The notes below the pieces were generated by a model. It searched no databases. It was not told the origin of the DNA and saw only the letters and a program-made list of their open reading frames with translations. This document shows positions 1 through 64,000 of a stretch of DNA of 64,000 nt, one piece after another (position 1 is the first letter of the stretch; every line of letters starts with the position of its first letter). Both the position numbers and the translations under genes were made by a program. The DNA comes from Variovorax sp. HW608 (GTDB lineage: Bacteria; Pseudomonadota; Gammaproteobacteria; Burkholderiales; Burkholderiaceae_C). Where the stretch lies: positions 5,110,229-5,174,228 of the forward strand of contig NZ_LT607803.1 of the NCBI RefSeq assembly GCF_900090195.1, read 5' to 3'.

Positions 1-531
1 GAAGCGGTAGAGGATCTCCTGCGCCTGCGGCAGGCTCAGCATGTCGGCGCCGACCTCGACGTTGAGCATCACCACATCGACGTCGAAGAAGAAGTAGAGG
101 TCGATGTGCACCACCTGCAGCGTGACCGGCGCTTCACCGGCGCGCGTCGTCACGCGCACCGCGGTCACGTCGCTGCGGCGGAACACGCGCATCGGCGATT
201 CGCTGCCCACCTCCGCGCCGGCCGCACGACCCCGGCGTCCGTCGCCGTAGAGGAAGCGCTGCACGTAGGGCAGGAAGCTCACGAACTCGTTGTAGTGGCG
301 CTCGTGAAAGCGATCGCTGCTGCCGGTGTATTCGTCGATCTCCTCGCGCCAGGGCGATGCATCGCCCATGTCGCGCAGCACCTGCCACGGGCCCCGCCGT
401 GAAGGCTGGGGCTCGCGTGTCGTCATCAGGCGCACAGGCCACAGCAGGTTCTGGCGCAGGTGCTGCACCTTGGGGGCGCTCTCGGTGCCTGCTTGCTGTG
501 TTCTTGCTTCTGTTGTTGTGTTGACCAGCAT
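1..531 (-). CDS. Conserved hypothetical protein, 3' part outside the window
   Basis: An uninterrupted frame of 177 codons runs from an ATG at 531 to the left edge, so the C-terminus is missing. The N-terminus is low in hydrophobicity. It is followed by acidic and aromatic motifs (HERHYNEFVSFLPYVQRFLYG) and then a strongly hydrophobic acidic stretch (HIDLYFFFDVDVVMLNVEV). I have seen similar motifs in uncharacterised betaproteobacterial proteins, but I do not know a function. It is transcribed divergently from the kgu operon, and the two share an intergenic region of about 150 bases. Confidence 0.6.
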   Translation of the reverse strand, partial: MLVNTTTEARTQQAGTESAPKVQHLRQNLLWPVRLMTTREPQPSRRGPWQVLRDMGDASPWREEIDEYTGSSDRFHERHYNEFVSFLPYVQRFLYGDGRRGRAAGAEVGSESPMRVFRRSDVTAVRVTTRAGEAPVTLQVVHIDLYFFFDVDVVMLNVEVGADMLSLPQAQEILYRF

Positions 532-581
532 CGCGCCAGTGTAGGCAGGCGCACGACCTGGGGGAATCCCTAGGTCGGTGC

Positions 582-595
582 TGAAACCGGTTTCA
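582..595. promoter_or_regulatory. PtxS-type operator (perfect 14-bp palindrome)
   Basis: TGAAACCGGTTTCA is a perfect palindrome with the central CG typical of LacI-family operators. It matches the operator reported for Pseudomonas PtxS, as I recall it. It sits immediately upstream of a likely -10 box, in front of an operon whose last gene encodes a PtxS-like repressor. Confidence 0.85.
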
Positions 596-597
596 CA

Positions 598-603
598 TAT
601 ACT
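598..603 (+). promoter_or_regulatory. Likely -10 box of the kgu operon promoter
   Basis: TATACT differs from the sigma-70 consensus at one base. The palindromic operator fills the spacer just upstream, so bound repressor would block RNA polymerase. No good -35 box is visible (TCGGTG at 575-580). Confidence 0.5.
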
Positions 604-678
604 GGCGCCGCCCGCGACGACGTGCGTTCGTCGCGCAATTGCACCAATTGCGAGCACGCACCCCAGCCCCCTCATTCC

Positions 679-1350
679 GTGAACTACCAATTCCAGTTCG
701 ACGCCGTTTTCGCCGCCTGGCCGCTGCTGCTCAAGGGCACCTGGATCACGATCCAGCTCTCGCTCGTGGCGACGCTGCTCGGGCTGGTGGTGGCCATCTT
801 CTGCGCCTGGGGCAAGGTCTCGGGGCCGAAGTGGCTGCGCTTCGTCGTCAATGCGTACATCGAGGTGATCCGCAATACGCCGTTCCTGGTGCAGCTGTTC
901 TTCTTTTTCTTCGCGCTGCCGGCGGTGGGCCTGCGCTGGTCGCCCTACACGGCCGCGCTGACCGCGATGGTGGTGAACCTCGGCGCCTACGCGGCAGAGA
1001 TCGTGCGCGCGGGCATCGAATCCATTCCGAAGGGCCAGATCGAGGCGGGGCGGGCGCTCAACCTCAAGGGCTGGGAGATCTTCCGCTTCGTCATCATCAA
1101 GCCCGCGCTCAAGGCCATCTACCCGGCGCTCACCAGCCAGTTCATCCTCTTGATGCTGAGCTCGGCGGTGGTGTCGGTGATCTCGGCGGACGACCTCACC
1201 TCGGTCGCGGCCAACCTGCAGTCGCAGACCTTCCGCAGCTTCGAGATCTACATCGTGGTCGCGGGCATCTACCTCGCGCTGGCGCTGGCGTTCTCGGCGC
1301 TGTTCAAGCTGATCTACCGGCGCACCCTCAACTACCCCGACCGGCGCTGA
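679..1350 (+). CDS. ABC transporter permease, polar amino acid type (predicted 2-ketogluconate importer)
   Basis: This is an inner-membrane permease of the HisM/GltK family, 223 residues from a GTG start, a usual length for the family. Several hydrophobic segments are present. The cytoplasmic EAA loop, which contacts the ATPase, is clear (EIVRAGIESIPKGQIEAGRA). The GTG at 679 is preferred over the upstream codon at 622 because the family N-terminus begins near NYQFQFDAVF; no strong Shine-Dalgarno sequence precedes it. It is the first gene of the operon behind the PtxS-type operator. Family membership would suggest an amino-acid substrate, but the operon's kgu genes argue for 2-ketogluconate. 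The substrate is inference. Confidence 0.9.
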   Translation: MNYQFQFDAVFAAWPLLLKGTWITIQLSLVATLLGLVVAIFCAWGKVSGPKWLRFVVNAYIEVIRNTPFLVQLFFFFFALPAVGLRWSPYTAALTAMVVNLGAYAAEIVRAGIESIPKGQIEAGRALNLKGWEIFRFVIIKPALKAIYPALTSQFILLMLSSAVVSVISADDLTSVAANLQSQTFRSFEIYIVVAGIYLALALAFSALFKLIYRRTLNYPDRR

Positions 1351-1355
1351 ACACC

Positions 1356-2009
1356 ATGCGTACCTTCGGCTATCCCGAATTCCTGTTCATCCTCCAGGCG
1401 GCCCAGTGGACGCTGGCGCTGTCGGCGATCGCCTTCATCGGCGGCGCGGTCCTCGGGCTCGTCATCGCCCTGGCGCGCACCTCGGAGAACAAGACGGCGC
1501 GCGTGCTCGCCACCGGCTTCATCCAGATCTTCCAGGGCACGCCGCTCCTGCTGCAGCTCTTCCTGATCTTCTTCGGCGCACCGGTGCTGGGCTTCGACAT
1601 CAATCCGTGGATCGCGGCCGGCGTGGCGCTCGTCCTCAACAGCGCGGCCTTCCTGGGCGAGATCTGGCGCGGCTGCATCGAGGCGATCCCGCGCGGCCAG
1701 TGGGAGGCGGCGCATGCGCTCAACCTCGGCTACGCCTCGCTCATGCGCGACGTGGTGCTGCCGCAGGCCTTCAAGATCGCGCTGCCGCCGACCGTGGGCT
1801 ACGTGGTGCAGATCATCAAGGGCACCTCGCTGGCGGCCATCATCGGCTTCACCGAAGTCACGCGCGCCGGGCAGATCATCAACAACGCGACCTTCCAGCC
1901 GCTGCATGTGTTCACGACCGTGGCGGCGATCTACTTCGTCATCTGCTGGCCGCTGTCGCTGCTGGCGGCGCGCATGGAGCGCCAGCGCGCTCGTGCGTTG
2001 GCCCGCTGA
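1356..2009 (+). CDS. ABC transporter permease, second subunit
   Basis: This second HisM/GltJ-type permease has 217 residues and starts 5 bases after the first permease stops. It carries its own EAA loop (EIWRGCIEAIPRGQWEAAHA) and several membrane segments. The two permeases would form the heterodimeric membrane channel used by polar amino acid importers. Tight spacing places it in the same operon as the binding protein, ATPase and kgu genes. Confidence 0.9.
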   Translation: MRTFGYPEFLFILQAAQWTLALSAIAFIGGAVLGLVIALARTSENKTARVLATGFIQIFQGTPLLLQLFLIFFGAPVLGFDINPWIAAGVALVLNSAAFLGEIWRGCIEAIPRGQWEAAHALNLGYASLMRDVVLPQAFKIALPPTVGYVVQIIKGTSLAAIIGFTEVTRAGQIINNATFQPLHVFTTVAAIYFVICWPLSLLAARMERQRARALAR

Positions 2010-2053
2010 ATCTCTCTTTCCATCTCACCCGTTCTCAATCAAGGAGACCCGAC

Positions 2054-2851
2054 ATGTTCCGTTCCACCACCCGCCGCGCTGCCATCGCGGCCCTGGGCCT
2101 GGGCGCCGTACTCACCGCCTTCGCACCGCTCGCTTCCGCACAGAGCGTCGCGGACATCAAGAAGAAGGGCGAGATCACCATCGGCATGCTGGTCGACTTC
2201 CCGCCCTACGGCACGACCAATGCGCAGAACCAGCCCGACGGCTACGACGCCGACGTCGCCAAGCTGCTGGCCAAGGAATGGGGCGTGAAGGCCAACATCG
2301 TGCCGGTCACCGGGCCGAACCGCATTCCCTTCTTGCTGACCAACAAGGTCGACCTGCTGGTGGCCTCGCTCGCGATCACGCCCGAGCGCGCGAAGCAGGT
2401 GCAGTTCTCGCAGCCCTACGCGGCCGCGACCATCGTGCTCTACGGCAAGAAGGGCCTGCCGATCAAGAGCGCAGCCGACCTCAAGGGCGTGCGCGTGGGC
2501 GTGGCCCGTGCCAGCACGCAGGACGTGGCCGTGACCAAGGCCGCGCCCGAAGGCACCGAGATCCGCCGCTTCGACGACGACGCCTCGGCCATGCAGGCGC
2601 TGATGTCGGGCCAGGTCGATGCGATCGGCGCCTCGACCACCGTTGCCGCGCAGATCGCCAAGCGCGTGCCGGCCGACACCTTCGAAAACAAGTTCACGCT
2701 GGTGCAGCAGAACATGGGCATCGCGATGCGCCCGGGCCAGGACGACCTGCTGAAGAACGTGAACGAGTTCGTGCAGAAGAACTCGGCCAACGGCGAGCTG
2801 AACAAGCTCTACAACAAGTGGCTCCAGACCGACCTGCCGAAGATGCAGTAA
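2054..2851 (+). CDS. Periplasmic substrate-binding protein of the importer (predicted 2-ketogluconate binder)
   Basis: A precursor of 265 residues with a signal peptide ending near ASAQS and a type II periplasmic-binding fold of the HisJ/GlnH family. A good ribosome site (AAGGAGA, 2041-2047) precedes the ATG. The Arg that grips the ligand alpha-carboxylate is kept (R112 in SLAITPERAK). The Asp that binds the alpha-amino group in amino-acid binders (GlnH motif DAVLHD) is replaced by Ser (S194 in DAIGAST). That change is hard to reconcile with an amino-acid ligand and fits a sugar acid. The ligand is inferred from this residue and from the neighbouring kgu genes. Confidence 0.88.
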   Translation: MFRSTTRRAAIAALGLGAVLTAFAPLASAQSVADIKKKGEITIGMLVDFPPYGTTNAQNQPDGYDADVAKLLAKEWGVKANIVPVTGPNRIPFLLTNKVDLLVASLAITPERAKQVQFSQPYAAATIVLYGKKGLPIKSAADLKGVRVGVARASTQDVAVTKAAPEGTEIRRFDDDASAMQALMSGQVDAIGASTTVAAQIAKRVPADTFENKFTLVQQNMGIAMRPGQDDLLKNVNEFVQKNSANGELNKLYNKWLQTDLPKMQ

Positions 2852-2878
2852 GCGGTCAAGTCAACGCAGGGAACATCC

Positions 2879-3652
2879 ATGACCGACGCAGTCGCGACCC
2901 ACGCGGGCGCGGACACCATCATCCGGCTCGAAGCGGTGAACAAGTGGTACGGCAGCTTCCAGGTGCTGACCGACATCGAGCTCTCGGTGCGCACCGGCGA
3001 ACGCATCGTGATCTGCGGCCCCTCGGGCTCGGGCAAGTCGACGCTGATCCGCTGCATCAACCGCCTGGAGACGGTGCAGAAGGGCCGCATCGTGGTCGAC
3101 GGCATCGAGCTCACGGCAGGCGGCAAGAACGTCGATGCGGTGCGCGCCGAGGTCGGCATGGTGTTCCAGCAGTTCAACCTGTTCCCGCACCTCACCATCC
3201 TGCAGAACTGCACGCTGGCGCCGATGCGCTCGCGCGGCATGTCGAAGGAGCAGGCGGAAGAGGTCGCGATGAAGTACCTCACCCGCGTGCGCATTCCCGA
3301 CCAGGCGCACAAGTACCCGAGCCAGCTCTCCGGCGGCCAGCAGCAGCGCGTGGCGATCGCGCGGGCGCTGTGCATGTCGCCCAAGATCATGCTGTTCGAC
3401 GAGCCCACTTCCGCGCTCGATCCGGAGATGGTCAAGGAAGTGCTCGACACCATGATCGGCCTCGCCGAGGACGGCATGACCATGCTGTGCGTGACGCACG
3501 AGATGGGCTTCGCGCGCAGCGTGGCCGATCGCGTGATCTTCATGGCCGACGGCAAGATCATCGAGCAGGGTGCGCCGAGCGAATTCTTCGGCAATCCGAA
3601 GCACGAGAAGACGCGCCAGTTCCTGGGCCAGATCCTGAGTTCGCATCACTGA
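2879..3652 (+). CDS. ABC transporter ATP-binding subunit
   Basis: The cytoplasmic ATPase of the importer, 257 residues, typical of GlnQ/HisP. Walker A is GPSGSGKST, the signature is LSGGQQQR, Walker B is [12 protein letters not shown], and the switch His lies in CVTHEMGFA. Its stop overlaps the start of kguE (TGATG), so the importer and the catabolic genes should be translated from one transcript. This overlap is the strongest local evidence that the importer serves the kgu pathway. Confidence 0.93.
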
Positions 3653-4401
3653 TGGCCACGCCGGTCCTGATCTCTCTCTCATCCTTCGGCGCCGCCGAGA
3701 TCGGCCGCCACGGGCAGCTCTGGTGCGCGCAGCTTGCGAGGGCCGCGGGTGCCGACAGCGTCGAAGTGCGCGGCGAGTTGCTGCGCGACCCCGAAGCCGA
3801 ACTGCCGGCGCTGGCCGGCCTCGCAGCGGTCTATTCGAGCCCTGAAGGCCTCTTCGCGCAGGGCGGCGATCTCGACGAAGCCGCGCTCGGTCGCGGCATT
3901 GCGGCAGCGACCACGCTGGGCGCCGCACGGCTCAAGATGGCGATCGGCGACTTCGGCCCCTCGTCGCACGGCGCGCTGAATAGCCTCAAGTCCAGCCTGG
4001 CCGCAACCTCCATCGAGCTCGTCATCGAGAACGACCAGACGGTTTCAGCCGGCACGCTGCCCGCGTTGCAGGCCTTCTTCGATGCCGCCGACCGCGCCGG
4101 CCTCGACCTCGGCATGACCTTCGACATGGGCAACTGGCACTGGCTCGGCGAATGCCCGTTGCAGGCCGCGCAGGCACTGGGCCGGCGCGTGCGCTACGTG
4201 CATTGCAAGGGCGTGCAGCGCCTGCCCGCCAAGTGGATCGCGGTGCCGCTCGCCGATTCGATCGCGCCGTGGCGCTCGGTGCTGCGCGCGTTGCCCGCCG
4301 ACGTGCCGCGCGCCATCGAATACCCGCTGGTCGGCGACGATCTGCCCGCTGTCACGCGCGACCAGGTCGCGCATATCCGATCACTGCGAACCACCCCATG
4401 A
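3652..4401 (+). CDS. kguE: KguE-like TIM-barrel epimerase/isomerase
   Basis: A 249-residue protein of the xylose-isomerase-like TIM-barrel superfamily. Likely metal or active-site residues occur in ELVIENDQ, TFDMGNWHW, YVHCKGV and AIEYPLVG, spaced as in sugar-phosphate isomerases/epimerases. In Pseudomonas an equivalent gene of unclear role, kguE, lies with kguK, kguT and kguD. Here it overlaps both neighbours, the ATPase upstream and kguK downstream (ATGA). The assignment rests on fold and position. The exact reaction is unknown. Confidence 0.75.
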   Translation: MATPVLISLSSFGAAEIGRHGQLWCAQLARAAGADSVEVRGELLRDPEAELPALAGLAAVYSSPEGLFAQGGDLDEAALGRGIAAATTLGAARLKMAIGDFGPSSHGALNSLKSSLAATSIELVIENDQTVSAGTLPALQAFFDAADRAGLDLGMTFDMGNWHWLGECPLQAAQALGRRVRYVHCKGVQRLPAKWIAVPLADSIAPWRSVLRALPADVPRAIEYPLVGDDLPAVTRDQVAHIRSLRTTP

Positions 4402-5351
4402 CTTCATCATCTGCCTTCGATGTCGCGCTGTTCGGCGAGGCCATGCTGCTGCTGGTCGCCGACCAGCCGGGCCCGATCGAGAACGCCACCGCCTTCCACA
4501 AGCGCACCGCCGGTGCCGAAACCAACGTGGCCATCGGCCTCTCGCGCCTCGGCCTGAAGGTCGGCTGGGCGAGCCGGCTCGGCACCGATTCGATGGGGCG
4601 CGCGCTGCTCGCCACCATGAAGAGCGAGGGCATCGACTGTTCGCACGTCGTCTGCGACCCGACGCAGCGTACCGGCATGCAGTTCAAGGGCCGCGTGACC
4701 GATGGCAGCGATCCGCCGGTCGAATCCCACCGCAAGGGTTCGGCCGCGAGCTACATGGGCCCGGCCGATGTGGACGAAGAGTGGCTGCGCTCGGCGCGCC
4801 ATCTGCACGCCACCGGCGTGTTCGCCGCCATCTCCGACACCAGCCTGCAGGCCGCGATCAAGTCGATGGAGGTGATGCGCGCCGCCGGCCGCACCATCTC
4901 CTTCGACCCCAACCTGCGTCCGACGCTCTGGTCCTCGCCCGAGACGATGCGGCACTGGATCAACGAACTCGCCGCGCGCGCCGACTGGGTGCTGCCCGGC
5001 GTCGAGGAAGGCCTCATCCTCACCGGCAACGACACCCCCGAAGGCATCGCGCGCTTCTACCGCGCGCGCGGCGCGAAGCTGGTGGTCGTCAAGCTCGGTG
5101 CGAAGGGGGCCTACTACGACAGCGATGTCGCGGGCACCGGCACCATCGAAGGCTTCCCGGTCAAGGAGGTGATCGACACCGTCGGGGCCGGCGACGGCTT
5201 CGCGGCCGGCGTGGTCAGCGCCTTGCTCGAAGGCAAGCCGGTGCCTCAAGCCGTGCGCCGTGGCGCATGGATCGGCGCGCGCGCGGTGCAGGTGCTCGGC
5301 GATACCGAGGGCCTGCCGACGCGCGCCCAACTCGACGAGGCCCGCCTGTGA
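4398..5351 (+). CDS. kguK: 2-ketogluconate kinase, PfkB family
   Basis: A cytoplasmic sugar kinase of 317 residues, expected to phosphorylate 2-ketogluconate to 2-keto-6-phosphogluconate. The N-terminal PfkB substrate region is visible (GEAMLLLVAD, then AGAETNVAIGLSRLG). The C-terminal signature DTVGAGDGFAAG holds the catalytic Asp. 2-keto-3-deoxygluconate kinases are close relatives and cannot be excluded from sequence alone, but the partners kguE, kguD and ptxS favour 2-ketogluconate. Its start overlaps kguE and its stop overlaps the GTG of kguD. Confidence 0.8.
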   Translation: MTSSSAFDVALFGEAMLLLVADQPGPIENATAFHKRTAGAETNVAIGLSRLGLKVGWASRLGTDSMGRALLATMKSEGIDCSHVVCDPTQRTGMQFKGRVTDGSDPPVESHRKGSAASYMGPADVDEEWLRSARHLHATGVFAAISDTSLQAAIKSMEVMRAAGRTISFDPNLRPTLWSSPETMRHWINELAARADWVLPGVEEGLILTGNDTPEGIARFYRARGAKLVVVKLGAKGAYYDSDVAGTGTIEGFPVKEVIDTVGAGDGFAAGVVSALLEGKPVPQAVRRGAWIGARAVQVLGDTEGLPTRAQLDEARL

Positions 5352-6334
5352 CACGCAAGAACATCCTCGTCTTCCGTGAGTTGCCGGGTGACCAGCTCGC
5401 GCGGCTGAAGGCCGAACATGAGGTCACGGTCGCCAACCCGCGCATCGATGCGCAACAGGCGGCCTTCGATGCCGCGCTGCCGCTCGCGCACGGGCTGATC
5501 GGTTCCAGCTTTCCGATCGACGACGCGCTGCTCGCGCGCGCGCCGCAGCTCCAGGTGGTCTCCAGCGTGTCGGTCGGCGTCGACAACTACGCGCTGGCGG
5601 CGCTGCATGCGCGCGGCATCCTGCTGTGCCACACGCCGGGCGTGCTCGACGAGACGGTGGCCGACACGGTCTTTGCGCTCTTGATGGCGACCAGCCGCCG
5701 GGTGGTCGAGCTCTCGAACCTCGTGCGCGAGGGCAAATGGACCCAGAACATTGGCGAAGACCTGTTCGGCTTCGATGTGCACGGCAAGACGCTGGGGCTG
5801 CTGGGCTTCGGCCGCATCGGGCAGGCGATTGCGCGCCGCGCCTTGCTCGGCTTCGGCATGCCGGTGCTCTATCACACGCGCCGGCCGGTGGATCTCGCCG
5901 CGCAGGCGCCCGAGCTGCAGGGACGCGCGCTGTACACGCCGCGGGATGAACTTCTAGTGCGCGCCGACTTCGTGGTCGCGATGCTGCCGCTGTCGGACAG
6001 CACGCGCGGCATGATCGACGCCAGCGTGTTCGATGCGATGAAGCCCGGCGCGATCTTCATCAACGGCGGACGCGGCGCCACGGTGCGCGAGGACGCCCTG
6101 CTCGCCGCGCTCGACAGCGGCCGGCTGCGCGCCGCCGGCCTCGACGTGTTCGCCACCGAACCCTTGCCCAAGGAATCCCCGCTCTGCACCCATCCGCGCG
6201 TGACGCCGCTGCCGCACATCGGCTCGGCCACGCACGAGACCCGCCATGCGATGGCGGAAATGGCGACCACGAACCTGCTGCGTGCGCTCGGAGGCGAGCG
6301 TCCGCTGGCGGTCTACGACACGGCCGCCGCTTGA
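5348..6334 (+). CDS. kguD: 2-ketogluconate-6-phosphate reductase, D-2-hydroxyacid dehydrogenase family
   Basis: An NAD(P)-dependent reductase of 328 residues from a GTG that overlaps the kguK stop. The Rossmann motif is GLLGFGRIGQA. The family's catalytic Arg (INGGRGAT), Glu (FATEPLP) and His (LPHIGSATH) are all present. It should reduce 2-keto-6-phosphogluconate to 6-phosphogluconate, feeding the Entner-Doudoroff and pentose phosphate routes. Glyoxylate/hydroxypyruvate reductases (GhrB) are close relatives; the operon decides the call. Confidence 0.8.
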   Translation: MTRKNILVFRELPGDQLARLKAEHEVTVANPRIDAQQAAFDAALPLAHGLIGSSFPIDDALLARAPQLQVVSSVSVGVDNYALAALHARGILLCHTPGVLDETVADTVFALLMATSRRVVELSNLVREGKWTQNIGEDLFGFDVHGKTLGLLGFGRIGQAIARRALLGFGMPVLYHTRRPVDLAAQAPELQGRALYTPRDELLVRADFVVAMLPLSDSTRGMIDASVFDAMKPGAIFINGGRGATVREDALLAALDSGRLRAAGLDVFATEPLPKESPLCTHPRVTPLPHIGSATHETRHAMAEMATTNLLRALGGERPLAVYDTAAA

Positions 6335-6348
6335 ACGCGAAGACGCCC

Positions 6349-7374
6349 ATGCAGCGCCCGGCCCGCGCGACCATCGCCGACGTCGCCAGGGCGGCGGGCG
6401 TGTCCAAGGCCACCGTCTCGCGCTTTCTCAATCACCGTGAGCGGCTGCTGAGCCCGGACATCGCGGCGCGCGTCGAAGCCGCGATCGCCCAGCTCGACTA
6501 CAGCCCGAGCCCGATGGCGCAAGCGCTGAGCCATGGCCGCTCGCGCCTGATCGGCCTGATCGTGGCCGACATCACCAATCCTTATTCGGTGGCCGTGCTG
6601 CGCGGCGCGGAAAAGGCCTGCCAGGACGCCGGCTACCTCGTGATGCTGTTCAACCTCGGCAACGACATCGACCGCGAGCGCGAGGCCATCGATGCGCTCG
6701 CCGGCTACCAGGTGGACGGCTTCATCCTCAACACGCTCGGCCGGGGCGTGGGGCTCGTCGATGCCGAGGCGCTGCATGGCAAGCCGGCGGTGCTGGTGGA
6801 CCGCCACCATGCCGGCATGCACACCGATTTCGTTTCGCTCGACAACCCGCTTGCGATGAAGGCGGCCTGCAGCCATCTGGTCGAAAGCGGCTTCCGCGAG
6901 CTGCTCTACATCACCGAACCGCTCAAGGGCGTGAGCTCGCGGCGCGAACGGGCGAGCGCCTTCGACGCCTGCATGACGGCGCACGAAGCGCGCGTGAAAG
7001 GCGAGGTGTTCGAGTGCACGGGCGAGGACAGCGACAGCCTCGATGCCGCCTTGCGCGCGCTGCAAAAGCGCGCCAGGCGCGGACGCCGCGCCGCGGTGCT
7101 CGCCGGCAACGCGGTCGTGACGCTGCGCGTGGCCAGCGCGATGGCGCGGCTGGGTTTGCGCTTCGGCGCCGACATCGGCTTCGTGGGCTTCGACGATCCG
7201 GAGTGGGCGCCGCTGATCGGCCCCGGTCTCAGCGCGATTGCGCAGCCTACCGACGCGATCGGCCGCACTGCGGCGACCTGCCTGATCGAGCGCCTTCAGG
7301 GCCTCGAAGGGCCGCCGCGGCAGCTGCTGCTGCCCGGCGAGCTGATCGTCCGGGGATCGTCAGGCCCGGCCTGA
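6349..7374 (+). CDS. ptxS: PtxS-like LacI-family repressor of 2-ketogluconate use
   Basis: A LacI-family regulator of 341 residues. The helix-turn-helix and hinge are at the N-terminus (TIADVARAAGVSKATVSRFL, then YSPSPMAQAL). A periplasmic-binding-like effector domain follows. The ATG at 6349 gives a standard N-terminus; a TTG at 6331, overlapping the kguD stop, is an alternative. As the last gene behind the TGAAACCGGTTTCA operator, it would repress its own operon until 2-ketogluconate or a derivative binds. Its last 15 bases overlap the convergent cyclase gene. Confidence 0.83.
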   Translation: MQRPARATIADVARAAGVSKATVSRFLNHRERLLSPDIAARVEAAIAQLDYSPSPMAQALSHGRSRLIGLIVADITNPYSVAVLRGAEKACQDAGYLVMLFNLGNDIDREREAIDALAGYQVDGFILNTLGRGVGLVDAEALHGKPAVLVDRHHAGMHTDFVSLDNPLAMKAACSHLVESGFRELLYITEPLKGVSSRRERASAFDACMTAHEARVKGEVFECTGEDSDSLDAALRALQKRARRGRRAAVLAGNAVVTLRVASAMARLGLRFGADIGFVGFDDPEWAPLIGPGLSAIAQPTDAIGRTAATCLIERLQGLEGPPRQLLLPGELIVRGSSGPA

Positions 7375-8163
7375 GCCGCCCGCCGAGTCTTCCACCAAGG
7401 CCAGTACCCGCAACGGACTGCCGGATCCTTCCTGGATCTTCAGCGGCGCCGAGACGATGAGCGCGCCGGTCGGCGGCAATTGGTCGAGGTTCTTCAGGCA
7501 TTGCAGCCCGTAGCGGTTGGCGCCGTGCATCAGCGTGTGGCACGGGTACGCCAGCGGCCAGGCGTAGGACTGGCCCGCGTCGGTGTTGATCGTTTCCACG
7601 CCGAAGCCGTGCACCTTGCGTTGGTGGATCAGCCACTCGACCGCGGCCTGCGTCGGCCCCGGCGTGTGCGCGCCGTCCTCCTGCATGTTGACGAACGCGG
7701 CCGGGTCGTGAAGGCGCTTGGACCAGTCGGTACGCAGCAGCACCCACGCACCTTCTGGGATGCGGCCGTGCGCGGCCTCCCAGACTTCGAGGAACTCGAC
7801 CGTCAGCAGCCAGTCGGCGTTCCGTGCCACCTCCGCGCTGGCATCGACCACGACGGCGGGCGCGATGAAGTCGTGCGGCGCGATGGTGTCGACGGTGTTG
7901 CGCGGATGGTCCTTGCCGGTGACCCAGTGCGCAGGCGCGTCGAAGTGCGTGCCGGTGTGCTCGCCGCAGGAGAAGTTGTTCCAGTACCAGCCGGGGCCGG
8001 CTTCGTCGTAGCGGGAGATCCGCTCCATCCTGAACGCCGACACCTGCCCGAACTGGGGCGGCAGCTGCAGGGCGGGGAAGTCCTCGCTCAGGGTGTGGGT
8101 GAGGTCGATGGTGCGAATGGTGCTGTTGCGCATGGCCTGCGCGAGCTGGGTCAGGAGGCTCAT
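7360..8163 (-). CDS. Cyclase family protein (kynurenine formamidase-like metal hydrolase)
   Basis: A 267-residue protein of the cyclase/KynB family. The metal-binding signature HTGTHFDAPAHW is intact near residue 70, and a second His/Glu region follows in HGFGVETINTD. Such enzymes open amide or lactone rings in aromatic and heterocyclic catabolism; the substrate is unknown here. It lies downstream of a RidA gene and two gene fragments on the same strand, so it is probably a survivor of a partly deleted catabolic operon. Its 3' end overlaps ptxS. Confidence 0.8.
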   Translation of the reverse strand: MSLLTQLAQAMRNSTIRTIDLTHTLSEDFPALQLPPQFGQVSAFRMERISRYDEAGPGWYWNNFSCGEHTGTHFDAPAHWVTGKDHPRNTVDTIAPHDFIAPAVVVDASAEVARNADWLLTVEFLEVWEAAHGRIPEGAWVLLRTDWSKRLHDPAAFVNMQEDGAHTPGPTQAAVEWLIHQRKVHGFGVETINTDAGQSYAWPLAYPCHTLMHGANRYGLQCLKNLDQLPPTGALIVSAPLKIQEGSGSPLRVLALVEDSAGGSGRA

Positions 8164-8203
8164 CGATGGGGTCCAGTCGGAAAGGAACAGACAAGGGGAT
8201 GGC

Positions 8204-8593
8204 TCATGCGGTGCGCCGCGCGGTCACTTCGATCTCGACCTTGGCGCCTTCCACGGCGAGCGGGCTGCACACGGTGGTGTTGGCGGGGCGATGGGCGCCG
8301 AGGCGTCGCCGCAGCACCTGGCTGACCGCGATCACGTCGTTGCGGTCGGGCACGTAGACCCGCACGCGCACCACGTCGGCGAGGCCGGATCCGGCCTGTG
8401 CCAGTGCGCGCTCGATGGTGTCGAGCGCAAGTTCACTCTGGCCTTCGGCGGTGTCGGGAAAGGCGCCGGACTTGAAGTCCTGGCCGATCGTGCCGGAGAC
8501 GAAGACCCATTCGCCATCGATCACCGCGCGCGAATAGCCCGCCAGTTCTTCCCAGCGCGAGCCGCTCTGGATGAATTGCCGCGCTGCGCTCAT
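8204..8593 (-). CDS. RidA-family protein
   Basis: A 129-residue YjgF/YER057c/UK114-type protein; members of this family often deaminate reactive enamines or imines. The strand order VFVSGTIGQD, then a middle helix with SELALDTIERALAQAG, then VRVRVYVPDRND is typical. The usual Arg of the RidA pocket is not obvious, because the C-terminal region reads NTTVCSPLAVEGAKVEIEV. It is therefore likely one of the divergent pathway-linked subfamilies. Its ATG overlaps the stop of the Bug fragment upstream (ATGA), which indicates former translational coupling. Confidence 0.8.
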   Translation of the reverse strand: MSAARQFIQSGSRWEELAGYSRAVIDGEWVFVSGTIGQDFKSGAFPDTAEGQSELALDTIERALAQAGSGLADVVRVRVYVPDRNDVIAVSQVLRRRLGAHRPANTTVCSPLAVEGAKVEIEVTARRTA

Positions 8594-8948
8594 TGCGCCT
8601 TGAAGCCCGATTCGCGGATGACCTTGCTCCAGGTGGCGTTCGTGTCCACCACCCATTGCCCGACTTCCTTGCCCGAGGCCGGCGTCACTTCGTTGCCCAT
8701 CTTGGCCAGGCGCTCCTGCACGTCCGGTTGCGCGAGCACGGTCTTCACCGCGCGCTCGAAAGGCTCGATGAAATCCGAGGACACGCCTTTCGGGCCGAAG
8801 AATGCGAGCCACGGGTTCTTGTCGATGCCGTTGAAGCCGAGCTCGTGGAAAGTCGGGATCTCCGGCGCGGTCTTGCTGCGCTCCTCGCCGGAACTCGCGA
8901 GGATGCGCACCTTGCCCGCGCGGTGGTATTCGATCAGCTCGGTCATCG
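8590..8948 (-). pseudogene. C-terminal fragment of a Bug/TctC-type solute-binding protein
   Basis: About 118 codons encode the last third of a tripartite-tricarboxylate-transporter binding protein (IEYHRAGKVRILASSG, PTFHELGFNGIDKNPWLAFF, ATWSKVIRESGFK). The signal peptide and first two thirds are missing. Upstream of roughly 8948 the sequence becomes an aminotransferase in another frame, so this is the 3' side of a deletion junction. An ATG just after the junction could allow translation, but the product would lack a ligand pocket and export signal. Confidence 0.75.
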
Positions 8949-9433
8949 TCGTAGAAGCTGGCATGCGACACCGACACCAGCGCCGTATGCCCATCGATCG
9001 CGCGCACCAGTTTGTCCGTGGTGTCGCTCGCACCGGGCTGCGCCTGCACGAAGCGCACCTGCGCGCCGCGCGGCCGCTGCGCGAGCCACACATGGCAGAT
9101 CGACGGAAAGTCCAGGCTGCCGGTCACGATGCCCGGCCGCTCGCCGCCGAAGCGCAGCGCGGACGCAATGCTCGATGCCGCATCCGACACGCTGCCGAGC
9201 ACCGCGATGTCATTCGCGTCGGCGTGGACCATGCGGGCGAACTCGGCGCGTGCGAGCGCCACCTGCTCCATCCAGTAGCCCCAGTCGGCACCGCGCCGTG
9301 TCCATACGTCGAGGTAGTCGCCGATCGCGCGCTTGACCGGCAGACTGAGCGCGCTCTGCGAGCAACTGGACAACTGGATGGTGTTCTCCAGGATGGGGAA
9401 GAGCTTTCGCAACGAAGAGAATGGATGGGTCAT
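8949..9433 (-). pseudogene. N-terminal fragment of a class V-fold aminotransferase
   Basis: About 161 codons from an ATG at 9433 match the start of a PLP-dependent class V enzyme (FPILENTIQLSSCSQSALS, VLGSVSDAASSIASALRFGG, ALVSVSHASFYDD). The catalytic Lys, which lies further on in this family, is absent because the frame runs into the Bug fragment near 8949. The same frame stays open through the Bug region and joins RidA in frame, giving one chimeric 409-codon frame from 9433 to 8204. The boundary is approximate to a few bases. Confidence 0.72.
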
Positions 9434-9689
9434 GAACTTGCCTTGTCCGCGTGATGGCGACGGCTTGCGGGCCAGTCTAGGAACGCGGCGGCGCGCCGTA
9501 TGTCAACGGCTTTACAACGGCCGGGCTTTCGTCTGCGGGTTTGCCCGCGGTGCCGTCCCATGACGATCCCGTCGGAACTTCAATGCCGGCGGGCACGTCG
9601 AATTCTTCTTCGCGTGCGCCTTTTTGATCGCCTGCGAGTGCTCGGGATGCAGAAGGCGCCCCGGCCCGTTGTAACCAAGGAGAGATCGC
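9434..9689. other. Intergenic region without a recognised gene
   Basis: This stretch separates the decayed minus-strand operon from the small plus-strand gene and must hold the promoters for both. I see no convincing coding frame, RNA gene or long repeat. A good ribosome site (AAGGAGAG) ends it, just before the ATG at 9690. Confidence 0.5.
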
Positions 9690-9941
9690 ATGGAAAAGAT
9701 GCTTCATCTGCTCGACACCTTCACGGCGCGCGGCAGCGACGGCCAGACCTACCGTGTCCAGGCCTATGAACACCTCGCCCGCCTCGATGCGGTGCCCGAC
9801 ATAGAGGGGCAGTGGGAGCCGACGGGCCTCGCCGAATACAAGCTGGCGGATGGTCGCCACGTCAACGTCGACAAGGACGGCGCAATGATCCTGGCCGGCA
9901 CGGATGTGAGGCTGGTGCGCGAATCTTCCGGCGGCGACTGA
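9690..9941 (+). CDS. Small protein of unknown function upstream of glutamine synthetase
   Basis: An 83-residue protein with a strong ribosome site. It reads like a small beta-rich domain ([19 protein letters not shown], then [18 protein letters not shown]) with no signal peptide or membrane segment. I do not recognise a named family. It ends 44 bases before the glutamine synthetase gene on the same strand, so co-transcription is likely. A role tied to nitrogen metabolism would be a guess from position only. Confidence 0.7.
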
Positions 9942-9985
9942 GAGCGGTGCCCGGATGCTGGGTGACCCCAACCGAGGAGAGAGCC

Positions 9986-11479
9986 ATGGCAAGCGAAAAA
10001 AAACACCCGATCGCCCACTTCGGGCCCGGCAGCTACCAGGCGAGCCCGCCCAAGAATGCGAAGGAGGTGATCGAGCTCGTGCGGGAGCACGGCATCCAGA
10101 TCGTTGACCTCAAGTTCACCGATCTGCCGGGCCTCTGGCAGCACTTCTCGATCGGGCTGCCGGAACTCAACAACGAGCTGTTCGACGACGGCATCGGCTT
10201 CGACGGTTCGTCGATCCGCGGCTTCCAGGAGATTCACGAGTCGGACATGCTGCTGCAACCGGATCCGGCCACGGCGTTCATCGATCCGATGTGCGAGACC
10301 CCGACCCTTTCACTGATCTGCGACGTGGTCGACCCGGTACTCAAGCAGCCCTATTCGCGCGACCCGCGGTACGTGGCGCGCAAGGCCGAGCGTCATCTGA
10401 AGAGCACCGGGATCGCCCAGACCTGCTACTTCGGTCCGGAACTCGAGTTCTTCATCTTCGACTCGATCCGCTTCGATCAGAACGAGCATTGCGGCTATTA
10501 CTACGTGGATTCGGTCGAGGGCGCGTGGAACTCGGGCCGCGACGAAGGCGCGTTCGGCGGCGGCAACCTCGGCTACAAGCCGCGCTACAAGGAGGGCTAT
10601 TTCCCGGTCCCTCCGCACGACACGCTGCAGGAGATCCGCTCGCAGATCGTGCTGGCGCTGATGAACGCGGGCGTGCAGGTCGAGATCCACCACCACGAGG
10701 TGTCGACCGCGGGCCAGAACGAGATCGACATGAAGTACGCGTCACTCCTGCGGATGGCCGACAACGTGATGATCTACAAGTACTTCGTCAAGAACATCGC
10801 GCGCCGGCACGGCAAGGTCGCCACCTTCATGCCCAAGCCGCTGTTCGCGGACAACGCCAGCGGCATGCACTGCCACCAGAGCCTGTGGGACCACAAGACC
10901 AACCTGTTCTACGACGCCAGCGGCTGGGCGCTGACCTCCGACCTGTGCCGCTGGTACATCGGCGGACTGCTTCAGCATGCGCACGCCCTGATGGCGTTCT
11001 GTGCGCCGACCACCAACTCGTATCGCCGGCTCGTACCGGGCTACGAGGCGCCGGTGAACCTCGCGATGTCGCAGCGCAATCGCTCTGCCGCCGCTCGCAT
11101 TCCGATGTACTCGGATTCGCCGAACGCCAGGCGCGTCGAGTTCCGTTGCCCGGACCCGACCGCGAATGCCTACCTCGCGTTCGCGGCCATGCTGATGGCG
11201 GGCCTCGACGGCATCGACGGCAAGATCGACCCGGGCGCGCCGCTGGACAAGAACATCTACGAGCTTCCGCCCGAAGAAGCCCGGAACATCCCGAAAGTCC
11301 CCGGATCGCTCGACGAGGCGCTTCGCGCACTGGAGAAGGATCACGCCTTCCTGATGCGCGGAGACGTGTTCACCCAGGACCTGATCGACACCTGGCTCGA
11401 GTACAAATGGAAGCACGAGGTCGACCCCGTGCGGCTGCGCCCGCATCCTTGGGAGTTCCAGCTCTACTTCGACGTTTGA
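9986..11479 (+). CDS. glnA: Glutamine synthetase, type I
   Basis: Catalyses ATP-dependent amidation of glutamate with ammonia. The protein has 497 residues, slightly longer than E. coli GlnA because of an N-terminal extension of about 20 residues. Active-site blocks are present: [31 protein letters not shown] and the Arg-rich region after RIPMYSD. The Tyr adenylylated by GlnE in E. coli has a counterpart in [12 protein letters not shown]. An AGGAGAGAG ribosome site precedes the ATG. No ntrBC genes are adjacent, so this could be a second glutamine synthetase rather than the main one. Confidence 0.9.
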
Positions 11480-11521
11480 GCCTGTCCGACCCGCGTGGAT
11501 CGGGTGCGGCTGAGCGCCAAG

Positions 11522-12589
<1,068 letters not shown>

Positions 12590-12594
12590 CGCGA

Positions 12595-13395
12595 TCACGC
12601 CTCGAAGGCGATCGCGCTGTACCCGACGACGCGATCGAGGTCGCCCGCGGTGTCGCCGGAATTGCGCAGATCGAGCAGGCGCGGCTTCAGGCCATGGTGA
12701 CCTGCAGCCAGCAAGGCGCCGTTGATCGCCTCCGATCCACAGGCCTCGTGCGGCGTGAGTCCGGCATCCAGGTGCAGGATGCGCTGCACGGTCGCCTTGT
12801 CGGCGAGCCTGGCCTTCGCATAGGGCAGGTAGTGCGAGAGGTCCGAGCTGATGACGATCAGCGTTTCGTCGCCGCCCCAGAGGCGTTCGAGCACCTCGGC
12901 GACCGCCGCGCCGCCGGTGTCGCCGACGACCAGCGGCACCAGTGTGAATTCGCCGAGCGCCGCCTGCAGGAAGGGCAGGTGCACCTCGATGGAATGCTCC
13001 TGGGCATGCGCCCGGTCGCTGCGGATCACCTGCGGCAGGTCGGCGATGCGGTCGAGCATCTCGCGATCGATGGCAACGCGGCCGAGCGGCGTCTGGAAGG
13101 CATCCGCTTGCGGTGCGGCGAGGCCGTTCACCCACACGCGATGTGCAGGCCCCAGCAGCACCACGCGGCGGATCGGCGGTGCGTCCGGATGCCGCAGCAG
13201 GGCATAGGCGCTCGCGGCAATGGGCCCGGAATAGGCGTAGCCGGCGTGCGGCGCGATCAGCAGCTTGGGCCGCGGATGCGCTTGCACGTCCTCGTCGGCG
13301 CCATCACGCAGAAAGCCCTCGACCTGTTCCCGCAACTCGCGCGGGGCGGACGGATAGAACAGGCCGCACACGGCGGCATGGCGCACGGCAGGCAT
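12595..13395 (-). CDS. amrB: AmmeMemoRadiSam system protein B (Memo family)
   Basis: A 266-residue Memo-family protein related to extradiol-dioxygenase folds. Conserved His residues occur in IAPHAGYAYSG, LGPAH and EHSIEVHLPFLQ, and a Cys in HEACGSEAING, matching the metal-site pattern described for human MEMO1. It sits directly upstream of the radical SAM partner. The third usual partner, an AMMECR1-domain protein, is not found in this window as a separate gene or fusion. Confidence 0.88.
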   Translation of the reverse strand: MPAVRHAAVCGLFYPSAPRELREQVEGFLRDGADEDVQAHPRPKLLIAPHAGYAYSGPIAASAYALLRHPDAPPIRRVVLLGPAHRVWVNGLAAPQADAFQTPLGRVAIDREMLDRIADLPQVIRSDRAHAQEHSIEVHLPFLQAALGEFTLVPLVVGDTGGAAVAEVLERLWGGDETLIVISSDLSHYLPYAKARLADKATVQRILHLDAGLTPHEACGSEAINGALLAAGHHGLKPRLLDLRNSGDTAGDLDRVVGYSAIAFEA

Positions 13396-13477
13396 GAAGG
13401 CGGCTCCTGGCGTTGAATTTGAACCCTTCGGATTCGAAAATCAATCCCATCGGCGATGTCCTCACCCGGAGCGTGCC

Positions 13478-13684
13478 ATGAACGAAGAGAGCTTCAACAT
13501 CAGCATCCGCAAGTTCCTCAAGATGGTCGGCGTGAGCTCGCAGCGCGAGATCGAGCAGGCCGTCGCCAAGGCGCTGCAGGCCGGATCGATCGCCGGCAAT
13601 GCCGCGCTGCCGGCCAGGATGACGCTCGAGATCCCCGGCGTCCAGCTCAAGGTCGGGTTCGACGGCGAGATCCATCTGGATTGA
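13478..13684 (+). CDS. DUF6494 family small protein
   Basis: A 68-residue protein with an N-terminal helical part (FNISIRKFLKMVGVSSQREI) and a C-terminal beta part (PGVQLKVGFDGEIHLD). I recognise the family as DUF6494, function unknown. It is divergent from the Memo/radical SAM pair across about 80 bases, so the two could share regulation. No signal peptide is visible. Confidence 0.75.
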   Translation: MNEESFNISIRKFLKMVGVSSQREIEQAVAKALQAGSIAGNAALPARMTLEIPGVQLKVGFDGEIHLD

Positions 13685-13689
13685 GCTTC

Positions 13690-13923
13690 CCGGCGGGCTG
13701 GCGGTGCCGGTTCTCGGGTAACCGTTCCAGTGCGCGCATGACGGCGGCGCCCATCTTTGGTGCAACGCTCAGGCCGCAGCAGGCGCGCACCGCGCCTTCC
13801 TCCAGGCGCTTGCCCAGGCCGCACGCCGTAGCCGGCGATCACGCCTTCGCGCGCGAGCCGCGCGGCCGATTCGCGCGCGTTGGCTTGCAGCAGGCTCAGC
13901 AGGTGCCGGTCGGTGTCGTCCAA
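13690..13923 (-). pseudogene. Lrp/AsnC-type regulator, internally deleted and frameshifted
   Basis: The start reads like an Lrp/AsnC N-terminus (DDTDRHLLSLLQANARESAA) but jumps straight to REGVIAGYGVR, so the recognition part of the helix-turn-helix is missing. An extra base near the following GLGK-type segment shifts the frame. The correct continuation (EEGAVRACCGLSVAPKMGAA) is found in another frame and then breaks off. Three independent lesions make this a clear relic. It lies just upstream of the RidA-transglutaminase genes' 3' end. Confidence 0.7.
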
Positions 13924-13938
13924 CGCCTTGTCAACGCC

Positions 13939-14397
13939 TCACTCGACTTCGGCGATCAGCTCGATCTCGACGCAGGCGCCGAACGGAATCTGGGCCACGC
14001 CGAAGGCGCTGCGCGCATGCGCGCCCTTTTCGGGGCCGAACACCTCGGCGAAGAACTCGCTCGCGCCGTTGGTCACGAGGTGCTGTTCGGTGAAGCTGCC
14101 GGTCGAGTTGACGAGGCTCATCACCTTCACGATGCGCTTGACCTTGTCCAGGCTGCCGACGGCCGCGTTGAGCGTGCCCAGCAGGTCGATCGCGATCGCG
14201 CGGGCGGCCTCTTTGCCTTCCTCGGTCGTCATGTTGGCGCCGAGCTGGCCCACCCAGGGCTTGCCGTCCTTCTTGGCGATGTGGCCGGAGAGGAAGACCA
14301 GCTTGCCGGTCTGCACGAAAGGCACGTAGGCGGCGGCGGGCACGGAGACGGGAGGCAGCGTGATGCCGAGGCTCTTGAGTTTGTCCTGGATGCTCAT
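13939..14397 (-). CDS. RidA-family protein (longer subfamily)
   Basis: A 152-residue RidA-like protein, longer than canonical RidA, with the order YVPFVQTGKLVFLSGHIA, a central helix and RSAFGVAQIPFGACVEIELIAEVE. The Arg in ARSAFGVAQIP occupies the usual RidA pocket position, so imine/enamine deaminase activity is plausible. Its ATG overlaps the stop of the transglutaminase gene upstream by four bases, placing it at the end of the transglutaminase/ATP-grasp operon. Confidence 0.85.
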   Translation of the reverse strand: MSIQDKLKSLGITLPPVSVPAAAYVPFVQTGKLVFLSGHIAKKDGKPWVGQLGANMTTEEGKEAARAIAIDLLGTLNAAVGSLDKVKRIVKVMSLVNSTGSFTEQHLVTNGASEFFAEVFGPEKGAHARSAFGVAQIPFGACVEIELIAEVE

Positions 14398-15386
14398 GGA
14401 ATGTCCTTGTTCTCGGGTGGCAGTAAGGCGGATGGCGGATTGTCCGCCACCGGGCCGGCTTCGGCGCGCGCAGCGAGCACGGCTTCGCCCAGCCGTTCCT
14501 CGATCGGCTGCACCGTCACGCCGACATGCAGCGAATGGCGCGCGCCGCCGTGCAGCACGCCGCGCATCGGCGACACGTCGGAATAGTCGCGGCCGATCGC
14601 GAGCGTCACGTAGTCCTCGCCGGGCTGGCGGCCGTTGGTCGGATCGAAGTCGACCCAGTCGCCCGGTCCGCTGGCGCCGGGCAGGTAGACCGACACCCAC
14701 GCATGCGATGCATCGGCGCCGACGAGACGCGGCTGTCCGGGCGACGGCTGCGTGAGCAGGTAGCCGCTCACGTAGCGCGCCGGCAGGCCCATCGTGCGCA
14801 TGCACGCGATCATGATGTGCGCGAAGTCCTGGCACACGCCGCGGCGCTGCGCGAGCGCCTCGATCGCGGGCGTGCTGATCTCGGTGCTCTCGGCGTCGTA
14901 GCCGAAGTCCTTGAACATGCGCAATGCCAGGTCCATCGCCACGTCGAAGGTCGGCCGGCCGGCGGCGAAGCTGGGCCGTGCATAGGCCGCGAAGTCGCCA
15001 TGGCGCGGCACGTAGCGCGACGGGAACAGGAACTCGGCCGCGGGGTCGTAGTGCGAATCCTTGACGTAGCGGAAGCGCTCGCGCACCTCTTCCCACGGCA
15101 GCTCGCGCGCCACCGAGGCGGGCAGTTGCGGCACCGAGGTCTCGACCACGCTCTCGGCGGTGACGAGGAGTTCCTCGTGCGTCGAATCGAGCGCGAAGAA
15201 GGTGCGCGTGTTGCCGAAGACATCCGGCGATTCGCTCTTCTGCACCGGCGGCGGCGTGATCCTGAGCGCATGGCTCACCAGCCGCTGCGATGCGGTGGTC
15301 ATCGGCTTCAGGTGCGCGAGATGCTGCGCGGTATCGACCGGCGGCGTGTAGTCGTAGCGCGTGGAGTGGGTGACGTGGAGCAGCAT
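14394..15386 (-). CDS. Transglutaminase-like family protein
   Basis: A 330-residue cytoplasmic protein with the bacterial transglutaminase-like N-terminal beta domain followed by the catalytic core. The Cys-His-Asp triad is visible in RRGVCQDFAHIM, ASHAWVSVYLPG and WVDFDPTNG. Such proteins are often peptidases or amidases rather than true cross-linkers. It directly follows the ATP-grasp/alpha-E fusion gene, with a gap of 7 bases, and is coupled to the RidA gene. That arrangement recurs in predicted peptide-forming or peptide-modifying clusters. Confidence 0.88.
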   Translation of the reverse strand: MLLHVTHSTRYDYTPPVDTAQHLAHLKPMTTASQRLVSHALRITPPPVQKSESPDVFGNTRTFFALDSTHEELLVTAESVVETSVPQLPASVARELPWEEVRERFRYVKDSHYDPAAEFLFPSRYVPRHGDFAAYARPSFAAGRPTFDVAMDLALRMFKDFGYDAESTEISTPAIEALAQRRGVCQDFAHIMIACMRTMGLPARYVSGYLLTQPSPGQPRLVGADASHAWVSVYLPGASGPGDWVDFDPTNGRQPGEDYVTLAIGRDYSDVSPMRGVLHGGARHSLHVGVTVQPIEERLGEAVLAARAEAGPVADNPPSALLPPENKDIP

Positions 15387-15393
15387 GGTCAGG

Positions 15394-18102
15394 CTAGGCT
15401 CCCACCGAGCGCAGGGATTCGGAGGTCAACGTGAAATAGCGCGTGCCGATCGCGTCCGACACATGGTAGGCCGCGGTCTCGCATGCGCTGCAGAGATCGA
15501 GCAGCGCGCCATATTGCGACTCGGGGCCGGCATCGCAGAGGCGCTCCAGCGTCCAGCCGTCGGGGTCGGGCAGTTCGTAGGACAGCGCGGAGAGCTTGCC
15601 CGGCGCGCTGCCCGCGAGCTTGGCGATGCGCTTGCGCAGCGTGTGCGTGACCCAGGCGAGCGAGCGCGGGTTGTCGCCGTCGAGCACCAGCAGGTCGACC
15701 AGGGGCGCGACGTCGCGCCGCTGCTGGTAGCGCGCATGGAAGGTGATGGTGCTGTCGAACAGCGCCACCATCGCCTCGAAGCCGGCCACCTCGTGCACCG
15801 CGCCGGTCTCGAAGCCGGCCGTGAGCGCGCTCGAAAGGAAGGCCAGCCGCTCGATGTGCCGCCCGATGGACAGCAGGCGCCATGCGTCGTCGCGCGTCAT
15901 GCGGTCGGTCTGCGCGCCGGTCATCGCGGCCAGCGCGGCGCTGGCGGATTCGAGCAGGCGCAGCGCCGCGCCGCACTCGTAGCCGGCTTCGCCTTTCTCG
16001 CCGGCCTGTTCGGCGCTGCGGCGCAGGAAGTCGGCCTCGGCGCGCACGATCTGGTTCCAGTGGTCCTGCGACAGCCGTTCGCGCACCGCGGCGGCGGAGC
16101 GCCGCACGCAGCTGAGGCTGAAGCCGACGCTGCCGCCGCGCTCGACGTCGCCGAGTTCGGCGATCAGCGTGCGTTCGAACACGCGGCGCGACTTCGGCAG
16201 GCTCGGCACCTCGCGGGGCACGAGCGCGTTGCGCTCGGCAAGCTGATGCAGCCAGTTGAGCAGTGCACGCGAGGAGACTTCCTCGCCGCCGAGCAGGTCG
16301 AGCGTGACGCGCGCGAGGCGCACCGCGTTCTCGGCGCGCTCGGTGTAGCGGCCGAGCCAGAACATGTTCTCCGCCGCGCGGCTGGTGACCGGTGCGCGGT
16401 GCCGTGCGAGCGAGGCCGGCGTCGTGTGCGAGTGCAGCAGCGTGGTCATGTCGACCTCGCCGAGCGTCTGCACCCAGACGTCGGCGCTGCTGCCTCCGCG
16501 CTGCATGGAGGCGATCTGCGCGTCCGGGCCGGCCAGCCGCGCTAGACCGCCGGGCAGCACGCGCCACGAGCGCGGGCCGTCGCTGATCGCGAAGACGCGC
16601 AGCACCACCGCGCGCGGCGCGATGTGGCCGCGGCCGAGGTCCTCTGTCCAGGTCGGCATCTGCGACAGCGGCAGGTAGCTCTGCACCGTGTGCTCGTCGC
16701 CCTGGCGCAGGATGCGGCCGGCCCACTCGTCGAGCTCTCGGCGGTCCATGCGGGTGCCGAGCACCGCAGGGAAGCTGGTGTGCGAATCGTCGCCGGGGTA
16801 GGTGGCCTTGATCGCGGAGTCGGAGATGAGCGGCAGCACCGCTTCCATCGCGGCGCGCTCGCCGCACCACCAGGTCGGCAGCGCAGGAAGTTGCAGTTTT
16901 TCGTCCAGCAGCCGGCGCGCCAGCGCGGGCAGGAAACCCAGCAGCGCCGGCGATTCGAGGAAGGCCGAGCCCGGCATGTTGGCCACCAGCACGTTGCCGG
17001 CGCGGATCGCCTGCAGCAGCCCGGGCACGCCCAGCGTGGAATCGGGGCGCAGTTCCAGCGGGTCGAGGAACTGGTCGTCCAGCCGCTTGATGAGGCCGTG
17101 CACAGGCCTGAGGCCCTGCAGCGTCTTCAGGTAGAGGCGCTGGTCGCGCACCGTGAGGTCGCTGCCCTCGACCAGCGTGATGCCGAGGTAGCGCGACAGG
17201 TAGGCGTGCTCGAAGTAGGTTTCGTTGTACGGCCCCGGCGTCAGCAGCGCGATGTGCGGCGGCTGGCCGGCGGGGCACATCTGCTGCAGGCCTTCCATCA
17301 TCGCGTGGTAGGTCGCGGCGAGCCGCTGCACGTGCAGGTTCTCGAAGGCCTGCGGGAACTGGCGCGCGATCGCCAGGCGGTTCTCCAGCAGGTAGCCGAG
17401 GCCCGAAGGGGCCTGCGTGCGCTGCGAGACCACCCACCAGTTGCCGTCCGGGCCGCGCGCGAGGTCGAAGGCGGTGATGTGCAGCCAGGTGTCGCCGGGC
17501 GGCTTCACGCCGTGCATGGCGCGCAGGTAGCCCGGATTGCCCTGCACCAGCGCGGGCGGCAGCAGCCCTTCGGACAGCAGTTGCTGCGGACCGTAGACAT
17601 CGGCCATCACGCGATCGAGCAGGCGCACGCGCTGCTGCACGCCGGTCTCGATCTGCGCCCAGCTCTCGGGCGAGACGATCAGCGGAAAGAGATCGAGCGA
17701 CCACGGCCGCTGCGGGCCGTGGACGGCGTCGGCATAGACGTTGTAGGTGACGCCGTTGTCGCGGATCTGCCGCTCCAGGCTGACCGCGCGGCGCGGCAGG
17801 TCGTCGAAGCCGTCGGGGCCGAGGTTCTCGAAGAAGCCGGCCCAGGCCGGTGCCAGCGGTGCATGTTCGCCCGGCGCGAGATCGCTCTCGTCGGACGCCG
17901 GTGCGGCGGGCGGCACCGAGGCGGCGTCATAGAGCGGCGCGGGCTGCGAAGGCGTGCCCAGGCGCGGGGTGGTCTGCGGCGTGGCGATGTCGCGCAGTTC
18001 GTCGAAATGCCCCGGCGCGGCCGGCGGCGCGAGGGCGGATGCCAGCTCGGCCGGTGCCTCCAGGGCCTGCGCATCGAAGAGGGATGTGTTCTGTGAGTCC
18101 AC
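15394..18102 (-). CDS. Fusion of circularly permuted ATP-grasp domain and alpha-E domain
   Basis: A 902-residue protein. Residues about 95-540 form a circularly permuted type 2 ATP-grasp domain (LLTPGPYNETYFEHAYLSRY, FLDPLELRPDSTLG). Residues about 575-890 form an alpha-E domain (AAENMFWLGRYTERAENAVR). The stand-alone ATP-grasp at 24254 has EDN at residues 168-170, the expected E-x-N metal motif; this protein has SQR at 226-228. The glycine loop after Lys375 of the other protein (VHGAGGYGM) is ATYPGDDSH after Lys432 here. It may be a degenerate or repurposed ATP-grasp. Confidence 0.88.
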   Translation of the reverse strand: MDSQNTSLFDAQALEAPAELASALAPPAAPGHFDELRDIATPQTTPRLGTPSQPAPLYDAASVPPAAPASDESDLAPGEHAPLAPAWAGFFENLGPDGFDDLPRRAVSLERQIRDNGVTYNVYADAVHGPQRPWSLDLFPLIVSPESWAQIETGVQQRVRLLDRVMADVYGPQQLLSEGLLPPALVQGNPGYLRAMHGVKPPGDTWLHITAFDLARGPDGNWWVVSQRTQAPSGLGYLLENRLAIARQFPQAFENLHVQRLAATYHAMMEGLQQMCPAGQPPHIALLTPGPYNETYFEHAYLSRYLGITLVEGSDLTVRDQRLYLKTLQGLRPVHGLIKRLDDQFLDPLELRPDSTLGVPGLLQAIRAGNVLVANMPGSAFLESPALLGFLPALARRLLDEKLQLPALPTWWCGERAAMEAVLPLISDSAIKATYPGDDSHTSFPAVLGTRMDRRELDEWAGRILRQGDEHTVQSYLPLSQMPTWTEDLGRGHIAPRAVVLRVFAISDGPRSWRVLPGGLARLAGPDAQIASMQRGGSSADVWVQTLGEVDMTTLLHSHTTPASLARHRAPVTSRAAENMFWLGRYTERAENAVRLARVTLDLLGGEEVSSRALLNWLHQLAERNALVPREVPSLPKSRRVFERTLIAELGDVERGGSVGFSLSCVRRSAAAVRERLSQDHWNQIVRAEADFLRRSAEQAGEKGEAGYECGAALRLLESASAALAAMTGAQTDRMTRDDAWRLLSIGRHIERLAFLSSALTAGFETGAVHEVAGFEAMVALFDSTITFHARYQQRRDVAPLVDLLVLDGDNPRSLAWVTHTLRKRIAKLAGSAPGKLSALSYELPDPDGWTLERLCDAGPESQYGALLDLCSACETAAYHVSDAIGTRYFTLTSESLRSVGA

Positions 18103-18156
18103 GTTGCGCCGATTGTCACACCGCGGACATGCAAAGCTGATTCGCCGATGAAGTGG

Positions 18157-21100
18157 CTAGCGCCGCAGATCCAGCGTATACGGAAACTCGCGGCTGCCGC
18201 TGATCTCGATCGTCGCCGGCGGCGTGGTCATCAGGCCCGGCGTGTGGCCCATGCGCGAGAAGCGCGCGTGGCGGCGGCTTTCGGCTTCGTAGGCGTTGAC
18301 CGGGAAGGTCTCGTAGTTGCGCCCGCCCGGATGCGCGACGAAGTACTGGCAGCCGCCCAGCGAGCGCTTCATCCAGGTGTCGACGATGTCGAAGGTGAGC
18401 GGCGCATGCACGCCGATGGTCGGATGCAGCGACGAGGGCGGATTCCATGCCTTGTAGCGCACCCCGGCGACGAACTCGCCGGCGGTGCCGGTGGGCTGCA
18501 ACGGCAGCGCCTGGCCGTTGACGGTGATGACATGGCGGCTCTCGTTCATGCCGGTGACGCGGATCTCGACACGTTCGAGCGACGAATCCACGTAGCGCGC
18601 CGTGCCGCCGGCCGCGCCTTCCTCGCCCATCACGTGCCACGGTTCGAGCGCGTTGCGCAGCGACAGTTCCACGCCCATCGCCTGCACCTGCCCGACCAGC
18701 GGGAAGCGGAACTCGAAATGCGGCGCGAACCAGTTCGGATCGAAGGCGAAGCCGGCCTGGCGCATTTCGCTGATCACGTCCTCGAAGTCCATCTTCACGA
18801 AGGTGGGCAAGAGGAAGCGGTCGTGCAGCTCGGTGCCCCAGCGGGTGGCCGGTGCGGTGTAGGGCGCGTCCCAGAAGCGGGCGACCAGCGCGCGCAGCAG
18901 CAGTTGCTGCGCCACGCTCATGCGTGCGTGCGGCGGCATCTCGAACGCGCGCAGCTCGAGCAGCCCGAGGCGGCCGGTGCTCGAGTCGGGCGAGTAGAGC
19001 TTGTCGATGCAGAACTCGCTGCGGTGCGTGTTGCCGGTGACGTCGATGAGGATGTTGCGCAGCGTGCGGTCCACCAGCCATGCGGGCATGTCCTGGCCGT
19101 GGATCTCGCGGCTGCGGGCGATTTCCTTGAGCGCGATCTCCAGCTCGTAGAGCTGGTCGTTGCGCGCCTCGTCCACGCGCGGGGCCTGGCTCGTGGGGCC
19201 GATGAAGAGGCCCGAGAACAGGTAGCTCAGCGACGGGTGGTTGTGCCAGTACAGCAGCAGGCTCGCGAGCAGTTCGGGCCGGCGCAGGAAGGGGCTGTCC
19301 GCCGGTGTCGCGCCGCCGAGCACGAAGTGGTTGCCGCCGCCGGTGCCGGTGTGGCGGCCGTCGGTCATGAACTTCTCGGCCGACAGGCGCGTCTCGAAGG
19401 CCGCGTGGTAGAGGAACTCGGTGTGCGCGACCAGCTCGCCCCAGTTGTGCGCCGGATGGATGTTGACTTCGATCACGCCGGGGTCGGGCGTCACCTGCAG
19501 CAGCTTGAGGCGCGGATCGCGCGGCGGCGGATAGCCTTCGATGACGATCTTGACGCCGAGCTCCTCGGCCGTGGCTTCGACCGCGGCAACCAGGTCGAGG
19601 TAGTCCTCCAGCCGCGCCAGCGGCGGCATGAACACGTAGAGCACGCCCGAGGCGTTGCCGACCTTTTCGGCCGCCGGCCCGTTGGCGCGGCGCGGGTCGC
19701 GCACTTCGACGCACAGGGCGGTGCGCGTGATCCAGTGGGCGGATTCGCCGCGACGCGGCTGGCGCGGTACGGTCGGGTCCTGCGTCGCATCGCGCAAGCC
19801 CGCGCCTTCGCCCGGCGACTGCATGCGCAGCGCGGCGGGCGTGGCCCGGGGCGCGCCGAAGTCGTAAGGCACTGCGCTGCGATCGGCGTCGCCGGCGCCG
19901 AACGCGCCGGCATAGCGCGAGCGGTAGTCGGCCGCGGTCGGCAGCCCGCTGCGCGGCGCGGTCGGGTCGCGCTCGACGAGGTAGGGGTAGTCACCCTTGC
20001 TGGCCCACGGCTGCGAATCGAGCGGCAGGCGCAAGCCCATCGGCGAATCGCCGGGCATGAGGTAGAGCCGGTCATCGCGCAGGAACCAGGGGCCGGTCTT
20101 CCAGCCGGGGCCGGCGAGGGCGGGTGCATCGCCGTCGGCGTTCGAGGCCTCGATCGGCAGCATGTAGCCGATCACCGCGTCCAGCTTCTGCGTGAACACC
20201 CGTCGTAGCCGCATGCGCTCCATCTCGTCGTCGAGCTTCGAGTCGAAGGGGTCCACGTTCACCGGCAGGCGGCGTTCGCGCCAGAGGTAGTAGTAGACGT
20301 CCTCGTAGCCCGGCTGGATGTAGCGCTCGGTCAGGCCGAGCCGCGTGGCCAGCGCCGTGGTGAAGCGGCGCGCATCCTCGCTCGTGTAGTGGGTGGGGTG
20401 GCGCTCGTCCGCGAAGAGCTCGGGGTTGTGCCAGATTCTTTCGCCATCGGCACGCCAGAAGATCGACAGCGCCCAGCGCGGCAGTTGCTCGCCCGGATAC
20501 CACTTGCCCTGGCCGAAGTGCAGGAAGCCGCCTTCGCCGTATTCGGCGCGCAGCTTCTGCACCAGCTCGGTCGCGTAGCCGCGCTTGGTGGGGCCGAGCG
20601 CATCGGTGTTCCACTCGGGCGCGTCGCGGTCGGTGGTGGCGACGTAGGTGGGCTCGCCGCCCATGGTCAGGCGCACGTCGCCGGCCTTCAGGCGCTTGTC
20701 CACCGCCTCGCCGAGCGCGAGCACGTCTTCCCACTGCTCCTCGGTGTAGGGCTTGGTCACGCGCGGCGATTCGTAGATGCGGGTGACCTTCATCTCGTGG
20801 CCGAAATCGACCTCGGCCTCGTCCACCGCGCCTTCGATCGGCGCGGCGCTCGACGGCGTCGGCGTGCAGGCGAGCGGGATGTGGCCTTCGCCGGCCAGGA
20901 GGCCCGAGGTGGCATCGAGCCCGATCCAGCCGGCGCCCGGCAGGTAGACCTCGCACCAGGCGTGCAGGTCGGTGAAGTCGACCGTGGTGCCGCTCGGGCC
21001 GTCGAGCGACTTCACGTCCGGCGTGAGCTGGATCAGGTAGCCCGAGACGAAGCGCGCCGCGAGGCCGCAGTGCCGCAGCAGCTGCACCAGCAGCCAGCCC

Positions 21101-21648
21101 GAATCGCGGCAGGAGCCCGAACCCTTGGCGAGGGTCTCCTCCGGCGTCTGCACGCCGGGCTCCATGCGGATCAGGTAGTTGACGTCCTTTTGCACCTGCT
21201 GGTTGAGGTAGACCAGGAAATCGATGGTGCGTTGTTCCTTGCGATCGATCCGGTCGAGGTAGGCCTGGACCAGCGGCGTGGGCGCATCGGCGACCAGGTA
21301 GGGCGCGAGTTCCTGCGCCTGCGCCTCGGTGTACTTGAACGGGAAGTTCTCGGCCTGCGGTTCGAGGAAGAAGTCGAAGGGGTTGTAGACCGCCATCTCG
21401 ACGACGAGGTCGACCGTGATCTTGAAGGCCGTCGCCTTCTCGGGGAACACCAGCCGCGCGAGGTAGTTCGCGAACGGGTCCTGCTGCCAGTTGATGAAGT
21501 GCTGCTCGGGCTCGACCCGGAGCGAATAAGAGATCACGTTGCTCCGGCAGTGCGGCGCGGGTCGCAGGCGGATGACCTGGGGGCCCAATTGCACCGGACG
21601 GTCGTACTTGTAGTGGGTGACGTGGTGGAGCGCGGCGTGAATGGACAT
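18157..21648 (-). CDS. Transglutaminase domain plus DUF2126 protein
   Basis: A 1163-residue protein. The first 300 or so residues are a transglutaminase-like module with Cys180 in GSGSCRDSGW, His in DLHAWCEVYLPG and Asp in WIGLDATSG. The rest is the large DUF2126 region (LTMGGEPTYVATTDRDAPEW, GGGNHFVLGGATPADSPFLR), which has glutamine-synthetase/ATP-dependent-ligase-like motifs. The ATG at 21648 matches family N-termini (MSIHAALHHVTHYKYDR); an upstream start at 21708 adds 20 unlikely residues. It heads the minus-strand operon with the ATP-grasp fusion and the small transglutaminase. Confidence 0.9.
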   Translation of the reverse strand: MSIHAALHHVTHYKYDRPVQLGPQVIRLRPAPHCRSNVISYSLRVEPEQHFINWQQDPFANYLARLVFPEKATAFKITVDLVVEMAVYNPFDFFLEPQAENFPFKYTEAQAQELAPYLVADAPTPLVQAYLDRIDRKEQRTIDFLVYLNQQVQKDVNYLIRMEPGVQTPEETLAKGSGSCRDSGWLLVQLLRHCGLAARFVSGYLIQLTPDVKSLDGPSGTTVDFTDLHAWCEVYLPGAGWIGLDATSGLLAGEGHIPLACTPTPSSAAPIEGAVDEAEVDFGHEMKVTRIYESPRVTKPYTEEQWEDVLALGEAVDKRLKAGDVRLTMGGEPTYVATTDRDAPEWNTDALGPTKRGYATELVQKLRAEYGEGGFLHFGQGKWYPGEQLPRWALSIFWRADGERIWHNPELFADERHPTHYTSEDARRFTTALATRLGLTERYIQPGYEDVYYYLWRERRLPVNVDPFDSKLDDEMERMRLRRVFTQKLDAVIGYMLPIEASNADGDAPALAGPGWKTGPWFLRDDRLYLMPGDSPMGLRLPLDSQPWASKGDYPYLVERDPTAPRSGLPTAADYRSRYAGAFGAGDADRSAVPYDFGAPRATPAALRMQSPGEGAGLRDATQDPTVPRQPRRGESAHWITRTALCVEVRDPRRANGPAAEKVGNASGVLYVFMPPLARLEDYLDLVAAVEATAEELGVKIVIEGYPPPRDPRLKLLQVTPDPGVIEVNIHPAHNWGELVAHTEFLYHAAFETRLSAEKFMTDGRHTGTGGGNHFVLGGATPADSPFLRRPELLASLLLYWHNHPSLSYLFSGLFIGPTSQAPRVDEARNDQLYELEIALKEIARSREIHGQDMPAWLVDRTLRNILIDVTGNTHRSEFCIDKLYSPDSSTGRLGLLELRAFEMPPHARMSVAQQLLLRALVARFWDAPYTAPATRWGTELHDRFLLPTFVKMDFEDVISEMRQAGFAFDPNWFAPHFEFRFPLVGQVQAMGVELSLRNALEPWHVMGEEGAAGGTARYVDSSLERVEIRVTGMNESRHVITVNGQALPLQPTGTAGEFVAGVRYKAWNPPSSLHPTIGVHAPLTFDIVDTWMKRSLGGCQYFVAHPGGRNYETFPVNAYEAESRRHARFSRMGHTPGLMTTPPATIEISGSREFPYTLDLRR

Positions 21649-21709
21649 GTTGTTCAGTGCGTCGGTCGTGCCTCGGGTGAGACGCATACTAGCCGACACG
21701 AATAGCAAT

Positions 21710-21732
21710 TAGCGCGCCACAAAGGCGTGCTA
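21710..21732. other. Short hairpin just upstream of comEC
   Basis: Arms TAGCGCGCC and GGCGTGCTA (one mismatch, a G-T wobble) enclose a 5-base loop. The hairpin ends next to the likely ribosome site of comEC and could affect its translation. It is short and could be chance. Confidence 0.3.
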
Positions 21733-21748
21733 GGGAGCGGATTGCGGT

Positions 21749-24154
21749 ATGCAGGGATGGGATGTGCGCGGCCTGCGCGTGGTGGCCGCGATGGCGGGTT
21801 TCGTGCTCGGAACGGCGTTGCAATTGCAGCAGGCGGCGCTGTGGCGCGAAGCCGTCTATGCGGCGCTCTTGGCGGCTGCGTTGGCCGGGTGGCTGGCATT
21901 GCGCCCGCTGGAGCGGATGCGGCGCGGCGCGCTCGTGCTGCCGGCGGCGCTGCTGCTCGGCGGCATGGCCGGCAGCGGGCTTGCGGGCTGGCGCGCGGTG
22001 AGCTTTGCGGCCAATGCCTTGCCCGCGGCGTTCGAGGGCCGCGATCTGGTCGTGACCGGCGTGGTCGCCCAGATGCCGCTGCGCAACGAAAGCGAATTGC
22101 GCTTCGCGCTCGAAGTCGAATCGGCGCGCTGGCCGGGCACGACGGACGACGGGCGCGCGCCGCCCGCCGTGCCGCCGCGCATTTCGCTCGGCTGGTATGC
22201 CGACGCGGGCGGCGAGCTGCCCGCATCGGCGCATGCCGGTGAACGATGGCGCCTCCCGGTGCGGCTGAAGGCGCCGCACGGCACCCTCAACCCGCATGGC
22301 TTCGACTACGAGTTGCGCCTGTGGGAGCAGGGCGAGCAGGCGACGGGCTACGTGCGGGCGAATGTCCGGGATAGAGCGCCGGAGCGCATCGGGGCGACCT
22401 GGCGCCATCCGGTCGAGCGCGCCCGGGAGGCGGTGCGCGATGCGATCCTGCAGCGCATCGCCGACCGCCAGAGCGCCGGCGTGATCGCCGCGATGGTCAC
22501 CGGCGACCAGAACGCGATCGAGCGCGCCGACTGGGACGTCTTTCGCGCCACCGGCGTCGCCCACCTGGTGGCGATCTCGGGCTTGCACATCACGATGTTC
22601 GCGTGGCTCGCCGCGTTGGCGGCCGAGGCTCTGTGGCGCCGTCGCCCGGGGCTGATGCTTTGCTGGCCGGCGCAGCATGCGGGGCTCGCCGGCGGCGTGG
22701 CGCTCGCTGCGCTCTATGCGGCGTTCAGCGGCTGGGGCGTGCCCTCGCAGCGCACGGTCTGGATGCTCGCGGTCGTCGCGCTTCTTCGTCTGGCCGGGCG
22801 GCAGTGGCCCTGGCCGTTGACCTGGCTCGCGGGCTGCACGGCGGTGGTCGCGATCGATCCGTGGGCCCTGATGCAGCCGGGCTTCTGGCTGAGCTTCGTC
22901 GCCGTGGGGGTTCTCTTCGCCGCCGGCAACGGGGCGCCGGACGAGGGGCCCGCGGGCGTTGCGGGGCGCGTCTTGCGCCTGCTGCGTGCGCAGTGGGTCG
23001 TCACGCTGGCGCTGACGCCGCTGACGCTGCTGCTGTTCCAGCAGGTCTCGCTGGTCGGGCTGCCGGCCAACCTGGTCGCCATCCCGTGGGTGACGCTGGT
23101 GGTCACGCCGCTTTCCATGCTCGGCCTGCTGGCGCCCTGGCTGTGGCAGCTCGCTTCCTGGGCGATGCAGGCGCTGTCGTGGGTGCTGCAGTGGCTCGCG
23201 AACTGGCCGTTCGCCACGCTGTCGATGCCGACGCCGCCGCTATGGATGGCGGCAGCGGGCGTCCTGGGCGGCATCGTGTCCGCCATGCGCCTGCCGTGGT
23301 CGGTTCGCGCGCTGGGGCTGCCGCTCTTGGCGCCGGTGCTGCTCTGGCAGCCGCTGCGACCGGCGGCGGGCGAGTTCGAGCTGCTGGCCGCCGACATCGG
23401 GCAGGGCAACGCGGTCCTGGTGCGCACTGCCTCGCACAGCCTGCTGTACGACGCCGGGCCCCGCTACAGCCTCGACAACGATGCCGGCCACCGCGTGCTG
23501 GTGCCGCTGCTGCGCGCCCTCGGCGACCGGCTGGACACCGTCGTCCTGAGCCACCGCGACGCGGACCACACCGGCGGCGCGGCGGCGGTGCTGGCGATGC
23601 AGCCGCAGGCGAGGCTGCTCAGCTCGATCGAGGCCGACCATCCGCTGCAGGCGCTGCGCGCGGCGGAGCGCTGCATCGCCGGGCAGCGCTGGCGCTGGGA
23701 CGGCGTGGATTTCGAGATCCTCCATCCCGCGGAAAGCGATTACGCCGGTTTCACCAGGCCCAATGCGATCTCCTGCGTGCTGCGCATCGGCAACGGCCGC
23801 GCGACGGCGCTGCTCGCCGGCGACATCGAGCGGGCGCAGGAGGCTGCGCTGGTCGCCCGCCATGCCGACCGGGTGGCGGCCGACCTGCTGCTCGTGCCGC
23901 ATCACGGGAGCAAGACGTCGTCGAGCCCGCTGCTGCTCGACGCGGTGCAGCCGCGCCTTGCGATCGTCCAGGCGGGCTGGCGCAACCGCTTCGGGCATCC
24001 GGCGCCCGACGTGGTGGGACGCTATGCGGACCATGGCATCGGGCTCGTCGACACGCCCCATTGCGGCGCCGCGACATGGTCCAGCGCGGCGCCGGGCGAA
24101 GTGGCTTGCCACAGAAGCACCGCGCGCCGCTACTGGCACCACCAGATGGACTGA
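21749..24154 (+). CDS. comEC: ComEC/Rec2 DNA-uptake channel
   Basis: An 801-residue inner-membrane protein expected to pass single-stranded DNA into the cytoplasm during natural transformation. It has an N-terminal DUF4131 region, then a multi-pass competence domain (HLVAISGLHITMFAWLAAL). A C-terminal metallo-beta-lactamase-like domain follows, with the metal motif SHRDADHTGG and a later VPHHGSKTSS. Length and domain order are normal and no lesion is visible. It stands alone between the two ATP-grasp/alpha-E gene sets. Confidence 0.93.
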   Translation: MQGWDVRGLRVVAAMAGFVLGTALQLQQAALWREAVYAALLAAALAGWLALRPLERMRRGALVLPAALLLGGMAGSGLAGWRAVSFAANALPAAFEGRDLVVTGVVAQMPLRNESELRFALEVESARWPGTTDDGRAPPAVPPRISLGWYADAGGELPASAHAGERWRLPVRLKAPHGTLNPHGFDYELRLWEQGEQATGYVRANVRDRAPERIGATWRHPVERAREAVRDAILQRIADRQSAGVIAAMVTGDQNAIERADWDVFRATGVAHLVAISGLHITMFAWLAALAAEALWRRRPGLMLCWPAQHAGLAGGVALAALYAAFSGWGVPSQRTVWMLAVVALLRLAGRQWPWPLTWLAGCTAVVAIDPWALMQPGFWLSFVAVGVLFAAGNGAPDEGPAGVAGRVLRLLRAQWVVTLALTPLTLLLFQQVSLVGLPANLVAIPWVTLVVTPLSMLGLLAPWLWQLASWAMQALSWVLQWLANWPFATLSMPTPPLWMAAAGVLGGIVSAMRLPWSVRALGLPLLAPVLLWQPLRPAAGEFELLAADIGQGNAVLVRTASHSLLYDAGPRYSLDNDAGHRVLVPLLRALGDRLDTVVLSHRDADHTGGAAAVLAMQPQARLLSSIEADHPLQALRAAERCIAGQRWRWDGVDFEILHPAESDYAGFTRPNAISCVLRIGNGRATALLAGDIERAQEAALVARHADRVAADLLLVPHHGSKTSSSPLLLDAVQPRLAIVQAGWRNRFGHPAPDVVGRYADHGIGLVDTPHCGAATWSSAAPGEVACHRSTARRYWHHQMD

Positions 24155-24253
24155 TGGGGCGCAAGACCGCCGTCCGGACCCCTCGTTTCCCCCATCGGGC
24201 GCCGAAGTTTGGCCTTGAACTTGCTAAGCTATGGTCAAGGAGATTGGTCGTCC

Positions 24254-25762
24254 ATGCACAAATTCGACGAGATGTATGAACAGGTTCCCTACCACGGCGC
24301 TGCCGTCCGGAGCCACTACAAGCGATACGACCAATGGCTCGCGAAGCAACCCGAAGCGGTGATGCGTTCGCGGCGCGAAGAGGCGGAAATGATCTTCCGC
24401 CGGGTCGGCATCACCTTCGCCGTCTACGGCGCGAAGGACGAGGACGGGTCGGGCACCGAGCGCCTGATCCCCTTCGACCTATTGCCGCGCATCATTCCCG
24501 CGCACGAGTGGGCCTCGATGGAGCAGGGGCTGGTGCAGCGCGTCACCGCGCTCAACCGCTTCATCCATGACGTCTACCACGACCAGGAAATCATCAAGGC
24601 CGGTGTCATCCCCGCCGACCAGATCCTGAAGAACGCCCAGTACCGGCCCGAGATGGCCGGCGTGAAGGTGCCCAACGATGTCTATTCGCACATCTCCGGC
24701 ATCGACATCGTGCGCGCGCCCGACGCCAGCGGCAACGGCGAGTACTACGTGCTCGAGGACAACCTGCGCGTGCCCAGCGGCGTGAGCTACATGCTGGAGA
24801 ACCGCAAGATGATGATGCGGCTCTTCCCCGAGCTGTTCAGCCAGAACCGCATCGCGCCGGTCGCGCACTATCCCGACCTGCTGCTCGAAACCCTGCGCGC
24901 CTCGGCGCCGCCGGCCACGGCCGAGCCGACCGTCGTCGTGCTCACGCCCGGCATGTACAACAGCGCCTACTTCGAGCACGCCTTCCTCGCGCAGCAGATG
25001 GGCGTGGAGCTGGTCGAGGGGCAGGACCTGTTCGTCAAGGACAACTTCGTCTACATGCGCACCACGCGCGGGCCGAGGCGCGTCGACGTCATCTACCGCC
25101 GCGTGGACGACGACTTCCTCGACCCCGAGGTGTTCCGCCCGACTTCGACGCTCGGCTGCACCGGACTGATGCGCGCCTACCGCGAAGGCAACGTCGTCAT
25201 CTGCAACGCGGTCGGCACCGGCGTCGCGGACGACAAGTCGATCTACCCCTACGTGCCGAAGATGATCGAGTTCTACCTCGGCGAGAAGCCGATCCTGAAG
25301 AACGTGCCCACCTACATGTGCCGCAACAAGGACGACCTCGACTACACCCTCGCGAACATGAAGGACCTGGTGGTCAAGGAAGTGCACGGCGCGGGCGGCT
25401 ACGGCATGCTCATCGGCCCCGCCGCGACGCAGGGCGAGATCGAGGACTTCAAGAAGGCGGTGCTCGCCAAGCCCGACGGCTACATCGCGCAGCCGACGCT
25501 GAGCCTGTCGAGCTCGCCCACCTTCGTCGACGCCGGCATTGCGCCGCGCCACATCGACCTCAGGCCCTTCGTGCTGTCGGGCAAGGAGGTGCAGATGGTG
25601 CCCGGCGGCCTCACGCGCGTCGCGCTCAAGGAAGGCTCGCTGGTGGTCAACTCGTCGCAGGGCGGCGGCACCAAGGACACCTGGATCCTCGAAGCCGAGC
25701 GCAGCGCCGCGCCGCGCCCGCAAGGCCAGTCCCAGACACAAACTCAAACGCAAACGTCCTGA
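24254..25762 (+). CDS. Circularly permuted type 2 ATP-grasp protein
   Basis: A 502-residue ATP-grasp enzyme of the permuted type. The likely metal motif is EDN at residues 168-170 (VLEDNLRVPSG), with Lys375 and a glycine loop (KEVHGAGGYGM) after it. The C-terminal region has RPFVLSGKEVQMVPGGLTRV and SSQGGGTKDTW. An AAGGAGA ribosome site precedes the ATG at 24254. It is paired with a separate alpha-E gene 17 bases downstream. The family is thought to form peptide-like bonds using ATP. Substrate and product are unknown. Confidence 0.9.
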   Translation: MHKFDEMYEQVPYHGAAVRSHYKRYDQWLAKQPEAVMRSRREEAEMIFRRVGITFAVYGAKDEDGSGTERLIPFDLLPRIIPAHEWASMEQGLVQRVTALNRFIHDVYHDQEIIKAGVIPADQILKNAQYRPEMAGVKVPNDVYSHISGIDIVRAPDASGNGEYYVLEDNLRVPSGVSYMLENRKMMMRLFPELFSQNRIAPVAHYPDLLLETLRASAPPATAEPTVVVLTPGMYNSAYFEHAFLAQQMGVELVEGQDLFVKDNFVYMRTTRGPRRVDVIYRRVDDDFLDPEVFRPTSTLGCTGLMRAYREGNVVICNAVGTGVADDKSIYPYVPKMIEFYLGEKPILKNVPTYMCRNKDDLDYTLANMKDLVVKEVHGAGGYGMLIGPAATQGEIEDFKKAVLAKPDGYIAQPTLSLSSSPTFVDAGIAPRHIDLRPFVLSGKEVQMVPGGLTRVALKEGSLVVNSSQGGGTKDTWILEAERSAAPRPQGQSQTQTQTQTS

Positions 25763-25779
25763 TCGGGAGCCTTCAGATC

Positions 25780-26736
25780 ATGTTGTCACGCACCGCCGAT
25801 CACCTCTACTGGATGTCGCGCTACACCGAGCGCGCCGAGAACACCGCGCGCATGCTCGACGTCAACTACCAGACCTCGCTGCTGCCGCAATCGGCCCAGG
25901 TCGCCAAGTACGGCTGGCAGGGGCTGCTGTCGATCAGCGAACTGCTGCCGACGTACAACGAGAAGCACGACCAGATCACGCCCGACGAGGTGATGGAGTT
26001 CATGGTCAGGGACGAGTCGAACCCGTCGTCGATCCTCTCGTGCCTTCGCGCGGCGCGCGAGAATGCCCGCGCGGTGCGCGGCACGCTCACCACCGAGGCC
26101 TGGGAGACGCAGAACACCACCTGGCTCGAAGTCAACCGCATGCTGCGCGCCGGCGACCTCGACCGCGACCCGGCGCAGTTCTTCGAATGGGTGAAGTTCC
26201 GCTCGCACCTCTCGCGCGGCGTGACGGCGGGAACCATGCTGCAGGACGAGGCCTTCTACTTCTCGCGCCTGGGCACCTTCCTCGAGCGCGCCGACAACAC
26301 GGCCCGGCTGGTGGACGTGAAGTTCCACGCGCTCAACAGCGAGTTCTTCGGCACCGCGACCGAGGAAGACCAGGAGTACGACTTCTATCACTGGAGCGCG
26401 ATCCTGCGCAGCGTCTCCGCCTTCGAGGTCTATCGCAAGGTCTACCGCGACGTGATCAAGCCCGAGCGCGTGGCCGAGTTGCTGATCCTGCGCGCGGACA
26501 TGCCGCGTTCACTGCACGCGAGCCTCGTCGAAGTGGTGGACAACCTCGACAAGGTCAAGAACGACCAGAGCGCCGAGACGCAGCGCCGTGCGGGCAAGCT
26601 GCTGGCGGATCTTCAGTACGCGACGGTGGACGAGATCCTCTCGACCGGGCTGCATGCGTATCTCACGCAGTTCCTCGATCGGGTGAACGAACTCGGCTGG
26701 CGCATCAGCCAGGACTTCCTCGTCCCGGCACAGTAA
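25780..26736 (+). CDS. Alpha-E domain protein
   Basis: A 318-residue, almost all-helical protein with the family start LSRTADHLYWMSRYTERAEN, repeated later as FYFSRLGTFLERADNTARL. The duplicated helical motif suggests an internal repeat. Its partner is the ATP-grasp gene immediately upstream; in the second set (15394-18102) the same two domains are fused. No enzymatic residues are evident and function is unknown. Its TAA stop is directly followed by the convergent glpK stop. Confidence 0.9.
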   Translation: MLSRTADHLYWMSRYTERAENTARMLDVNYQTSLLPQSAQVAKYGWQGLLSISELLPTYNEKHDQITPDEVMEFMVRDESNPSSILSCLRAARENARAVRGTLTTEAWETQNTTWLEVNRMLRAGDLDRDPAQFFEWVKFRSHLSRGVTAGTMLQDEAFYFSRLGTFLERADNTARLVDVKFHALNSEFFGTATEEDQEYDFYHWSAILRSVSAFEVYRKVYRDVIKPERVAELLILRADMPRSLHASLVEVVDNLDKVKNDQSAETQRRAGKLLADLQYATVDEILSTGLHAYLTQFLDRVNELGWRISQDFLVPAQ

Positions 26737-28230
26737 CTACGCGGCGGTCGCCTGGCGCACGGCGCGCTCCCAGCGCGCCATGGCTTCGTCGGCCTTCTCG
26801 CGGCCGAGCGTCGGCATGAAGCGGCGCTCGACGCGCCAGAGCTTCGAGAGCTCGCTCACGTCCTTGTAGTAGCCGGTCGAAAGTCCCGCAAGATACGCGG
26901 CGCCGAGCGCGGTGGTTTCGGTCACCTCCGGCCGCACCACCGGAATCCCCAGCAGGTCGGCCTGGAACTGCATCAGCAGGTTGTTCACGCACGCGCCGCC
27001 ATCCACGCGCAATTCGGCCACCGGCGTGCCGCCGGCGGCGACCGCATCGCGGCTCATCGCCTGCAGCAATGCGGCACTCTGGTAGGCGATGCTCTCCAGC
27101 GCCGCGCGCGCGATGTGCGCCACCGTGGTGCCGCGCGTCAGGCCGGTGATGATGCCGCGCGCCTCGGCGTTCCAGTAGGGCGCGCCGAGCCCGGTGAAGG
27201 CCGGCACCATCATCACGCCGCCCGCATCCGGCACGCTTTCGGCCAGCGCCTGCACATGCGCGCTGCCGGGGATGGCCTTCAGCCCGTCGCGCAGCCACTG
27301 CACCACCGCGCCGCCGACGAACACGCTGCCTTCCATCGCGTACTGCGGCTTCGCGCTGGTCTGCGCGGCGCTGGTCACCAGGAGGCCGTTGCGCGAGGGC
27401 TGGAAGTCGCCGCCCGTGTGCATCAGCAGGAAGCAACCGGTGCCGTAAGTGTTCTTCGCCATGCCGGCCTGGAAGCAGGCCTGGCCGAAGAGGGCGGCCT
27501 GCTGGTCGCCCGCCACGCCGCCGATCGGCAGGGCGCGATCGAACAGGCCCGCCGCGGTGTCGGCGAAATGGGCGCTCGACGGCTTTACATGAGGCATCAG
27601 CGAAGCGGGGATGTCGAGCGCCTTCAGCAGATCGGTATCCCACTGGTTGCTGTGCACGTTGAAGAGCATCGTGCGCGAGGCATTGCTCACGTCGGTGGCG
27701 TGCACCGTGCCGCCGGTGAGCTGCCAGACGAGCCAGCTGTCGATCGTGCCGAAGGCCAGTTCGCCGCGCTCCGCCTGCGCGCGCACGCCGGGCACGCTGT
27801 CGAGCAGCCAGCGCAGCTTGGTGGCCGAGAAATAGGCGTCGATCACGAGCCCCGTCTTCTCCTGGATCGTGCCCGCCATGCCGTCCTCGCGCAGCCGCGC
27901 GCACAGCGGCTCGGCCCGGCGGTCCTGCCAGACGATCGCGTGATGCACCGGCTGCCCGGTCTTGCGGTTCCACACCACCGTGGTTTCGCGCTGGTTCGTG
28001 ATGCCGATCGCGTGGATGTCCTTCGCAGTCAGCTTCGCCTTGGCGAGCACCTCGCGCGCGGTGGCGAGCTGGTCGTTCCAGATCTGCATCGCGTCGTGCT
28101 CCACCCAGCCGGGCTGCGGATAGATCTGCGTCAGCTCGCGCTGCGCGATGGCGACGATGCGGCCGTCGCGGTCGAACACGATGCTGCGTGAGCTCGATGT
28201 GCCCTGGTCGAGGGCGAGCAGGTAGGTCAT
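26737..28230 (-). CDS. glpK: Glycerol kinase
   Basis: A 497-residue FGGY-family kinase that converts glycerol to sn-glycerol 3-phosphate. Family blocks are clear: [36 protein letters not shown] and [13 protein letters not shown]. Length is normal. It starts 11 bases after glpR on the same strand, so both are expected on one transcript controlled from the glpR-glpD intergenic region. No glycerol facilitator gene is nearby. Confidence 0.96.
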
Positions 28231-28241
28231 GAAAGGGTCCT

Positions 28242-29012
28242 TCAGTGTTCCCGGGCGACGACACAACGCACTTGCGCGCGTTCGATCAGATCCGGGAAGG
28301 GCGGCGGCGGCTCCGCATCGGTGAACAGGCAGTCGATCTGCGACAGCTTCGCCAGCTCGATCATCGCAGGCCGGTTGAACTTGCTCGCATCGGCGGCCAG
28401 CCACACCTCGCGCGCCTGCGCGATGATGGTCTGCGCCACCTTCACCTCGCGCAGGTCGAAGTCGCGCAGCGTGCCATCGGCCTCGATGCTCGACACGCCG
28501 ATCAGCGCGATGTCGACCTTGAACTGCCGGATGAAATCCATCGTCGCCTCGCCGACGATCGCGCGGTCGCGCAGCCGCACCGAGCCGCCGGCCACGATCA
28601 CCTCGCAGTTCGGATTGCCGCTCAGGATCGTCGCGACATTGAGGTTGTTGGTGATCACGCGCAGACCGGTGTGGCCCAGCAGCGCCTTGGCGATCGCCTC
28701 GGTGGTAGTGCCGATGTTGAGGATCAGCGAGCAGTCGTTCGGCACCTTGGCCGCCACCGCGCGCGCGATGCGCGCCTTGCCTTCGGCATGCAGGTTCTCG
28801 CGCTGCTGGTAGCCGATGTTCTCGGTGGTGGAGCTCGGCACCCGCACGCCGCCATGAAAGCGCGCGAGCAGCCCTTCGTCGGCCAGCCGCTGGACGTCGC
28901 GGCGCACCGTCTGCAGGGTGACGCCGAGCATGCTGGCCAGCTCGTCGACGTGGATCGACCCGCGCGAGCGCACGGTGTTCAGCAGTTTGAGTTGTCTGGG
29001 GTTGGAATTCAC
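28242..29012 (-). CDS. glpR: DeoR-family regulator of glycerol metabolism
   Basis: A 256-residue DeoR-family repressor. The N-terminal helix-turn-helix is ISVHVDEL-like here ([20 protein letters not shown]). The C-terminal sugar-phosphate-sensing domain has [10 protein letters not shown] and [17 protein letters not shown]. The expected effector is glycerol 3-phosphate. Its position between glpK and glpD supports the assignment. Three regularly spaced AACGAA repeats upstream are good operator candidates. Confidence 0.9.
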
Positions 29013-29038
29013 GGGGAGCAGGCGCAGCGCAGGGCGCG

Positions 29039-29065
29039 AACGAATTTAAAACGAAAAGAAACGAA
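29039..29065. promoter_or_regulatory. Candidate GlpR operator: three AACGAA direct repeats
   Basis: AACGAA occurs at 29039-29044, 29050-29055 and 29060-29065, 11 and 10 bases apart, so all three lie on one face of the helix. The repeats sit between the divergent glpR and glpD genes in a locally AT-rich stretch. DeoR-family repressors commonly bind repeated elements. Confidence 0.5.
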
Positions 29066-29113
29066 TGGACTTGAGGGTTAACGCCGACGAAAATCGCACC
29101 TTAAGGAACCAAT

Positions 29114-30757
29114 ATGAAAATATTCGAACACGAATATCCCTCGAATCGCGCTTCTTCAAGCCGCCCTGCAGACCCCTGCGCCGGGTCAGAGACCGACTGC
29201 GACGTCCTGATCGTCGGCGGCGGCATCAATGGCTGCGGCATCGCGCGCGACCTCGCGGGGCGCGGCTGGCGCGTCGTCCTCTGCGAGAAGGACGATCTCG
29301 CGGCCCACACGTCCTCGTCGTCCACCAAGCTGATCCATGGCGGGCTGCGCTATCTGGAGTACTTCGAATTCTCGCTCGTGCGCAAGGCGCTGCAGGAGCG
29401 CGAAGTGCTGCTCAAGAGCGCGCCGCACATCATGTGGCCGCTGCGCTTCGTGATGCCGCACGACCCCTCGATGCGTCCCGCGTGGATGATCCGCCTGGGC
29501 CTGTTCATGTACGACCACCTGGCCCGGCGCGAGGTGCTGCCCGCTTCGCGCAGCGTCGATCTGCGAAAGCATCCGGCCGGCGAACCGCTCAAAAGCGCGT
29601 TCAAGCGCGGCTTCGTTTATTCGGATGGCTGGGTGGACGATGCGCGTTTGGTGGTGCTGAACGCGCTGGACGCGCGCGGACGCGGCGCCGAAGTGCTCAC
29701 CCGCACCCGTTGCGTGAGCGCGCAGCGCAGCGCGGACAAGTGGACGGCCGTGCTCGAAGGCCCCGAAGGGCAGCGCACCGTGCGCGCCCGCGCGGTCGTC
29801 AATGCGGCGGGCCCGTGGGCCGAAGCCTTCCTGCGCGGCGTGGCGCGCCCGGCGCGCGACGAGGCGCTCGCCACCCGGCACCTGCGGCTGGTCAAGGGCA
29901 GCCACATCGTGGTGCCGCGCGTGTTCGCCCACGACCACGCCTACATCTTCCAGAACCCCGACAAGCGGATCATCTTCGCGATCCCGTACCAGGACGACTT
30001 CACGCTGATCGGCACCACCGACATCGAGCTCGCCGGCGACGACCCCGGCGCGGCGCGCATCGGCGACGACGAGATCGACTACCTCTGCACGCAGGCGAGC
30101 CGCTATTTCGAGAAGCCGATCCGGCCCTCGGACGTGGTCTGGACCTACTCCGGCGTGCGTCCGCTGCTCGACGACGCCTCGGGCGATCCGTCGGCCGTCA
30201 CACGCGACTACCTGCTCGAAACCAACACGGCGGCCGCGCCGCTGCTCTCGGTGTGGGGCGGCAAGATCACCACCTTCCGCAAGCTCGCCGAAGACGCCGC
30301 CGATGAAGTCGGCCGCATGCTCGGCGACGCGCGCAAGCCGTGGACCGAAGGCGCGTTCCTGGCCGGCGGCGATCTGTCGGCATGGATCGGCGGGACGAGC
30401 CGCGCATCGCGGCCCGACGACGATTTCGAGCGCTTCGTGGCCGAAGTGCAGAAACGCCATCCCTGGCTCGACGCCGGCCTCGCGCGCCGGCTCGCGCGGG
30501 CCTACGGCGCACGCATCGCCGAGGTCATCGGCGACGCGCGCTCGATGCACGACCTCGGCCCCGCGGTCGCGCCCGGCCTGCACGAGCGCGAGCTGCACTA
30601 CCTGCGAAGCGAGGAATGGGCGGTGAGCGGCGACGACGTGCTGTGGCGCCGCTCCAAGCTCGGCCTGCACTACGCGCGCGCCGAGCGCGAGCAGGTCGAC
30701 GCATGGATGCGGGCCCATGAAGCCGATGGAGAGGAGGTCCGTGCGGCTGTGACTTGA
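29114..30757 (+). CDS. glpD: Aerobic glycerol-3-phosphate dehydrogenase
   Basis: A 547-residue FAD flavoprotein that oxidises glycerol 3-phosphate to dihydroxyacetone phosphate and passes electrons to quinone at the inner membrane. The FAD-binding motif is VLIVGGGINGCGIARDLAGRG, followed by SSSSTKLIHGGLRYLE. The C-terminal domain of the family is present. An AAGGAACC ribosome site precedes the ATG. About 30 residues precede the FAD motif, slightly more than in E. coli GlpD. It is divergent from glpR-glpK. Confidence 0.95.
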   Translation: MKIFEHEYPSNRASSSRPADPCAGSETDCDVLIVGGGINGCGIARDLAGRGWRVVLCEKDDLAAHTSSSSTKLIHGGLRYLEYFEFSLVRKALQEREVLLKSAPHIMWPLRFVMPHDPSMRPAWMIRLGLFMYDHLARREVLPASRSVDLRKHPAGEPLKSAFKRGFVYSDGWVDDARLVVLNALDARGRGAEVLTRTRCVSAQRSADKWTAVLEGPEGQRTVRARAVVNAAGPWAEAFLRGVARPARDEALATRHLRLVKGSHIVVPRVFAHDHAYIFQNPDKRIIFAIPYQDDFTLIGTTDIELAGDDPGAARIGDDEIDYLCTQASRYFEKPIRPSDVVWTYSGVRPLLDDASGDPSAVTRDYLLETNTAAAPLLSVWGGKITTFRKLAEDAADEVGRMLGDARKPWTEGAFLAGGDLSAWIGGTSRASRPDDDFERFVAEVQKRHPWLDAGLARRLARAYGARIAEVIGDARSMHDLGPAVAPGLHERELHYLRSEEWAVSGDDVLWRRSKLGLHYARAEREQVDAWMRAHEADGEEVRAAVT

Positions 30758-30847
30758 CGGCCGCACCAAGAAGGCGGACGCGCGCAGACTGGCTCTATCC
30801 GCAGATCACCACACGCGTCCTGGGGTCAGCCTTCCTCTGATGTGCAT

Positions 30848-30876
30848 CGCGCCGGTCGATCTCCTCGGCCGGCGCG
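30848..30876. terminator. Possible hairpin downstream of glpD
   Basis: Arms CGCGCCGG and CCGGCGCG (8 bp, perfect) enclose a 13-base loop about 90 bases after glpD and at the 3' end of the convergent ferredoxin-like gene. There is no T-run, so a classical intrinsic terminator is not proven. Confidence 0.3.
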
Positions 30877-30879
30877 ACG

Positions 30880-31296
30880 TCATCGGCTATCGCGCTTGCG
30901 ACTTCTTCCTATCTTTTCCGAAGCTCCTTGATAGAAATCCAAGAGCGGACGCAATGAAGAGGAAGAGGAAGAGCCAGGAGCGACCAGTTGGCTGTTCCGC
31001 GTCGCAGTGCCGGCTCCTCCGATGACCGTCGTCAAACTCGGCCAGTTCAAAGAGTTGATCGGCGTCAGGTGATCTTCCTCCCTGTTGCTCAGATTTGAAA
31101 GGCCTTCAAGAACTTCGATGACGCATGCGCCGCACGCGCCGGCACGGCAGCCAAAGGGAATGCGATCCGACCCCGTCAATTCGAGTGCCAACTCGGTCAA
31201 TGAGCTTCCGCGCGGTAGCCAGGCTTCATTGCCACTGGGGCTCATGATCACTTTGAACACGCTGACCTCACTTCCCTTGGATGCAAGACAGGACAT
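30880..31296 (-). CDS. 2Fe-2S ferredoxin-like protein, degenerate C-terminus
   Basis: The first 75 or so residues match a plant-type 2Fe-2S ferredoxin (LPRGSSLTELALEL, then CRAGACGACVIEVLEGL), with three cluster Cys residues in the usual C-x4-C-x2-C spacing. The fourth Cys, normally about 30 residues later in an LACQ-like motif, is absent. The tail instead is Ser-rich and unlike the family. The 138-residue frame from ATG 31296 could also start at GTG 31260, which has a better ribosome site. The end is probably frameshifted or replaced. It lies in the GC-poor island. Confidence 0.55.
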   Translation of the reverse strand: MSCLASKGSEVSVFKVIMSPSGNEAWLPRGSSLTELALELTGSDRIPFGCRAGACGACVIEVLEGLSNLSNREEDHLTPINSLNWPSLTTVIGGAGTATRNSQLVAPGSSSSSSLRPLLDFYQGASEKIGRSRKRDSR

Positions 31297-31370
31297 GCCA
31301 CCATTTCGCCGGTCGACGAACGTGTGCTTGGTGGTTTCGGAAAAATCGCTGCGCCCTCGCCGGGCTGGTG

Positions 31371-32630
31371 CTATGGGTTCTGACCTCGGCACATTCGTTT
31401 GCGGGTTGCCAGCCAGAAGGCAAAGGCGACGGAACTGATTGAGAAGCCGAGCGCGCATACGCCGAGCCAACCTGCCTTGGAGAAAACGAAGGTTGATGCG
31501 ATGGCGCCAAGTCCACTGCCGGCAGCGTAGAAAAGCATGTAGCAGGCGACAAGTCGACTGTGTGTCTCTGGCTTGTTGTTGAGAATCATGCTCTGGTTGA
31601 TGACATGAATGGCCTGTCCCCCCAGATCGAGCAGGATGATTCCAAGCATCAGGGCCAGCATGGAGTGGTGCAGAAGAGCAATCGGCGCCCAAGAGAAAAG
31701 CATGCAGAGAAGGGCGATACAGGTTGCTGGCTGTCCCAGTCCACGGTCGGCCCACCTGCCTGCACCGGCTGCTGCCAGGGCGCCAACCAGACCGATCAGG
31801 CCGAATGCTCCAATGGTGGTGTGGGACATCGAGTACGGGGCTGCCGAGAGCGGCAGGACCAAGGTGCTCCAGAACACGCTGAATGCGGCAAACATCAGCA
31901 AGCAAAGAACTCCGCGCACCTGCAGTGTTCTTTCGCTCAGGATCAGTTGGAGCATGGAGCCCAAGAGCTTCGAATAATGCAGTTTGGGTGCGGGGGCGCG
32001 GGGCGTTGGCAGTGCGTGTGAGAGCACTACCAGCATCAGGAGCGAAAGTGCGGCCGAAACGACGTAGACGGTGCGCCAGCCTGACACGTCAGCGGAAAAG
32101 CCTGCGAGCGAACGGGCCGAAAGCAAGCCGATCACAACGCCACTTTGCACGGTTCCAACAACGCGGCCGCGTTCTGATTCCTGGGCCATGTTCGCGGCGT
32201 AGGCGATCAGCCCTTGCGTCATGGCGGTTCCGAGCAACCCGATGGCCGCCATTCCGATCAGCATCAATATCCATGAAGGCGACCAGATGACGAGCCCAAG
32301 TGCTCCCGTCAACAGGACGAGTTGCGCGCAGATCAAACGTTTGCGGTTGACGAGGTCTCCGAGCGGAACCACCAGAAGCACCGCCAACGCACAGCCAATA
32401 TGGATGGATGTGATCACGCCTCCTACCGCTGCGTGACTGATTGCGAATTCGTCGGCAATGGAGTCAAGAAGCGGCTGTGCGTAATAGACATTGGCCACGC
32501 TCATCGTGCCGCACGCCGCCAGCAACAGCAACATGGGCCGTCTGATTCCCGGGGACTCGGAAAGCTGTTCGCCTCTGAGACTGTCTGGGGCGGCCATTTG
32601 AGCCTTGGCGATCGTTAACTCTCTGGTCAT
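31371..32630 (-). CDS. MFS transporter
   Basis: A 419-residue, 12-segment major facilitator protein. The loop motif after helix 2 is VPLGDLVNRKRL, and SVANVYYAQPLLDSIADEF opens helix 1, as in YnfM/AraJ-like drug or metabolite exporters. ATG 32630 is chosen over 32699, since family members start shortly before RPMLLLLAACG. It is divergent from an HxlR regulator with an inverted repeat between them, so efflux induced by a small molecule is plausible. Base composition is clearly lower in GC than the surrounding genes. Confidence 0.85.
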   Translation of the reverse strand: MTRELTIAKAQMAAPDSLRGEQLSESPGIRRPMLLLLAACGTMSVANVYYAQPLLDSIADEFAISHAAVGGVITSIHIGCALAVLLVVPLGDLVNRKRLICAQLVLLTGALGLVIWSPSWILMLIGMAAIGLLGTAMTQGLIAYAANMAQESERGRVVGTVQSGVVIGLLSARSLAGFSADVSGWRTVYVVSAALSLLMLVVLSHALPTPRAPAPKLHYSKLLGSMLQLILSERTLQVRGVLCLLMFAAFSVFWSTLVLPLSAAPYSMSHTTIGAFGLIGLVGALAAAGAGRWADRGLGQPATCIALLCMLFSWAPIALLHHSMLALMLGIILLDLGGQAIHVINQSMILNNKPETHSRLVACYMLFYAAGSGLGAIASTFVFSKAGWLGVCALGFSISSVAFAFWLATRKRMCRGQNP

Positions 32631-32642
32631 GTGAGAAAGATC

Positions 32643-32705
32643 AGGTAGTTGCGTAATGAAACTGGATCGAACTCTACTTTTGGTGGTTGTAAAATGCAAC
32701 TACCT
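32643..32705. promoter_or_regulatory. Inverted repeat in the MFS/HxlR divergent promoter region
   Basis: AGGTAGTTGC (32643-32652) and GCAACTACCT (32696-32705) are perfect 10-bp inverted arms, 43 bases apart. One arm lies near each divergent start. They are candidate binding sites for the HxlR regulator, which may act by looping or as two half-operators. Confidence 0.5.
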
Positions 32706-32768
32706 ATCAGCGGAGTTCTTGTAACAAAAGCCGACATCAGATCCGGCGGTCCTTAGGGGCGAAATGAA

Positions 32769-33233
32769 ATGGCTAGACGGAAGAACTTCTGCGATTCGCC
32801 TTGTCCTGTGGCGAGGGCGGCGGATGTGATTGGCGATCGCTGGTCGCTACTTATCGTTCGCGATGCCTTTGATGGTGTGCGACGCTTCGGTGAATTCCAG
32901 GCGAACCTGGGTATCGCACGGAACATCCTGACCGAGCGTCTGAGGATGCTCGTGGATGCGGGTGTGCTGGAGACAGTACCGGCGTCGGATGGCTCCGTCT
33001 ACCATGACTATGCAATGACGCCACGCGGCCTGTCCCTGTTTCCGGTGATCGTGACGCTCCGGCAATGGGGAGAGCAGTATTTGTTTGCGCGTTCGGAGCC
33101 GCATTCGACGTTGCTTGAGCGTGACTCTGGCAAGCCGGTCCCTGTCGTCGAGGTGAAGGGCCGCGACGGGAGGGTCATAGGGCCGGAAGAAACTTATGTG
33201 CAGAAGTTAGGGAAGAAGCCAGCAAAGGTGTAG
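32769..33233 (+). CDS. HxlR-family transcriptional regulator
   Basis: A 154-residue winged-helix regulator. The family signature is clear: an N-terminal Cys motif (CDSPCPVARAADVIGDRWSL), then RRFGEFQANLGIARNILTERL as the recognition region and YAMTPRGLSLFPVI. HxlR proteins often sense electrophiles or aldehydes through the N-terminal Cys. It probably controls the divergent MFS gene. It shares the lower GC content of the island. Confidence 0.88.
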   Translation: MARRKNFCDSPCPVARAADVIGDRWSLLIVRDAFDGVRRFGEFQANLGIARNILTERLRMLVDAGVLETVPASDGSVYHDYAMTPRGLSLFPVIVTLRQWGEQYLFARSEPHSTLLERDSGKPVPVVEVKGRDGRVIGPEETYVQKLGKKPAKV

Positions 33234-33239
33234 GCCCCG

Positions 33240-33569
33240 AAGGACACGGATCTTGAAACGAGGCCGTGACCCAAGCCCTGCCTCATGTGCGAACGGAGAT
33301 GAGCCTGCAGGTACTGGCCTACTCGTATGTGGGCCCAATGCCAGAGGTGGCCCCTCGGCTTGGTGAAGGTGGCGGTCACGTCGCGCACGATGATGCCGGC
33401 GATGAGGCTGCCGACGAGGCGGGCAACTTGAGCCCGGTGAGGGTGATGAGGTCGCTGGTGCCGCGACCGAGCCATCAGTGCAGGGCTAACACCAATGCAT
33501 CGATCAGTATCTTTTTGTATCTTGTTGCGTTAACCGGTCATCGGTCCGTGCAATACAACAAGGAATTCA
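33240..33569. mobile_element. Insertion-sequence remnant and non-coding stretch
   Basis: At about 33266-33325 the plus strand encodes LPHVRTEMSLQVLAY, which closely resembles the C-terminal end of IS1182/IS5-type transposases (typically ...TEMSLHVLAYNLKR). Only about 20 codons remain and the motif breaks immediately after. The rest of the gap holds a minus-strand open stretch with protein-like composition that I cannot place, then an AT-richer promoter-like segment before the lipoprotein gene. Confidence 0.55.
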
Positions 33570-34019
33570 GTGAAAGCGCTCGCACTACTTTTTGCCGCCG
33601 CAGCACTTCTCGCCGGATGCGGCAGCACCTCCGGACGACTGGGTCCTCTTCCCGAGGTGGCGAATTCCTCGGCGGCCTCCAAGGTGGTGGTTGTCAGAGT
33701 CAGCAGCATGGTCGGCGCGGCCAATGGATACATCGTCGCGCTGGATGGAAAGGATGTGCTCGGCATCGGCTCGGGCGAGCATGCCGAGTTCGCGGTAGCT
33801 GCGGGCGAGCACTATCTCGGCGTGAAATGCTTCGGTGGATTCACGCCGACGTGGAAGGAGGACTCGCTCAGGTTCGACGCAAGACAGGGGGCGCCCAGCT
33901 ACTTCGTGGTGCGTCCCAACCTGAGCTGTGCCGCTGTCAGGTCCGCGGACGAAGCGGAGGCCAGGAAACTGCTTGCGACCAGCAAGGCCGTCAATCTCGA
34001 CAAGCTTGTCTCCAAGTAG
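33570..34019 (+). CDS. Lipoprotein of unknown function
   Basis: A 149-residue lipoprotein precursor with the lipobox LLAGC at residues 13-17, so it should be membrane-anchored. The mature part (YIVALDGKDVLGIGSGEHAE, AAGEHYLGVKC) resembles DUF2846-type beta-sandwich domains, which read as a displayed name plus a Gly/His loop, but the match is weak. Two further lipoproteins follow on the same strand. The absence of Asp after the lipid Cys suggests sorting to the outer membrane. Confidence 0.75.
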   Translation: MKALALLFAAAALLAGCGSTSGRLGPLPEVANSSAASKVVVVRVSSMVGAANGYIVALDGKDVLGIGSGEHAEFAVAAGEHYLGVKCFGGFTPTWKEDSLRFDARQGAPSYFVVRPNLSCAAVRSADEAEARKLLATSKAVNLDKLVSK

Positions 34020-34023
34020 CGCC

Positions 34024-34494
34024 GTGGGAACCGAATCGACGACCGGGCGGGGATCAGGTCCCCGGCGCACCGGCGCGTCCGGCCGATGGCTGCGGGCGTG
34101 CGGAAATGCCGCGCTCTTCACTCTCGTCGCGGCCGCGCTCGTCGGCTGTGCGCCGATGGTGGCCTCCGTTCCGGCGCGGCTCGAGGCGCCCTCGGCAGGG
34201 GCCGCCTCGTTCGCCGCGCATGACGCTCGATTGCCATCCGACGTCTCGATCCGGCTCGCGACGGGCTATTCGCGCTCTTTGCCGGCGGGCAGCCAGTGGC
34301 GTCCGATCGGCCAGCTTCTGCAGGGGCAGGTCTACCGTCCCCTCGACTCGGTCTTCACGATTGAAGGGCGGCAGGTGCATGAGGCGTACCTGGTGGTACG
34401 CGCCGACGTGCTCACCGGCTTCTATCTGCCGGCGGAAGGCCGCTTTTCACCGCTCGATCCCCCAGTGCAACTACCCAAAGGAGTGTTTCAGTGA
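34024..34494 (+). CDS. Lipoprotein of unknown function
   Basis: A protein of about 156 residues from a GTG that starts four bases after the previous stop. An Arg-rich N-terminus precedes a hydrophobic segment and lipobox LVGC (NAALFTLVAAALVGCAPM). The mature part (RLATGYSRSLPAGSQWRPIG, HEAYLVVRADVLTGFYLPAE) suggests a small beta domain with no family I recognise. Its stop overlaps the GTG of the next lipoprotein. No clear ribosome site precedes the GTG, so the start is uncertain. Confidence 0.65.
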   Translation: MGTESTTGRGSGPRRTGASGRWLRACGNAALFTLVAAALVGCAPMVASVPARLEAPSAGAASFAAHDARLPSDVSIRLATGYSRSLPAGSQWRPIGQLLQGQVYRPLDSVFTIEGRQVHEAYLVVRADVLTGFYLPAEGRFSPLDPPVQLPKGVFQ

Positions 34495-34973
34495 CTTTGA
34501 TTTCGGCCTCCAAGCGCAGTGTCCTTCGTCTTGCCATTGCCGCCTGCGCAGTGAGCGTGCTCGCCGGTTGTGCATCCGGCATCAAGCATCAGGAGATGGC
34601 CAGTTCCATTCCGAGCATCAAGCAGGGTGAGGGCCGGATCTACTTCTTCCGGTCCTCGTCGATGTTCGGCGCAGCCATCCAGCCGGACATCCGTCTCAAC
34701 GGAGAAGTCGTCGGCACTTCCAAGCCGGGCGGCTTCTTCTTTGTCGATCGCCCGGCCGGCAACTACGTGGCCGCCACCTCGACCGAGACGGAGAAGAGCG
34801 CGAGCTTCGTTCTGGCCCCCGGAGAGACGAAGTACCTCCGGACCTCGCCGTCCTTCGGCGTCATGGTCGGCCGTATCGTGGTCGAACTCGAAACCGCCGA
34901 GAAGGCGAAGGCGGAGCTGCCCTCCCTGAGCTATACGGGCAAGCCGCTGGGTGCCAAGCAGGCGAGCAAGTAG
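34491..34973 (+). CDS. DUF2846-type lipoprotein
   Basis: A 160-residue precursor from a GTG with an AAAGGAG ribosome site and a lipobox LAGC (VSVLAGCASG). The mature domain matches DUF2846 (GRIYFFRSSSMFGAAIQPD, LNGEVVGTSKPGGFFFVDRP, GETKYLRTSPSFG), a beta-rich fold of unknown function common in proteobacterial lipoproteins. It is translationally coupled to the gene upstream. Confidence 0.8.
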   Translation: MTLISASKRSVLRLAIAACAVSVLAGCASGIKHQEMASSIPSIKQGEGRIYFFRSSSMFGAAIQPDIRLNGEVVGTSKPGGFFFVDRPAGNYVAATSTETEKSASFVLAPGETKYLRTSPSFGVMVGRIVVELETAEKAKAELPSLSYTGKPLGAKQASK

Positions 34974-35039
34974 GCAAGACTCCGGCGCGAGGGACTCTTC
35001 GTCGCGCCCATCCCCAGGGCGCCGGGCGGCGTCTTATGC

Positions 35040-35453
35040 CTAGAGGTCGGCGAGGATGCCGGTCGAAGTCGCTTCCGCCGCCAGCTTGCCTTGCGGGTTG
35101 TAGAGCGAAGCTTCGAGGAACGCGACCCGCTTGCCGCGCCGGATGATGCGCGCTTCCGTGCGGCCCTCCCCGGGGCCGACCTTCTCGTAGAAGCTGACCT
35201 TGATCTCCAGGCTGAACACGGTCTGCCTGTGATCGGATTCGTGGATCACTGCATGGGCCATCGCCGCGTCCAGCCACGCGGTGATGAAGCCGCCTTGCGC
35301 GATCGTCCCGTTGGTGTGGCAGTACTCGCGCCGTACCGTGAAGGCGGCCGAGAGCACCTTGCGCTCGGGGTCCCAGCCGGTCACATGGAAATTGCCCATC
35401 GATTCGCTCAGCGCCTTGCCTGAGCGGATGCGTTCGTCGAGGTCGTCGTTCAT
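35040..35453 (-). CDS. PaaI-type hotdog thioesterase
   Basis: A 137-residue single-hotdog protein predicted to hydrolyse acyl-CoA thioesters. The helix motif with the catalytic acid region is NGTIAQGGFITAWLDAAMAH, and the strands SLEIKVSFYEKVGPGEGRTE follow. The preferred acyl group cannot be read from sequence. It lies 24 bases downstream of the HD hydrolase gene on the same strand. Confidence 0.87.
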   Translation of the reverse strand: MNDDLDERIRSGKALSESMGNFHVTGWDPERKVLSAAFTVRREYCHTNGTIAQGGFITAWLDAAMAHAVIHESDHRQTVFSLEIKVSFYEKVGPGEGRTEARIIRRGKRVAFLEASLYNPQGKLAAEATSTGILADL

Positions 35454-35477
35454 GGAGGGTGCTCGCTTTGGATGTGC

Positions 35478-36098
35478 CTAGCGCTTGACCGCGCGCTTCA
35501 GGTTGGCGCGCGCGGCCGCTTCGAAGCGTTCGCGCATCGGTGCGGTGAGATAGAGCGGATCGCGCGCGAGAAAGCCGGCGAGTTTCTCGCGGCGCCGTGT
35601 TTCGAAGACCTCGGCCGGCACGTGCGCGTATTCGATGCGGATCTGCCTTTCGTATTCCGCGAAGCGCTCGGCCGGTGCGCCGAGGATCGCGAGGTCGATG
35701 TCCACCAGAAGCCGCGCATCCGCACCGATGGGCTCCGCCTCGTGGCGCGTCGCCATCACGAGCGCATGCACGCGCTCGGCTGCGTCGGGCGCGGCGCCAG
35801 CGTCCTGCATCGCGCGCCGTGCCCACTCGGCGCTGCGCTCCTCGTTGTCGTGCCGCCGCACGTCGTAGACCGCGTCATGGAACCAGAGGGCGAGCGCGAC
35901 TTCGGCCGGGCGTTGCGCGCTGCCTGGCTGCGCCTCCAGCAGCGCGAAGCATTCGCCCAGATGCTGGAGCGTGTGGTAGGCGCGATGCGCCTCGCAGTGC
36001 GCGGCCAGCAGCTCGTCCAGCAGCGCCTCGTCGGGCGATCCGACCCGGAGCGCGCGCCAGGCCTGGACCCACGTGTCGTGCAGCGCGGCTTCGTCCAT
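35478..36098 (-). CDS. HD-superfamily metal-dependent phosphohydrolase
   Basis: A 206-residue protein of a bacterial HD family sometimes misnamed after a glutamate-receptor subunit. Metal ligands are visible: His in AYHTLQHLGE, the HD pair in ALWFHDAVYD, and Asp in LLVDIDLAILG. The substrate is unknown. It starts three bases after mltB stops, so it is likely co-transcribed with it. Confidence 0.82.
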   Translation of the reverse strand: MDEAALHDTWVQAWRALRVGSPDEALLDELLAAHCEAHRAYHTLQHLGECFALLEAQPGSAQRPAEVALALWFHDAVYDVRRHDNEERSAEWARRAMQDAGAAPDAAERVHALVMATRHEAEPIGADARLLVDIDLAILGAPAERFAEYERQIRIEYAHVPAEVFETRRREKLAGFLARDPLYLTAPMRERFEAAARANLKRAVKR

Positions 36099-36101
36099 CA
36101 G

Positions 36102-37190
36102 TCAGTTCTCCATCGCGGCGCGCACTTCGCGCCCGAGCTCGATCACCGACATCGCGTAGTAGCTGCTCCAGTTGTAGCGCGTGATCACGTAGAAGTTCTG
36201 CGTGCCGGCCACGTAGCTCGGCGCATCGCCGCCGTTCTGCAGTTCGATGAGCGCGAGCAGTCCCTTGAACTGCAGTGCTTCGCCTTCGAGTACCGCGCCG
36301 CCGGCGACGAAGGCGTCGGCGCTGAAGGTGGGCACGATGTCCGGACCGAGCAGCACCGCTTTCTGGAGCCGCGATTCGTCGAGGCTCACCGGAAAGACCG
36401 GCTGCACGCCGGGTTGCCAGCCGAAGGCCTTGAAGTAGTTGGCCACCGAGCCGATCACGTCGATCGGGTCGTTGACGAGGTCGATGCGGCCGTCGCCGTC
36501 GTAGTCGACCGCGTACTTGGCGATGCTGCTGGGCATGAACTGCGGCATGCCCATCGCGCCGGCATAGCTGCCGAGCGGGAGCAGCGGGTTCTCGTGGGTG
36601 CGGCTTTCGGTGCTGAGGAAGCTTTCGAGTTCGCTGCGGAAGAAGGCCTGCCGCTCGCTCGCGCGCGGATGCGCCTCTGGAAAATCGAAGGCCAGCGTCG
36701 CGAGCGCATCGATCACGCGGAAGCTCCCCATGTTGCGCCCGTAGATGGTCTCGACGCCGATGATGCCGACGATGATCTCGGCCGGCACGCCGAACTCCGC
36801 CTCGGCGCGCGCGAGCGTGACCGCGTTGTTGCGCCAGAAGCGCATGCCGGCCTGGATGCGCACCGGGTCGATGAAGCGGCTGCGGTAGGCATACCAGTTC
36901 TTCGGCGTGCCGGTGGGCGCGGGCAGCATCAGGCGCGGCACGCTGGGCAGCAGCCTGGCGCTGCCGATGGTGGCCCGCACCCATTCGCGGTCGAGATGGC
37001 GGCGCGCGGCGATCTCATCGGCGAACTGCATCGCGTCTTCGCGGGTGGCATAGGGGATGCCGCGCGCCGGGGCGTTGCGCTTGTCGGGCGCGGCCTGCGC
37101 GGTCGCGTGGGTGCCGGGCAGGAAGGTGGCGGCGCAAAGCAGGGCCGCGAAGAGGGCGTTGGAAAAAACGGGGAGCAGGGGGCGTGGCAT
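36102..37190 (-). CDS. mltB: Lytic murein transglycosylase B
   Basis: A 362-residue periplasmic enzyme that cleaves peptidoglycan with formation of 1,6-anhydromuramic acid ends. It has an N-terminal signal sequence (NALFAALLCAATFLPGTHAT) without a lipobox Cys, so it is the soluble type. The catalytic Glu lies in FGVPAEIIVGIIGVETIYG. Further family blocks are GAMGMPQFMPSS and DYDGDGRIDLVNDP. It is not obviously linked to the tgpA operon upstream. Confidence 0.93.
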   Translation of the reverse strand: MPRPLLPVFSNALFAALLCAATFLPGTHATAQAAPDKRNAPARGIPYATREDAMQFADEIAARRHLDREWVRATIGSARLLPSVPRLMLPAPTGTPKNWYAYRSRFIDPVRIQAGMRFWRNNAVTLARAEAEFGVPAEIIVGIIGVETIYGRNMGSFRVIDALATLAFDFPEAHPRASERQAFFRSELESFLSTESRTHENPLLPLGSYAGAMGMPQFMPSSIAKYAVDYDGDGRIDLVNDPIDVIGSVANYFKAFGWQPGVQPVFPVSLDESRLQKAVLLGPDIVPTFSADAFVAGGAVLEGEALQFKGLLALIELQNGGDAPSYVAGTQNFYVITRYNWSSYYAMSVIELGREVRAAMEN

Positions 37191-37271
37191 CGCGTGGATT
37201 GTGCCGTCCGCGCGGCACGCGCCGGGTGGAAGTTCACATGTGGTTTCAGCGCGGCTATCCGGCGCGGCGGC

Positions 37272-39266
37272 TCAGCGCGGCCAGGTGAGGCGGCGGAACT
37301 CGGCGCGCAGCGCCGGCAGCGCGGCCGCCGGCGATTTCGCGTAGCGCTGGGCTTCGAGGCGCAGCAGCCAGTCCTGCGCTGCCTGCGCGTCGGCGCCGAA
37401 GCGTTCGGCGAGGCGCGCGGCCATCTGGCGCGGCGGTGTGGCTTCGGCCACGTCGATGCCGGCCAGCTTCAAGCGCGCGCGGGCCTGCGCGAGCAGGCGC
37501 AGCCACGGGTCGTGCTGGCTGCGTTCCCACAGGGTCCAGCCGGCGCCCGCGAGGCTCGTGACGACCAGGAGCACGAGCAGCACGAGGATGAGGTCCTGCA
37601 GGCTCGGCGCCTCGAAGCCGATGTTCCTGAGCAGGTTGAGCTGCCGGCTCTGGGTGTAGTTGAGCACCCACTGGTTCCAGCCGTTGTTGATCGCTTCCCA
37701 GGTCGCGTGCAGGTTGAGGACGAGCGATGGCGACATCGCCTCGAACGCCTCGGCAATGATCCCCGGCTGGGCCGCGAGGCGGCGGAACTGGCCGACGCGG
37801 TCGGGCGAGATCGCGCCGGTGGGATCGACGCGGGTCCAGCCCAGGCCTTCCTGCCACACCTCGGCCCACGCGTGGGCGTCGCTGTGGCGCAGCACCCAGT
37901 AGTTGTCGACCGAATTGAGCTCGCCGCCCTGGTAGCCAGTGACGATGCGCGCGGGAATGTCGAGCGCGCGCATCAGCACCACGAAGGCCGAGGCGATGTG
38001 CTCGCAGAAGCCGGCCTTGGTGTCGAACCAGAACACGTCGGCGGTGTCGTCGCCGTAGACGCCGGGTTCGAGCGTGTACGAATAGCCGCCGGTGCGAAGC
38101 CGCTGCAGCACGTTCTGCACCAGCGCATGCGTCGATGCGCCGGCCAGCGCCGGGTCGCGGCGCATTTCGGCGGCGAGCGCAACGGTGCGCGGGTTGGTGC
38201 CCGGCGGCATGGACACGTAGGCCTGCATTGCGCGGGTGCGGCGCAGCGGGCCGTACTGGAACTCGGGGAAGCTCTCGGCGCGATAGCGCACGAGATCGCC
38301 GATGGGACGGTTGGCGAGCCACTGCAGCTCGGGCGTGCCGGACACCGTGTATTCGGGCAGCTCGGGCGCGAGGGGCGTGGCTTCGAGCGTGAGGAGCCAC
38401 GGGCGGTTGGAAGCCTGGAGCGTGACTTCGTAGTTCACCGGCGCTCCGTGCGTCCGCAGGTCCGGCGGGGGCTGCTGGCGCAGGATCGGGGCCGCCTTCC
38501 ATTCGCGGCCGTCGAACTGCGAGAGCACCGGGCCGCGGAAGTAGAGGCTCGATCGTGCCGGGATGCGGTCGCCGTCGAACCTGACGCGCGCGGCGATGCC
38601 GTCGTCCATGGCGAGTTCCGCGATGGTGCCGACGCGCATGGTGTCCGACAGGCCGGTGCGCCCGGCCATCGCGTCCCCCGGCACGCCCCAGAGCGGCGCC
38701 AGGCGCGGGAACAGCATGAACAGCACGACCATGATCGGCGCGCCCAGCAGCGCCATCGACCCCGCGGTGCGCGCCGCCTGCGCGAGCGGCGGGCGGCCGA
38801 CCGGCATGTGGGCGTTGACCAGCGCCGTGAGCAGGCCCAGCAGTGCGAGCAGCATCGCGAACGCGGTCGGCAGCGATTGCGAATAGAAGAAGTTCGTGAG
38901 CATCGTGAAGAAGCCCAGGAAGAAGACGACGAAGGCATCGCGCCGTGCGCGCAGCTCCAGCGTCTTGAGCGCGAGCAGGATCACGATGAGCGTCACCCCG
39001 GCATCGCGGCCGAGCAGCGTGCGGTGCGTCGCGTAGGTGGCGACGAGCGTGATCGCGAGCAGCGCGACGCGCCACCATTTGCTGGGCAGCGGCCTGGCCT
39101 GCACCGCGAGCGTGCCGCGCCAGACGAGCACGATGGCCGCGAGCAGGCTGCACCACCAGGGCAGGTGCGGCACCTGCGGCAGCAGGATGAGGCCGATGAC
39201 CGACAGCAGGAAGAGCGTGTCCCGCGCGTCCCTCGGCAGGGCCTGGAGCCTGCTCATGCTCAACAT
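37272..39266 (-). CDS. tgpA: TgpA-type membrane transglutaminase-like protein
   Basis: A 664-residue inner-membrane protein. The N-terminal DUF3488 region has about six membrane segments. A large periplasmic transglutaminase core follows with Cys, His and Asp in DTKAGFCEHIASAF, SDAHAWAEVWQEG and TRVDPTG. A final membrane segment (VLLVLLVVTSLAGAGWTL) leads to a cytoplasmic DUF4129-type tail. P. aeruginosa TgpA is essential. Start ATG 39266 overlaps the DUF58 gene; ATG 39257 is an alternative. It is the last gene of the moxR-DUF58-tgpA operon. Confidence 0.9.
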   Translation of the reverse strand: MLSMSRLQALPRDARDTLFLLSVIGLILLPQVPHLPWWCSLLAAIVLVWRGTLAVQARPLPSKWWRVALLAITLVATYATHRTLLGRDAGVTLIVILLALKTLELRARRDAFVVFFLGFFTMLTNFFYSQSLPTAFAMLLALLGLLTALVNAHMPVGRPPLAQAARTAGSMALLGAPIMVVLFMLFPRLAPLWGVPGDAMAGRTGLSDTMRVGTIAELAMDDGIAARVRFDGDRIPARSSLYFRGPVLSQFDGREWKAAPILRQQPPPDLRTHGAPVNYEVTLQASNRPWLLTLEATPLAPELPEYTVSGTPELQWLANRPIGDLVRYRAESFPEFQYGPLRRTRAMQAYVSMPPGTNPRTVALAAEMRRDPALAGASTHALVQNVLQRLRTGGYSYTLEPGVYGDDTADVFWFDTKAGFCEHIASAFVVLMRALDIPARIVTGYQGGELNSVDNYWVLRHSDAHAWAEVWQEGLGWTRVDPTGAISPDRVGQFRRLAAQPGIIAEAFEAMSPSLVLNLHATWEAINNGWNQWVLNYTQSRQLNLLRNIGFEAPSLQDLILVLLVLLVVTSLAGAGWTLWERSQHDPWLRLLAQARARLKLAGIDVAEATPPRQMAARLAERFGADAQAAQDWLLRLEAQRYAKSPAAALPALRAEFRRLTWPR

Positions 39267-40267
39267 AGCGCCAGCGCCTCCAGGCATTGCCGCTTGTGCG
39301 CCTCGCCCTGCGATGGCTGGACGGTGCGGCCGCCCGCGCGCAGGCCGTAGTCGACGCCGAGATGGTCGGCCATCAGCACCCAGGCGCACAGCCGCGACAG
39401 GCGCGCTTCGGCGTCGGCCAGGCCGGCATGCTGCGCATCGAGCCAGAGCTGCGAGCGCTGGGCCTGCAGCGTGTCGCGGCTGACCAGTTCATCGGAGCCG
39501 GCGGCCTGCGCCTGCGCGGCGCGCTTCCACACCACGAGCTTGAGCGAATCGCCCCGGCGGTAGGCCCGCACGCCGTCGTATTCGCCCGCGATGTGCGCGC
39601 GCATCGCCACTGCGGCGCTGGGACCGGCCAGCGGTTCGGCCTCGGGCAGCGGCGGCGGGTTCGATTCGGGGGCCGGGTAGACGAGCACCTGCGCGGCAGG
39701 CCGCCATATCGACCAGACGCGGAAGGTGCCGAGCGGAAAGCGCGTTTCCGCCGTCAGCGTGGGCACGGCATGGAGGCCGCGCCGCTCGGGCCTGAAGGCG
39801 ACTTCGACCGTCGCGCTGCCTTGCGCCGGCACATCGCTCCACGACCATTGCCCGCTGCGGTGCACCGCGAAGCCGATGCCGTAGCGCGTGCTGCGGCGGG
39901 CGTTGCTGAGCACGATGCGGAACACCGCGGCCGAGCCGGCGTACTGCGGCTCGGGCAACATGAGCCGCATCGCCAGGCCGCGCAAGGTGCCGTGGCACAC
40001 ATACATGCCGACCGCCACGCAGCCCGCGAGCAGGAAGGTCAAGAGGTAGCCGAGGTTGAGCTGGTAGTTGATCGAGGCCACCAGCAGGAGCAGCAGGGTC
40101 GCGGCCAGCATCCAGCCGGCCCGGGTCGGCAGGATGTAGACGTTGCGCTGCGTGAGCTCGAGCGTGTCGGACGGCGCACGCCGCGACAGGAACCACTGGT
40201 CGATGCGGGACCGCAACTGCGCGAACGGATGCGCGACCCACTTGCGGGCGGGCGCCGGCGCGTTCAC
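39260..40267 (-). CDS. DUF58 domain protein
   Basis: A 335-residue protein with two N-terminal membrane segments (AGWMLAATLLLLLVASIN, LLTFLLAGCVAVGMYV) and a cytoplasmic DUF58 region (GEYDGVRAYRRGDSLKLVVW). DUF58 is related to von Willebrand factor A domains. It overlaps moxR (ATGA) and tgpA, consistent with the conserved three-gene arrangement in which a MoxR ATPase acts with a DUF58 partner. Molecular function is not established. Confidence 0.88.
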   Translation of the reverse strand: MNAPAPARKWVAHPFAQLRSRIDQWFLSRRAPSDTLELTQRNVYILPTRAGWMLAATLLLLLVASINYQLNLGYLLTFLLAGCVAVGMYVCHGTLRGLAMRLMLPEPQYAGSAAVFRIVLSNARRSTRYGIGFAVHRSGQWSWSDVPAQGSATVEVAFRPERRGLHAVPTLTAETRFPLGTFRVWSIWRPAAQVLVYPAPESNPPPLPEAEPLAGPSAAVAMRAHIAGEYDGVRAYRRGDSLKLVVWKRAAQAQAAGSDELVSRDTLQAQRSQLWLDAQHAGLADAEARLSRLCAWVLMADHLGVDYGLRAGGRTVQPSQGEAHKRQCLEALALC

Positions 40268-41196
40268 GGCAAGGGCACCGCCGCGATCATGGCGCGCACC
40301 TGCTCGACGGCGCCCCGGCCCGCGTCGCCGACCGGCGTCAGGCGGTGGGCGATGGTCTGCGGCAGCACCGCCTGCACGTCGTCGGGCGCCACGTAGTCGC
40401 GGTTGGCGAGCAGCGCCTGCGCCTTGGCCGCGCGCAGCACCGCGATGCCCGCGCGCGGCGACAGGCCCTGCAGGAACCAGCGGCCGGAGCGCGTCGCGGC
40501 GATCAGGTCCTGCACATAGTTGAGCAGCGGCTCCGCCGCGTGCACCTGGAGCACGCGCTGCTGCAGGGCGGTGAGCTCGCCGGCGGTGAGCAGGGCCGGC
40601 AGGCCCGCGAGCAGGTCGCGGCGGTCGGCGCCGGCCAGCAGCTCGCGTTCGGCCGCCCGGTCGGGATAGCCGAGCGAGATGCGCATCAGGAAACGGTCGA
40701 GCTGCGATTCGGGCAGGGCGAAGGTGCCGAGCTGCTCGTGCGGGTTCTGGGTGGCGATGACGAAGAAGGGCGTCGGCAGCGGGCGGGTCTCGCCTTCGAC
40801 CGTCACCTGCTTTTCCTCCATGGCTTCGAGCAGCGCGCTCTGCGTCTTGGGGCTGGCGCGGTTGATCTCGTCCGCCAGCAGCACCTGGGCAAAGATCGGG
40901 CCGGGATGGAAGACGAAGCTCTGCTTGCCGCGGTCGTAGATCGCGACGCCCGACAGGTCGCCGGGCATCAGGTCGGCGGTGAATTGCACGCGCGAGAAGT
41001 GCAGCCCGAAGGTGTGCGACAGCGCATGCGCCAGCGTGGTCTTGCCGACGCCCGGTACGTCCTCGATCAGCAGATGCCCGCCGGCCAGCAGGCAGGCCAC
41101 GCAGTCGCGCACCTGGGCCTCTTTGCCGACGATCACCGTGTTAAGCTGCCCGAGCAAACTGGCGAGCTTCGCGGCAACGTCCATTTTTGTATCCAT
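40264..41196 (-). CDS. MoxR-family AAA+ ATPase
   Basis: A 310-residue AAA+ chaperone-like ATPase. Walker A is EDVPGVGKTTL, Walker B is VLLADEINRASPKTQSALLE, sensor 1 is FVIATQNPHEQLG, and the arginine-finger region is FALPESQLDRF. ATG 41196 is chosen because MoxR proteins begin shortly before LNTVIVGKEAQV. It heads the operon with DUF58 and tgpA, and diverges from the deacetylase gene over about 60 bases. Confidence 0.92.
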   Translation of the reverse strand: MDTKMDVAAKLASLLGQLNTVIVGKEAQVRDCVACLLAGGHLLIEDVPGVGKTTLAHALSHTFGLHFSRVQFTADLMPGDLSGVAIYDRGKQSFVFHPGPIFAQVLLADEINRASPKTQSALLEAMEEKQVTVEGETRPLPTPFFVIATQNPHEQLGTFALPESQLDRFLMRISLGYPDRAAERELLAGADRRDLLAGLPALLTAGELTALQQRVLQVHAAEPLLNYVQDLIAATRSGRWFLQGLSPRAGIAVLRAAKAQALLANRDYVAPDDVQAVLPQTIAHRLTPVGDAGRGAVEQVRAMIAAVPLP

Positions 41197-41257
41197 ATGC
41201 AAACCATACCCTAAGCCTCGCGGCCCCTGCGGCGCAAGGCCTTGGCGAAGAACGACC

Positions 41258-42211
41258 ATGGGCAAGACCGGCTATTTCACACACCGCGACTGCTGGAGAC
41301 ACGAGATGGGACAGGGGCATCCGGAATGCCCTGCGAGGCTCGATGCCATCGAGGACCGGTTGCTCGTGACCGGCGTCGGCGACGCACTCGAACGCGGGGA
41401 GGTGCCGCTCGCCACGCTGGCGCAGATCACGCGCGCCCACAGCGTGGCGCACATGGAGCATCTCGAAGCGCTGAGCCAGCGCCTCGTCGAGGACGCACCC
41501 GCCGGCGGCCCGGATCACGCGCAGATCGACCCCGATACCTCGATGAACCGCTTCACCGTGCTGGCCGCGCGCCGCGCCGCCGGGGCCGCCATCGCGGCGA
41601 CCGATGCGGTGATCGCGGGGCAGGTCGAGAACGCCTTCTGCGCGGTGCGGCCGCCGGGGCACCATGCCTGCCGCGACAAGGCGATGGGCTTCTGCTTCTA
41701 CAACAACGTCGCGATCGCGGCGCGCCATGCGCTCGAACATCATGGCCTCGCGCGCGTCGCGATCGTGGATTTCGACGTGCACCACGGCAACGGCACCGAG
41801 GACATCCTGAGCAACGACCCGCGCGTGCTGATGGTGGGCATCTTCCAGCACCCGTTCTATCCGTACAGCGGGACCGAGCATCCGGCGCCGAACATGCTCA
41901 ACCTGCCGGTGCCGGCCTACACGCGCGGCATGGACGTGCGCGAGCTGATCGAGGCCTGCTGGATGCCGCGCCTGGAGGAGTTCAAGCCGCAGATGATCTT
42001 CGTGAGCGCGGGCTTCGATGCGCATCGCGACGACGACCTCGGACAGCTCAGGCTCAACGAGAACGACTTCGGCTGGATCACCGGCCGCATCGTCGATGTG
42101 GCCCGCCGCCATGCGCAGGGCCGCATCGTTTCAATGCTCGAAGGCGGCTACAGCCTCGATGCGCTGGCGCGCAGCGTCGAAGAACATCTGAGGGTGCTGG
42201 CCGACTTGTAG
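41258..42211 (+). CDS. Histone deacetylase family protein
   Basis: A 317-residue zinc hydrolase of the arginase/HDAC fold, probably acting on acetylated polyamines, lysines or other amides. Active-site blocks are RPPGHHACRDKAMGFCFYNN, DFDVHHGNGT (zinc Asp and His) and SAGFDAHRDDDLG. The closing Gly-Gly-Tyr region is MLEGGYSLDAL. Four bases separate it from mscS. Confidence 0.9.
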   Translation: MGKTGYFTHRDCWRHEMGQGHPECPARLDAIEDRLLVTGVGDALERGEVPLATLAQITRAHSVAHMEHLEALSQRLVEDAPAGGPDHAQIDPDTSMNRFTVLAARRAAGAAIAATDAVIAGQVENAFCAVRPPGHHACRDKAMGFCFYNNVAIAARHALEHHGLARVAIVDFDVHHGNGTEDILSNDPRVLMVGIFQHPFYPYSGTEHPAPNMLNLPVPAYTRGMDVRELIEACWMPRLEEFKPQMIFVSAGFDAHRDDDLGQLRLNENDFGWITGRIVDVARRHAQGRIVSMLEGGYSLDALARSVEEHLRVLADL

Positions 42212-42215
42212 ATCG

Positions 42216-43496
42216 ATGGATTTCAGCGCGTTTACCCAGAAACTCAGCCAGATCGAGGCGCGCGGCCTCTGGATCGAATTTGCCATCCTCGTCGCCTGCG
42301 TGGCCGTCGCGTGGGGCATCTGCCGCTGGTTCGGGCGCGACCAGCCGAAGGATTCCATCTGGTTCGGCGCCCGCGTCTTCGACGGGCTGCTGTTCCCACT
42401 GCTCGCATTGCTCCTCACCGATCTGGCCCGGCGCGGCGTGCTGACATTCCAGCCGGTGCTGGTGCTGCGCATCGCGGTGTCGGTGTTCATCTCGCTGGCG
42501 GTGATCCGGTTCTTCGCGCGGGTGCTGCGGGCCGTGTTCCCGGCATCGGCAATGGCGCGGCTGGTCGAGCGCACCATCTCGTGGATCGCATGGATCGGCG
42601 CGATCCTCTGGATCGTCGGCTTGCTGCCGCCGGTGCTGGCGGAGCTCGACGAGATCACGCTCGCCTTCGGCCGCACGCGCGTGAGCCTGCGCACCATTCT
42701 CGACGGCGCGCTGTCGGCGGGGCTGGTGATGGCGATCGCGCTGTGGATCTCGTCGACGATCGAGAAGCGCATCCTGCGCGAGGCGGTGAACGACCTCTCG
42801 ATGCGCAAGGTGGCGTCGAATGCGATCCGCGCCTTCCTGCTGCTGATCGGCCTCCTGTTCGCGCTGTCCGCGGTCGGGGTCGACCTGACGGCGCTGTCGG
42901 TGCTCGGCGGCGCGCTGGGCGTCGGCCTCGGTTTCGGGCTGCAGAAGCTGGCGGCCAACTACGTGAGCGGCTTCGTCATCCTGCTGGAGCGCTCGATACG
43001 CATCGGCGACAACGTGCGGGTCGACGGCTTCGAAGGGCGCATCACCGACATCAAGACGCGCTACACGCTGGTGAGGGCGGGCAACGGGCGCGAGTCGATC
43101 GTGCCGAACGAGTCGCTGATCACGAGCCGCGTGGAGAACCTCTCGCAGGCGGACCTCAAGTTCAACATCCAGACGAACATCATCGTCGGCTACGACAGCG
43201 ACGTGGAGACGGTGCTGTCCATTCTCTGCAATGCGGCCCACGCACAGCCGCGAGTCATCGCCGATCCGGCGCCGGTCGCCTTCCTGCTGAACTTCGTGCC
43301 CGACGGATTAGAGTTCAGCCTCAATTTCTGGGTGTCCGACCCCGACAAGGGGCGGGACAACCTTCGCTCGGCGATCAACATCGCCATTCTCGAGGGGCTG
43401 CGTTCGGCGGGTATCACCATCGCCAGTCCGCAGCGGGTGGTTCGCGTCGCATCGTTACCTTCTGATGCTTCGCCTTTGCCAAATGCCCATCTATAA
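42216..43496 (+). CDS. MscS-family mechanosensitive channel
   Basis: A 426-residue inner-membrane protein with five or six hydrophobic segments before the pore helix. The pore and cytoplasmic beta domain are typical (LSVLGGALGVGLGFGLQKLA, NYVSGFVILLERSIRIGDNV, TRYTLVRAGNGRESIVPNES). It is larger than E. coli MscS and closer to MscM/YbdG-like relatives. It would release solutes on osmotic downshock. Confidence 0.92.
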   Translation: MDFSAFTQKLSQIEARGLWIEFAILVACVAVAWGICRWFGRDQPKDSIWFGARVFDGLLFPLLALLLTDLARRGVLTFQPVLVLRIAVSVFISLAVIRFFARVLRAVFPASAMARLVERTISWIAWIGAILWIVGLLPPVLAELDEITLAFGRTRVSLRTILDGALSAGLVMAIALWISSTIEKRILREAVNDLSMRKVASNAIRAFLLLIGLLFALSAVGVDLTALSVLGGALGVGLGFGLQKLAANYVSGFVILLERSIRIGDNVRVDGFEGRITDIKTRYTLVRAGNGRESIVPNESLITSRVENLSQADLKFNIQTNIIVGYDSDVETVLSILCNAAHAQPRVIADPAPVAFLLNFVPDGLEFSLNFWVSDPDKGRDNLRSAINIAILEGLRSAGITIASPQRVVRVASLPSDASPLPNAHL

Positions 43497-43500
43497 TTAC

Positions 43501-43528
43501 GAAAAAAGCACGATCGTTCGATTTTTTC
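43501..43528 (+). terminator. Candidate intrinsic terminator after mscS
   Basis: GAAAAAA (43501-43507) pairs with TTTTTTC (43522-43528) around an inner CGA/TCG stem, five bases after the mscS stop. The T-run is good but the stem is A-T rich and weak. Confidence 0.4.
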
Positions 43529-43649
43529 TCCGCGCCTGCTTTCGCAAGCGCAACCCCTGATTGAAATGAACACTTCGCGCAGGGCCCGGTGCCTAAAATC
43601 ATCGAGCCCTGTACATGTCCCGGTTTCGCAATTCAATGGAGTCAAGCCA

Positions 43650-44411
43650 ATGAAGATCCTGGTCCCCGTCAAGCGGGTCGTCGACTACAACGTGAAGGTG
43701 CGCGTCAAGTCTGACGGCACCGGTGTGGACATTGCCAATGTCAAGATGAGCATGAACCCCTTCGACGAGATCGCCGTCGAAGAGGCGGTTCGCCTGAAGG
43801 AGAAGGGCGTGGCGACCGAAGTCATCGCCGTCTCCTGCGGCGATGCGAAGTGCCAGGAAACGCTGCGTACCGCGATGGCCATCGGCGCGGATCGCGGCAT
43901 CCTCGTGGAGACCGCCGAAGAGCTGCAGCCTCTCGCCGTCGCCAAGCTCCTGAAGGCGCTGGTCGACAAGGAGCAACCCGCTCTGGTGATCCTCGGCAAG
44001 CAAGCCATCGATGACGACAACAACCAGACCGGCCAGATGCTCGCCGCCCTGGCCGACCTGCCCCAGGGCACCTTCGCCAGCAAGGTCGAGGTCGCCGGTA
44101 CAGATGGGGAAGGAAGGCTCAGCGTCACGCGCGAAGTCGATGGCGGCCTGGAAACCCTGTCCCTGTCGCTGCCCGCAGTCATCACCACCGACCTGCGCCT
44201 CAATGAGCCGCGCTACGTGACCTTGCCCAACATCATGAAGGCCAAGAAGAAGCAGCTCGATACCTTCAAGCCCGAAGACCTGGGCGTGGACGTCAAGCCG
44301 CGCCTGAAGACCCTGAAGGTCGCGGAGCCCCCCAAGCGCGGCGCCGGCATCAAGGTGCCCGACGTCGCCACGCTGGTGGACAAGCTGAAGAACGAAGCCA
44401 AGGTGATCTGA
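43650..44411 (+). CDS. etfB: Electron transfer flavoprotein, beta subunit
   Basis: A 253-residue ETF beta subunit, part of the FAD/AMP heterodimer that takes electrons from acyl-CoA dehydrogenases and hands them to ETF-ubiquinone oxidoreductase. Family blocks are [34 protein letters not shown] and [22 protein letters not shown] 43650 gives the standard N-terminus. A TAAAAT element at 43594-43599 is a possible -10. etfA follows after two bases. Confidence 0.95.
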
Positions 44412-44413
44412 TC

Positions 44414-45346
44414 ATGACCGTACTTGTTATTGCCGAACACGACCACGCCACCCTCAAGCCGGCGACCCTGAACACCGTGACCGCGGCCAAGGCCTGCGGC
44501 GGTGATGTGCACATCCTGGTGGCCGGTGCCAACGCCGCCGAAGCCGGCAAGGCGGCTGCCCAGGTGGCAGGCGTTGCCAAGGTGATCGTGGCCGACAGCC
44601 CGAGCCTGGCGGAGAACCTCGCGGAGAACGTCGCCGCCCAGGTGCTGGCGATCGCCAAGAGCTACAGCCACATCCTGTTCCCCGCCACCGCCAACGGCAA
44701 GAACGTCGCCCCGCGCGTGGCGGCCAAGCTGGATGTGGCCCAGATCAGCGACATCACCAAGGTCGACAGCGCCGACACCTTCGAGCGCCCGATCTATGCG
44801 GGCAATGCGATTGCCACCGTGCAGAGCAGCGATGCGATCAAGGTGATCACGGTGCGCACGACGGGCTTCGACGCCGCAGCCGCCACGGGCGGCAGCGCCG
44901 CAGTGGAAAGCGCCGAAGGCGTGGCCGACAGCGGCAAGAGCAGCTTCGTGGGACGTGAAGTGACCAAGAGCGAGCGCCCCGAACTCACCGCGGCCAAGAT
45001 CATCGTCAGCGGCGGAAGAGCCCTCGGCAGCGCCGAGAAGTTCACTGAAGTGATGGCGCCGCTGGCGGACAAGCTCGGCGCCGCCCTTGGTGCCAGCCGC
45101 GCCGCAGTGGACGCCGGCTACGCTCCGAACGACTGGCAAGTCGGCCAGACCGGCAAGATCGTCGCCCCGCAGCTGTACGTCGCCTGCGGCATCTCCGGCG
45201 CCATCCAGCACCTGGCGGGCATGAAGGACTCCAAGGTGATCGTGGCGATCAACAAGGACGAAGAAGCCCCGATCTTCTCGGTGGCCGACTACGGCCTCGT
45301 GGCCGACCTGTTCACGGCCGTGCCCGAGCTCGTCAAGGCGCTCTGA
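44414..45346 (+). CDS. etfA: Electron transfer flavoprotein, alpha subunit
   Basis: A 310-residue ETF alpha subunit. The C-terminal FAD domain is intact: [48 protein letters not shown] and [16 protein letters not shown]. It is co-transcribed with etfB and followed by a strong terminator. The next gene is an acyl-CoA dehydrogenase, a natural electron donor. Confidence 0.96.
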
Positions 45347-45374
45347 GCCACTTCAGATAGCTGTTTGGACCCAG

Positions 45375-45402
45375 AAGGGGCATCGTTCGCGATGCCCTTT
45401 TT
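45375..45402 (+). terminator. Intrinsic terminator after etfA
   Basis: Stem GGGCATCG / CGATGCCC with a stable TTCG tetraloop (45386-45389), preceded by AAG and followed by TTTTT. It should end etfBA transcription before the acyl-CoA dehydrogenase gene. Confidence 0.88.
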
Positions 45403-45446
45403 CACGTCGGTTCGCATCGGGCCCGAGGGCCGCAGGAGAGACAACC

Positions 45447-47267
45447 ATGAGCTATACCGCTCCCATCAAGGACATGCTGTTCGACATCGAACACCTCGCC
45501 GACATTGCGAAGGTGTCGCAGATGCCGGGCCTCGAGGAAGCCGGACTCGAAACCGCGCAGGCCGTGCTCGAGGAGTGCGCGCGCTTCAACCAGGACGTGA
45601 TCGCGCCGCTGAACGTGGAAGGCGATCGCAATCCTTCATCGTTCAAAGACGGCAAGGTCACGACCACGCCCGGCTTCAAGGAAGCCTTTGCGCAGTACGT
45701 GGCGGGCGGCTGGCAAGGCCTGCAGCATCCCACGGAATTCGCCGGCCAGGGCCTGCCCAAGACGATCGGCGCGGCCTGCGTCGAGATGCTGAACTCGGCC
45801 AACATGAGCTTCGCGCTGTGCCCGCTCTTGACCGACGGCGCCACCGAGGCGCTGCTGACCGCGGGTTCGGACGAGCTCAAGGCCACCTATCTCGAGAAGC
45901 TGGTGAGCGGCCAGTGGACCGGCACGATGAACCTGACCGAGCCGCAGGCCGGCAGCGACCTCGCGCTGGTGCGCAGCCGTGCCGAGCCGCAGCCCGATGG
46001 CACCTACAAGATCTTCGGCACGAAGATCTTCATCACCTATGGCGAGCATGACATGGCCGAGAACATCGTGCATCTCGTGCTGGCGCGAGTGAGCGGTGCG
46101 CCCGAAGGCGTGAAGGGCATCAGCCTGTTCGTGGTGCCCAAGTTCCTCGTCAACAAGGACGGCTCGCTCGGCGCGCGCAACGACGTGCACTGCGTGAGCA
46201 TTGAGCACAAGCTGGGCATCAAGGCCTCCCCGACCGCTGTGCTGCAGTACGGTGACGGAAAGGCGGCGAGCATTGCGGACAGCGCCGGACCCGGCGCTGT
46301 GGGCTACCTGGTCGGCGAGGAGAACCGCGGCCTCGAGTACATGTTCATCATGATGAACTCGGCGCGCTACGCCGTGGGCATGCAGGGCATCGCGGTCGCC
46401 GAACGTGCGTACCAGCACGCGGTGGCCTACGCGAAGGAGCGGGTGCAGAGCCGTCCGGTCGATGGCTCGATCAACGCGAGCGCGCCGATCATCCATCACC
46501 CGGACGTGAAGCGCATGCTGATGACGATGCGCGCCTACACCGAAGGCTGCCGCGCCATGGCGACGACGGCGGCTGCTGCCTACGATGCGGCGCACCACCA
46601 TCCCGACGCCGACACGCGCAAGCAGAACCAGGCCTTCTATGAGTTCCTCGTGCCGCTGGTCAAGGGCTACAGCACCGAGATGAGCCTGGAAGTGGCGTCG
46701 CTCGGCGTGCAGGTGCACGGCGGCATGGGCTTCATCGAGGAAACCGGTGCGGCGCAGTACCTGCGCGATGCCAAGATCCTGACGATCTACGAAGGCACGA
46801 CCGCGATCCAGGCGAACGACCTCGTGGGACGCAAGACCGCGCGCGACGGCGGACAGGTCGGCAAGGCCATCGCCGCGCAGATCGAGAAGACCGAGGCCGA
46901 ACTCGCCAAGCGCGACAGCGCCGATGCGAAGGCCGTGGCGAAGCGCCTGAAGGCCGCCCGCGAGGCCTTCGTCGACGTGGTCGGCTTCGTCGCCGGGCAG
47001 ACCAAGGCCTCGCCCAACGCGGTCTTCGCGGGCAGCGTGCCTTACCTGATGCTGGGCGGCAACCTGGTAGCGGGCTGGCAGCTCGCGCGTTCGCTGCTGG
47101 TGGCAGAGGACCTCGCCAAGGCGGGCACCGACGTGCCTTTCATGAAGGCCAAGATCGCGACGGCGCGCTTCTATGCCGAGCACATCCTGAACAAGGCACC
47201 CGGCCTGCGCGACAGCATCGTCGATGGCGCGGACAGCGTGAACGCGCTGGCGCTCGAAGCCTTCTGA
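45447..47267 (+). CDS. Acyl-CoA dehydrogenase with C-terminal extension
   Basis: A 606-residue FAD enzyme of the long acyl-CoA dehydrogenase type, with an added N-terminal helix and C-terminal domain. Flavin and substrate motifs include MNLTEPQAGSDLALVRSRAE and GGMGFIEETGAAQYLRDAKI. The catalytic Glu is in TIYEGTTAIQANDL. It would oxidise acyl-CoA to enoyl-CoA and donate electrons to the ETF encoded upstream. Chain-length preference is not clear from sequence. A GCAGGAGAG ribosome site precedes the ATG. Confidence 0.93.
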   Translation: MSYTAPIKDMLFDIEHLADIAKVSQMPGLEEAGLETAQAVLEECARFNQDVIAPLNVEGDRNPSSFKDGKVTTTPGFKEAFAQYVAGGWQGLQHPTEFAGQGLPKTIGAACVEMLNSANMSFALCPLLTDGATEALLTAGSDELKATYLEKLVSGQWTGTMNLTEPQAGSDLALVRSRAEPQPDGTYKIFGTKIFITYGEHDMAENIVHLVLARVSGAPEGVKGISLFVVPKFLVNKDGSLGARNDVHCVSIEHKLGIKASPTAVLQYGDGKAASIADSAGPGAVGYLVGEENRGLEYMFIMMNSARYAVGMQGIAVAERAYQHAVAYAKERVQSRPVDGSINASAPIIHHPDVKRMLMTMRAYTEGCRAMATTAAAAYDAAHHHPDADTRKQNQAFYEFLVPLVKGYSTEMSLEVASLGVQVHGGMGFIEETGAAQYLRDAKILTIYEGTTAIQANDLVGRKTARDGGQVGKAIAAQIEKTEAELAKRDSADAKAVAKRLKAAREAFVDVVGFVAGQTKASPNAVFAGSVPYLMLGGNLVAGWQLARSLLVAEDLAKAGTDVPFMKAKIATARFYAEHILNKAPGLRDSIVDGADSVNALALEAF

Positions 47268-47272
47268 TGCAC

Positions 47273-47309
47273 GGCGCGTGTCGCGCAACGGACCGTTGCG
47301 GCACGCGCC
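47273..47309. other. Long near-perfect stem-loop after the acyl-CoA dehydrogenase gene
   Basis: Outer arms GGCGCGTG and CACGCGCC and inner arms CGCAACG and CGTTGCG form a roughly 15-bp stem with a GAC loop and a small internal bulge. It begins six bases after the stop codon and has no T-run. It could terminate or stabilise the upstream mRNA. Confidence 0.6.
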
Positions 47310-47356
47310 CCCTTCTATAAATCCGACTCTGCCGTTTTTTATTTTCCGGAGACACC

Positions 47357-48316
47357 ATGTCCAAGCTGCCGCCCGTGCTCGCCAACCTGCCATTGCCCAT
47401 CATCGGCTCGCCGTTGTTCATCATCAGCAACCCCAAGCTCGTGATTGCCCAGTGCAAGGCCGGTGTGGTCGGATCGATGCCCGCACTCAACGCGCGGCCC
47501 GCCTCGCAACTCGAGGACTGGCTCGCGGAGATCACCGAGGAACTCGCGGCCTACAACAAGGCGAATCCGGACAAGCCGGCTGCCCCCTTCGCGATCAACC
47601 AGATCGTGCACAAGAGCAATGACCGGCTCGCGCACGACATGGAGCTGGTCGTGAAGTACAAGGTGCCGATCGTCATCACCTCGCTGGGCGCGCGCACCGA
47701 CGTCAACGACGCGGTGCACAGCTACGGCGGCGTGACGATGCACGACGTCATCAACAACGCCTTCGCGCAGAAGGCGATCGAGAAGGGCGCCGACGGCCTG
47801 ATCGCGGTCGCGGCCGGTGCCGGCGGCCATGCGGGCATCAAGAGCCCGTTCGCGCTGGTGCAGGAAATCCGCCAGTGGTTCGATGGCCCGCTCGCGCTGT
47901 CGGGCTCCATCGCCACCGGTGCGGCCGTGCTCGCGGCGCAGGCCATGGGCGCGGACTTCGCCTACATCGGCACCGCGTTCATCGCCACCGAGGAGGCGCG
48001 CGCGAGTGCCGAATACAAGCAGGCCATCGTCGACGGCACCTCCGACGACATCGTCTACTCGAACCTCTTCACCGGCGTGCACGGCAACTACCTGGCGCCG
48101 AGCATCGTGGCCGCGGGCATGGACCCGGCGAATCTGCCGCAGGGCGACCTGAAGACCATGAACTTCGGCGGCGGCGACAGCGCCAAGAAGGCCTGGAAGG
48201 ACATCTGGGGCTCCGGGCAGGGCATCGGTGCGGTGACGGAAGTCGGCACGGCCGCGGCATTCATCGAGAAACTGAAGCGCGAGTACCTGGAAGCGCGCAG
48301 CCGTCTTGCACTCTGA
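47357..48316 (+). CDS. Nitronate monooxygenase
   Basis: A 319-residue FMN-dependent TIM-barrel enzyme of the 2-nitropropane-dioxygenase family. Motifs are LPLPIIGSPLFIISNPKLV at the N-terminus, AAGAGGHAG in the phosphate-binding region, and ADFAYIGTAFIATEEARASA. It would oxidise nitronates to carbonyl compounds and nitrite, although class II members can act on other substrates. A CGGAGACACC ribosome site precedes the ATG. Confidence 0.9.
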   Translation: MSKLPPVLANLPLPIIGSPLFIISNPKLVIAQCKAGVVGSMPALNARPASQLEDWLAEITEELAAYNKANPDKPAAPFAINQIVHKSNDRLAHDMELVVKYKVPIVITSLGARTDVNDAVHSYGGVTMHDVINNAFAQKAIEKGADGLIAVAAGAGGHAGIKSPFALVQEIRQWFDGPLALSGSIATGAAVLAAQAMGADFAYIGTAFIATEEARASAEYKQAIVDGTSDDIVYSNLFTGVHGNYLAPSIVAAGMDPANLPQGDLKTMNFGGGDSAKKAWKDIWGSGQGIGAVTEVGTAAAFIEKLKREYLEARSRLAL

Positions 48317-48326
48317 GTCACAAGCC

Positions 48327-49484
48327 ATGAACCGCGCCGCGCCAGCGGCGAAGCGCGCCGCCAGCCGCATGCCGCTGCTGGACGCAGTGAAGGGACTCGC
48401 CTGCCTGCTGATCGTCGGCCACCACCTGTCGCGCTACGGTCCGCTGCCTGAAGGCGCGGCGACGCTCGCGCCCGGCGTCTTCGACTGGCTGTCGCAGTAC
48501 GGGCGGCTGGCGGTGCAGGTGTTCCTGGTGCTGGCCGGTTTTCTCGCGGCAGGCAGCCTCGCGCCCGACGGCAAGCTGCGCATCGACCGCCCGCTCGCCA
48601 GGATCTTCCAGCGCTACGGCCGGCTCGTGATGCCGTACCTCGCGGCGCTGACCTTCAGCGTGATCGTGGCCGCGCTGGTGCGGCCCTGGCTCGACGACGA
48701 AGCGGTGCCCGGACCGCCGGTGATGGCGCAACTGATCGCCCACGGCCTGTTGCTGCAGGACCTGCTGGGCTTCGAGGCGCTGTCCACCGGCGTCTGGTAC
48801 GTGGCGATCGACTTCCAGCTCTTCGTGCTGGCGCTCGCGGCGATCGGCCTGTCGGAGGTGCTCCAGCGGCGCCTGGCCATGCGGCCCGAGACGTCGCGCC
48901 GGCTGATGGTGGGTTTTGTTCTGCTGCTCGTGGTCTCGTCGCTGGCCGTGTTCAACCGGCATGCGGAGCTCGATTCGACCGCGCTCTATTTCTTCGGCTC
49001 GTACGGCCTGGGCATGTTCGTCTTCTGGATCGGACGCGCGACGCGGCGCAGCACCTGGGGCTTCGCGGTGCTGGTGCTCGCACTGCTCGGCACCGCGGCG
49101 CTGGCGCTCGACTGGCGCAGCCGGATCGCGACAGCCTGGATCACGGCGCTGGCGGTGGCGGTCATCCAGCACCTCGATGGGCTGGAGCCATCGGCATGGC
49201 CGGCGTTCGGCGAGCCGCTGGTGCGGCTCGGGCGCATCTCGTATTCGCTGTTCCTCATCCACTTCCCGGTGCTGCTCTTGGTGAGCGCGATGGTGAGTCA
49301 CTTCATGCGCGTCACGCCGTGGGTCGGCATGGGCGGCCTGCTGGCGACCGTTGCGCTGTCGATCGGGGCCGCGTTTCTGCTGTATCGCTTCGTCGAATCG
49401 CGGCCGGCGACGTGGCGCGGCGTGCTGGGCCTGTTCGTGGGCCTGCTGGCCTGCGGCGCGGTGGTTTCGCTGATCGCTGCCTAG
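48327..49484 (+). CDS. Acyltransferase 3 (OafA/YrhL) family membrane protein
   Basis: A 385-residue protein with about ten membrane segments. The family's conserved His lies near the start (LLDAVKGLACLLIVGHHLSR), followed by VQVFLVLAGFLAAGSL. Later blocks are GVWYVAIDFQLFVLALAAIG and GRISYSLFLIHFPVLLLVSA. These proteins move acetyl or other acyl groups across the inner membrane onto sugars, lipids or peptidoglycan. It starts ten bases after the nitronate monooxygenase and converges on a glycosyltransferase gene, so surface glycan modification is possible. Confidence 0.88.
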   Translation: MNRAAPAAKRAASRMPLLDAVKGLACLLIVGHHLSRYGPLPEGAATLAPGVFDWLSQYGRLAVQVFLVLAGFLAAGSLAPDGKLRIDRPLARIFQRYGRLVMPYLAALTFSVIVAALVRPWLDDEAVPGPPVMAQLIAHGLLLQDLLGFEALSTGVWYVAIDFQLFVLALAAIGLSEVLQRRLAMRPETSRRLMVGFVLLLVVSSLAVFNRHAELDSTALYFFGSYGLGMFVFWIGRATRRSTWGFAVLVLALLGTAALALDWRSRIATAWITALAVAVIQHLDGLEPSAWPAFGEPLVRLGRISYSLFLIHFPVLLLVSAMVSHFMRVTPWVGMGGLLATVALSIGAAFLLYRFVESRPATWRGVLGLFVGLLACGAVVSLIAA

Positions 49485-50581
49485 CGGCCCAGGGCGCTGG
49501 CGTAGTGCTCGCTGAACTGCCGGGCGACCGAATCCCAGTCATAGCGCTTGGCGGTCGCTTGCGCGGCCTCCGACATCGCGCGGCATTGCCCGTCATCGAG
49601 GCCCGCGATCCGGCGCACCACCTCGAGGTCTTTGGCGCCGCCGTCGAAGTCCAGGAAGAAGCCGTTGACCCCGGGCGCCACGAAGCCGTTGATCGGCTCC
49701 ATGTCGCGGCAGGCGACGATCTTGCCGGCGGCCATCGCTTCGAGGATGCCGACGCCGAAGCCCTCGTACTCGCTGCCGGTGATGAAGACCGTGCGCTGCT
49801 GCAGTTCGGCGATCAGCCGGTCGTCCTCGATGTAGGGATGCAGGCGCACCGCGTCGCCCAGCCGCAGGGCCTCGATCCTGGCCTTGAAGCTGTCGCCGAG
49901 CTGGTCGAAGTCCGGGCCCGCGATGAGCAGGTCGATGGCGATGCCGTTGTCGCGCGCCAGGGCGACGGTGTCGATCACCGCGTCGATGCGCTTGTTGCGC
50001 GACCAGCGGCCCCAGTAGATCCACCGTGTCGGGTCGGGTGTGCCGGTCGTGCGGCCGCGCTGGAATTTGGCATAGGCGATGCCGTTCTCCGCCTTGTGGA
50101 CACGCCGGGAAAAGTGACCGAAGTAATCCGCATCCGATTCGCTCACTGCGAGCACGCGCCGGTAATGCTTCAAGAGCGGCCGCATCAGGAAATGCTCGTG
50201 CACCCACTTGAAGGCGCGCAGCTTGCGCGTGTGCCGGAACCCGCCGTGCGTGCTCAGGATCGCGGGGATGCGGCGGCATTGCAGCAGCACGTTGCCGGTG
50301 AGCATCATGAGCTGCGGATCGTGCACATGCAGCAGGTCGTAGCCCGACGCGAGCTCGCCGAAGCCGCGCGCATAGCCCACCAGCCGGTTGCCCGACACGG
50401 GGACGCAATAGACGTCGATGCCGTCCACGCGGCTCACGGAGAAAGCCGCGTGCCTGGGCGACACGTGCGCCACGTCCACCTGCGTGCCGTGGGCGGACAT
50501 TCGGGTGGCCAGCTCCCGGACCACGGACTCGATCCCGCCCACCTCGGGGAAGTACGTGGGCGTGATGGACAGGATCTTCAA
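49481..50581 (-). CDS. Glycosyltransferase family 4
   Basis: A GT-B-fold retaining glycosyltransferase of about 366 residues from TTG 50581. This start gives the classic N-terminus LKILSITPTYFPEVGGIESV and has a GGAGA ribosome site; ATG 50671 would add 30 unlikely residues. The donor-binding motif is SEYEGFGVGILEAMAAGK, and WIYWGRWSRNKRIDAVID marks the second domain. Donor and acceptor sugars are unknown. It overlaps the end of the convergent acyltransferase gene by four bases. Confidence 0.85.
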   Translation of the reverse strand: MKILSITPTYFPEVGGIESVVRELATRMSAHGTQVDVAHVSPRHAAFSVSRVDGIDVYCVPVSGNRLVGYARGFGELASGYDLLHVHDPQLMMLTGNVLLQCRRIPAILSTHGGFRHTRKLRAFKWVHEHFLMRPLLKHYRRVLAVSESDADYFGHFSRRVHKAENGIAYAKFQRGRTTGTPDPTRWIYWGRWSRNKRIDAVIDTVALARDNGIAIDLLIAGPDFDQLGDSFKARIEALRLGDAVRLHPYIEDDRLIAELQQRTVFITGSEYEGFGVGILEAMAAGKIVACRDMEPINGFVAPGVNGFFLDFDGGAKDLEVVRRIAGLDDGQCRAMSEAAQATAKRYDWDSVARQFSEHYASALGR

Positions 50582-50735
50582 TTCGTTTTCTCCGTCGATG
50601 GCGTCCAGGGCGATCCCCGGAATAGGGTGAACACGCCCTAGCTTAGCGGCTGCGTCACGGGGATTTGTCATCCTGCCGCCCGAGTTTGGCCTCAAGATCG
50701 GAAGGGCAGAGAGACTTCTCTTATGATTGCTGAGT

Positions 50736-50753
50736 TTTCAGTAAATACTGAAA
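50736..50753. promoter_or_regulatory. Palindromic operator upstream of cydD
   Basis: TTTCAGTA-AA-TACTGAAA has perfect 8-bp arms and ends 13 bases before the cydD GTG. A near-copy lies upstream of the convergent GbsR/MarR regulator gene at 57718-57735. It is the likely binding site of that regulator. Confidence 0.7.
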
Positions 50754-50766
50754 TTCCAAAAGCCTC

Positions 50767-52455
50767 GTGAGCTCACCCGTACCGCCAACCGCCGGCCTGC
50801 GTTCCCTCGCCACCGATCGGGTCGGGAATCTGATCCAAGGCATGGCCGCGCTGTTCTGGCTGCCGCAGGCGGCCTTGCTGGCGTGGGCGGTGCAGCGCCT
50901 GGGTGACGGCGAGGGCTTCGACTCGGTCCTCATCCCGGCGGCGGGCATCCTGCTGCTGGGCCTGTTGCGTTCCGCCTGCGAGGCCTGGGGTTCGCGCCGG
51001 GTGTATGCGGCCGCGCGCTCCGGGCTTTCGGCATTGCGTGCACACGTGGCTGCCGCGCTCGCCGCGAGATCGCCGATCGACCGCGCGCGCCCGGCCTCGG
51101 GCCTTGCCGCCAGCGTGATCGCGGAGCAAGCCGAGGCGGTGGTGCCCTACCTCGTGCGCTACGGGCCCGCGCGCTCGCGAGCCGTGGTCGTTCCCATCGT
51201 GATCGCCGCCCTGGTGGCGAGCCTGTCGTGGCTCGCTGCGCTGATCCTGCTGATCGCCGCGCCGCTGATCCCCATCTTCATGGCCATCGTCGGCTGGCGC
51301 GCGAAGGCCGCGAGCGAAGCGCAGATGGTCGAGATGGGCGGCATGAACGCCTTCCTGCTGGATCGCCTTCGCGGCCTCGCGACCCTGCGGGCACTCGATG
51401 CCGTGGATGCCACCGCGAAGCGCCTCGGCGAAGGCGCAGAGGGCCTGCGCCTGCGCACGATGGCGGTGCTGCGCATCGCCTTTCTCTCGTCCGCGGTGCT
51501 CGAGCTGTTCTCGGCGCTCGGTGTCGCGATGGTGGCGGCCCATGTCGGCTTCCATCTGCTCGGCACCTTCGAATTCGGCACCTGGGGCCGGCGGCTGACG
51601 CTCGGCGAAGGGATGTTCGTGCTGCTGCTCGCGCCCGCCTTCTTCGAGCCCTTGCGCGATCTCTCCGCCGCGTGGCATGACCGGGCGGCGGGCGAGGCCG
51701 CCCTGGGTTCGCTCGATGCGCTTTCGGCAGAAGGCGTGCCCCTGCCCGGTGCTGGTGCGGCGGCTTCTGCGTCTTCGCCGCCGAGGGTCGTGTCCGGCGC
51801 ACCCACGCTGAGTATTCGCGACCTGCACTACGCGCAGCCGGGCGGCGATGTGCTCTTCGAAGGCTACGAGTTGCGCGTGGCCGCGGGCGAGCATGTCGCA
51901 CTGATGGGCCCGAGCGGTTCCGGCAAGACGGCCTTGTTGAGCCTCATTGCGGGACTCGTGCATCCGCAGCACGGCGAGATCGCGATCGGCGGCACGCCAT
52001 TGACCGATCGCACGGCAGCAGCGCTGCGCGCGCGCATCGCATGGATGGGCCAGAAGCCGCATGTGTTCGCCGGATCGGTGCATGCCAATGTCGCGCTCGG
52101 GCGCGGCGGCGTGGACGCGAAGGATGTCGAAGCCGCGATGCAGTTCGCCGTGCTCGACGAGGTGGCGCAGGCGCATCCGGGCATGTCGCTCGGCGAGGGC
52201 GGCAGCGGCCTTTCCGGCGGCGAGGCGGTGCGGCTGGCACTCGCGCGCGTCGCGGTGCATAGAGAGGCCGACCTGCTGCTGGTGGATGAGCCGACCGCGC
52301 ACCTCGACACCCAGATCGCCGAGCGTGTCGCCGATGCGCTGATCGAGCTCGCGCGCGGCAAGACCCTCATCGCCGTGACGCACGACCCGATCCTGGCGGC
52401 GCGCATGCATCGCACGATCCGGCTCGACGCCGCACCCCGCCGGGAGGCCGCATGA
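50767..52455 (+). CDS. cydD: Thiol reductant ABC exporter subunit CydD
   Basis: A 562-residue half-transporter with six membrane segments and an ATPase domain. Walker A is GPSGSGKTAL, the signature is LSGGEAVRLAL, and Walker B is DLLLVDEPTAHLD. With CydC it exports glutathione or cysteine to the periplasm, needed for assembly of cytochrome bd. The GTG start follows the palindromic operator. CydC overlaps its end by four bases. Confidence 0.93.
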   Translation: MSSPVPPTAGLRSLATDRVGNLIQGMAALFWLPQAALLAWAVQRLGDGEGFDSVLIPAAGILLLGLLRSACEAWGSRRVYAAARSGLSALRAHVAAALAARSPIDRARPASGLAASVIAEQAEAVVPYLVRYGPARSRAVVVPIVIAALVASLSWLAALILLIAAPLIPIFMAIVGWRAKAASEAQMVEMGGMNAFLLDRLRGLATLRALDAVDATAKRLGEGAEGLRLRTMAVLRIAFLSSAVLELFSALGVAMVAAHVGFHLLGTFEFGTWGRRLTLGEGMFVLLLAPAFFEPLRDLSAAWHDRAAGEAALGSLDALSAEGVPLPGAGAAASASSPPRVVSGAPTLSIRDLHYAQPGGDVLFEGYELRVAAGEHVALMGPSGSGKTALLSLIAGLVHPQHGEIAIGGTPLTDRTAAALRARIAWMGQKPHVFAGSVHANVALGRGGVDAKDVEAAMQFAVLDEVAQAHPGMSLGEGGSGLSGGEAVRLALARVAVHREADLLLVDEPTAHLDTQIAERVADALIELARGKTLIAVTHDPILAARMHRTIRLDAAPRREAA

Positions 52456-54146
52456 AGCTCTGGCGCGAGCTTCGTCCGGTGCTGCTGCCGTTCCTCGGTG
52501 CACAGCCGAGGCAGCTTGCGCTGGGTGCCGCGCTGGCCGCGTTGACCGTGCTGATGGGCATGGCGCTGCTCGGGCTCTCGGGCTGGTTCATCACCGCGAC
52601 CGCGTTGGCGGGGCTGAATGCGGCGACCGCGATCCGCTTCGATGTCTTCATGCCTTCGGCGGGCATCCGCCTGCTCGCGCTCGGACGCACCGCATCGCGC
52701 TACGGCGAAAGGCTGGTGACGCACGACGCCACCTTCGGCGTGCTGGCGACCCTGCGCGAGCGCCTGTTCCGTGGCTGGGCCCAGGCCGGCGCCGCGCGTC
52801 AACTGCTCGCGCGGCCGTCGCGGCTGCTGTTTCGCCTGACCGCGGACATCGATGCGCTCGAAGCCTTCTATCTGCGCATGCTGGTGCCCGCGGGTGCGGC
52901 GCTCGCGGCGGCGCTGCTGGCGGGCGCGGTGCTGGGTGCGATGAGCCTCTGGATGGGCATCGGGCTCGCCCTCTGGCTGCTCGTTGCGGGTTGGGGCATC
53001 GCGGTCGTGACCGCGGCGCGCGCGCGTCCCGCCGCGGTCCGGCGCGCGCAGGCGATGGAGGCCTTGCGGGCCCGCGCGGTGGACCTCGTGGCAGGCCAGA
53101 CCGAGCTAGTCATGGCCGGCCGGGTCGATGCGGAGCGCGAATCGCTGGCGGCGGCGGATCGCCATCTCGCTGAGGCCGACATGCGGCTCAACCGGCTCGA
53201 AGCCGGCGCCGGCGCGGCCTACGGCATCGCGGGAACGCTGACGCTGGTGGCGGTGCTGCTGGCCGTGGGCTGGCTGGCGGGCGAGGGTGCCATCGGTGCG
53301 CCCGGCGCGGCGCTGGCATTGCTGGTTGCGCTCACGGCGATGGAGCCCTTTGCCGCCTTGCGTCGCGGTGCGCTCGAGGCCGGCCGCGCCTGGCTGGCCG
53401 GGCGGCGGCTCGCGCCGCGGATGGCGATGCCCGATGCGAGCGCGCCGACGCGGGCGCCGGTGGGCGATGACGAATCGGCGCTGCGCTTGCACGAGGTGCG
53501 CGCGGCCCATCCCGGCAGCCGGGTGCGCGTGCTCGATGGCGTCTCGCTGGCTATCGCACCCGGCGAGCGCGTCGCGCTGATCGGCCCCTCCGGCGCAGGC
53601 AAGTCCACGCTGCTGGCCGTCGTCACGGGCGAGCTCGCGCCCCGGTCCGGCGAGGTGCATGCGCCGGTCCACTGCCTGCTGACCCAGCGCACCGAACTCT
53701 TTCAGGACAGCCTGCGCGACAACCTGCGCCTGGCCGATCCCGCCGCCAACGACGCGCGCCTGCTCGCCGCGCTGTGGGCCGCGGGCCTTGCTCCCGACGT
53801 GCGGGCGCTGCAGGGCGGCCTCGACACGCGACTCGGCGAAGGCGGCCTCGGACTCTCGGGCGGCCAGTCGCGCCGCCTCGCGCTGGCCCGGCTGCTGCTG
53901 CGCGACGTGCCTGTGTGGCTGCTGGACGAACCCACGGAAGCGCTGGACACTGCGACCGCGCAGGACGTCTTGCAGCGCCTCGAAGCACAGGCCAAGGGCC
54001 GGGTCCTCCTGATCGCGACCCACCTGCGGCGCGAGGCCGCGCTCGCCGATCGATTGATCCGGATGCAGCAAGGGCGCATCGTGGCCGAGCTCCGGCGCGG
54101 CACGCCGGCATTCGAAGCGGCGCTCTCGACGCTGCGCCCCGACTGA
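52452..54146 (+). CDS. cydC: Thiol reductant ABC exporter subunit CydC
   Basis: A 564-residue partner of CydD with an N-terminal membrane domain (GMALLGLSGWFITATALAGL) and an ATPase domain. Walker A is GPSGAGKSTL, the signature is LSGGQSRRLAL, and Walker B is WLLDEPTEALD. The heterodimer maintains periplasmic redox balance for haem-protein maturation. It is followed after 35 bases by cydA. Confidence 0.93.
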   Translation: MKLWRELRPVLLPFLGAQPRQLALGAALAALTVLMGMALLGLSGWFITATALAGLNAATAIRFDVFMPSAGIRLLALGRTASRYGERLVTHDATFGVLATLRERLFRGWAQAGAARQLLARPSRLLFRLTADIDALEAFYLRMLVPAGAALAAALLAGAVLGAMSLWMGIGLALWLLVAGWGIAVVTAARARPAAVRRAQAMEALRARAVDLVAGQTELVMAGRVDAERESLAAADRHLAEADMRLNRLEAGAGAAYGIAGTLTLVAVLLAVGWLAGEGAIGAPGAALALLVALTAMEPFAALRRGALEAGRAWLAGRRLAPRMAMPDASAPTRAPVGDDESALRLHEVRAAHPGSRVRVLDGVSLAIAPGERVALIGPSGAGKSTLLAVVTGELAPRSGEVHAPVHCLLTQRTELFQDSLRDNLRLADPAANDARLLAALWAAGLAPDVRALQGGLDTRLGEGGLGLSGGQSRRLALARLLLRDVPVWLLDEPTEALDTATAQDVLQRLEAQAKGRVLLIATHLRREAALADRLIRMQQGRIVAELRRGTPAFEAALSTLRPD

Positions 54147-54181
54147 GTCCCAACGAATCGCAAGAACACGAAAGGAACCTC

Positions 54182-55795
54182 ATGGACCTCGACATCGTCG
54201 CGCTCTCACGATTGCAGTTCGCACTCACGGCGCTCTATCACTTTCTCTTCGTTCCCCTGACGCTCGGCCTGTCCATCATCGTCGCCATCATGGAGACGGT
54301 CTACGTGATGACCGGCCGCACGATCTGGCGCGACATGACGAAGTTCTGGGGCCTGCTGTTCGGCATCAACTTCGCGATGGGCGTGGCCACCGGCATCGTC
54401 ATGGAGTTCCAGTTCGGCATGAACTGGAGCTACTACAGCCACTACGTCGGCGACGTCTTCGGCGCCCCGCTGGCGATCGAGGGGCTGATGGCCTTCTTCC
54501 TCGAGGCGAGCTTCGTCGGCCTGTTCTTCTTCGGCTGGGACCGCTTGTCCAAGGTCGCGCACCTGATCGTCGCCTGGCTGGTCGCGATCGGCTCGAACTT
54601 CTCGGCACTGTGGATCCTGATCGCCAACGGCTGGATGCAGAACCCGGTCGGCGCGTCCTTCAATGCGCAGACGATGCGCATGGAAGTGAACGACTTCTTC
54701 GCCGTGCTGACCAACCCCGTGGCGCAGGCCAAGTTCGTGCACACGGTGTCGGCGGGCTATGTGGTGGCGTCGATCTTCGTGCTCGGCGTGTCGGCGTGGT
54801 ACGTGCTCAAGGGCCGGCATCTGCAGCTCGCGAAGCGCTCGATGACGGTCGCCGCTTCCTTCGGCCTCGCGGCCTCGCTGTCGGTGGTGCTGCTGGGCGA
54901 CGAATCGGGCTATCTCTCGACCGAGCACCAGAAGATGAAGGTGGCCGCGCTCGAAGCGATGTGGAAGACCGAGCCCGCGCCGGCCGCCTTCACCGCCTTC
55001 GGCTTTCCCGACCAGCGCACGCGCGAGACGCACTTCGCGGTGCACATCCCATGGCTCCTGGGCCTGATCGGCACGCGCTCGCTGACCACCGAGATCCCCG
55101 GCATCGATGACCTCGTGCACCGCGCCGAGCTCAACATCCGCGTCGGCATCTCGGCCTACGACGCGCTGCAGAAGATCCGCGAGGCCGGCAGCACGAATGC
55201 GGTTCCCGAATCGGCCAGGACCATCTTCGAGGAGAACGGCCATGCGCTCGGCTACGCGCTCCTGCTCAAGCGCTACGTCGACGATCCGCGCAAGGCGACG
55301 CCGGAGCAGGTCGCGCAGGCCGCGCTCGACACGATTCCACCGGTGTGGCAGCTCTACTGGTCCTTCCGCCTCATGGTCGGCCTCGGCATGTTCTTCATCG
55401 TGCTCACGGCAAGCTTCTTCGTGCTTTCCGCGCGGCGCAGGCTCGATGCGCATCCCTGGCTGCTCAGGGTGGCGGTGCTGGCGATTCCGCTGCCTTGGAT
55501 CGCGGCCGAGCTGGGCTGGATCGTGGCCGAGGTGGGGCGCCAGCCGTGGGTGATCGAAGGCGTGCTGCCCACGGCGGTGGCGGTGTCGAACCTTGGCGCG
55601 GCCACGGTGCTGGCGACGATCCTGGTCTTCACGCTGATCTACACGGTCCTGTTCATCGTCGAGATGAAGCTGATGCTGGGCGCGATCCGCAAGGGACCGG
55701 CCGAGCACCCGGTGCCCGCGCCGGCCGCCTATCGCGCCGAAGCCGATCCCGAAGTGGCCGCCGCGCTGGCGCGTTCGCGGCTTGCCGCCGACTGA
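54182..55795 (+). CDS. cydA: Cytochrome bd ubiquinol oxidase subunit I
   Basis: A 537-residue inner-membrane subunit carrying the three haems. The high-spin haem ligand is the N-terminal His in LTALYHFLFVP, and the b558 ligands are His in AKFVHTVSAGYV and Met in YWSFRLMVG. GRQPW, near the quinol site, is intact. The loop between helices 6 and 7 is long, as in the E. coli bd-I type. It reduces oxygen to water with high affinity. An AAAGGAACC ribosome site precedes ATG 54182. Confidence 0.96.
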   Translation: MDLDIVALSRLQFALTALYHFLFVPLTLGLSIIVAIMETVYVMTGRTIWRDMTKFWGLLFGINFAMGVATGIVMEFQFGMNWSYYSHYVGDVFGAPLAIEGLMAFFLEASFVGLFFFGWDRLSKVAHLIVAWLVAIGSNFSALWILIANGWMQNPVGASFNAQTMRMEVNDFFAVLTNPVAQAKFVHTVSAGYVVASIFVLGVSAWYVLKGRHLQLAKRSMTVAASFGLAASLSVVLLGDESGYLSTEHQKMKVAALEAMWKTEPAPAAFTAFGFPDQRTRETHFAVHIPWLLGLIGTRSLTTEIPGIDDLVHRAELNIRVGISAYDALQKIREAGSTNAVPESARTIFEENGHALGYALLLKRYVDDPRKATPEQVAQAALDTIPPVWQLYWSFRLMVGLGMFFIVLTASFFVLSARRRLDAHPWLLRVAVLAIPLPWIAAELGWIVAEVGRQPWVIEGVLPTAVAVSNLGAATVLATILVFTLIYTVLFIVEMKLMLGAIRKGPAEHPVPAPAAYRAEADPEVAAALARSRLAAD

Positions 55796-55811
55796 CCCCC
55801 GGAGCACGAGC

Positions 55812-56966
55812 ATGATCCTGCACACACTTCTTTCCTACGAATTCCTGCGCGTCGTCTGGTGGCTGCTGCTCGGCGTGCTGCTGGTCGGCTTCGCCGTCAT
55901 GGATGGCTTCGATCTCGGCACCGGCATGCTGCTGCCCTTCGCGGGGCGTGACGACCTGGAGCGCCGGGTGATCATCAACAGCGTCGGGCCGGTCTGGGAA
56001 GGCAACCAGGTCTGGCTGATCCTCGGCGGCGGCGCGATCTTCGCGGCCTGGCCGCAGCTCTATGCGGTGTCGTTCTCGGGCTTCTACATCGCGATGTTCG
56101 CGATCCTCGTCGCGCTGATCCTGCGGCCGGTCGCCTTCAAGTTCAGGAGCAAGCAGGGCGACGCGGCCTGGCGCGGGCGTTGGGATGCGGCGCTCTTCAT
56201 CGGCGGCTTCGTGCCTTCGCTGATCTGCGGCGTCGCGATGGGCAACGTGCTCCAGGGCGTGCCGTTCCGCTTCGGGACCGACATGCAGATCCACTACGAC
56301 GGCAGCTTCTTCGGCTTGCTCAATCCCTTCGCGTTGCTGTGCGGCCTGGTGTCGGTGGCGATGCTCGCGATGCACGGCGCCGCCTGGCTGCAGTTGAAGA
56401 CTGCCGGTCCAGTCGCCGCTCGCGCCCGCGGCTACGGAAGCGTGGCGGCGGTGCTGACCGTGGCGCTCTACGCCGTTGCCGGCGTGTTGCTCTGGAAGTT
56501 CGTCGACGGCTATCGCGTGACAAGCTCGCTGCCGCCGGACGGGCCATCGAATCCGCTGCTCAAGACCGTCGAGGTGCATGCGAGCGCGTGGGTCACCAAC
56601 TATGCGGCCCATCCGGTGCTCTACATCGTTCCGGGGCTCGGTCTTGCTGGCGCGCTGGTGGCGCTGCTCGGGTTCCGCATGCGGGCGGAGATGCTCACGC
56701 TGCTCGCCAGCGCGGCGAGCATCGCCGGGATCATCCTCTCCGTCGGCGTGTCGATGTTCCCGTTCATCCTGCCGTCTTCGGCCGATCCGCGCGCGAGCCT
56801 GACCGCGTTCGATTCCTCGTCGAGCCACCTGACGCTCTTCATCATGCTGGTGGTGACTGCGTTCTTCATCCCGATCATCGTGGCCTACACCGGCTGGATC
56901 TACCACGTGCTGCGCGGCAAGGTCGATCGCGATGCGATCCGCGAAGAGCGCGGGCACGCCTACTGA
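55812..56966 (+). CDS. cydB: Cytochrome bd ubiquinol oxidase subunit II
   Basis: A 384-residue membrane subunit pairing with CydA. Typical blocks are LVGFAVMDGFDLGTGMLLPF, NSVGPVWEGNQVWLILGGG and IIVAYTGWIYHVLRGKV. The ATG at 55812 lies 16 bases after cydA with a GGAGCA ribosome site. cydX follows 33 bases later, completing the oxidase. Confidence 0.95.
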   Translation: MILHTLLSYEFLRVVWWLLLGVLLVGFAVMDGFDLGTGMLLPFAGRDDLERRVIINSVGPVWEGNQVWLILGGGAIFAAWPQLYAVSFSGFYIAMFAILVALILRPVAFKFRSKQGDAAWRGRWDAALFIGGFVPSLICGVAMGNVLQGVPFRFGTDMQIHYDGSFFGLLNPFALLCGLVSVAMLAMHGAAWLQLKTAGPVAARARGYGSVAAVLTVALYAVAGVLLWKFVDGYRVTSSLPPDGPSNPLLKTVEVHASAWVTNYAAHPVLYIVPGLGLAGALVALLGFRMRAEMLTLLASAASIAGIILSVGVSMFPFILPSSADPRASLTAFDSSSSHLTLFIMLVVTAFFIPIIVAYTGWIYHVLRGKVDRDAIREERGHAY

Positions 56967-56999
56967 TCACATCCGAGAATCAAGCAAGGAAAAAATTCC

Positions 57000-57122
57000 A
57001 TGTGGTACTTCGCCTGGATCCTGGGGCTGCCGCTGGCAGCGACTTTCGCGGTGCTCAATGCGATGTGGTACGAGTTGATGGACGATGAAGCCATCCGCCA
57101 CGACAAGCTGGACAGGCCTTAG
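57000..57122 (+). CDS. cydX: Cytochrome bd small subunit CydX
   Basis: A 40-residue protein with one membrane helix: WYFAWILGLPLAATFAVLNA, followed by MWYE and an acidic tail. The pattern (Trp-Tyr start, Gly-x-x-Ala-x-x-Ala core, Asn-Ala-x-Trp/Glu end) is diagnostic of CydX, which stabilises the CydAB complex. An AAGGAA ribosome site precedes the ATG. The gene is short enough to be missed by automatic callers. Its last four bases overlap the 3' end of the convergent regulator. Confidence 0.9.
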   Translation: MWYFAWILGLPLAATFAVLNAMWYELMDDEAIRHDKLDRP

Positions 57123-57688
57123 GACGCTTTCTTGCGTGCCGCGCCTGTCATGCGGTCCTTGAGGCCGAGCACCCTGGTCACAGTCGCGCCCATGCCCATG
57201 AGTTGCATCGCGGTCTCGGGCGCGAGGCGCTGCACCTCGTCGAACCACTTCATGAGCCGGTCGATCAGGTCGTGCATCTCGCGCATGCGCTGCTGGGCAT
57301 GGCGCTCCTCGTCGGAGGAGGGCTCCTCGAGCATCGCATTGCGCAGCATCGACAGCGTGGGCTCGACCTCGCGGCGGCGGCGCTCCTCGGCCAGCACGCG
57401 GAAGATCTCCCACACATCGGAAGGCGCCTCGAAATACTCGCGCCGGTCGCCCGGCTGGTGGCGCAGGTGCACGAGGCGCCATGCCTGCAGCTCCTTGAGG
57501 CCCATGCTCACGTTGGAGCGCGAGAACTCCAGCAGATCGGCGATCTCGTCGGCATTGAGCGCGCGCTCGGAGATGAAGATCAGCGCATAGATCTGGCCGA
57601 CGGTCCGGTTGATGCCCCATTTGCTGCCCATCTCTCCGAAGTGGGCGACGAACTGGCGGCTGAGCGGCGGCAGGGCGGATGCAGGCAT
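57119..57688 (-). CDS. GbsR/MarR-family regulator, predicted repressor of the cyd operon
   Basis: A 189-residue winged-helix regulator of the GbsR subgroup. The DNA-binding region is [20 protein letters not shown] followed by [21 protein letters not shown] helical C-terminal dimer region follows. ATG 57688 is used; the frame stays open upstream to 57781 across the palindrome, so longer starts are unlikely. The operator-like palindrome lies 30-47 bases upstream, and a perfect version precedes cydD. Autoregulation and control of cytochrome bd are therefore inferred. Confidence 0.85.
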
Positions 57689-57717
57689 CGGGCGATTTTC
57701 ACGCCGAAATGCTGCAC

Positions 57718-57735
57718 GTTCAGGAAATACTGAAA
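57718..57735. promoter_or_regulatory. Operator copy upstream of the GbsR/MarR regulator
   Basis: GTTCAGGA-AA-TACTGAAA matches the cydD palindrome at 16 of 18 positions, with one arm perfect. It sits just upstream of the regulator start on the minus strand, as expected for autoregulation. Confidence 0.65.
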
Positions 57736-57737
57736 AC

Positions 57738-58157
57738 TCACCAGGGCGTCGGCTTCGGCACCTGGCACACCGGATCGACATCGACGCTCTTGAAGTCGGC
57801 CGGCGAGACGATCTCGAGGTACTCCATGTCGGGCGAGTAGTCGAACAGGTAGTGCCGGATGCCCGGCCGCTGGTGCACCACGTCGCCGGCCTCGACGAGG
57901 GTTTCCTTGTCCTCGTACATGAAGCGGGCCCAGCCCTTGACCATGATCACGATCTGGAAGTCCGCCTCGTGCCGGTGCCAGCCGGTGCCCACTTCCGGTG
58001 CCATGTTGGCCTTGACCAGGTGCGCGACCACCTTGCCGTGGGTAGCCTCGGCCACCCCGAGATCGCGGTAGAGGAAGAAATCGCGCAGCCCGCCCGAGAC
58101 GTACCCGGTATCCGCCGGCTTGACGTGGGAGAACTCCGTGTCGGTCCGATCCAGCAT
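57738..58157 (-). CDS. Cupin-domain protein
   Basis: A 139-residue single-cupin protein. The first cupin motif, with metal ligands, is [20 protein letters not shown] and the second is [12 protein letters not shown]. No substrate can be assigned; small cupins may be dioxygenases, isomerases or binding proteins. It lies upstream of the GbsR/MarR gene on the same strand, and its 3' end almost touches the regulator's operator. Confidence 0.85.
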
Positions 58158-58243
58158 GAGCGTTCCTTTGAAGAGGGGATGCTGCGTCGCACCATGCATA
58201 AAGCGTTCCCGTGGGAGAGGCCGCCCGCCGGCGCCGACGCTGG

Positions 58244-58249
58244 GATAAT
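58244..58249 (+). promoter_or_regulatory. Possible -10 box directly before aroC
   Basis: GATAAT lies only seven bases upstream of the aroC ATG, which would put transcription start at or next to the start codon. No ribosome site is visible in front of the ATG and no good -35 box is seen. Confidence 0.35.
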
Positions 58250-58256
58250 CCGCGCC

Positions 58257-59372
58257 ATGAGCGGCAATACCTTCGGCACCCTTTTCGCAGTCACCAACTT
58301 CGGTGAATCCCATGGCCCGGCAATCGGGTGCGTGATCGACGGTTGCCCGCCCGGCATGGCGCTTTGCGAAGCGGACATCCAGGGCGACCTCGATCGCCGC
58401 CGCCCGGGCACCAGCCGCCACGTCACCCAGCGCAACGAGCCCGACACGGTGCAGATCCTGAGCGGCGTCTACGAGGGCAGGACCACCGGCACGCCGATCG
58501 CGCTCCTGATCCGCAACACCGACCAGCGCAGCAAGGACTACGGCCAGATCGCGCAGCAGTTCCGTCCCGGCCACGCCGACTTCACCTACTGGAAGAAGTA
58601 CGGCATCCGCGACCCGCGCGGCGGCGGGCGCTCGTCGGCACGGCTCACCGCGCCGATGGTCGCGGCCGGCGCGGTCGCCAAGAAGTGGCTGTTCGAGAAG
58701 TACGGCACCGTGTTCCGCGGCTGCATGTCGCAGATCGGCGAGATCGAGATTCCCTTCGAGAGCTGGGACCATGTGCCGAACAACCCCTTCTTCGCGCCGA
58801 TCGCCGACGTCTCCCACCTCGAGGCGTACATGGATTCGCTGCGCAAGGCCGGCGATTCGTGTGGCGCGCGCGTTCGCGTGACTGCGTCGAACGTGCCCGT
58901 GGGCCTCGGCGAGCCGCTGTTCGACAAGATGGACGCCGACATCGCCTGGGCCATGATGGGCATCAATGCGGTGAAAGGCGTCGAGATCGGCGCCGGCTTC
59001 GCGAGCGTCGCGCAGCGCGGCACCACGCACGGCGACTCGATCACGCCTTCGGGCTTCGAGACCAACAACGCCGGCGGCGTGCTCGGCGGCATCACGACGG
59101 GGCAGGACCTCGAGGTGAGCATCGCGATCAAGCCGACCAGCTCGATCATCAGTCCGCGCCAGTCGATCGACGTGAACAACCAGCCGGTCGAGGTCGTCAC
59201 CAAGGGACGTCACGACCCCTGCGTCGGCATCCGCGCGACGCCGATCGCCGAGGCGATGCTGGCGCTGGTCGTCATCGAGCACGCCCTGCGCAACCGCGCG
59301 CAGTGCGGCGACGTGGGAGAAGCGCTGGCGCAGGCGAACGGCGAGCCATCGCCGCAGGCGTCGTTCCTCTGA
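58257..59372 (+). CDS. aroC: Chorismate synthase
   Basis: A 371-residue FMN-dependent lyase that turns 5-enolpyruvylshikimate 3-phosphate into chorismate, the last step of the shikimate pathway. Signatures are [33 protein letters not shown] and [14 protein letters not shown], with the C-terminal [10 protein letters not shown]. Length is normal. It stands alone between the divergent cupin gene and the convergent binding-protein gene. Confidence 0.97.
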
Positions 59373-59400
59373 GTTCGTCCCGCTTCAGTCCGGTTCGGAT

Positions 59401-59426
59401 CGCCGCGGCATGTCCGCGCCGCGGCG
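59401..59426. terminator. Possible hairpin between convergent aroC and sugar-binding gene
   Basis: CGCCGCGG and CCGCGGCG form a perfect 8-bp stem with a 10-base loop between two convergent genes. It lacks a T-run on either strand. Confidence 0.35.
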
Positions 59427-59461
59427 CGAGCAGGTGATCGCGGCGGCGCGTGCTCCCGGCT

Positions 59462-60400
59462 TCAGCGCGGCGCCTGCCAGCCCTTGTAGTCCTTGACGTT
59501 GGTGCGCGTGATCAGCGTCGAGGGCAACAGCGTCATCGGGGACTCGGGCTTCTTGCCGTTGAGGATGTCATGCCCGATCTCCACCGCCTTCACGGCGATC
59601 ATGTAGGGGTCCTGGCTGGCCGAGGCCTGCACCTGGGTGTCGCCCTTGAGCGCGGTCTCGATGTCCGGCGCGCCGTCCACCGAGGTGATGATGATGTTCT
59701 TGCGGTTGAGCTGCTTGGCCGCCAGGTCGGTGCCGATCGCCTGCGGGTCGTTGATGGCGAACACCGCATCGATCTTGGGGAAGCGCGTGAGGTGGTTCTG
59801 CATCACGTTCAGGCCCCCTTCGCGCGAGCCCTTGGCGTCCTGGTCGTCCGAGAGGACCTTGATGTCGGGGCTCTTCTTGAACACCGTCTTGCAGCCGTTG
59901 ACGCGGTCGATCACGGCCGACACCTGCGGGCCGTTCTGGATGATCACATTGCCCTTGCCGCCGAGCTTGTCGGCGATGTACTGGCAGGCGATCTCGCCGG
60001 CCTGCACGTTGTTGGTCTGCACGGTGGCATCGGCGCCGTTGGCCGCCACGTCCACGCCGACCACGATGATGCCGGCCTTCTTGGCCTTCATCAGCGCCGG
60101 CTCGATCGCCTTGGCATCGACCGCGTTCACCAGGATCAGGTCCGAGCCGGCGGAGATGAAGCCGTCGATCTGCGAGAACTGCTTGTTCAGGTCGTAGTCG
60201 GCCGACAGCGCCGTGACCTTCACGTTCGGGTTGTACTGCTTGGCCCTGGCTTCGGCGCCCTTGGCGAGCGAGACGAAGAAGGGGTTGCCCATCGAGCCCA
60301 GCGTGATGCCCACGTTCTTGAATTCCTTGTCCGCGGCGTGCGCGAGGGGCGCCGCGAGGGCAGCGGCAATGGCGGCGAGGGCGAAGAGTTGCTTGCGCAT
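59462..60400 (-). CDS. Sugar ABC transporter substrate-binding protein
   Basis: A 312-residue periplasmic protein of the ribose/xylose type, with a signal peptide ending near AHAADKEF. Family blocks are NVGITLGSMGNPFFVSLAKG, ISAGSDLILVNAVDAKAIEP, VVGVDVAANGADATVQTNN and DAVFAINDPQAIGTDLAAKQ. It would bind a pentose, hexose or related polyol. No ATPase or permease gene follows on the strand; aroC is next and convergent. It lies 70 bases downstream of a ROK regulator. Confidence 0.92.
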   Translation of the reverse strand: MRKQLFALAAIAAALAAPLAHAADKEFKNVGITLGSMGNPFFVSLAKGAEARAKQYNPNVKVTALSADYDLNKQFSQIDGFISAGSDLILVNAVDAKAIEPALMKAKKAGIIVVGVDVAANGADATVQTNNVQAGEIACQYIADKLGGKGNVIIQNGPQVSAVIDRVNGCKTVFKKSPDIKVLSDDQDAKGSREGGLNVMQNHLTRFPKIDAVFAINDPQAIGTDLAAKQLNRKNIIITSVDGAPDIETALKGDTQVQASASQDPYMIAVKAVEIGHDILNGKKPESPMTLLPSTLITRTNVKDYKGWQAPR

Positions 60401-60470
60401 GAAGAGTCTCCAGGTGGTGGTTGGTGGGTGGGTTGAGGGAAAGCGATTCGGAAGTCAGGCGCCTTGGGAA

Positions 60471-61715
60471 TCAGGCATTGGCCGCCTCCAGGGAAGTGGC
60501 GTGCGAACGGCCGCGCAGCACGTCGGCGCGCGGCGAGAAGTTGAAGAACATGGGCAGGCTCGCCGCGCCGATCGCGCCCGCATCGGCGCGGAAGCTGCCG
60601 CGCAGCAGGCGCGGCGTCTGGCGCGCCTCGGGGGCGATCTGGCGCAGGCCGGTGTCGATGCGCGCCATCAGTTCGTCGATGAGCCCGTTGTCGATGTCGC
60701 TGTCGATCACCACGGCGGGCAGGTCGAGCACCGCGAGCGATGCGCGCAGCGAAGGAACCAGCGCATCCACGCAGTCGTCGAGCCATTCGCGCACCGCCGC
60801 GTTGCCGGATTTCACGCAGGCCTCCAGATCGGCATGTCCGCGCACCGTGGTGCCGTGATGGCGCAGGTGCCGTGCCAGCGAATTCAGCGAGGCGCGCGAC
60901 AGCAGGATGTCCCATTGGCGGTCCGAGGGCGGGGCCGATGCCAGGCGGCTGGGCGGGACCGGCATGAGCCCGAGGTCGGCCGCGTTGCCGGTGCTGCCGC
61001 GCAGGCTCTCGCCGCCGATCACGGCGCCGGCGCCGAGCGCGGCGCCGATGAAGACGTAGAGGAAGTCGTTTTCCTCGCGGCCGACGCCGAAGAAAAGCTC
61101 GGCGATGGCGGCGGCGTTGCCGTCGTTTTCCTTGAACACCGGCTGCTGGACGGCCTGGGAGAGCAGGGCGCCGAAGTCGACGTCGTCCCAGATGCGGAAG
61201 TCGGCCTTGAGGTCGAGCTCGCGCAGCCAGCTTCCGAGGTTGTAGGGCTGGGCCAGGCCCACACCCATGAGCCGGCGGCGCTGGGCGGCGTCGAGCACGC
61301 CGAGCACGCGGGCGATGCTCTTGCGCACGAGCGTGAGGGCCTCGTCGGGCTGGGGCAGCAGCAGGTCGTGCGCTTCGCGGGCGAGGATGCGGCCGCCGAG
61401 GTCGATCAGCACGGTCTCGATGCTGGTGCGGTCGAGCCGCACGCCGATGCCGTAGGCGCCTTCGGGGTTGATGCGGTAGAGGCCGGCGGGCTGGCCGCGC
61501 TGGCCTTCCTGGCGGCGGCCGGCCGTTTCGATCAGGTGGGACTCCTCGAGCGACTGGACGATGCTGCCGACGGCGGTGTTCGTGAGCTGGGCCCAGCGCG
61601 CCAGATCGGCCTTCGAGGCCTCGCCGGCGCGGCGCAGGCGCTGCAGCAGCGTGCGCTCGTTGTAGAGCCGCAGGTTCACCGAATTCGTGCCTCGACCGGG
61701 GCCGGATGGCTTCAC
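60471..61715 (-). CDS. ROK-family transcriptional regulator
   Basis: A 414-residue regulator like NagC/XylR. An N-terminal winged helix (LLQRLRRAGEASKADLARWA, TNTAVGSIVQSLEES) leads to a ROK sugar-binding domain (IGVRLDRTSIETVLIDLGGR, VFKENDGNAAAIAELFFGVG). The Cys-rich zinc motif usual in ROK kinases is not evident, in line with a regulatory role. It should control the downstream sugar-binding gene. Several palindromes occur upstream of its start. Confidence 0.9.
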   Translation of the reverse strand: MKPSGPGRGTNSVNLRLYNERTLLQRLRRAGEASKADLARWAQLTNTAVGSIVQSLEESHLIETAGRRQEGQRGQPAGLYRINPEGAYGIGVRLDRTSIETVLIDLGGRILAREAHDLLLPQPDEALTLVRKSIARVLGVLDAAQRRRLMGVGLAQPYNLGSWLRELDLKADFRIWDDVDFGALLSQAVQQPVFKENDGNAAAIAELFFGVGREENDFLYVFIGAALGAGAVIGGESLRGSTGNAADLGLMPVPPSRLASAPPSDRQWDILLSRASLNSLARHLRHHGTTVRGHADLEACVKSGNAAVREWLDDCVDALVPSLRASLAVLDLPAVVIDSDIDNGLIDELMARIDTGLRQIAPEARQTPRLLRGSFRADAGAIGAASLPMFFNFSPRADVLRGRSHATSLEAANA

Positions 61716-61744
61716 TGTGCTGTCTCCTCGGGGCCCCTGGGGCT

Positions 61745-61764
61745 ATTAATTAATTCAAGTTGAA
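61745..61764. promoter_or_regulatory. AT-rich palindromes upstream of the ROK gene
   Basis: ATTAATTAAT (61745-61754) and TTCAAGTTGAA (61754-61764) abut about 30-50 bases upstream of the ROK start on the minus strand. They probably contain its promoter or an operator. Confidence 0.4.
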
Positions 61765-61794
61765 GAAAGGATAGGAGAAGGCTCGGCCGGGCCC

Positions 61795-61812
61795 TTGGGG
61801 GTTAACCCCCAA
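61795..61812. promoter_or_regulatory. 18-bp perfect palindrome in the ROK/MHS intergenic region
   Basis: TTGGGGGTTAACCCCCAA is a perfect palindrome without a spacer, about 80 bases upstream of the ROK gene and 230 bases upstream of the MHS transporter gene. It is a strong candidate operator. Its regulator is unknown. Confidence 0.55.
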
Positions 61813-61866
61813 AACTGCAAGAAAGTATGGGCAAAGCGCAAGATTGAGGAGAAACCCGGAGAGCGT

Positions 61867-61898
61867 TCGATGATCGATCGTGCGGGTACGATCATCGA
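61867..61898. promoter_or_regulatory. Inverted repeat upstream of the MHS transporter
   Basis: TCGATGATCG and CGATCATCGA are perfect 10-bp arms with a 12-base spacer, about 145 bases before the transporter start. A regulator site is plausible. The remaining bases of this 328-base gap show no gene. Confidence 0.45.
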
Positions 61899-62043
61899 TT
61901 TCGGCTGCCAGATTTCGCTGTGCCCGCGCAGGGGCCACGCACTACATTCACCCTGCGCATGGCAACTTGCGCGATAGCCGAACGAAGCCGGCGGGACCCC
62001 GTCCCAAGTCCGCCGCCCCTCGACCCATCATCCGGAGAGACAA

Positions 62044-63456
62044 ATGAGCAACCCCCAGGACTCGGAACCGAAAGGCCGACACCAATCCAAGAAGGCGGCC
62101 GCCAGCGGCTGGATCGGCTCGGCATTGGAGTACTACGATTTCTTCATCTACGCGACGGCCGCGTCGCTGATCTTTCCCCAGATCTTCTTCCCCAAGGGCG
62201 ATCCCACGATCGCCATCGTCGCCTCGCTGGCGACCTACGGTGTCGGCTATATCGCGCGTCCCATCGGCGCCTTCGTGCTCGGCCACTGGGGCGACACCAA
62301 GGGGCGCAAGCACATGCTGCTGGTGTGCATGTTCCTCATGGGCTTCTCGACCATCGCGGTCGGCCTGCTGCCGACCTATGACCAGGTCGGCCTGCTCGCG
62401 CCCGTGCTGCTCGTGATCCTGCGCCTCGTCCAGGGCTTTGCAGTGGCCGGCGAAATCTCCGGCGCCAGCTCGATGATCCTCGAGCACGCGCCCTTCGGCC
62501 GGCGCGGCTTCTTCGCCAGCTTCACGCTGCAGGGCGTGCAGGCCGGCCAGATCCTGGCCGCCGCGGTGTTCCTGCCGCTCGCGCACTACATGCCCGACGA
62601 CGCCTTCCTGAGCTGGGGCTGGCGCATTCCGTTCCTCCTGAGCTTCGTCGTGATCGTGGCCGGCTACATCATCCGCCGCGAAGTCGACGAGACGCCCGCC
62701 TTCACCGAGGAAGTCGGCGAGGGTCAAGCTGCGCCGAAGGCTCCGGTGATCGAGGCCCTGACGCAGAACTGGAAGGACATGATCCGCGTGGTCTGTGCTT
62801 CGCTCATGAACGTGATCCCGGTCGTCGCCACCGTGTTCGGTGCCGCCTACGCAGTGCAGCCGGCCTACGGCATCGGCTTCCAGAAGGACATCTACCTGTG
62901 GATTCCGGTGCTCGGCAACATCATCGCGGTGATCGTCATCCCGATGGTCGGCAACCTCTCGGACAAGGTCGGCCGCAGGTTTCCGATGGTGCTCGGTTCG
63001 CTCGGCGCGGGGCTGCTGTCCTTCGGCTACCTCTATGCGATCAGCATCCACAACGTACCGCTGGCGATCGTGATGTCGCTCCTGATGTGGGGCATCGTGT
63101 ACCAGGGCTACAACGCAGTCTTCCCGAGCTTCTACCCGGAACTGTTCCCGACCCGCACCCGCTGCTCGGCCATGGCGATCTCGCAGAACGTCGGCACCGC
63201 CATCACCGCCATGCTGCCGGCGCTCTTCGTCGCCGTCGCGCCTCCCGGTGCGGCCAACATCCCGATGATCATCGGCGCGCTGACCCTCGGGATCACCGCC
63301 ATCGCCGCCATCGCCGTGGCGAGTGCCCGCGAAACCTACCGCACCCACCTCAACGATCTCGGCAAGCCGAATGCGGTGCCGGTTCCGAAGGATGAATACG
63401 ACCGCCTGCGCGCCCAGACGCTGGCCGAAGCCTCGCTGGCCAAGGCGGCCGCCTGA
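62044..63456 (+). CDS. MHS-family metabolite:proton symporter
   Basis: A 470-residue major facilitator of the metabolite:H+ symporter group. The opening SGWIGSALEYYDFFIYATAA and the loop FVLGHWGDTKGRKHMLLVCM are diagnostic. Further blocks are RLVQGFAVAGEISGASSMIL and ELFPTRTRCSAMAISQNVGT. Members import dicarboxylates, shikimate, proline-betaine or aromatic acids; the substrate here is not evident. It converges on an IclR regulator gene seven bases beyond its stop. A GGAGAGACAA ribosome site precedes the ATG. Confidence 0.9.
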   Translation: MSNPQDSEPKGRHQSKKAAASGWIGSALEYYDFFIYATAASLIFPQIFFPKGDPTIAIVASLATYGVGYIARPIGAFVLGHWGDTKGRKHMLLVCMFLMGFSTIAVGLLPTYDQVGLLAPVLLVILRLVQGFAVAGEISGASSMILEHAPFGRRGFFASFTLQGVQAGQILAAAVFLPLAHYMPDDAFLSWGWRIPFLLSFVVIVAGYIIRREVDETPAFTEEVGEGQAAPKAPVIEALTQNWKDMIRVVCASLMNVIPVVATVFGAAYAVQPAYGIGFQKDIYLWIPVLGNIIAVIVIPMVGNLSDKVGRRFPMVLGSLGAGLLSFGYLYAISIHNVPLAIVMSLLMWGIVYQGYNAVFPSFYPELFPTRTRCSAMAISQNVGTAITAMLPALFVAVAPPGAANIPMIIGALTLGITAIAAIAVASARETYRTHLNDLGKPNAVPVPKDEYDRLRAQTLAEASLAKAAA

Positions 63457-63463
63457 GGCGCGA

Positions 63464-64000
63464 CTAGATCAGGTTCCTCATCGCTTGCGCGGTCTCGCGC
63501 AACACAGGGAGGACGCGGGCGACCGCGTCCTCGCTGCTTTCATGGCCCATGGGCATGGTCACGTTGAGCGCCCCGACCAGTTCCCCGTGATGGTCCCGCA
63601 GCGGCACCGCGATGCCGCGCGAATTCAGGTCCAGCTGCTGCTCCGACAGCGCCCATCCCTGGGCGCGAATGCGCGCCAGCTCCAGCTTCATGCGCTCCTT
63701 GCTCGCGATGGTGTGCGACGTGAACACCGCCAGCTCGTGCGTTTCCAGCCAGGCGCTGCGCTCCTCGTCGCTGCGCATCGCGAGCATCAGCATCCCCGAC
63801 GCCGTCACCTGCGCCGGCACCCGTGCGCCGAGCACGTAGCCGGTGCTCATGCTGCGGTTCGGGCCGTTGCGCGCGATGTAGACCACCTCGTTGCCGTCCA
63901 TCACGCTGAGATAGGCGATCTCGTGCGTGCCGGCCGCCACACGCTGGAGAAAGGGCTGCACGATGCGCGGCAGCCGCGCCGATTCGAGGTAGGACTGCCC
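63464..64000 (-). CDS. IclR-family regulator, 5' part outside the window
   Basis: The last 178 residues of an IclR-type regulator, open to the right edge. The effector domain is intact (IAYLSVMDGNEVVYIARNGP, GARVPAQVTASGMLMLAM, LNSRGIAVPLRDHHGELVGA). The Arg and Gly pattern is close to the PcaR/PobR branch, which responds to aromatic or dicarboxylic intermediates. The DNA-binding domain lies beyond the window. It may regulate the convergent MHS symporter. Confidence 0.88.
   Translation of the reverse strand, partial: GQSYLESARLPRIVQPFLQRVAAGTHEIAYLSVMDGNEVVYIARNGPNRSMSTGYVLGARVPAQVTASGMLMLAMRSDEERSAWLETHELAVFTSHTIASKERMKLELARIRAQGWALSEQQLDLNSRGIAVPLRDHHGELVGALNVTMPMGHESSEDAVARVLPVLRETAQAMRNLI

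Follow-up and report, generated by a model that had tools for sequence, protein, structure and literature searches.

Polar-amino-acid ABC importers make up the PAAT family (TC 3.A.1.3). In the pocket of a family-3 substrate-binding protein (SBP), an Arg holds the alpha-carboxylate of the ligand, and in the amino-acid binders an Asp holds the alpha-ammonium, as in the GlnBP and HisJ structures. In GapMind, AO353_21710 to 21725 of Pseudomonas are given as an ABC importer for glucosaminate, the 2-amino analogue of 2-ketogluconate. The GlnHPQ, EhuABCD and ArtPIQMJ importers have the same make-up as the one reported here, namely an SBP_bac_3 protein, two BPD_transp_1 permeases and one ATPase, but the equivalog scores listed for the latter all lay under the NCBIfam cut-offs (for the ATPase, the listing covered 25 of 190 families). 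The family-3 fold is also that of Agrobacterium SocA (deoxyfructosyl-glutamine/glucopine) and OccJ (octopine) (PDB 5l9o, 5lom, 6hqh, 5org); the SocA ligand has a sugar-like part, but the ligands of both proteins still contain an amino acid.

The Pseudomonas kguE-kguK-kguT-kguD and ptxS genes and the locus of Variovorax sp. HW608 have kguE, kguK, kguD and ptxS in common, together with an identical PtxS operator, TGAAACCGGTTTCA, which is listed in Table 2 of PMC5902321. The MFS carrier gene kguT lies between kguK and kguD in Pseudomonas, whereas in Variovorax a four-gene ABC importer lies upstream of kguE. TRAP-linked loci of Halomonas (L208) and Azohydromonas (L246) have the same ptxS-kguE-kguK-kguD core, with a DctP-type protein downstream in place of the ABC genes or KguT (by Pfam for the Halomonas DctP). 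When read by eye, the Halomonas DctP gene was accompanied by two putative TRAP membrane genes.

The Variovorax operon occupies positions 679–7374 of the window, the whole 64,000-nucleotide stretch of DNA that was analysed, in the order P1-P2-SBP-ATP-kguE-kguK-kguD-ptxS. An ORF check found all eight genes on the + strand, in frame and open. P1 (679–1350, GTG start) and P2 (1356–2009) are polar-amino-acid-type permeases (PF00528, BPD_transp_1; TIGR01726), SBP (2054–2851) is a periplasmic binding protein of family 3 (PF00497, SBP_bac_3) with R112, Ser194 and Ala107, and ATP (2879–3652) is a GlnQ/EhuA-like ATPase (PF00005, ABC_tran) whose top NCBIfam model, GlnQ, scored under its cut-off. The TIM-barrel protein KguE (3652–4401) had a single PDB match at E up to 0.01, P. 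aeruginosa PA2260 (1yx1, E 1e-42), which we take to be kguE, and a weak match to AP_endonuc_2 (PF01261; 27.1 bits, under the 31.1 cut-off). The 2-ketogluconate kinase KguK (4398–5351) belongs to the PfkB family and is 69% identical to KguK of Cupriavidus necator UYPR2.512. KguD (5348–6334, GTG start) is a 2-Hacid_dh protein assigned as 2-keto-6-phosphogluconate reductase, with a 'probable 2-ketogluconate reductase' as its top PDB match. The LacI-type repressor PtxS (6331–7374; PF00356, PF13377) was assigned also by its position within kgu loci; its start is a TTG at the kguD overlap, with a further ATG at 6349.

The locus has the marks of a kgu operon (a PfkB kinase with a 2-hydroxyacid dehydrogenase, KguE, and PtxS with its operator) and those of a PAAT-type importer (a family-3 SBP, one ATPase, and a pair of permeases that contain the HEQRo 3-TM domain). 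Gaps of 5, 44 and 27 bases separate P1/P2, P2/SBP and SBP/ATP; the ATP/kguE junction is a TGATG at 3650–3654, and kguE/kguK, kguK/kguD and kguD/ptxS each overlap by four bases. The sequence-only reading had described an eight-gene operon with the importer fused to the kgu genes by this TGATG, and both descriptions held: the genes are intact, on one strand, and overlapping or close-set. KguT was absent from the eight genes, and its best match in the genome had 35% identity. A sigma-70 scan found no promoter.

The PtxS operator TGAAACCGGTTTCA, a feature absent from the sequence-only reading, was matched exactly at 582–595, 83 bp before P1. It was the only match in the window at up to two mismatches (mean of 0.05 in shuffled sequence) and the only site in the whole genome at up to one mismatch. 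For the survey described below, ABC sets were grouped in two lineages that differ in gene order, the Variovorax set belonging to lineage 1. In 55 of the 57 kguE-bearing lineage-1 loci, the first ABC gene had an operator with no or one mismatch at a distance of up to 350 bp. No operator was found at up to two mismatches in the 350 bp in front of 2/57 of these sets, 3/13 kguE-less lineage-1 sets and 16/25 lineage-2 sets.

The survey of kgu operons proposed in the sequence-only reading was run in part, on samples of genomes. Among 164 mapped kguE loci, a full ABC set lay upstream in 82, KguT was present in 67 and neither in 12, and no locus had both; in the remaining three, the ATPase gene alone of the ABC set was present, at a contig edge. 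These are 163 distinct loci (L114 and L246, both of the 'neither' type, have identical DNA), and because kguE loci share descent they amount to fewer than 164 independent tests. The KguT matches listed for 57 ABC genomes included none above 38% identity, and three KguT genomes used as positive controls gave matches of 74–77%. That the ABC importer stands in for KguT is well supported, as carrier and importer never co-occurred in the mapped loci, no KguT match above 38% was listed for the ABC genomes and the operator precedes the ABC genes. SBP orthologs (at least 70% identity) were found in 55/399 genomes of the family, 41 of which carry kguE. In the 14 genomes with the ABC genes and no kguE match, kguK directly followed the ATPase gene in 12. 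One ortholog (L323) had no kguK nearby; its neighbours were an altronate/galactarate-dehydratase-family gene, an SDR and an FAA hydrolase. The ABC-kgu arrangement is common to many relatives of this soil bacterium.

In an alignment of 83 kgu-linked binding proteins, the carboxylate Arg (R112) and A107 were kept in all 83, and column 194, the position of the amine Asp, held Ser in 58, Pro in 25 and Asp in none. Compared with AncQR, the binding-site Asp and the Gly-x-Thr are changed in the Variovorax SBP. Loss of the amine Asp is not rare, since among the 28 other family-3 proteins that the Variovorax genome encodes 16 also lack it (12/28 have it). The same pocket signature was found in a non-kgu importer (L328), so that at most it points to a ligand other than an amino acid. 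R90 was dropped as a pocket mark because 17/28 of the paralogs also have it. The structure model of the SBP had a pLDDT of 87.7, and its 50 listed PDB matches were amino-acid or opine binders, with a few lacking a stated ligand.

We consider it likely that the operon forms a self-contained unit for 2-ketogluconate catabolism, with a binding-protein-dependent ABC importer of polar-amino-acid type acting in place of KguT. The SBP would capture external 2-ketogluconate in the periplasm through its carboxylate, held by R112, in a pocket without the Asp that would hold the ammonium of an amino acid, and P1, P2 and the ATPase would import it. KguK would then phosphorylate 2-ketogluconate to 2-keto-6-phosphogluconate, and KguD would reduce this to 6-phosphogluconate, which would enter the Entner-Doudoroff route. 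PtxS is predicted to repress the operon at the operator before P1 and to be released when 2-ketogluconate binds. According to PMC12396923, 2-ketogluconate is used by 8/8 newly described Variovorax type strains.

With 2-ketogluconate as the ligand inferred from sequence, other ligands were weighed. The main ligand might be another, similar sugar acid (gluconate, 2-keto-gulonate, 2-keto-3-deoxygluconate or a diketogluconate), with 2-ketogluconate a secondary substrate or none. The 2-ketogluconate kinase of C. necator H16 takes 2-keto-3-deoxygluconate, 2-ketogulonate and 2-keto-3-deoxygulonate, according to PMC6651773, and the relatives L323 and L328 adjoin genes that score best with the NCBIfam model for 2,4-didehydro-3-deoxy-L-rhamnonate hydrolase (381 and 431 bits, against a cut-off of 500). 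We regard this alternative as unlikely, as the importer genes go together with kguK, and in most cases with kguD, and across the loci surveyed they occur where KguT is missing.

Another candidate ligand is an amino acid, or an amino sugar acid such as glucosaminate. It would be in keeping with the closest NCBIfam models and PDB structures, for which the ligands named are amino acids or opines in nearly every case. The importer would then be merely co-regulated with the kgu genes, and 2-ketogluconate would enter by another carrier. Against this, none of the 83 SBPs has Asp at the amine column, the eight genes include no deaminase or amino-acid gene, and the search of 57 ABC genomes, which was directed at the KguT family, listed no match above 38% identity. 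An amino-acid ligand is very improbable, and we judge it very likely that this transporter, at present annotated as one for amino acids, imports a sugar acid. Adjacency of the kgu and ABC genes by chance, with no functional tie, had no finding in its favour, is scarcely credible and is contradicted by the survey, in which the arrangement recurs in 82/164 loci and two lineages, with the operator before most lineage-1 sets.

The trees held 18 lineage-1 rows (13 kguE loci, four kguE-less loci including L323, and the window), 9 of the 25 lineage-2 sets, six non-kgu importers (seven for the SBP) and five or six paralogs from the Variovorax genome; its loci L336, L340 and L341 were left out. AU tests rejected the two lineages as one clade for the ATPase (p = 3.8e-5), P1 (p = 0.007) and P2 (p = 0.009). 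The SBP test did not (p = 0.13), so the SBP by itself is compatible with one origin or two. A FastTree tree with the genome's own paralogs as sole outgroup had joined the SBPs of both lineages, but nearer non-kgu relatives split the group, and a single origin was not adopted. Each of the four trees carried a warning of long end branches; the non-kgu importers L328 and L329 fell among lineage 1 in the ATPase tree, without starred support, and in the P1 tree lineage 1 likewise was not one side of a branch. By these sequence comparisons, the two lineages seem to have been recruited separately. We lean slightly towards the fuller reading that two amino-acid-type importers entered Burkholderiales 2-ketogluconate operons independently (in Comamonadaceae such as Variovorax, and in Herbaspirillum/Cupriavidus), each replacing KguT and each lacking the amine Asp in its own fashion (Ser versus Pro). 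This would be a convergent switch of substrate class, with keto sugar acids taking over from amino acids.

The idea that the ABC importer serves scavenging and KguT self-made 2-ketogluconate was not adopted. It was suggested by the Variovorax genome, where PF13618 (gluconate 2-dehydrogenase small subunit) gave no match; matches there to a Gcd-type PQQ dehydrogenase were all under the cut-off. Over 80 genomes (L246 left out), PF13618 was present in 19/44 of the ABC type, 20/28 of the KguT type and 2/8 with neither, a leaning at most and confounded by kinship; all seven Herbaspirillum tested, which are of the ABC type, had it.

Searches of the open-access literature found no 2-ketogluconate importer of this type described among the papers listed. 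The suggestion that 2-ketogluconate would be a new substrate class for the family is consistent with that literature, the ligand itself being predicted. If it is true, many entries named 'polar amino acid transport system' or 'transporter substrate-binding domain-containing protein' would be sugar-acid importers, which would correct how common soil and root bacteria are annotated and how their metabolism is modelled. A simple pocket change, the loss of one Asp, would have turned an amino-acid binder into a keto-acid binder, and the kgu operons would offer a natural experiment in transporter replacement within one pathway, by an MFS carrier, an ABC importer and perhaps a TRAP system.

The eight genes P1-P2-SBP-ATP-kguE-kguK-kguD-ptxS occupy positions 679-7374 on the plus strand, and their junctions in the window sequence are those described in the sequence-only reading. 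By Pfam and NCBIfam models, the first four genes encode the parts of a polar-amino-acid-type importer: permeases (P1 and P2), a binding protein of family 3 (SBP) and an ATPase (ATP). The same models assign KguE to the TIM-barrel proteins, KguK to the PfkB kinases, KguD to the 2-hydroxyacid dehydrogenases and PtxS to the LacI repressors. P. aeruginosa PA2260 (PDB 1yx1), which we take to be kguE, is a relative of the window KguE. Of 101 genomes in the window's genus, 94 had KguE, and the named close relatives of the SBP, mostly from Variovorax, carry generic transporter names. A cyclase-family protein (PF04199; 7360-8163, minus strand) is convergent with ptxS and overlaps its 3' end by 15 bases. 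At 8204-9433 on the minus strand, a single frame fuses a partial class-V aminotransferase and a RidA-like domain, and the frame at 8590-9093 that overlaps it holds the C-terminal part only of a TctC-type binding protein; the two look like gene remnants left by deletion.

A total of 164 kguE loci were mapped. Samples of the order, genus and family contributed 64 of them, a set of named loci 80 (the best among 479) and a phylum sample 20. The genus sample took 20 of the 94 genomes with KguE, the family sample all 41 outside the genus (of 46 hits), and the order sample its 6 hits with G163 (a 53-residue match) left out; of 24 phylum hits, genomes G000 and G240 were left unmapped and G171 and G119 were already included. 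The window's own locus is outside the 164, and L114 and L246 are the only pair with the same DNA. A complete ABC set lay upstream of kguE at 82 loci, an ATPase gene alone at a contig end at 3 (L091, L111, L186), KguT at 67, and neither KguT nor ABC at 12, while ABC and KguT together were found at 0 of the 164. KguT was called at 55% or greater identity to the KguT of locus L125; the 67 include L206, whose extra ATPases are just 28-30% identical, and L252, where the contig ends 81 bases into KguT. In the named set, KguT holders were mostly Enterobacterales, and ABC holders were Herbaspirillum, Cupriavidus, one Duganella MAG and three Comamonadaceae MAGs. This sampled survey of kguT versus ABC genes at kgu operons supports the proposal that the importer is used in place of KguT, the MFS carrier of Pseudomonas; because the loci share descent, the counts represent a consistent split rather than 164 separate tests.

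Other layouts were also observed. Three Halomonas/Vreelandella loci (L208, L217, L259) have the kgu core without KguT or ABC; at L208 a LacI-like regulator comes next and then a TRAP system, with DctP assigned by Pfam (13001-14002) and the small and large membrane genes behind it recognised by eye. This is possibly a third transport solution. The loci L114 (identical to L246 of Azohydromonas aeria), L116, L117 and L118 have ptxS-kguE-kguK-kguD without KguT or ABC. At L116 and L246 the next genes look, by eye, like those for a shikimate-dehydrogenase-like protein and a binding protein of DctP type. KguT-type loci L207 and L264 without a kguK match, and L278 and L279 with kguE and kguD only, may represent variant 2-ketogluconate routes.

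A KguT encoded elsewhere in the ABC genomes could leave the importer free to carry an amino acid. The L125 KguT, searched against the window's own genome, gave a best match of 35% identity, the level typical of this large carrier family, and none of the matches listed for 57 distinct ABC genomes (32 + 25) exceeded 38%; the same query gave 74-77% in three KguT genomes. The search covers relatives of KguT, and a carrier of another family is possible. In GlnBP and HisJ structures, an Asp holds the ligand ammonium and an Arg the ligand carboxylate. Aligned with AncQR, an arginine/glutamine binder, the window SBP shares the Arg of the ITPER motif, with Ser at the AncQR Asp and Ser-x-Ala at Gly-x-Thr. 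Across 83 kgu SBPs, the window SBP among them, this Arg, R152 and Ala at the Thr column were each found in 83/83, and the Asp column held Ser in 58, Pro in 25 and Asp in 0. Among the 28 remaining family-3 proteins encoded by the window's genome, 12 have the Asp and 16 have Thr or Ser at the Thr column. A same-fold relative lost amino-acid binding on its way to becoming an enzyme, according to passages of PMC7683729. The pocket signature is also present at L328, a distant SBP locus, and partly elsewhere, so it speaks against an amino acid and not for 2-ketogluconate alone. A paralogous family-3 SBP (C1:6728956-6729609 of the same genome; L130, L334) that has Ser in place of the amine Asp and adjoins a P1-P2-ATP set is a further candidate non-amino-acid importer.

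Passages of PMC5902321 give the PtxS operator as TGAAACCGGTTTCA and its effector as 2-ketogluconate. This sequence occurs at 582-595, 83 bp upstream of P1, the sole match at no more than one mismatch in the whole genome. In a scan of 162 loci, up to 350 bp from the first gene, such sites were found at 55/57 lineage-1 ABC loci that carry kguE; in the two exceptions, L080 and L081, an exact copy lies ~780 bp upstream. A site with at most one mismatch, a site with two mismatches and no site were recorded, respectively, at 8, 2 and 3 of 13 lineage-1 ABC loci without kguE, at 7, 2 and 16 of 25 lineage-2 loci, and at 6, 45 and 16 of 67 KguT loci. Sites of at most one mismatch were ~108x denser in the scanned intervals than in the rest of the same loci. 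These sites put the transporter genes within the PtxS-controlled unit, if PtxS acts as in Pseudomonas. At the KguT loci L264, L266-L271 and L274-L277 the site before kguE is TGGAACCGGTTCCA, the sequence of those two-mismatch KguT-locus sites that were listed ahead of kguE, and possibly a clade-specific PtxS site; L260, L262, L263, L265, L272 and L273 have the exact Pseudomonas form there, and no site before kguE was found at L261.

Seen from the importer side, an SBP at least 70% identical occurred in 55 of 399 family genomes, 41 of which have kguE (on a separate contig from the SBP in G359 and G366). In 12 of the 14 without a kguE match, kguK directly follows the ATPase gene, which ties the importer mainly to kguK; kguE may lie elsewhere in these genomes, since at most six candidates per genome were scored. 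KguE seems dispensable in these ABC-kguK operons (L314-L322, L324-L326). Of the remaining two loci, L327 is cut by a contig end, and L323 has an altronate/galactarate-dehydratase-family gene, an SDR and an FAA hydrolase instead of kguK. The six loci fetched for SBPs at 40-53% identity have different neighbourhoods. The nearest, L328, adjoins an SDR and an FAA hydrolase; the latter scores best, below cut-off, with the 2,4-didehydro-3-deoxy-L-rhamnonate hydrolase model, and the L323 hydrolase is near the same model. The L328 neighbourhood hints at a sugar-acid-carrying branch within the SBP family. The L323 and L328 systems, closely related to the window importer and next to genes for sugar-acid catabolism, are possibly L-rhamnonate/L-fuconate importers.

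A glucosaminate ABC importer in GapMind would closely parallel one for 2-ketogluconate; it was not found among the entries listed. We found no description of an ABC importer for 2-ketogluconate among the open-access papers listed, nor in the available portions of PMC2842291, PMC6651773 and PMC7074706. According to excerpts of PMC12396923, 2-ketogluconate is a carbon source for all eight new Variovorax species, one of which, strain J22R133, has an SBP 88% identical to that of the window. Sections of PMC6651773 name Ralstonia/Cupriavidus among 2-ketogluconate users, characterise the C. necator H16 kinase and mention KGUT uptake in general terms; the C. necator strain of locus L202 has the ABC set and a KguK 69% identical to the window KguK. 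Strain JMP134, without the kinase, does not use 2-ketogluconate, according to part of PMC2842291.

The importers at kgu loci fall into two lineages, grouped by gene order and identity ahead of the trees: lineage 1 (58 SBPs, P1-P2-SBP-ATP) and lineage 2 (25 SBPs, SBP-P1-P2-ATP; L099, L124, Herbaspirillum, Cupriavidus, L193), with just ~39-54% identity between them. The window ATPase shares 70-78% identity with its counterparts at the non-kgu loci L328-L331 and L333, and 54% with that of L332. A single clade of both lineages was rejected for the ATPase, P1 and P2 and was not rejected for the SBP. One SBP origin with exchange of the membrane parts is possible; the simpler reading is that importers were recruited to kgu loci on two separate occasions.
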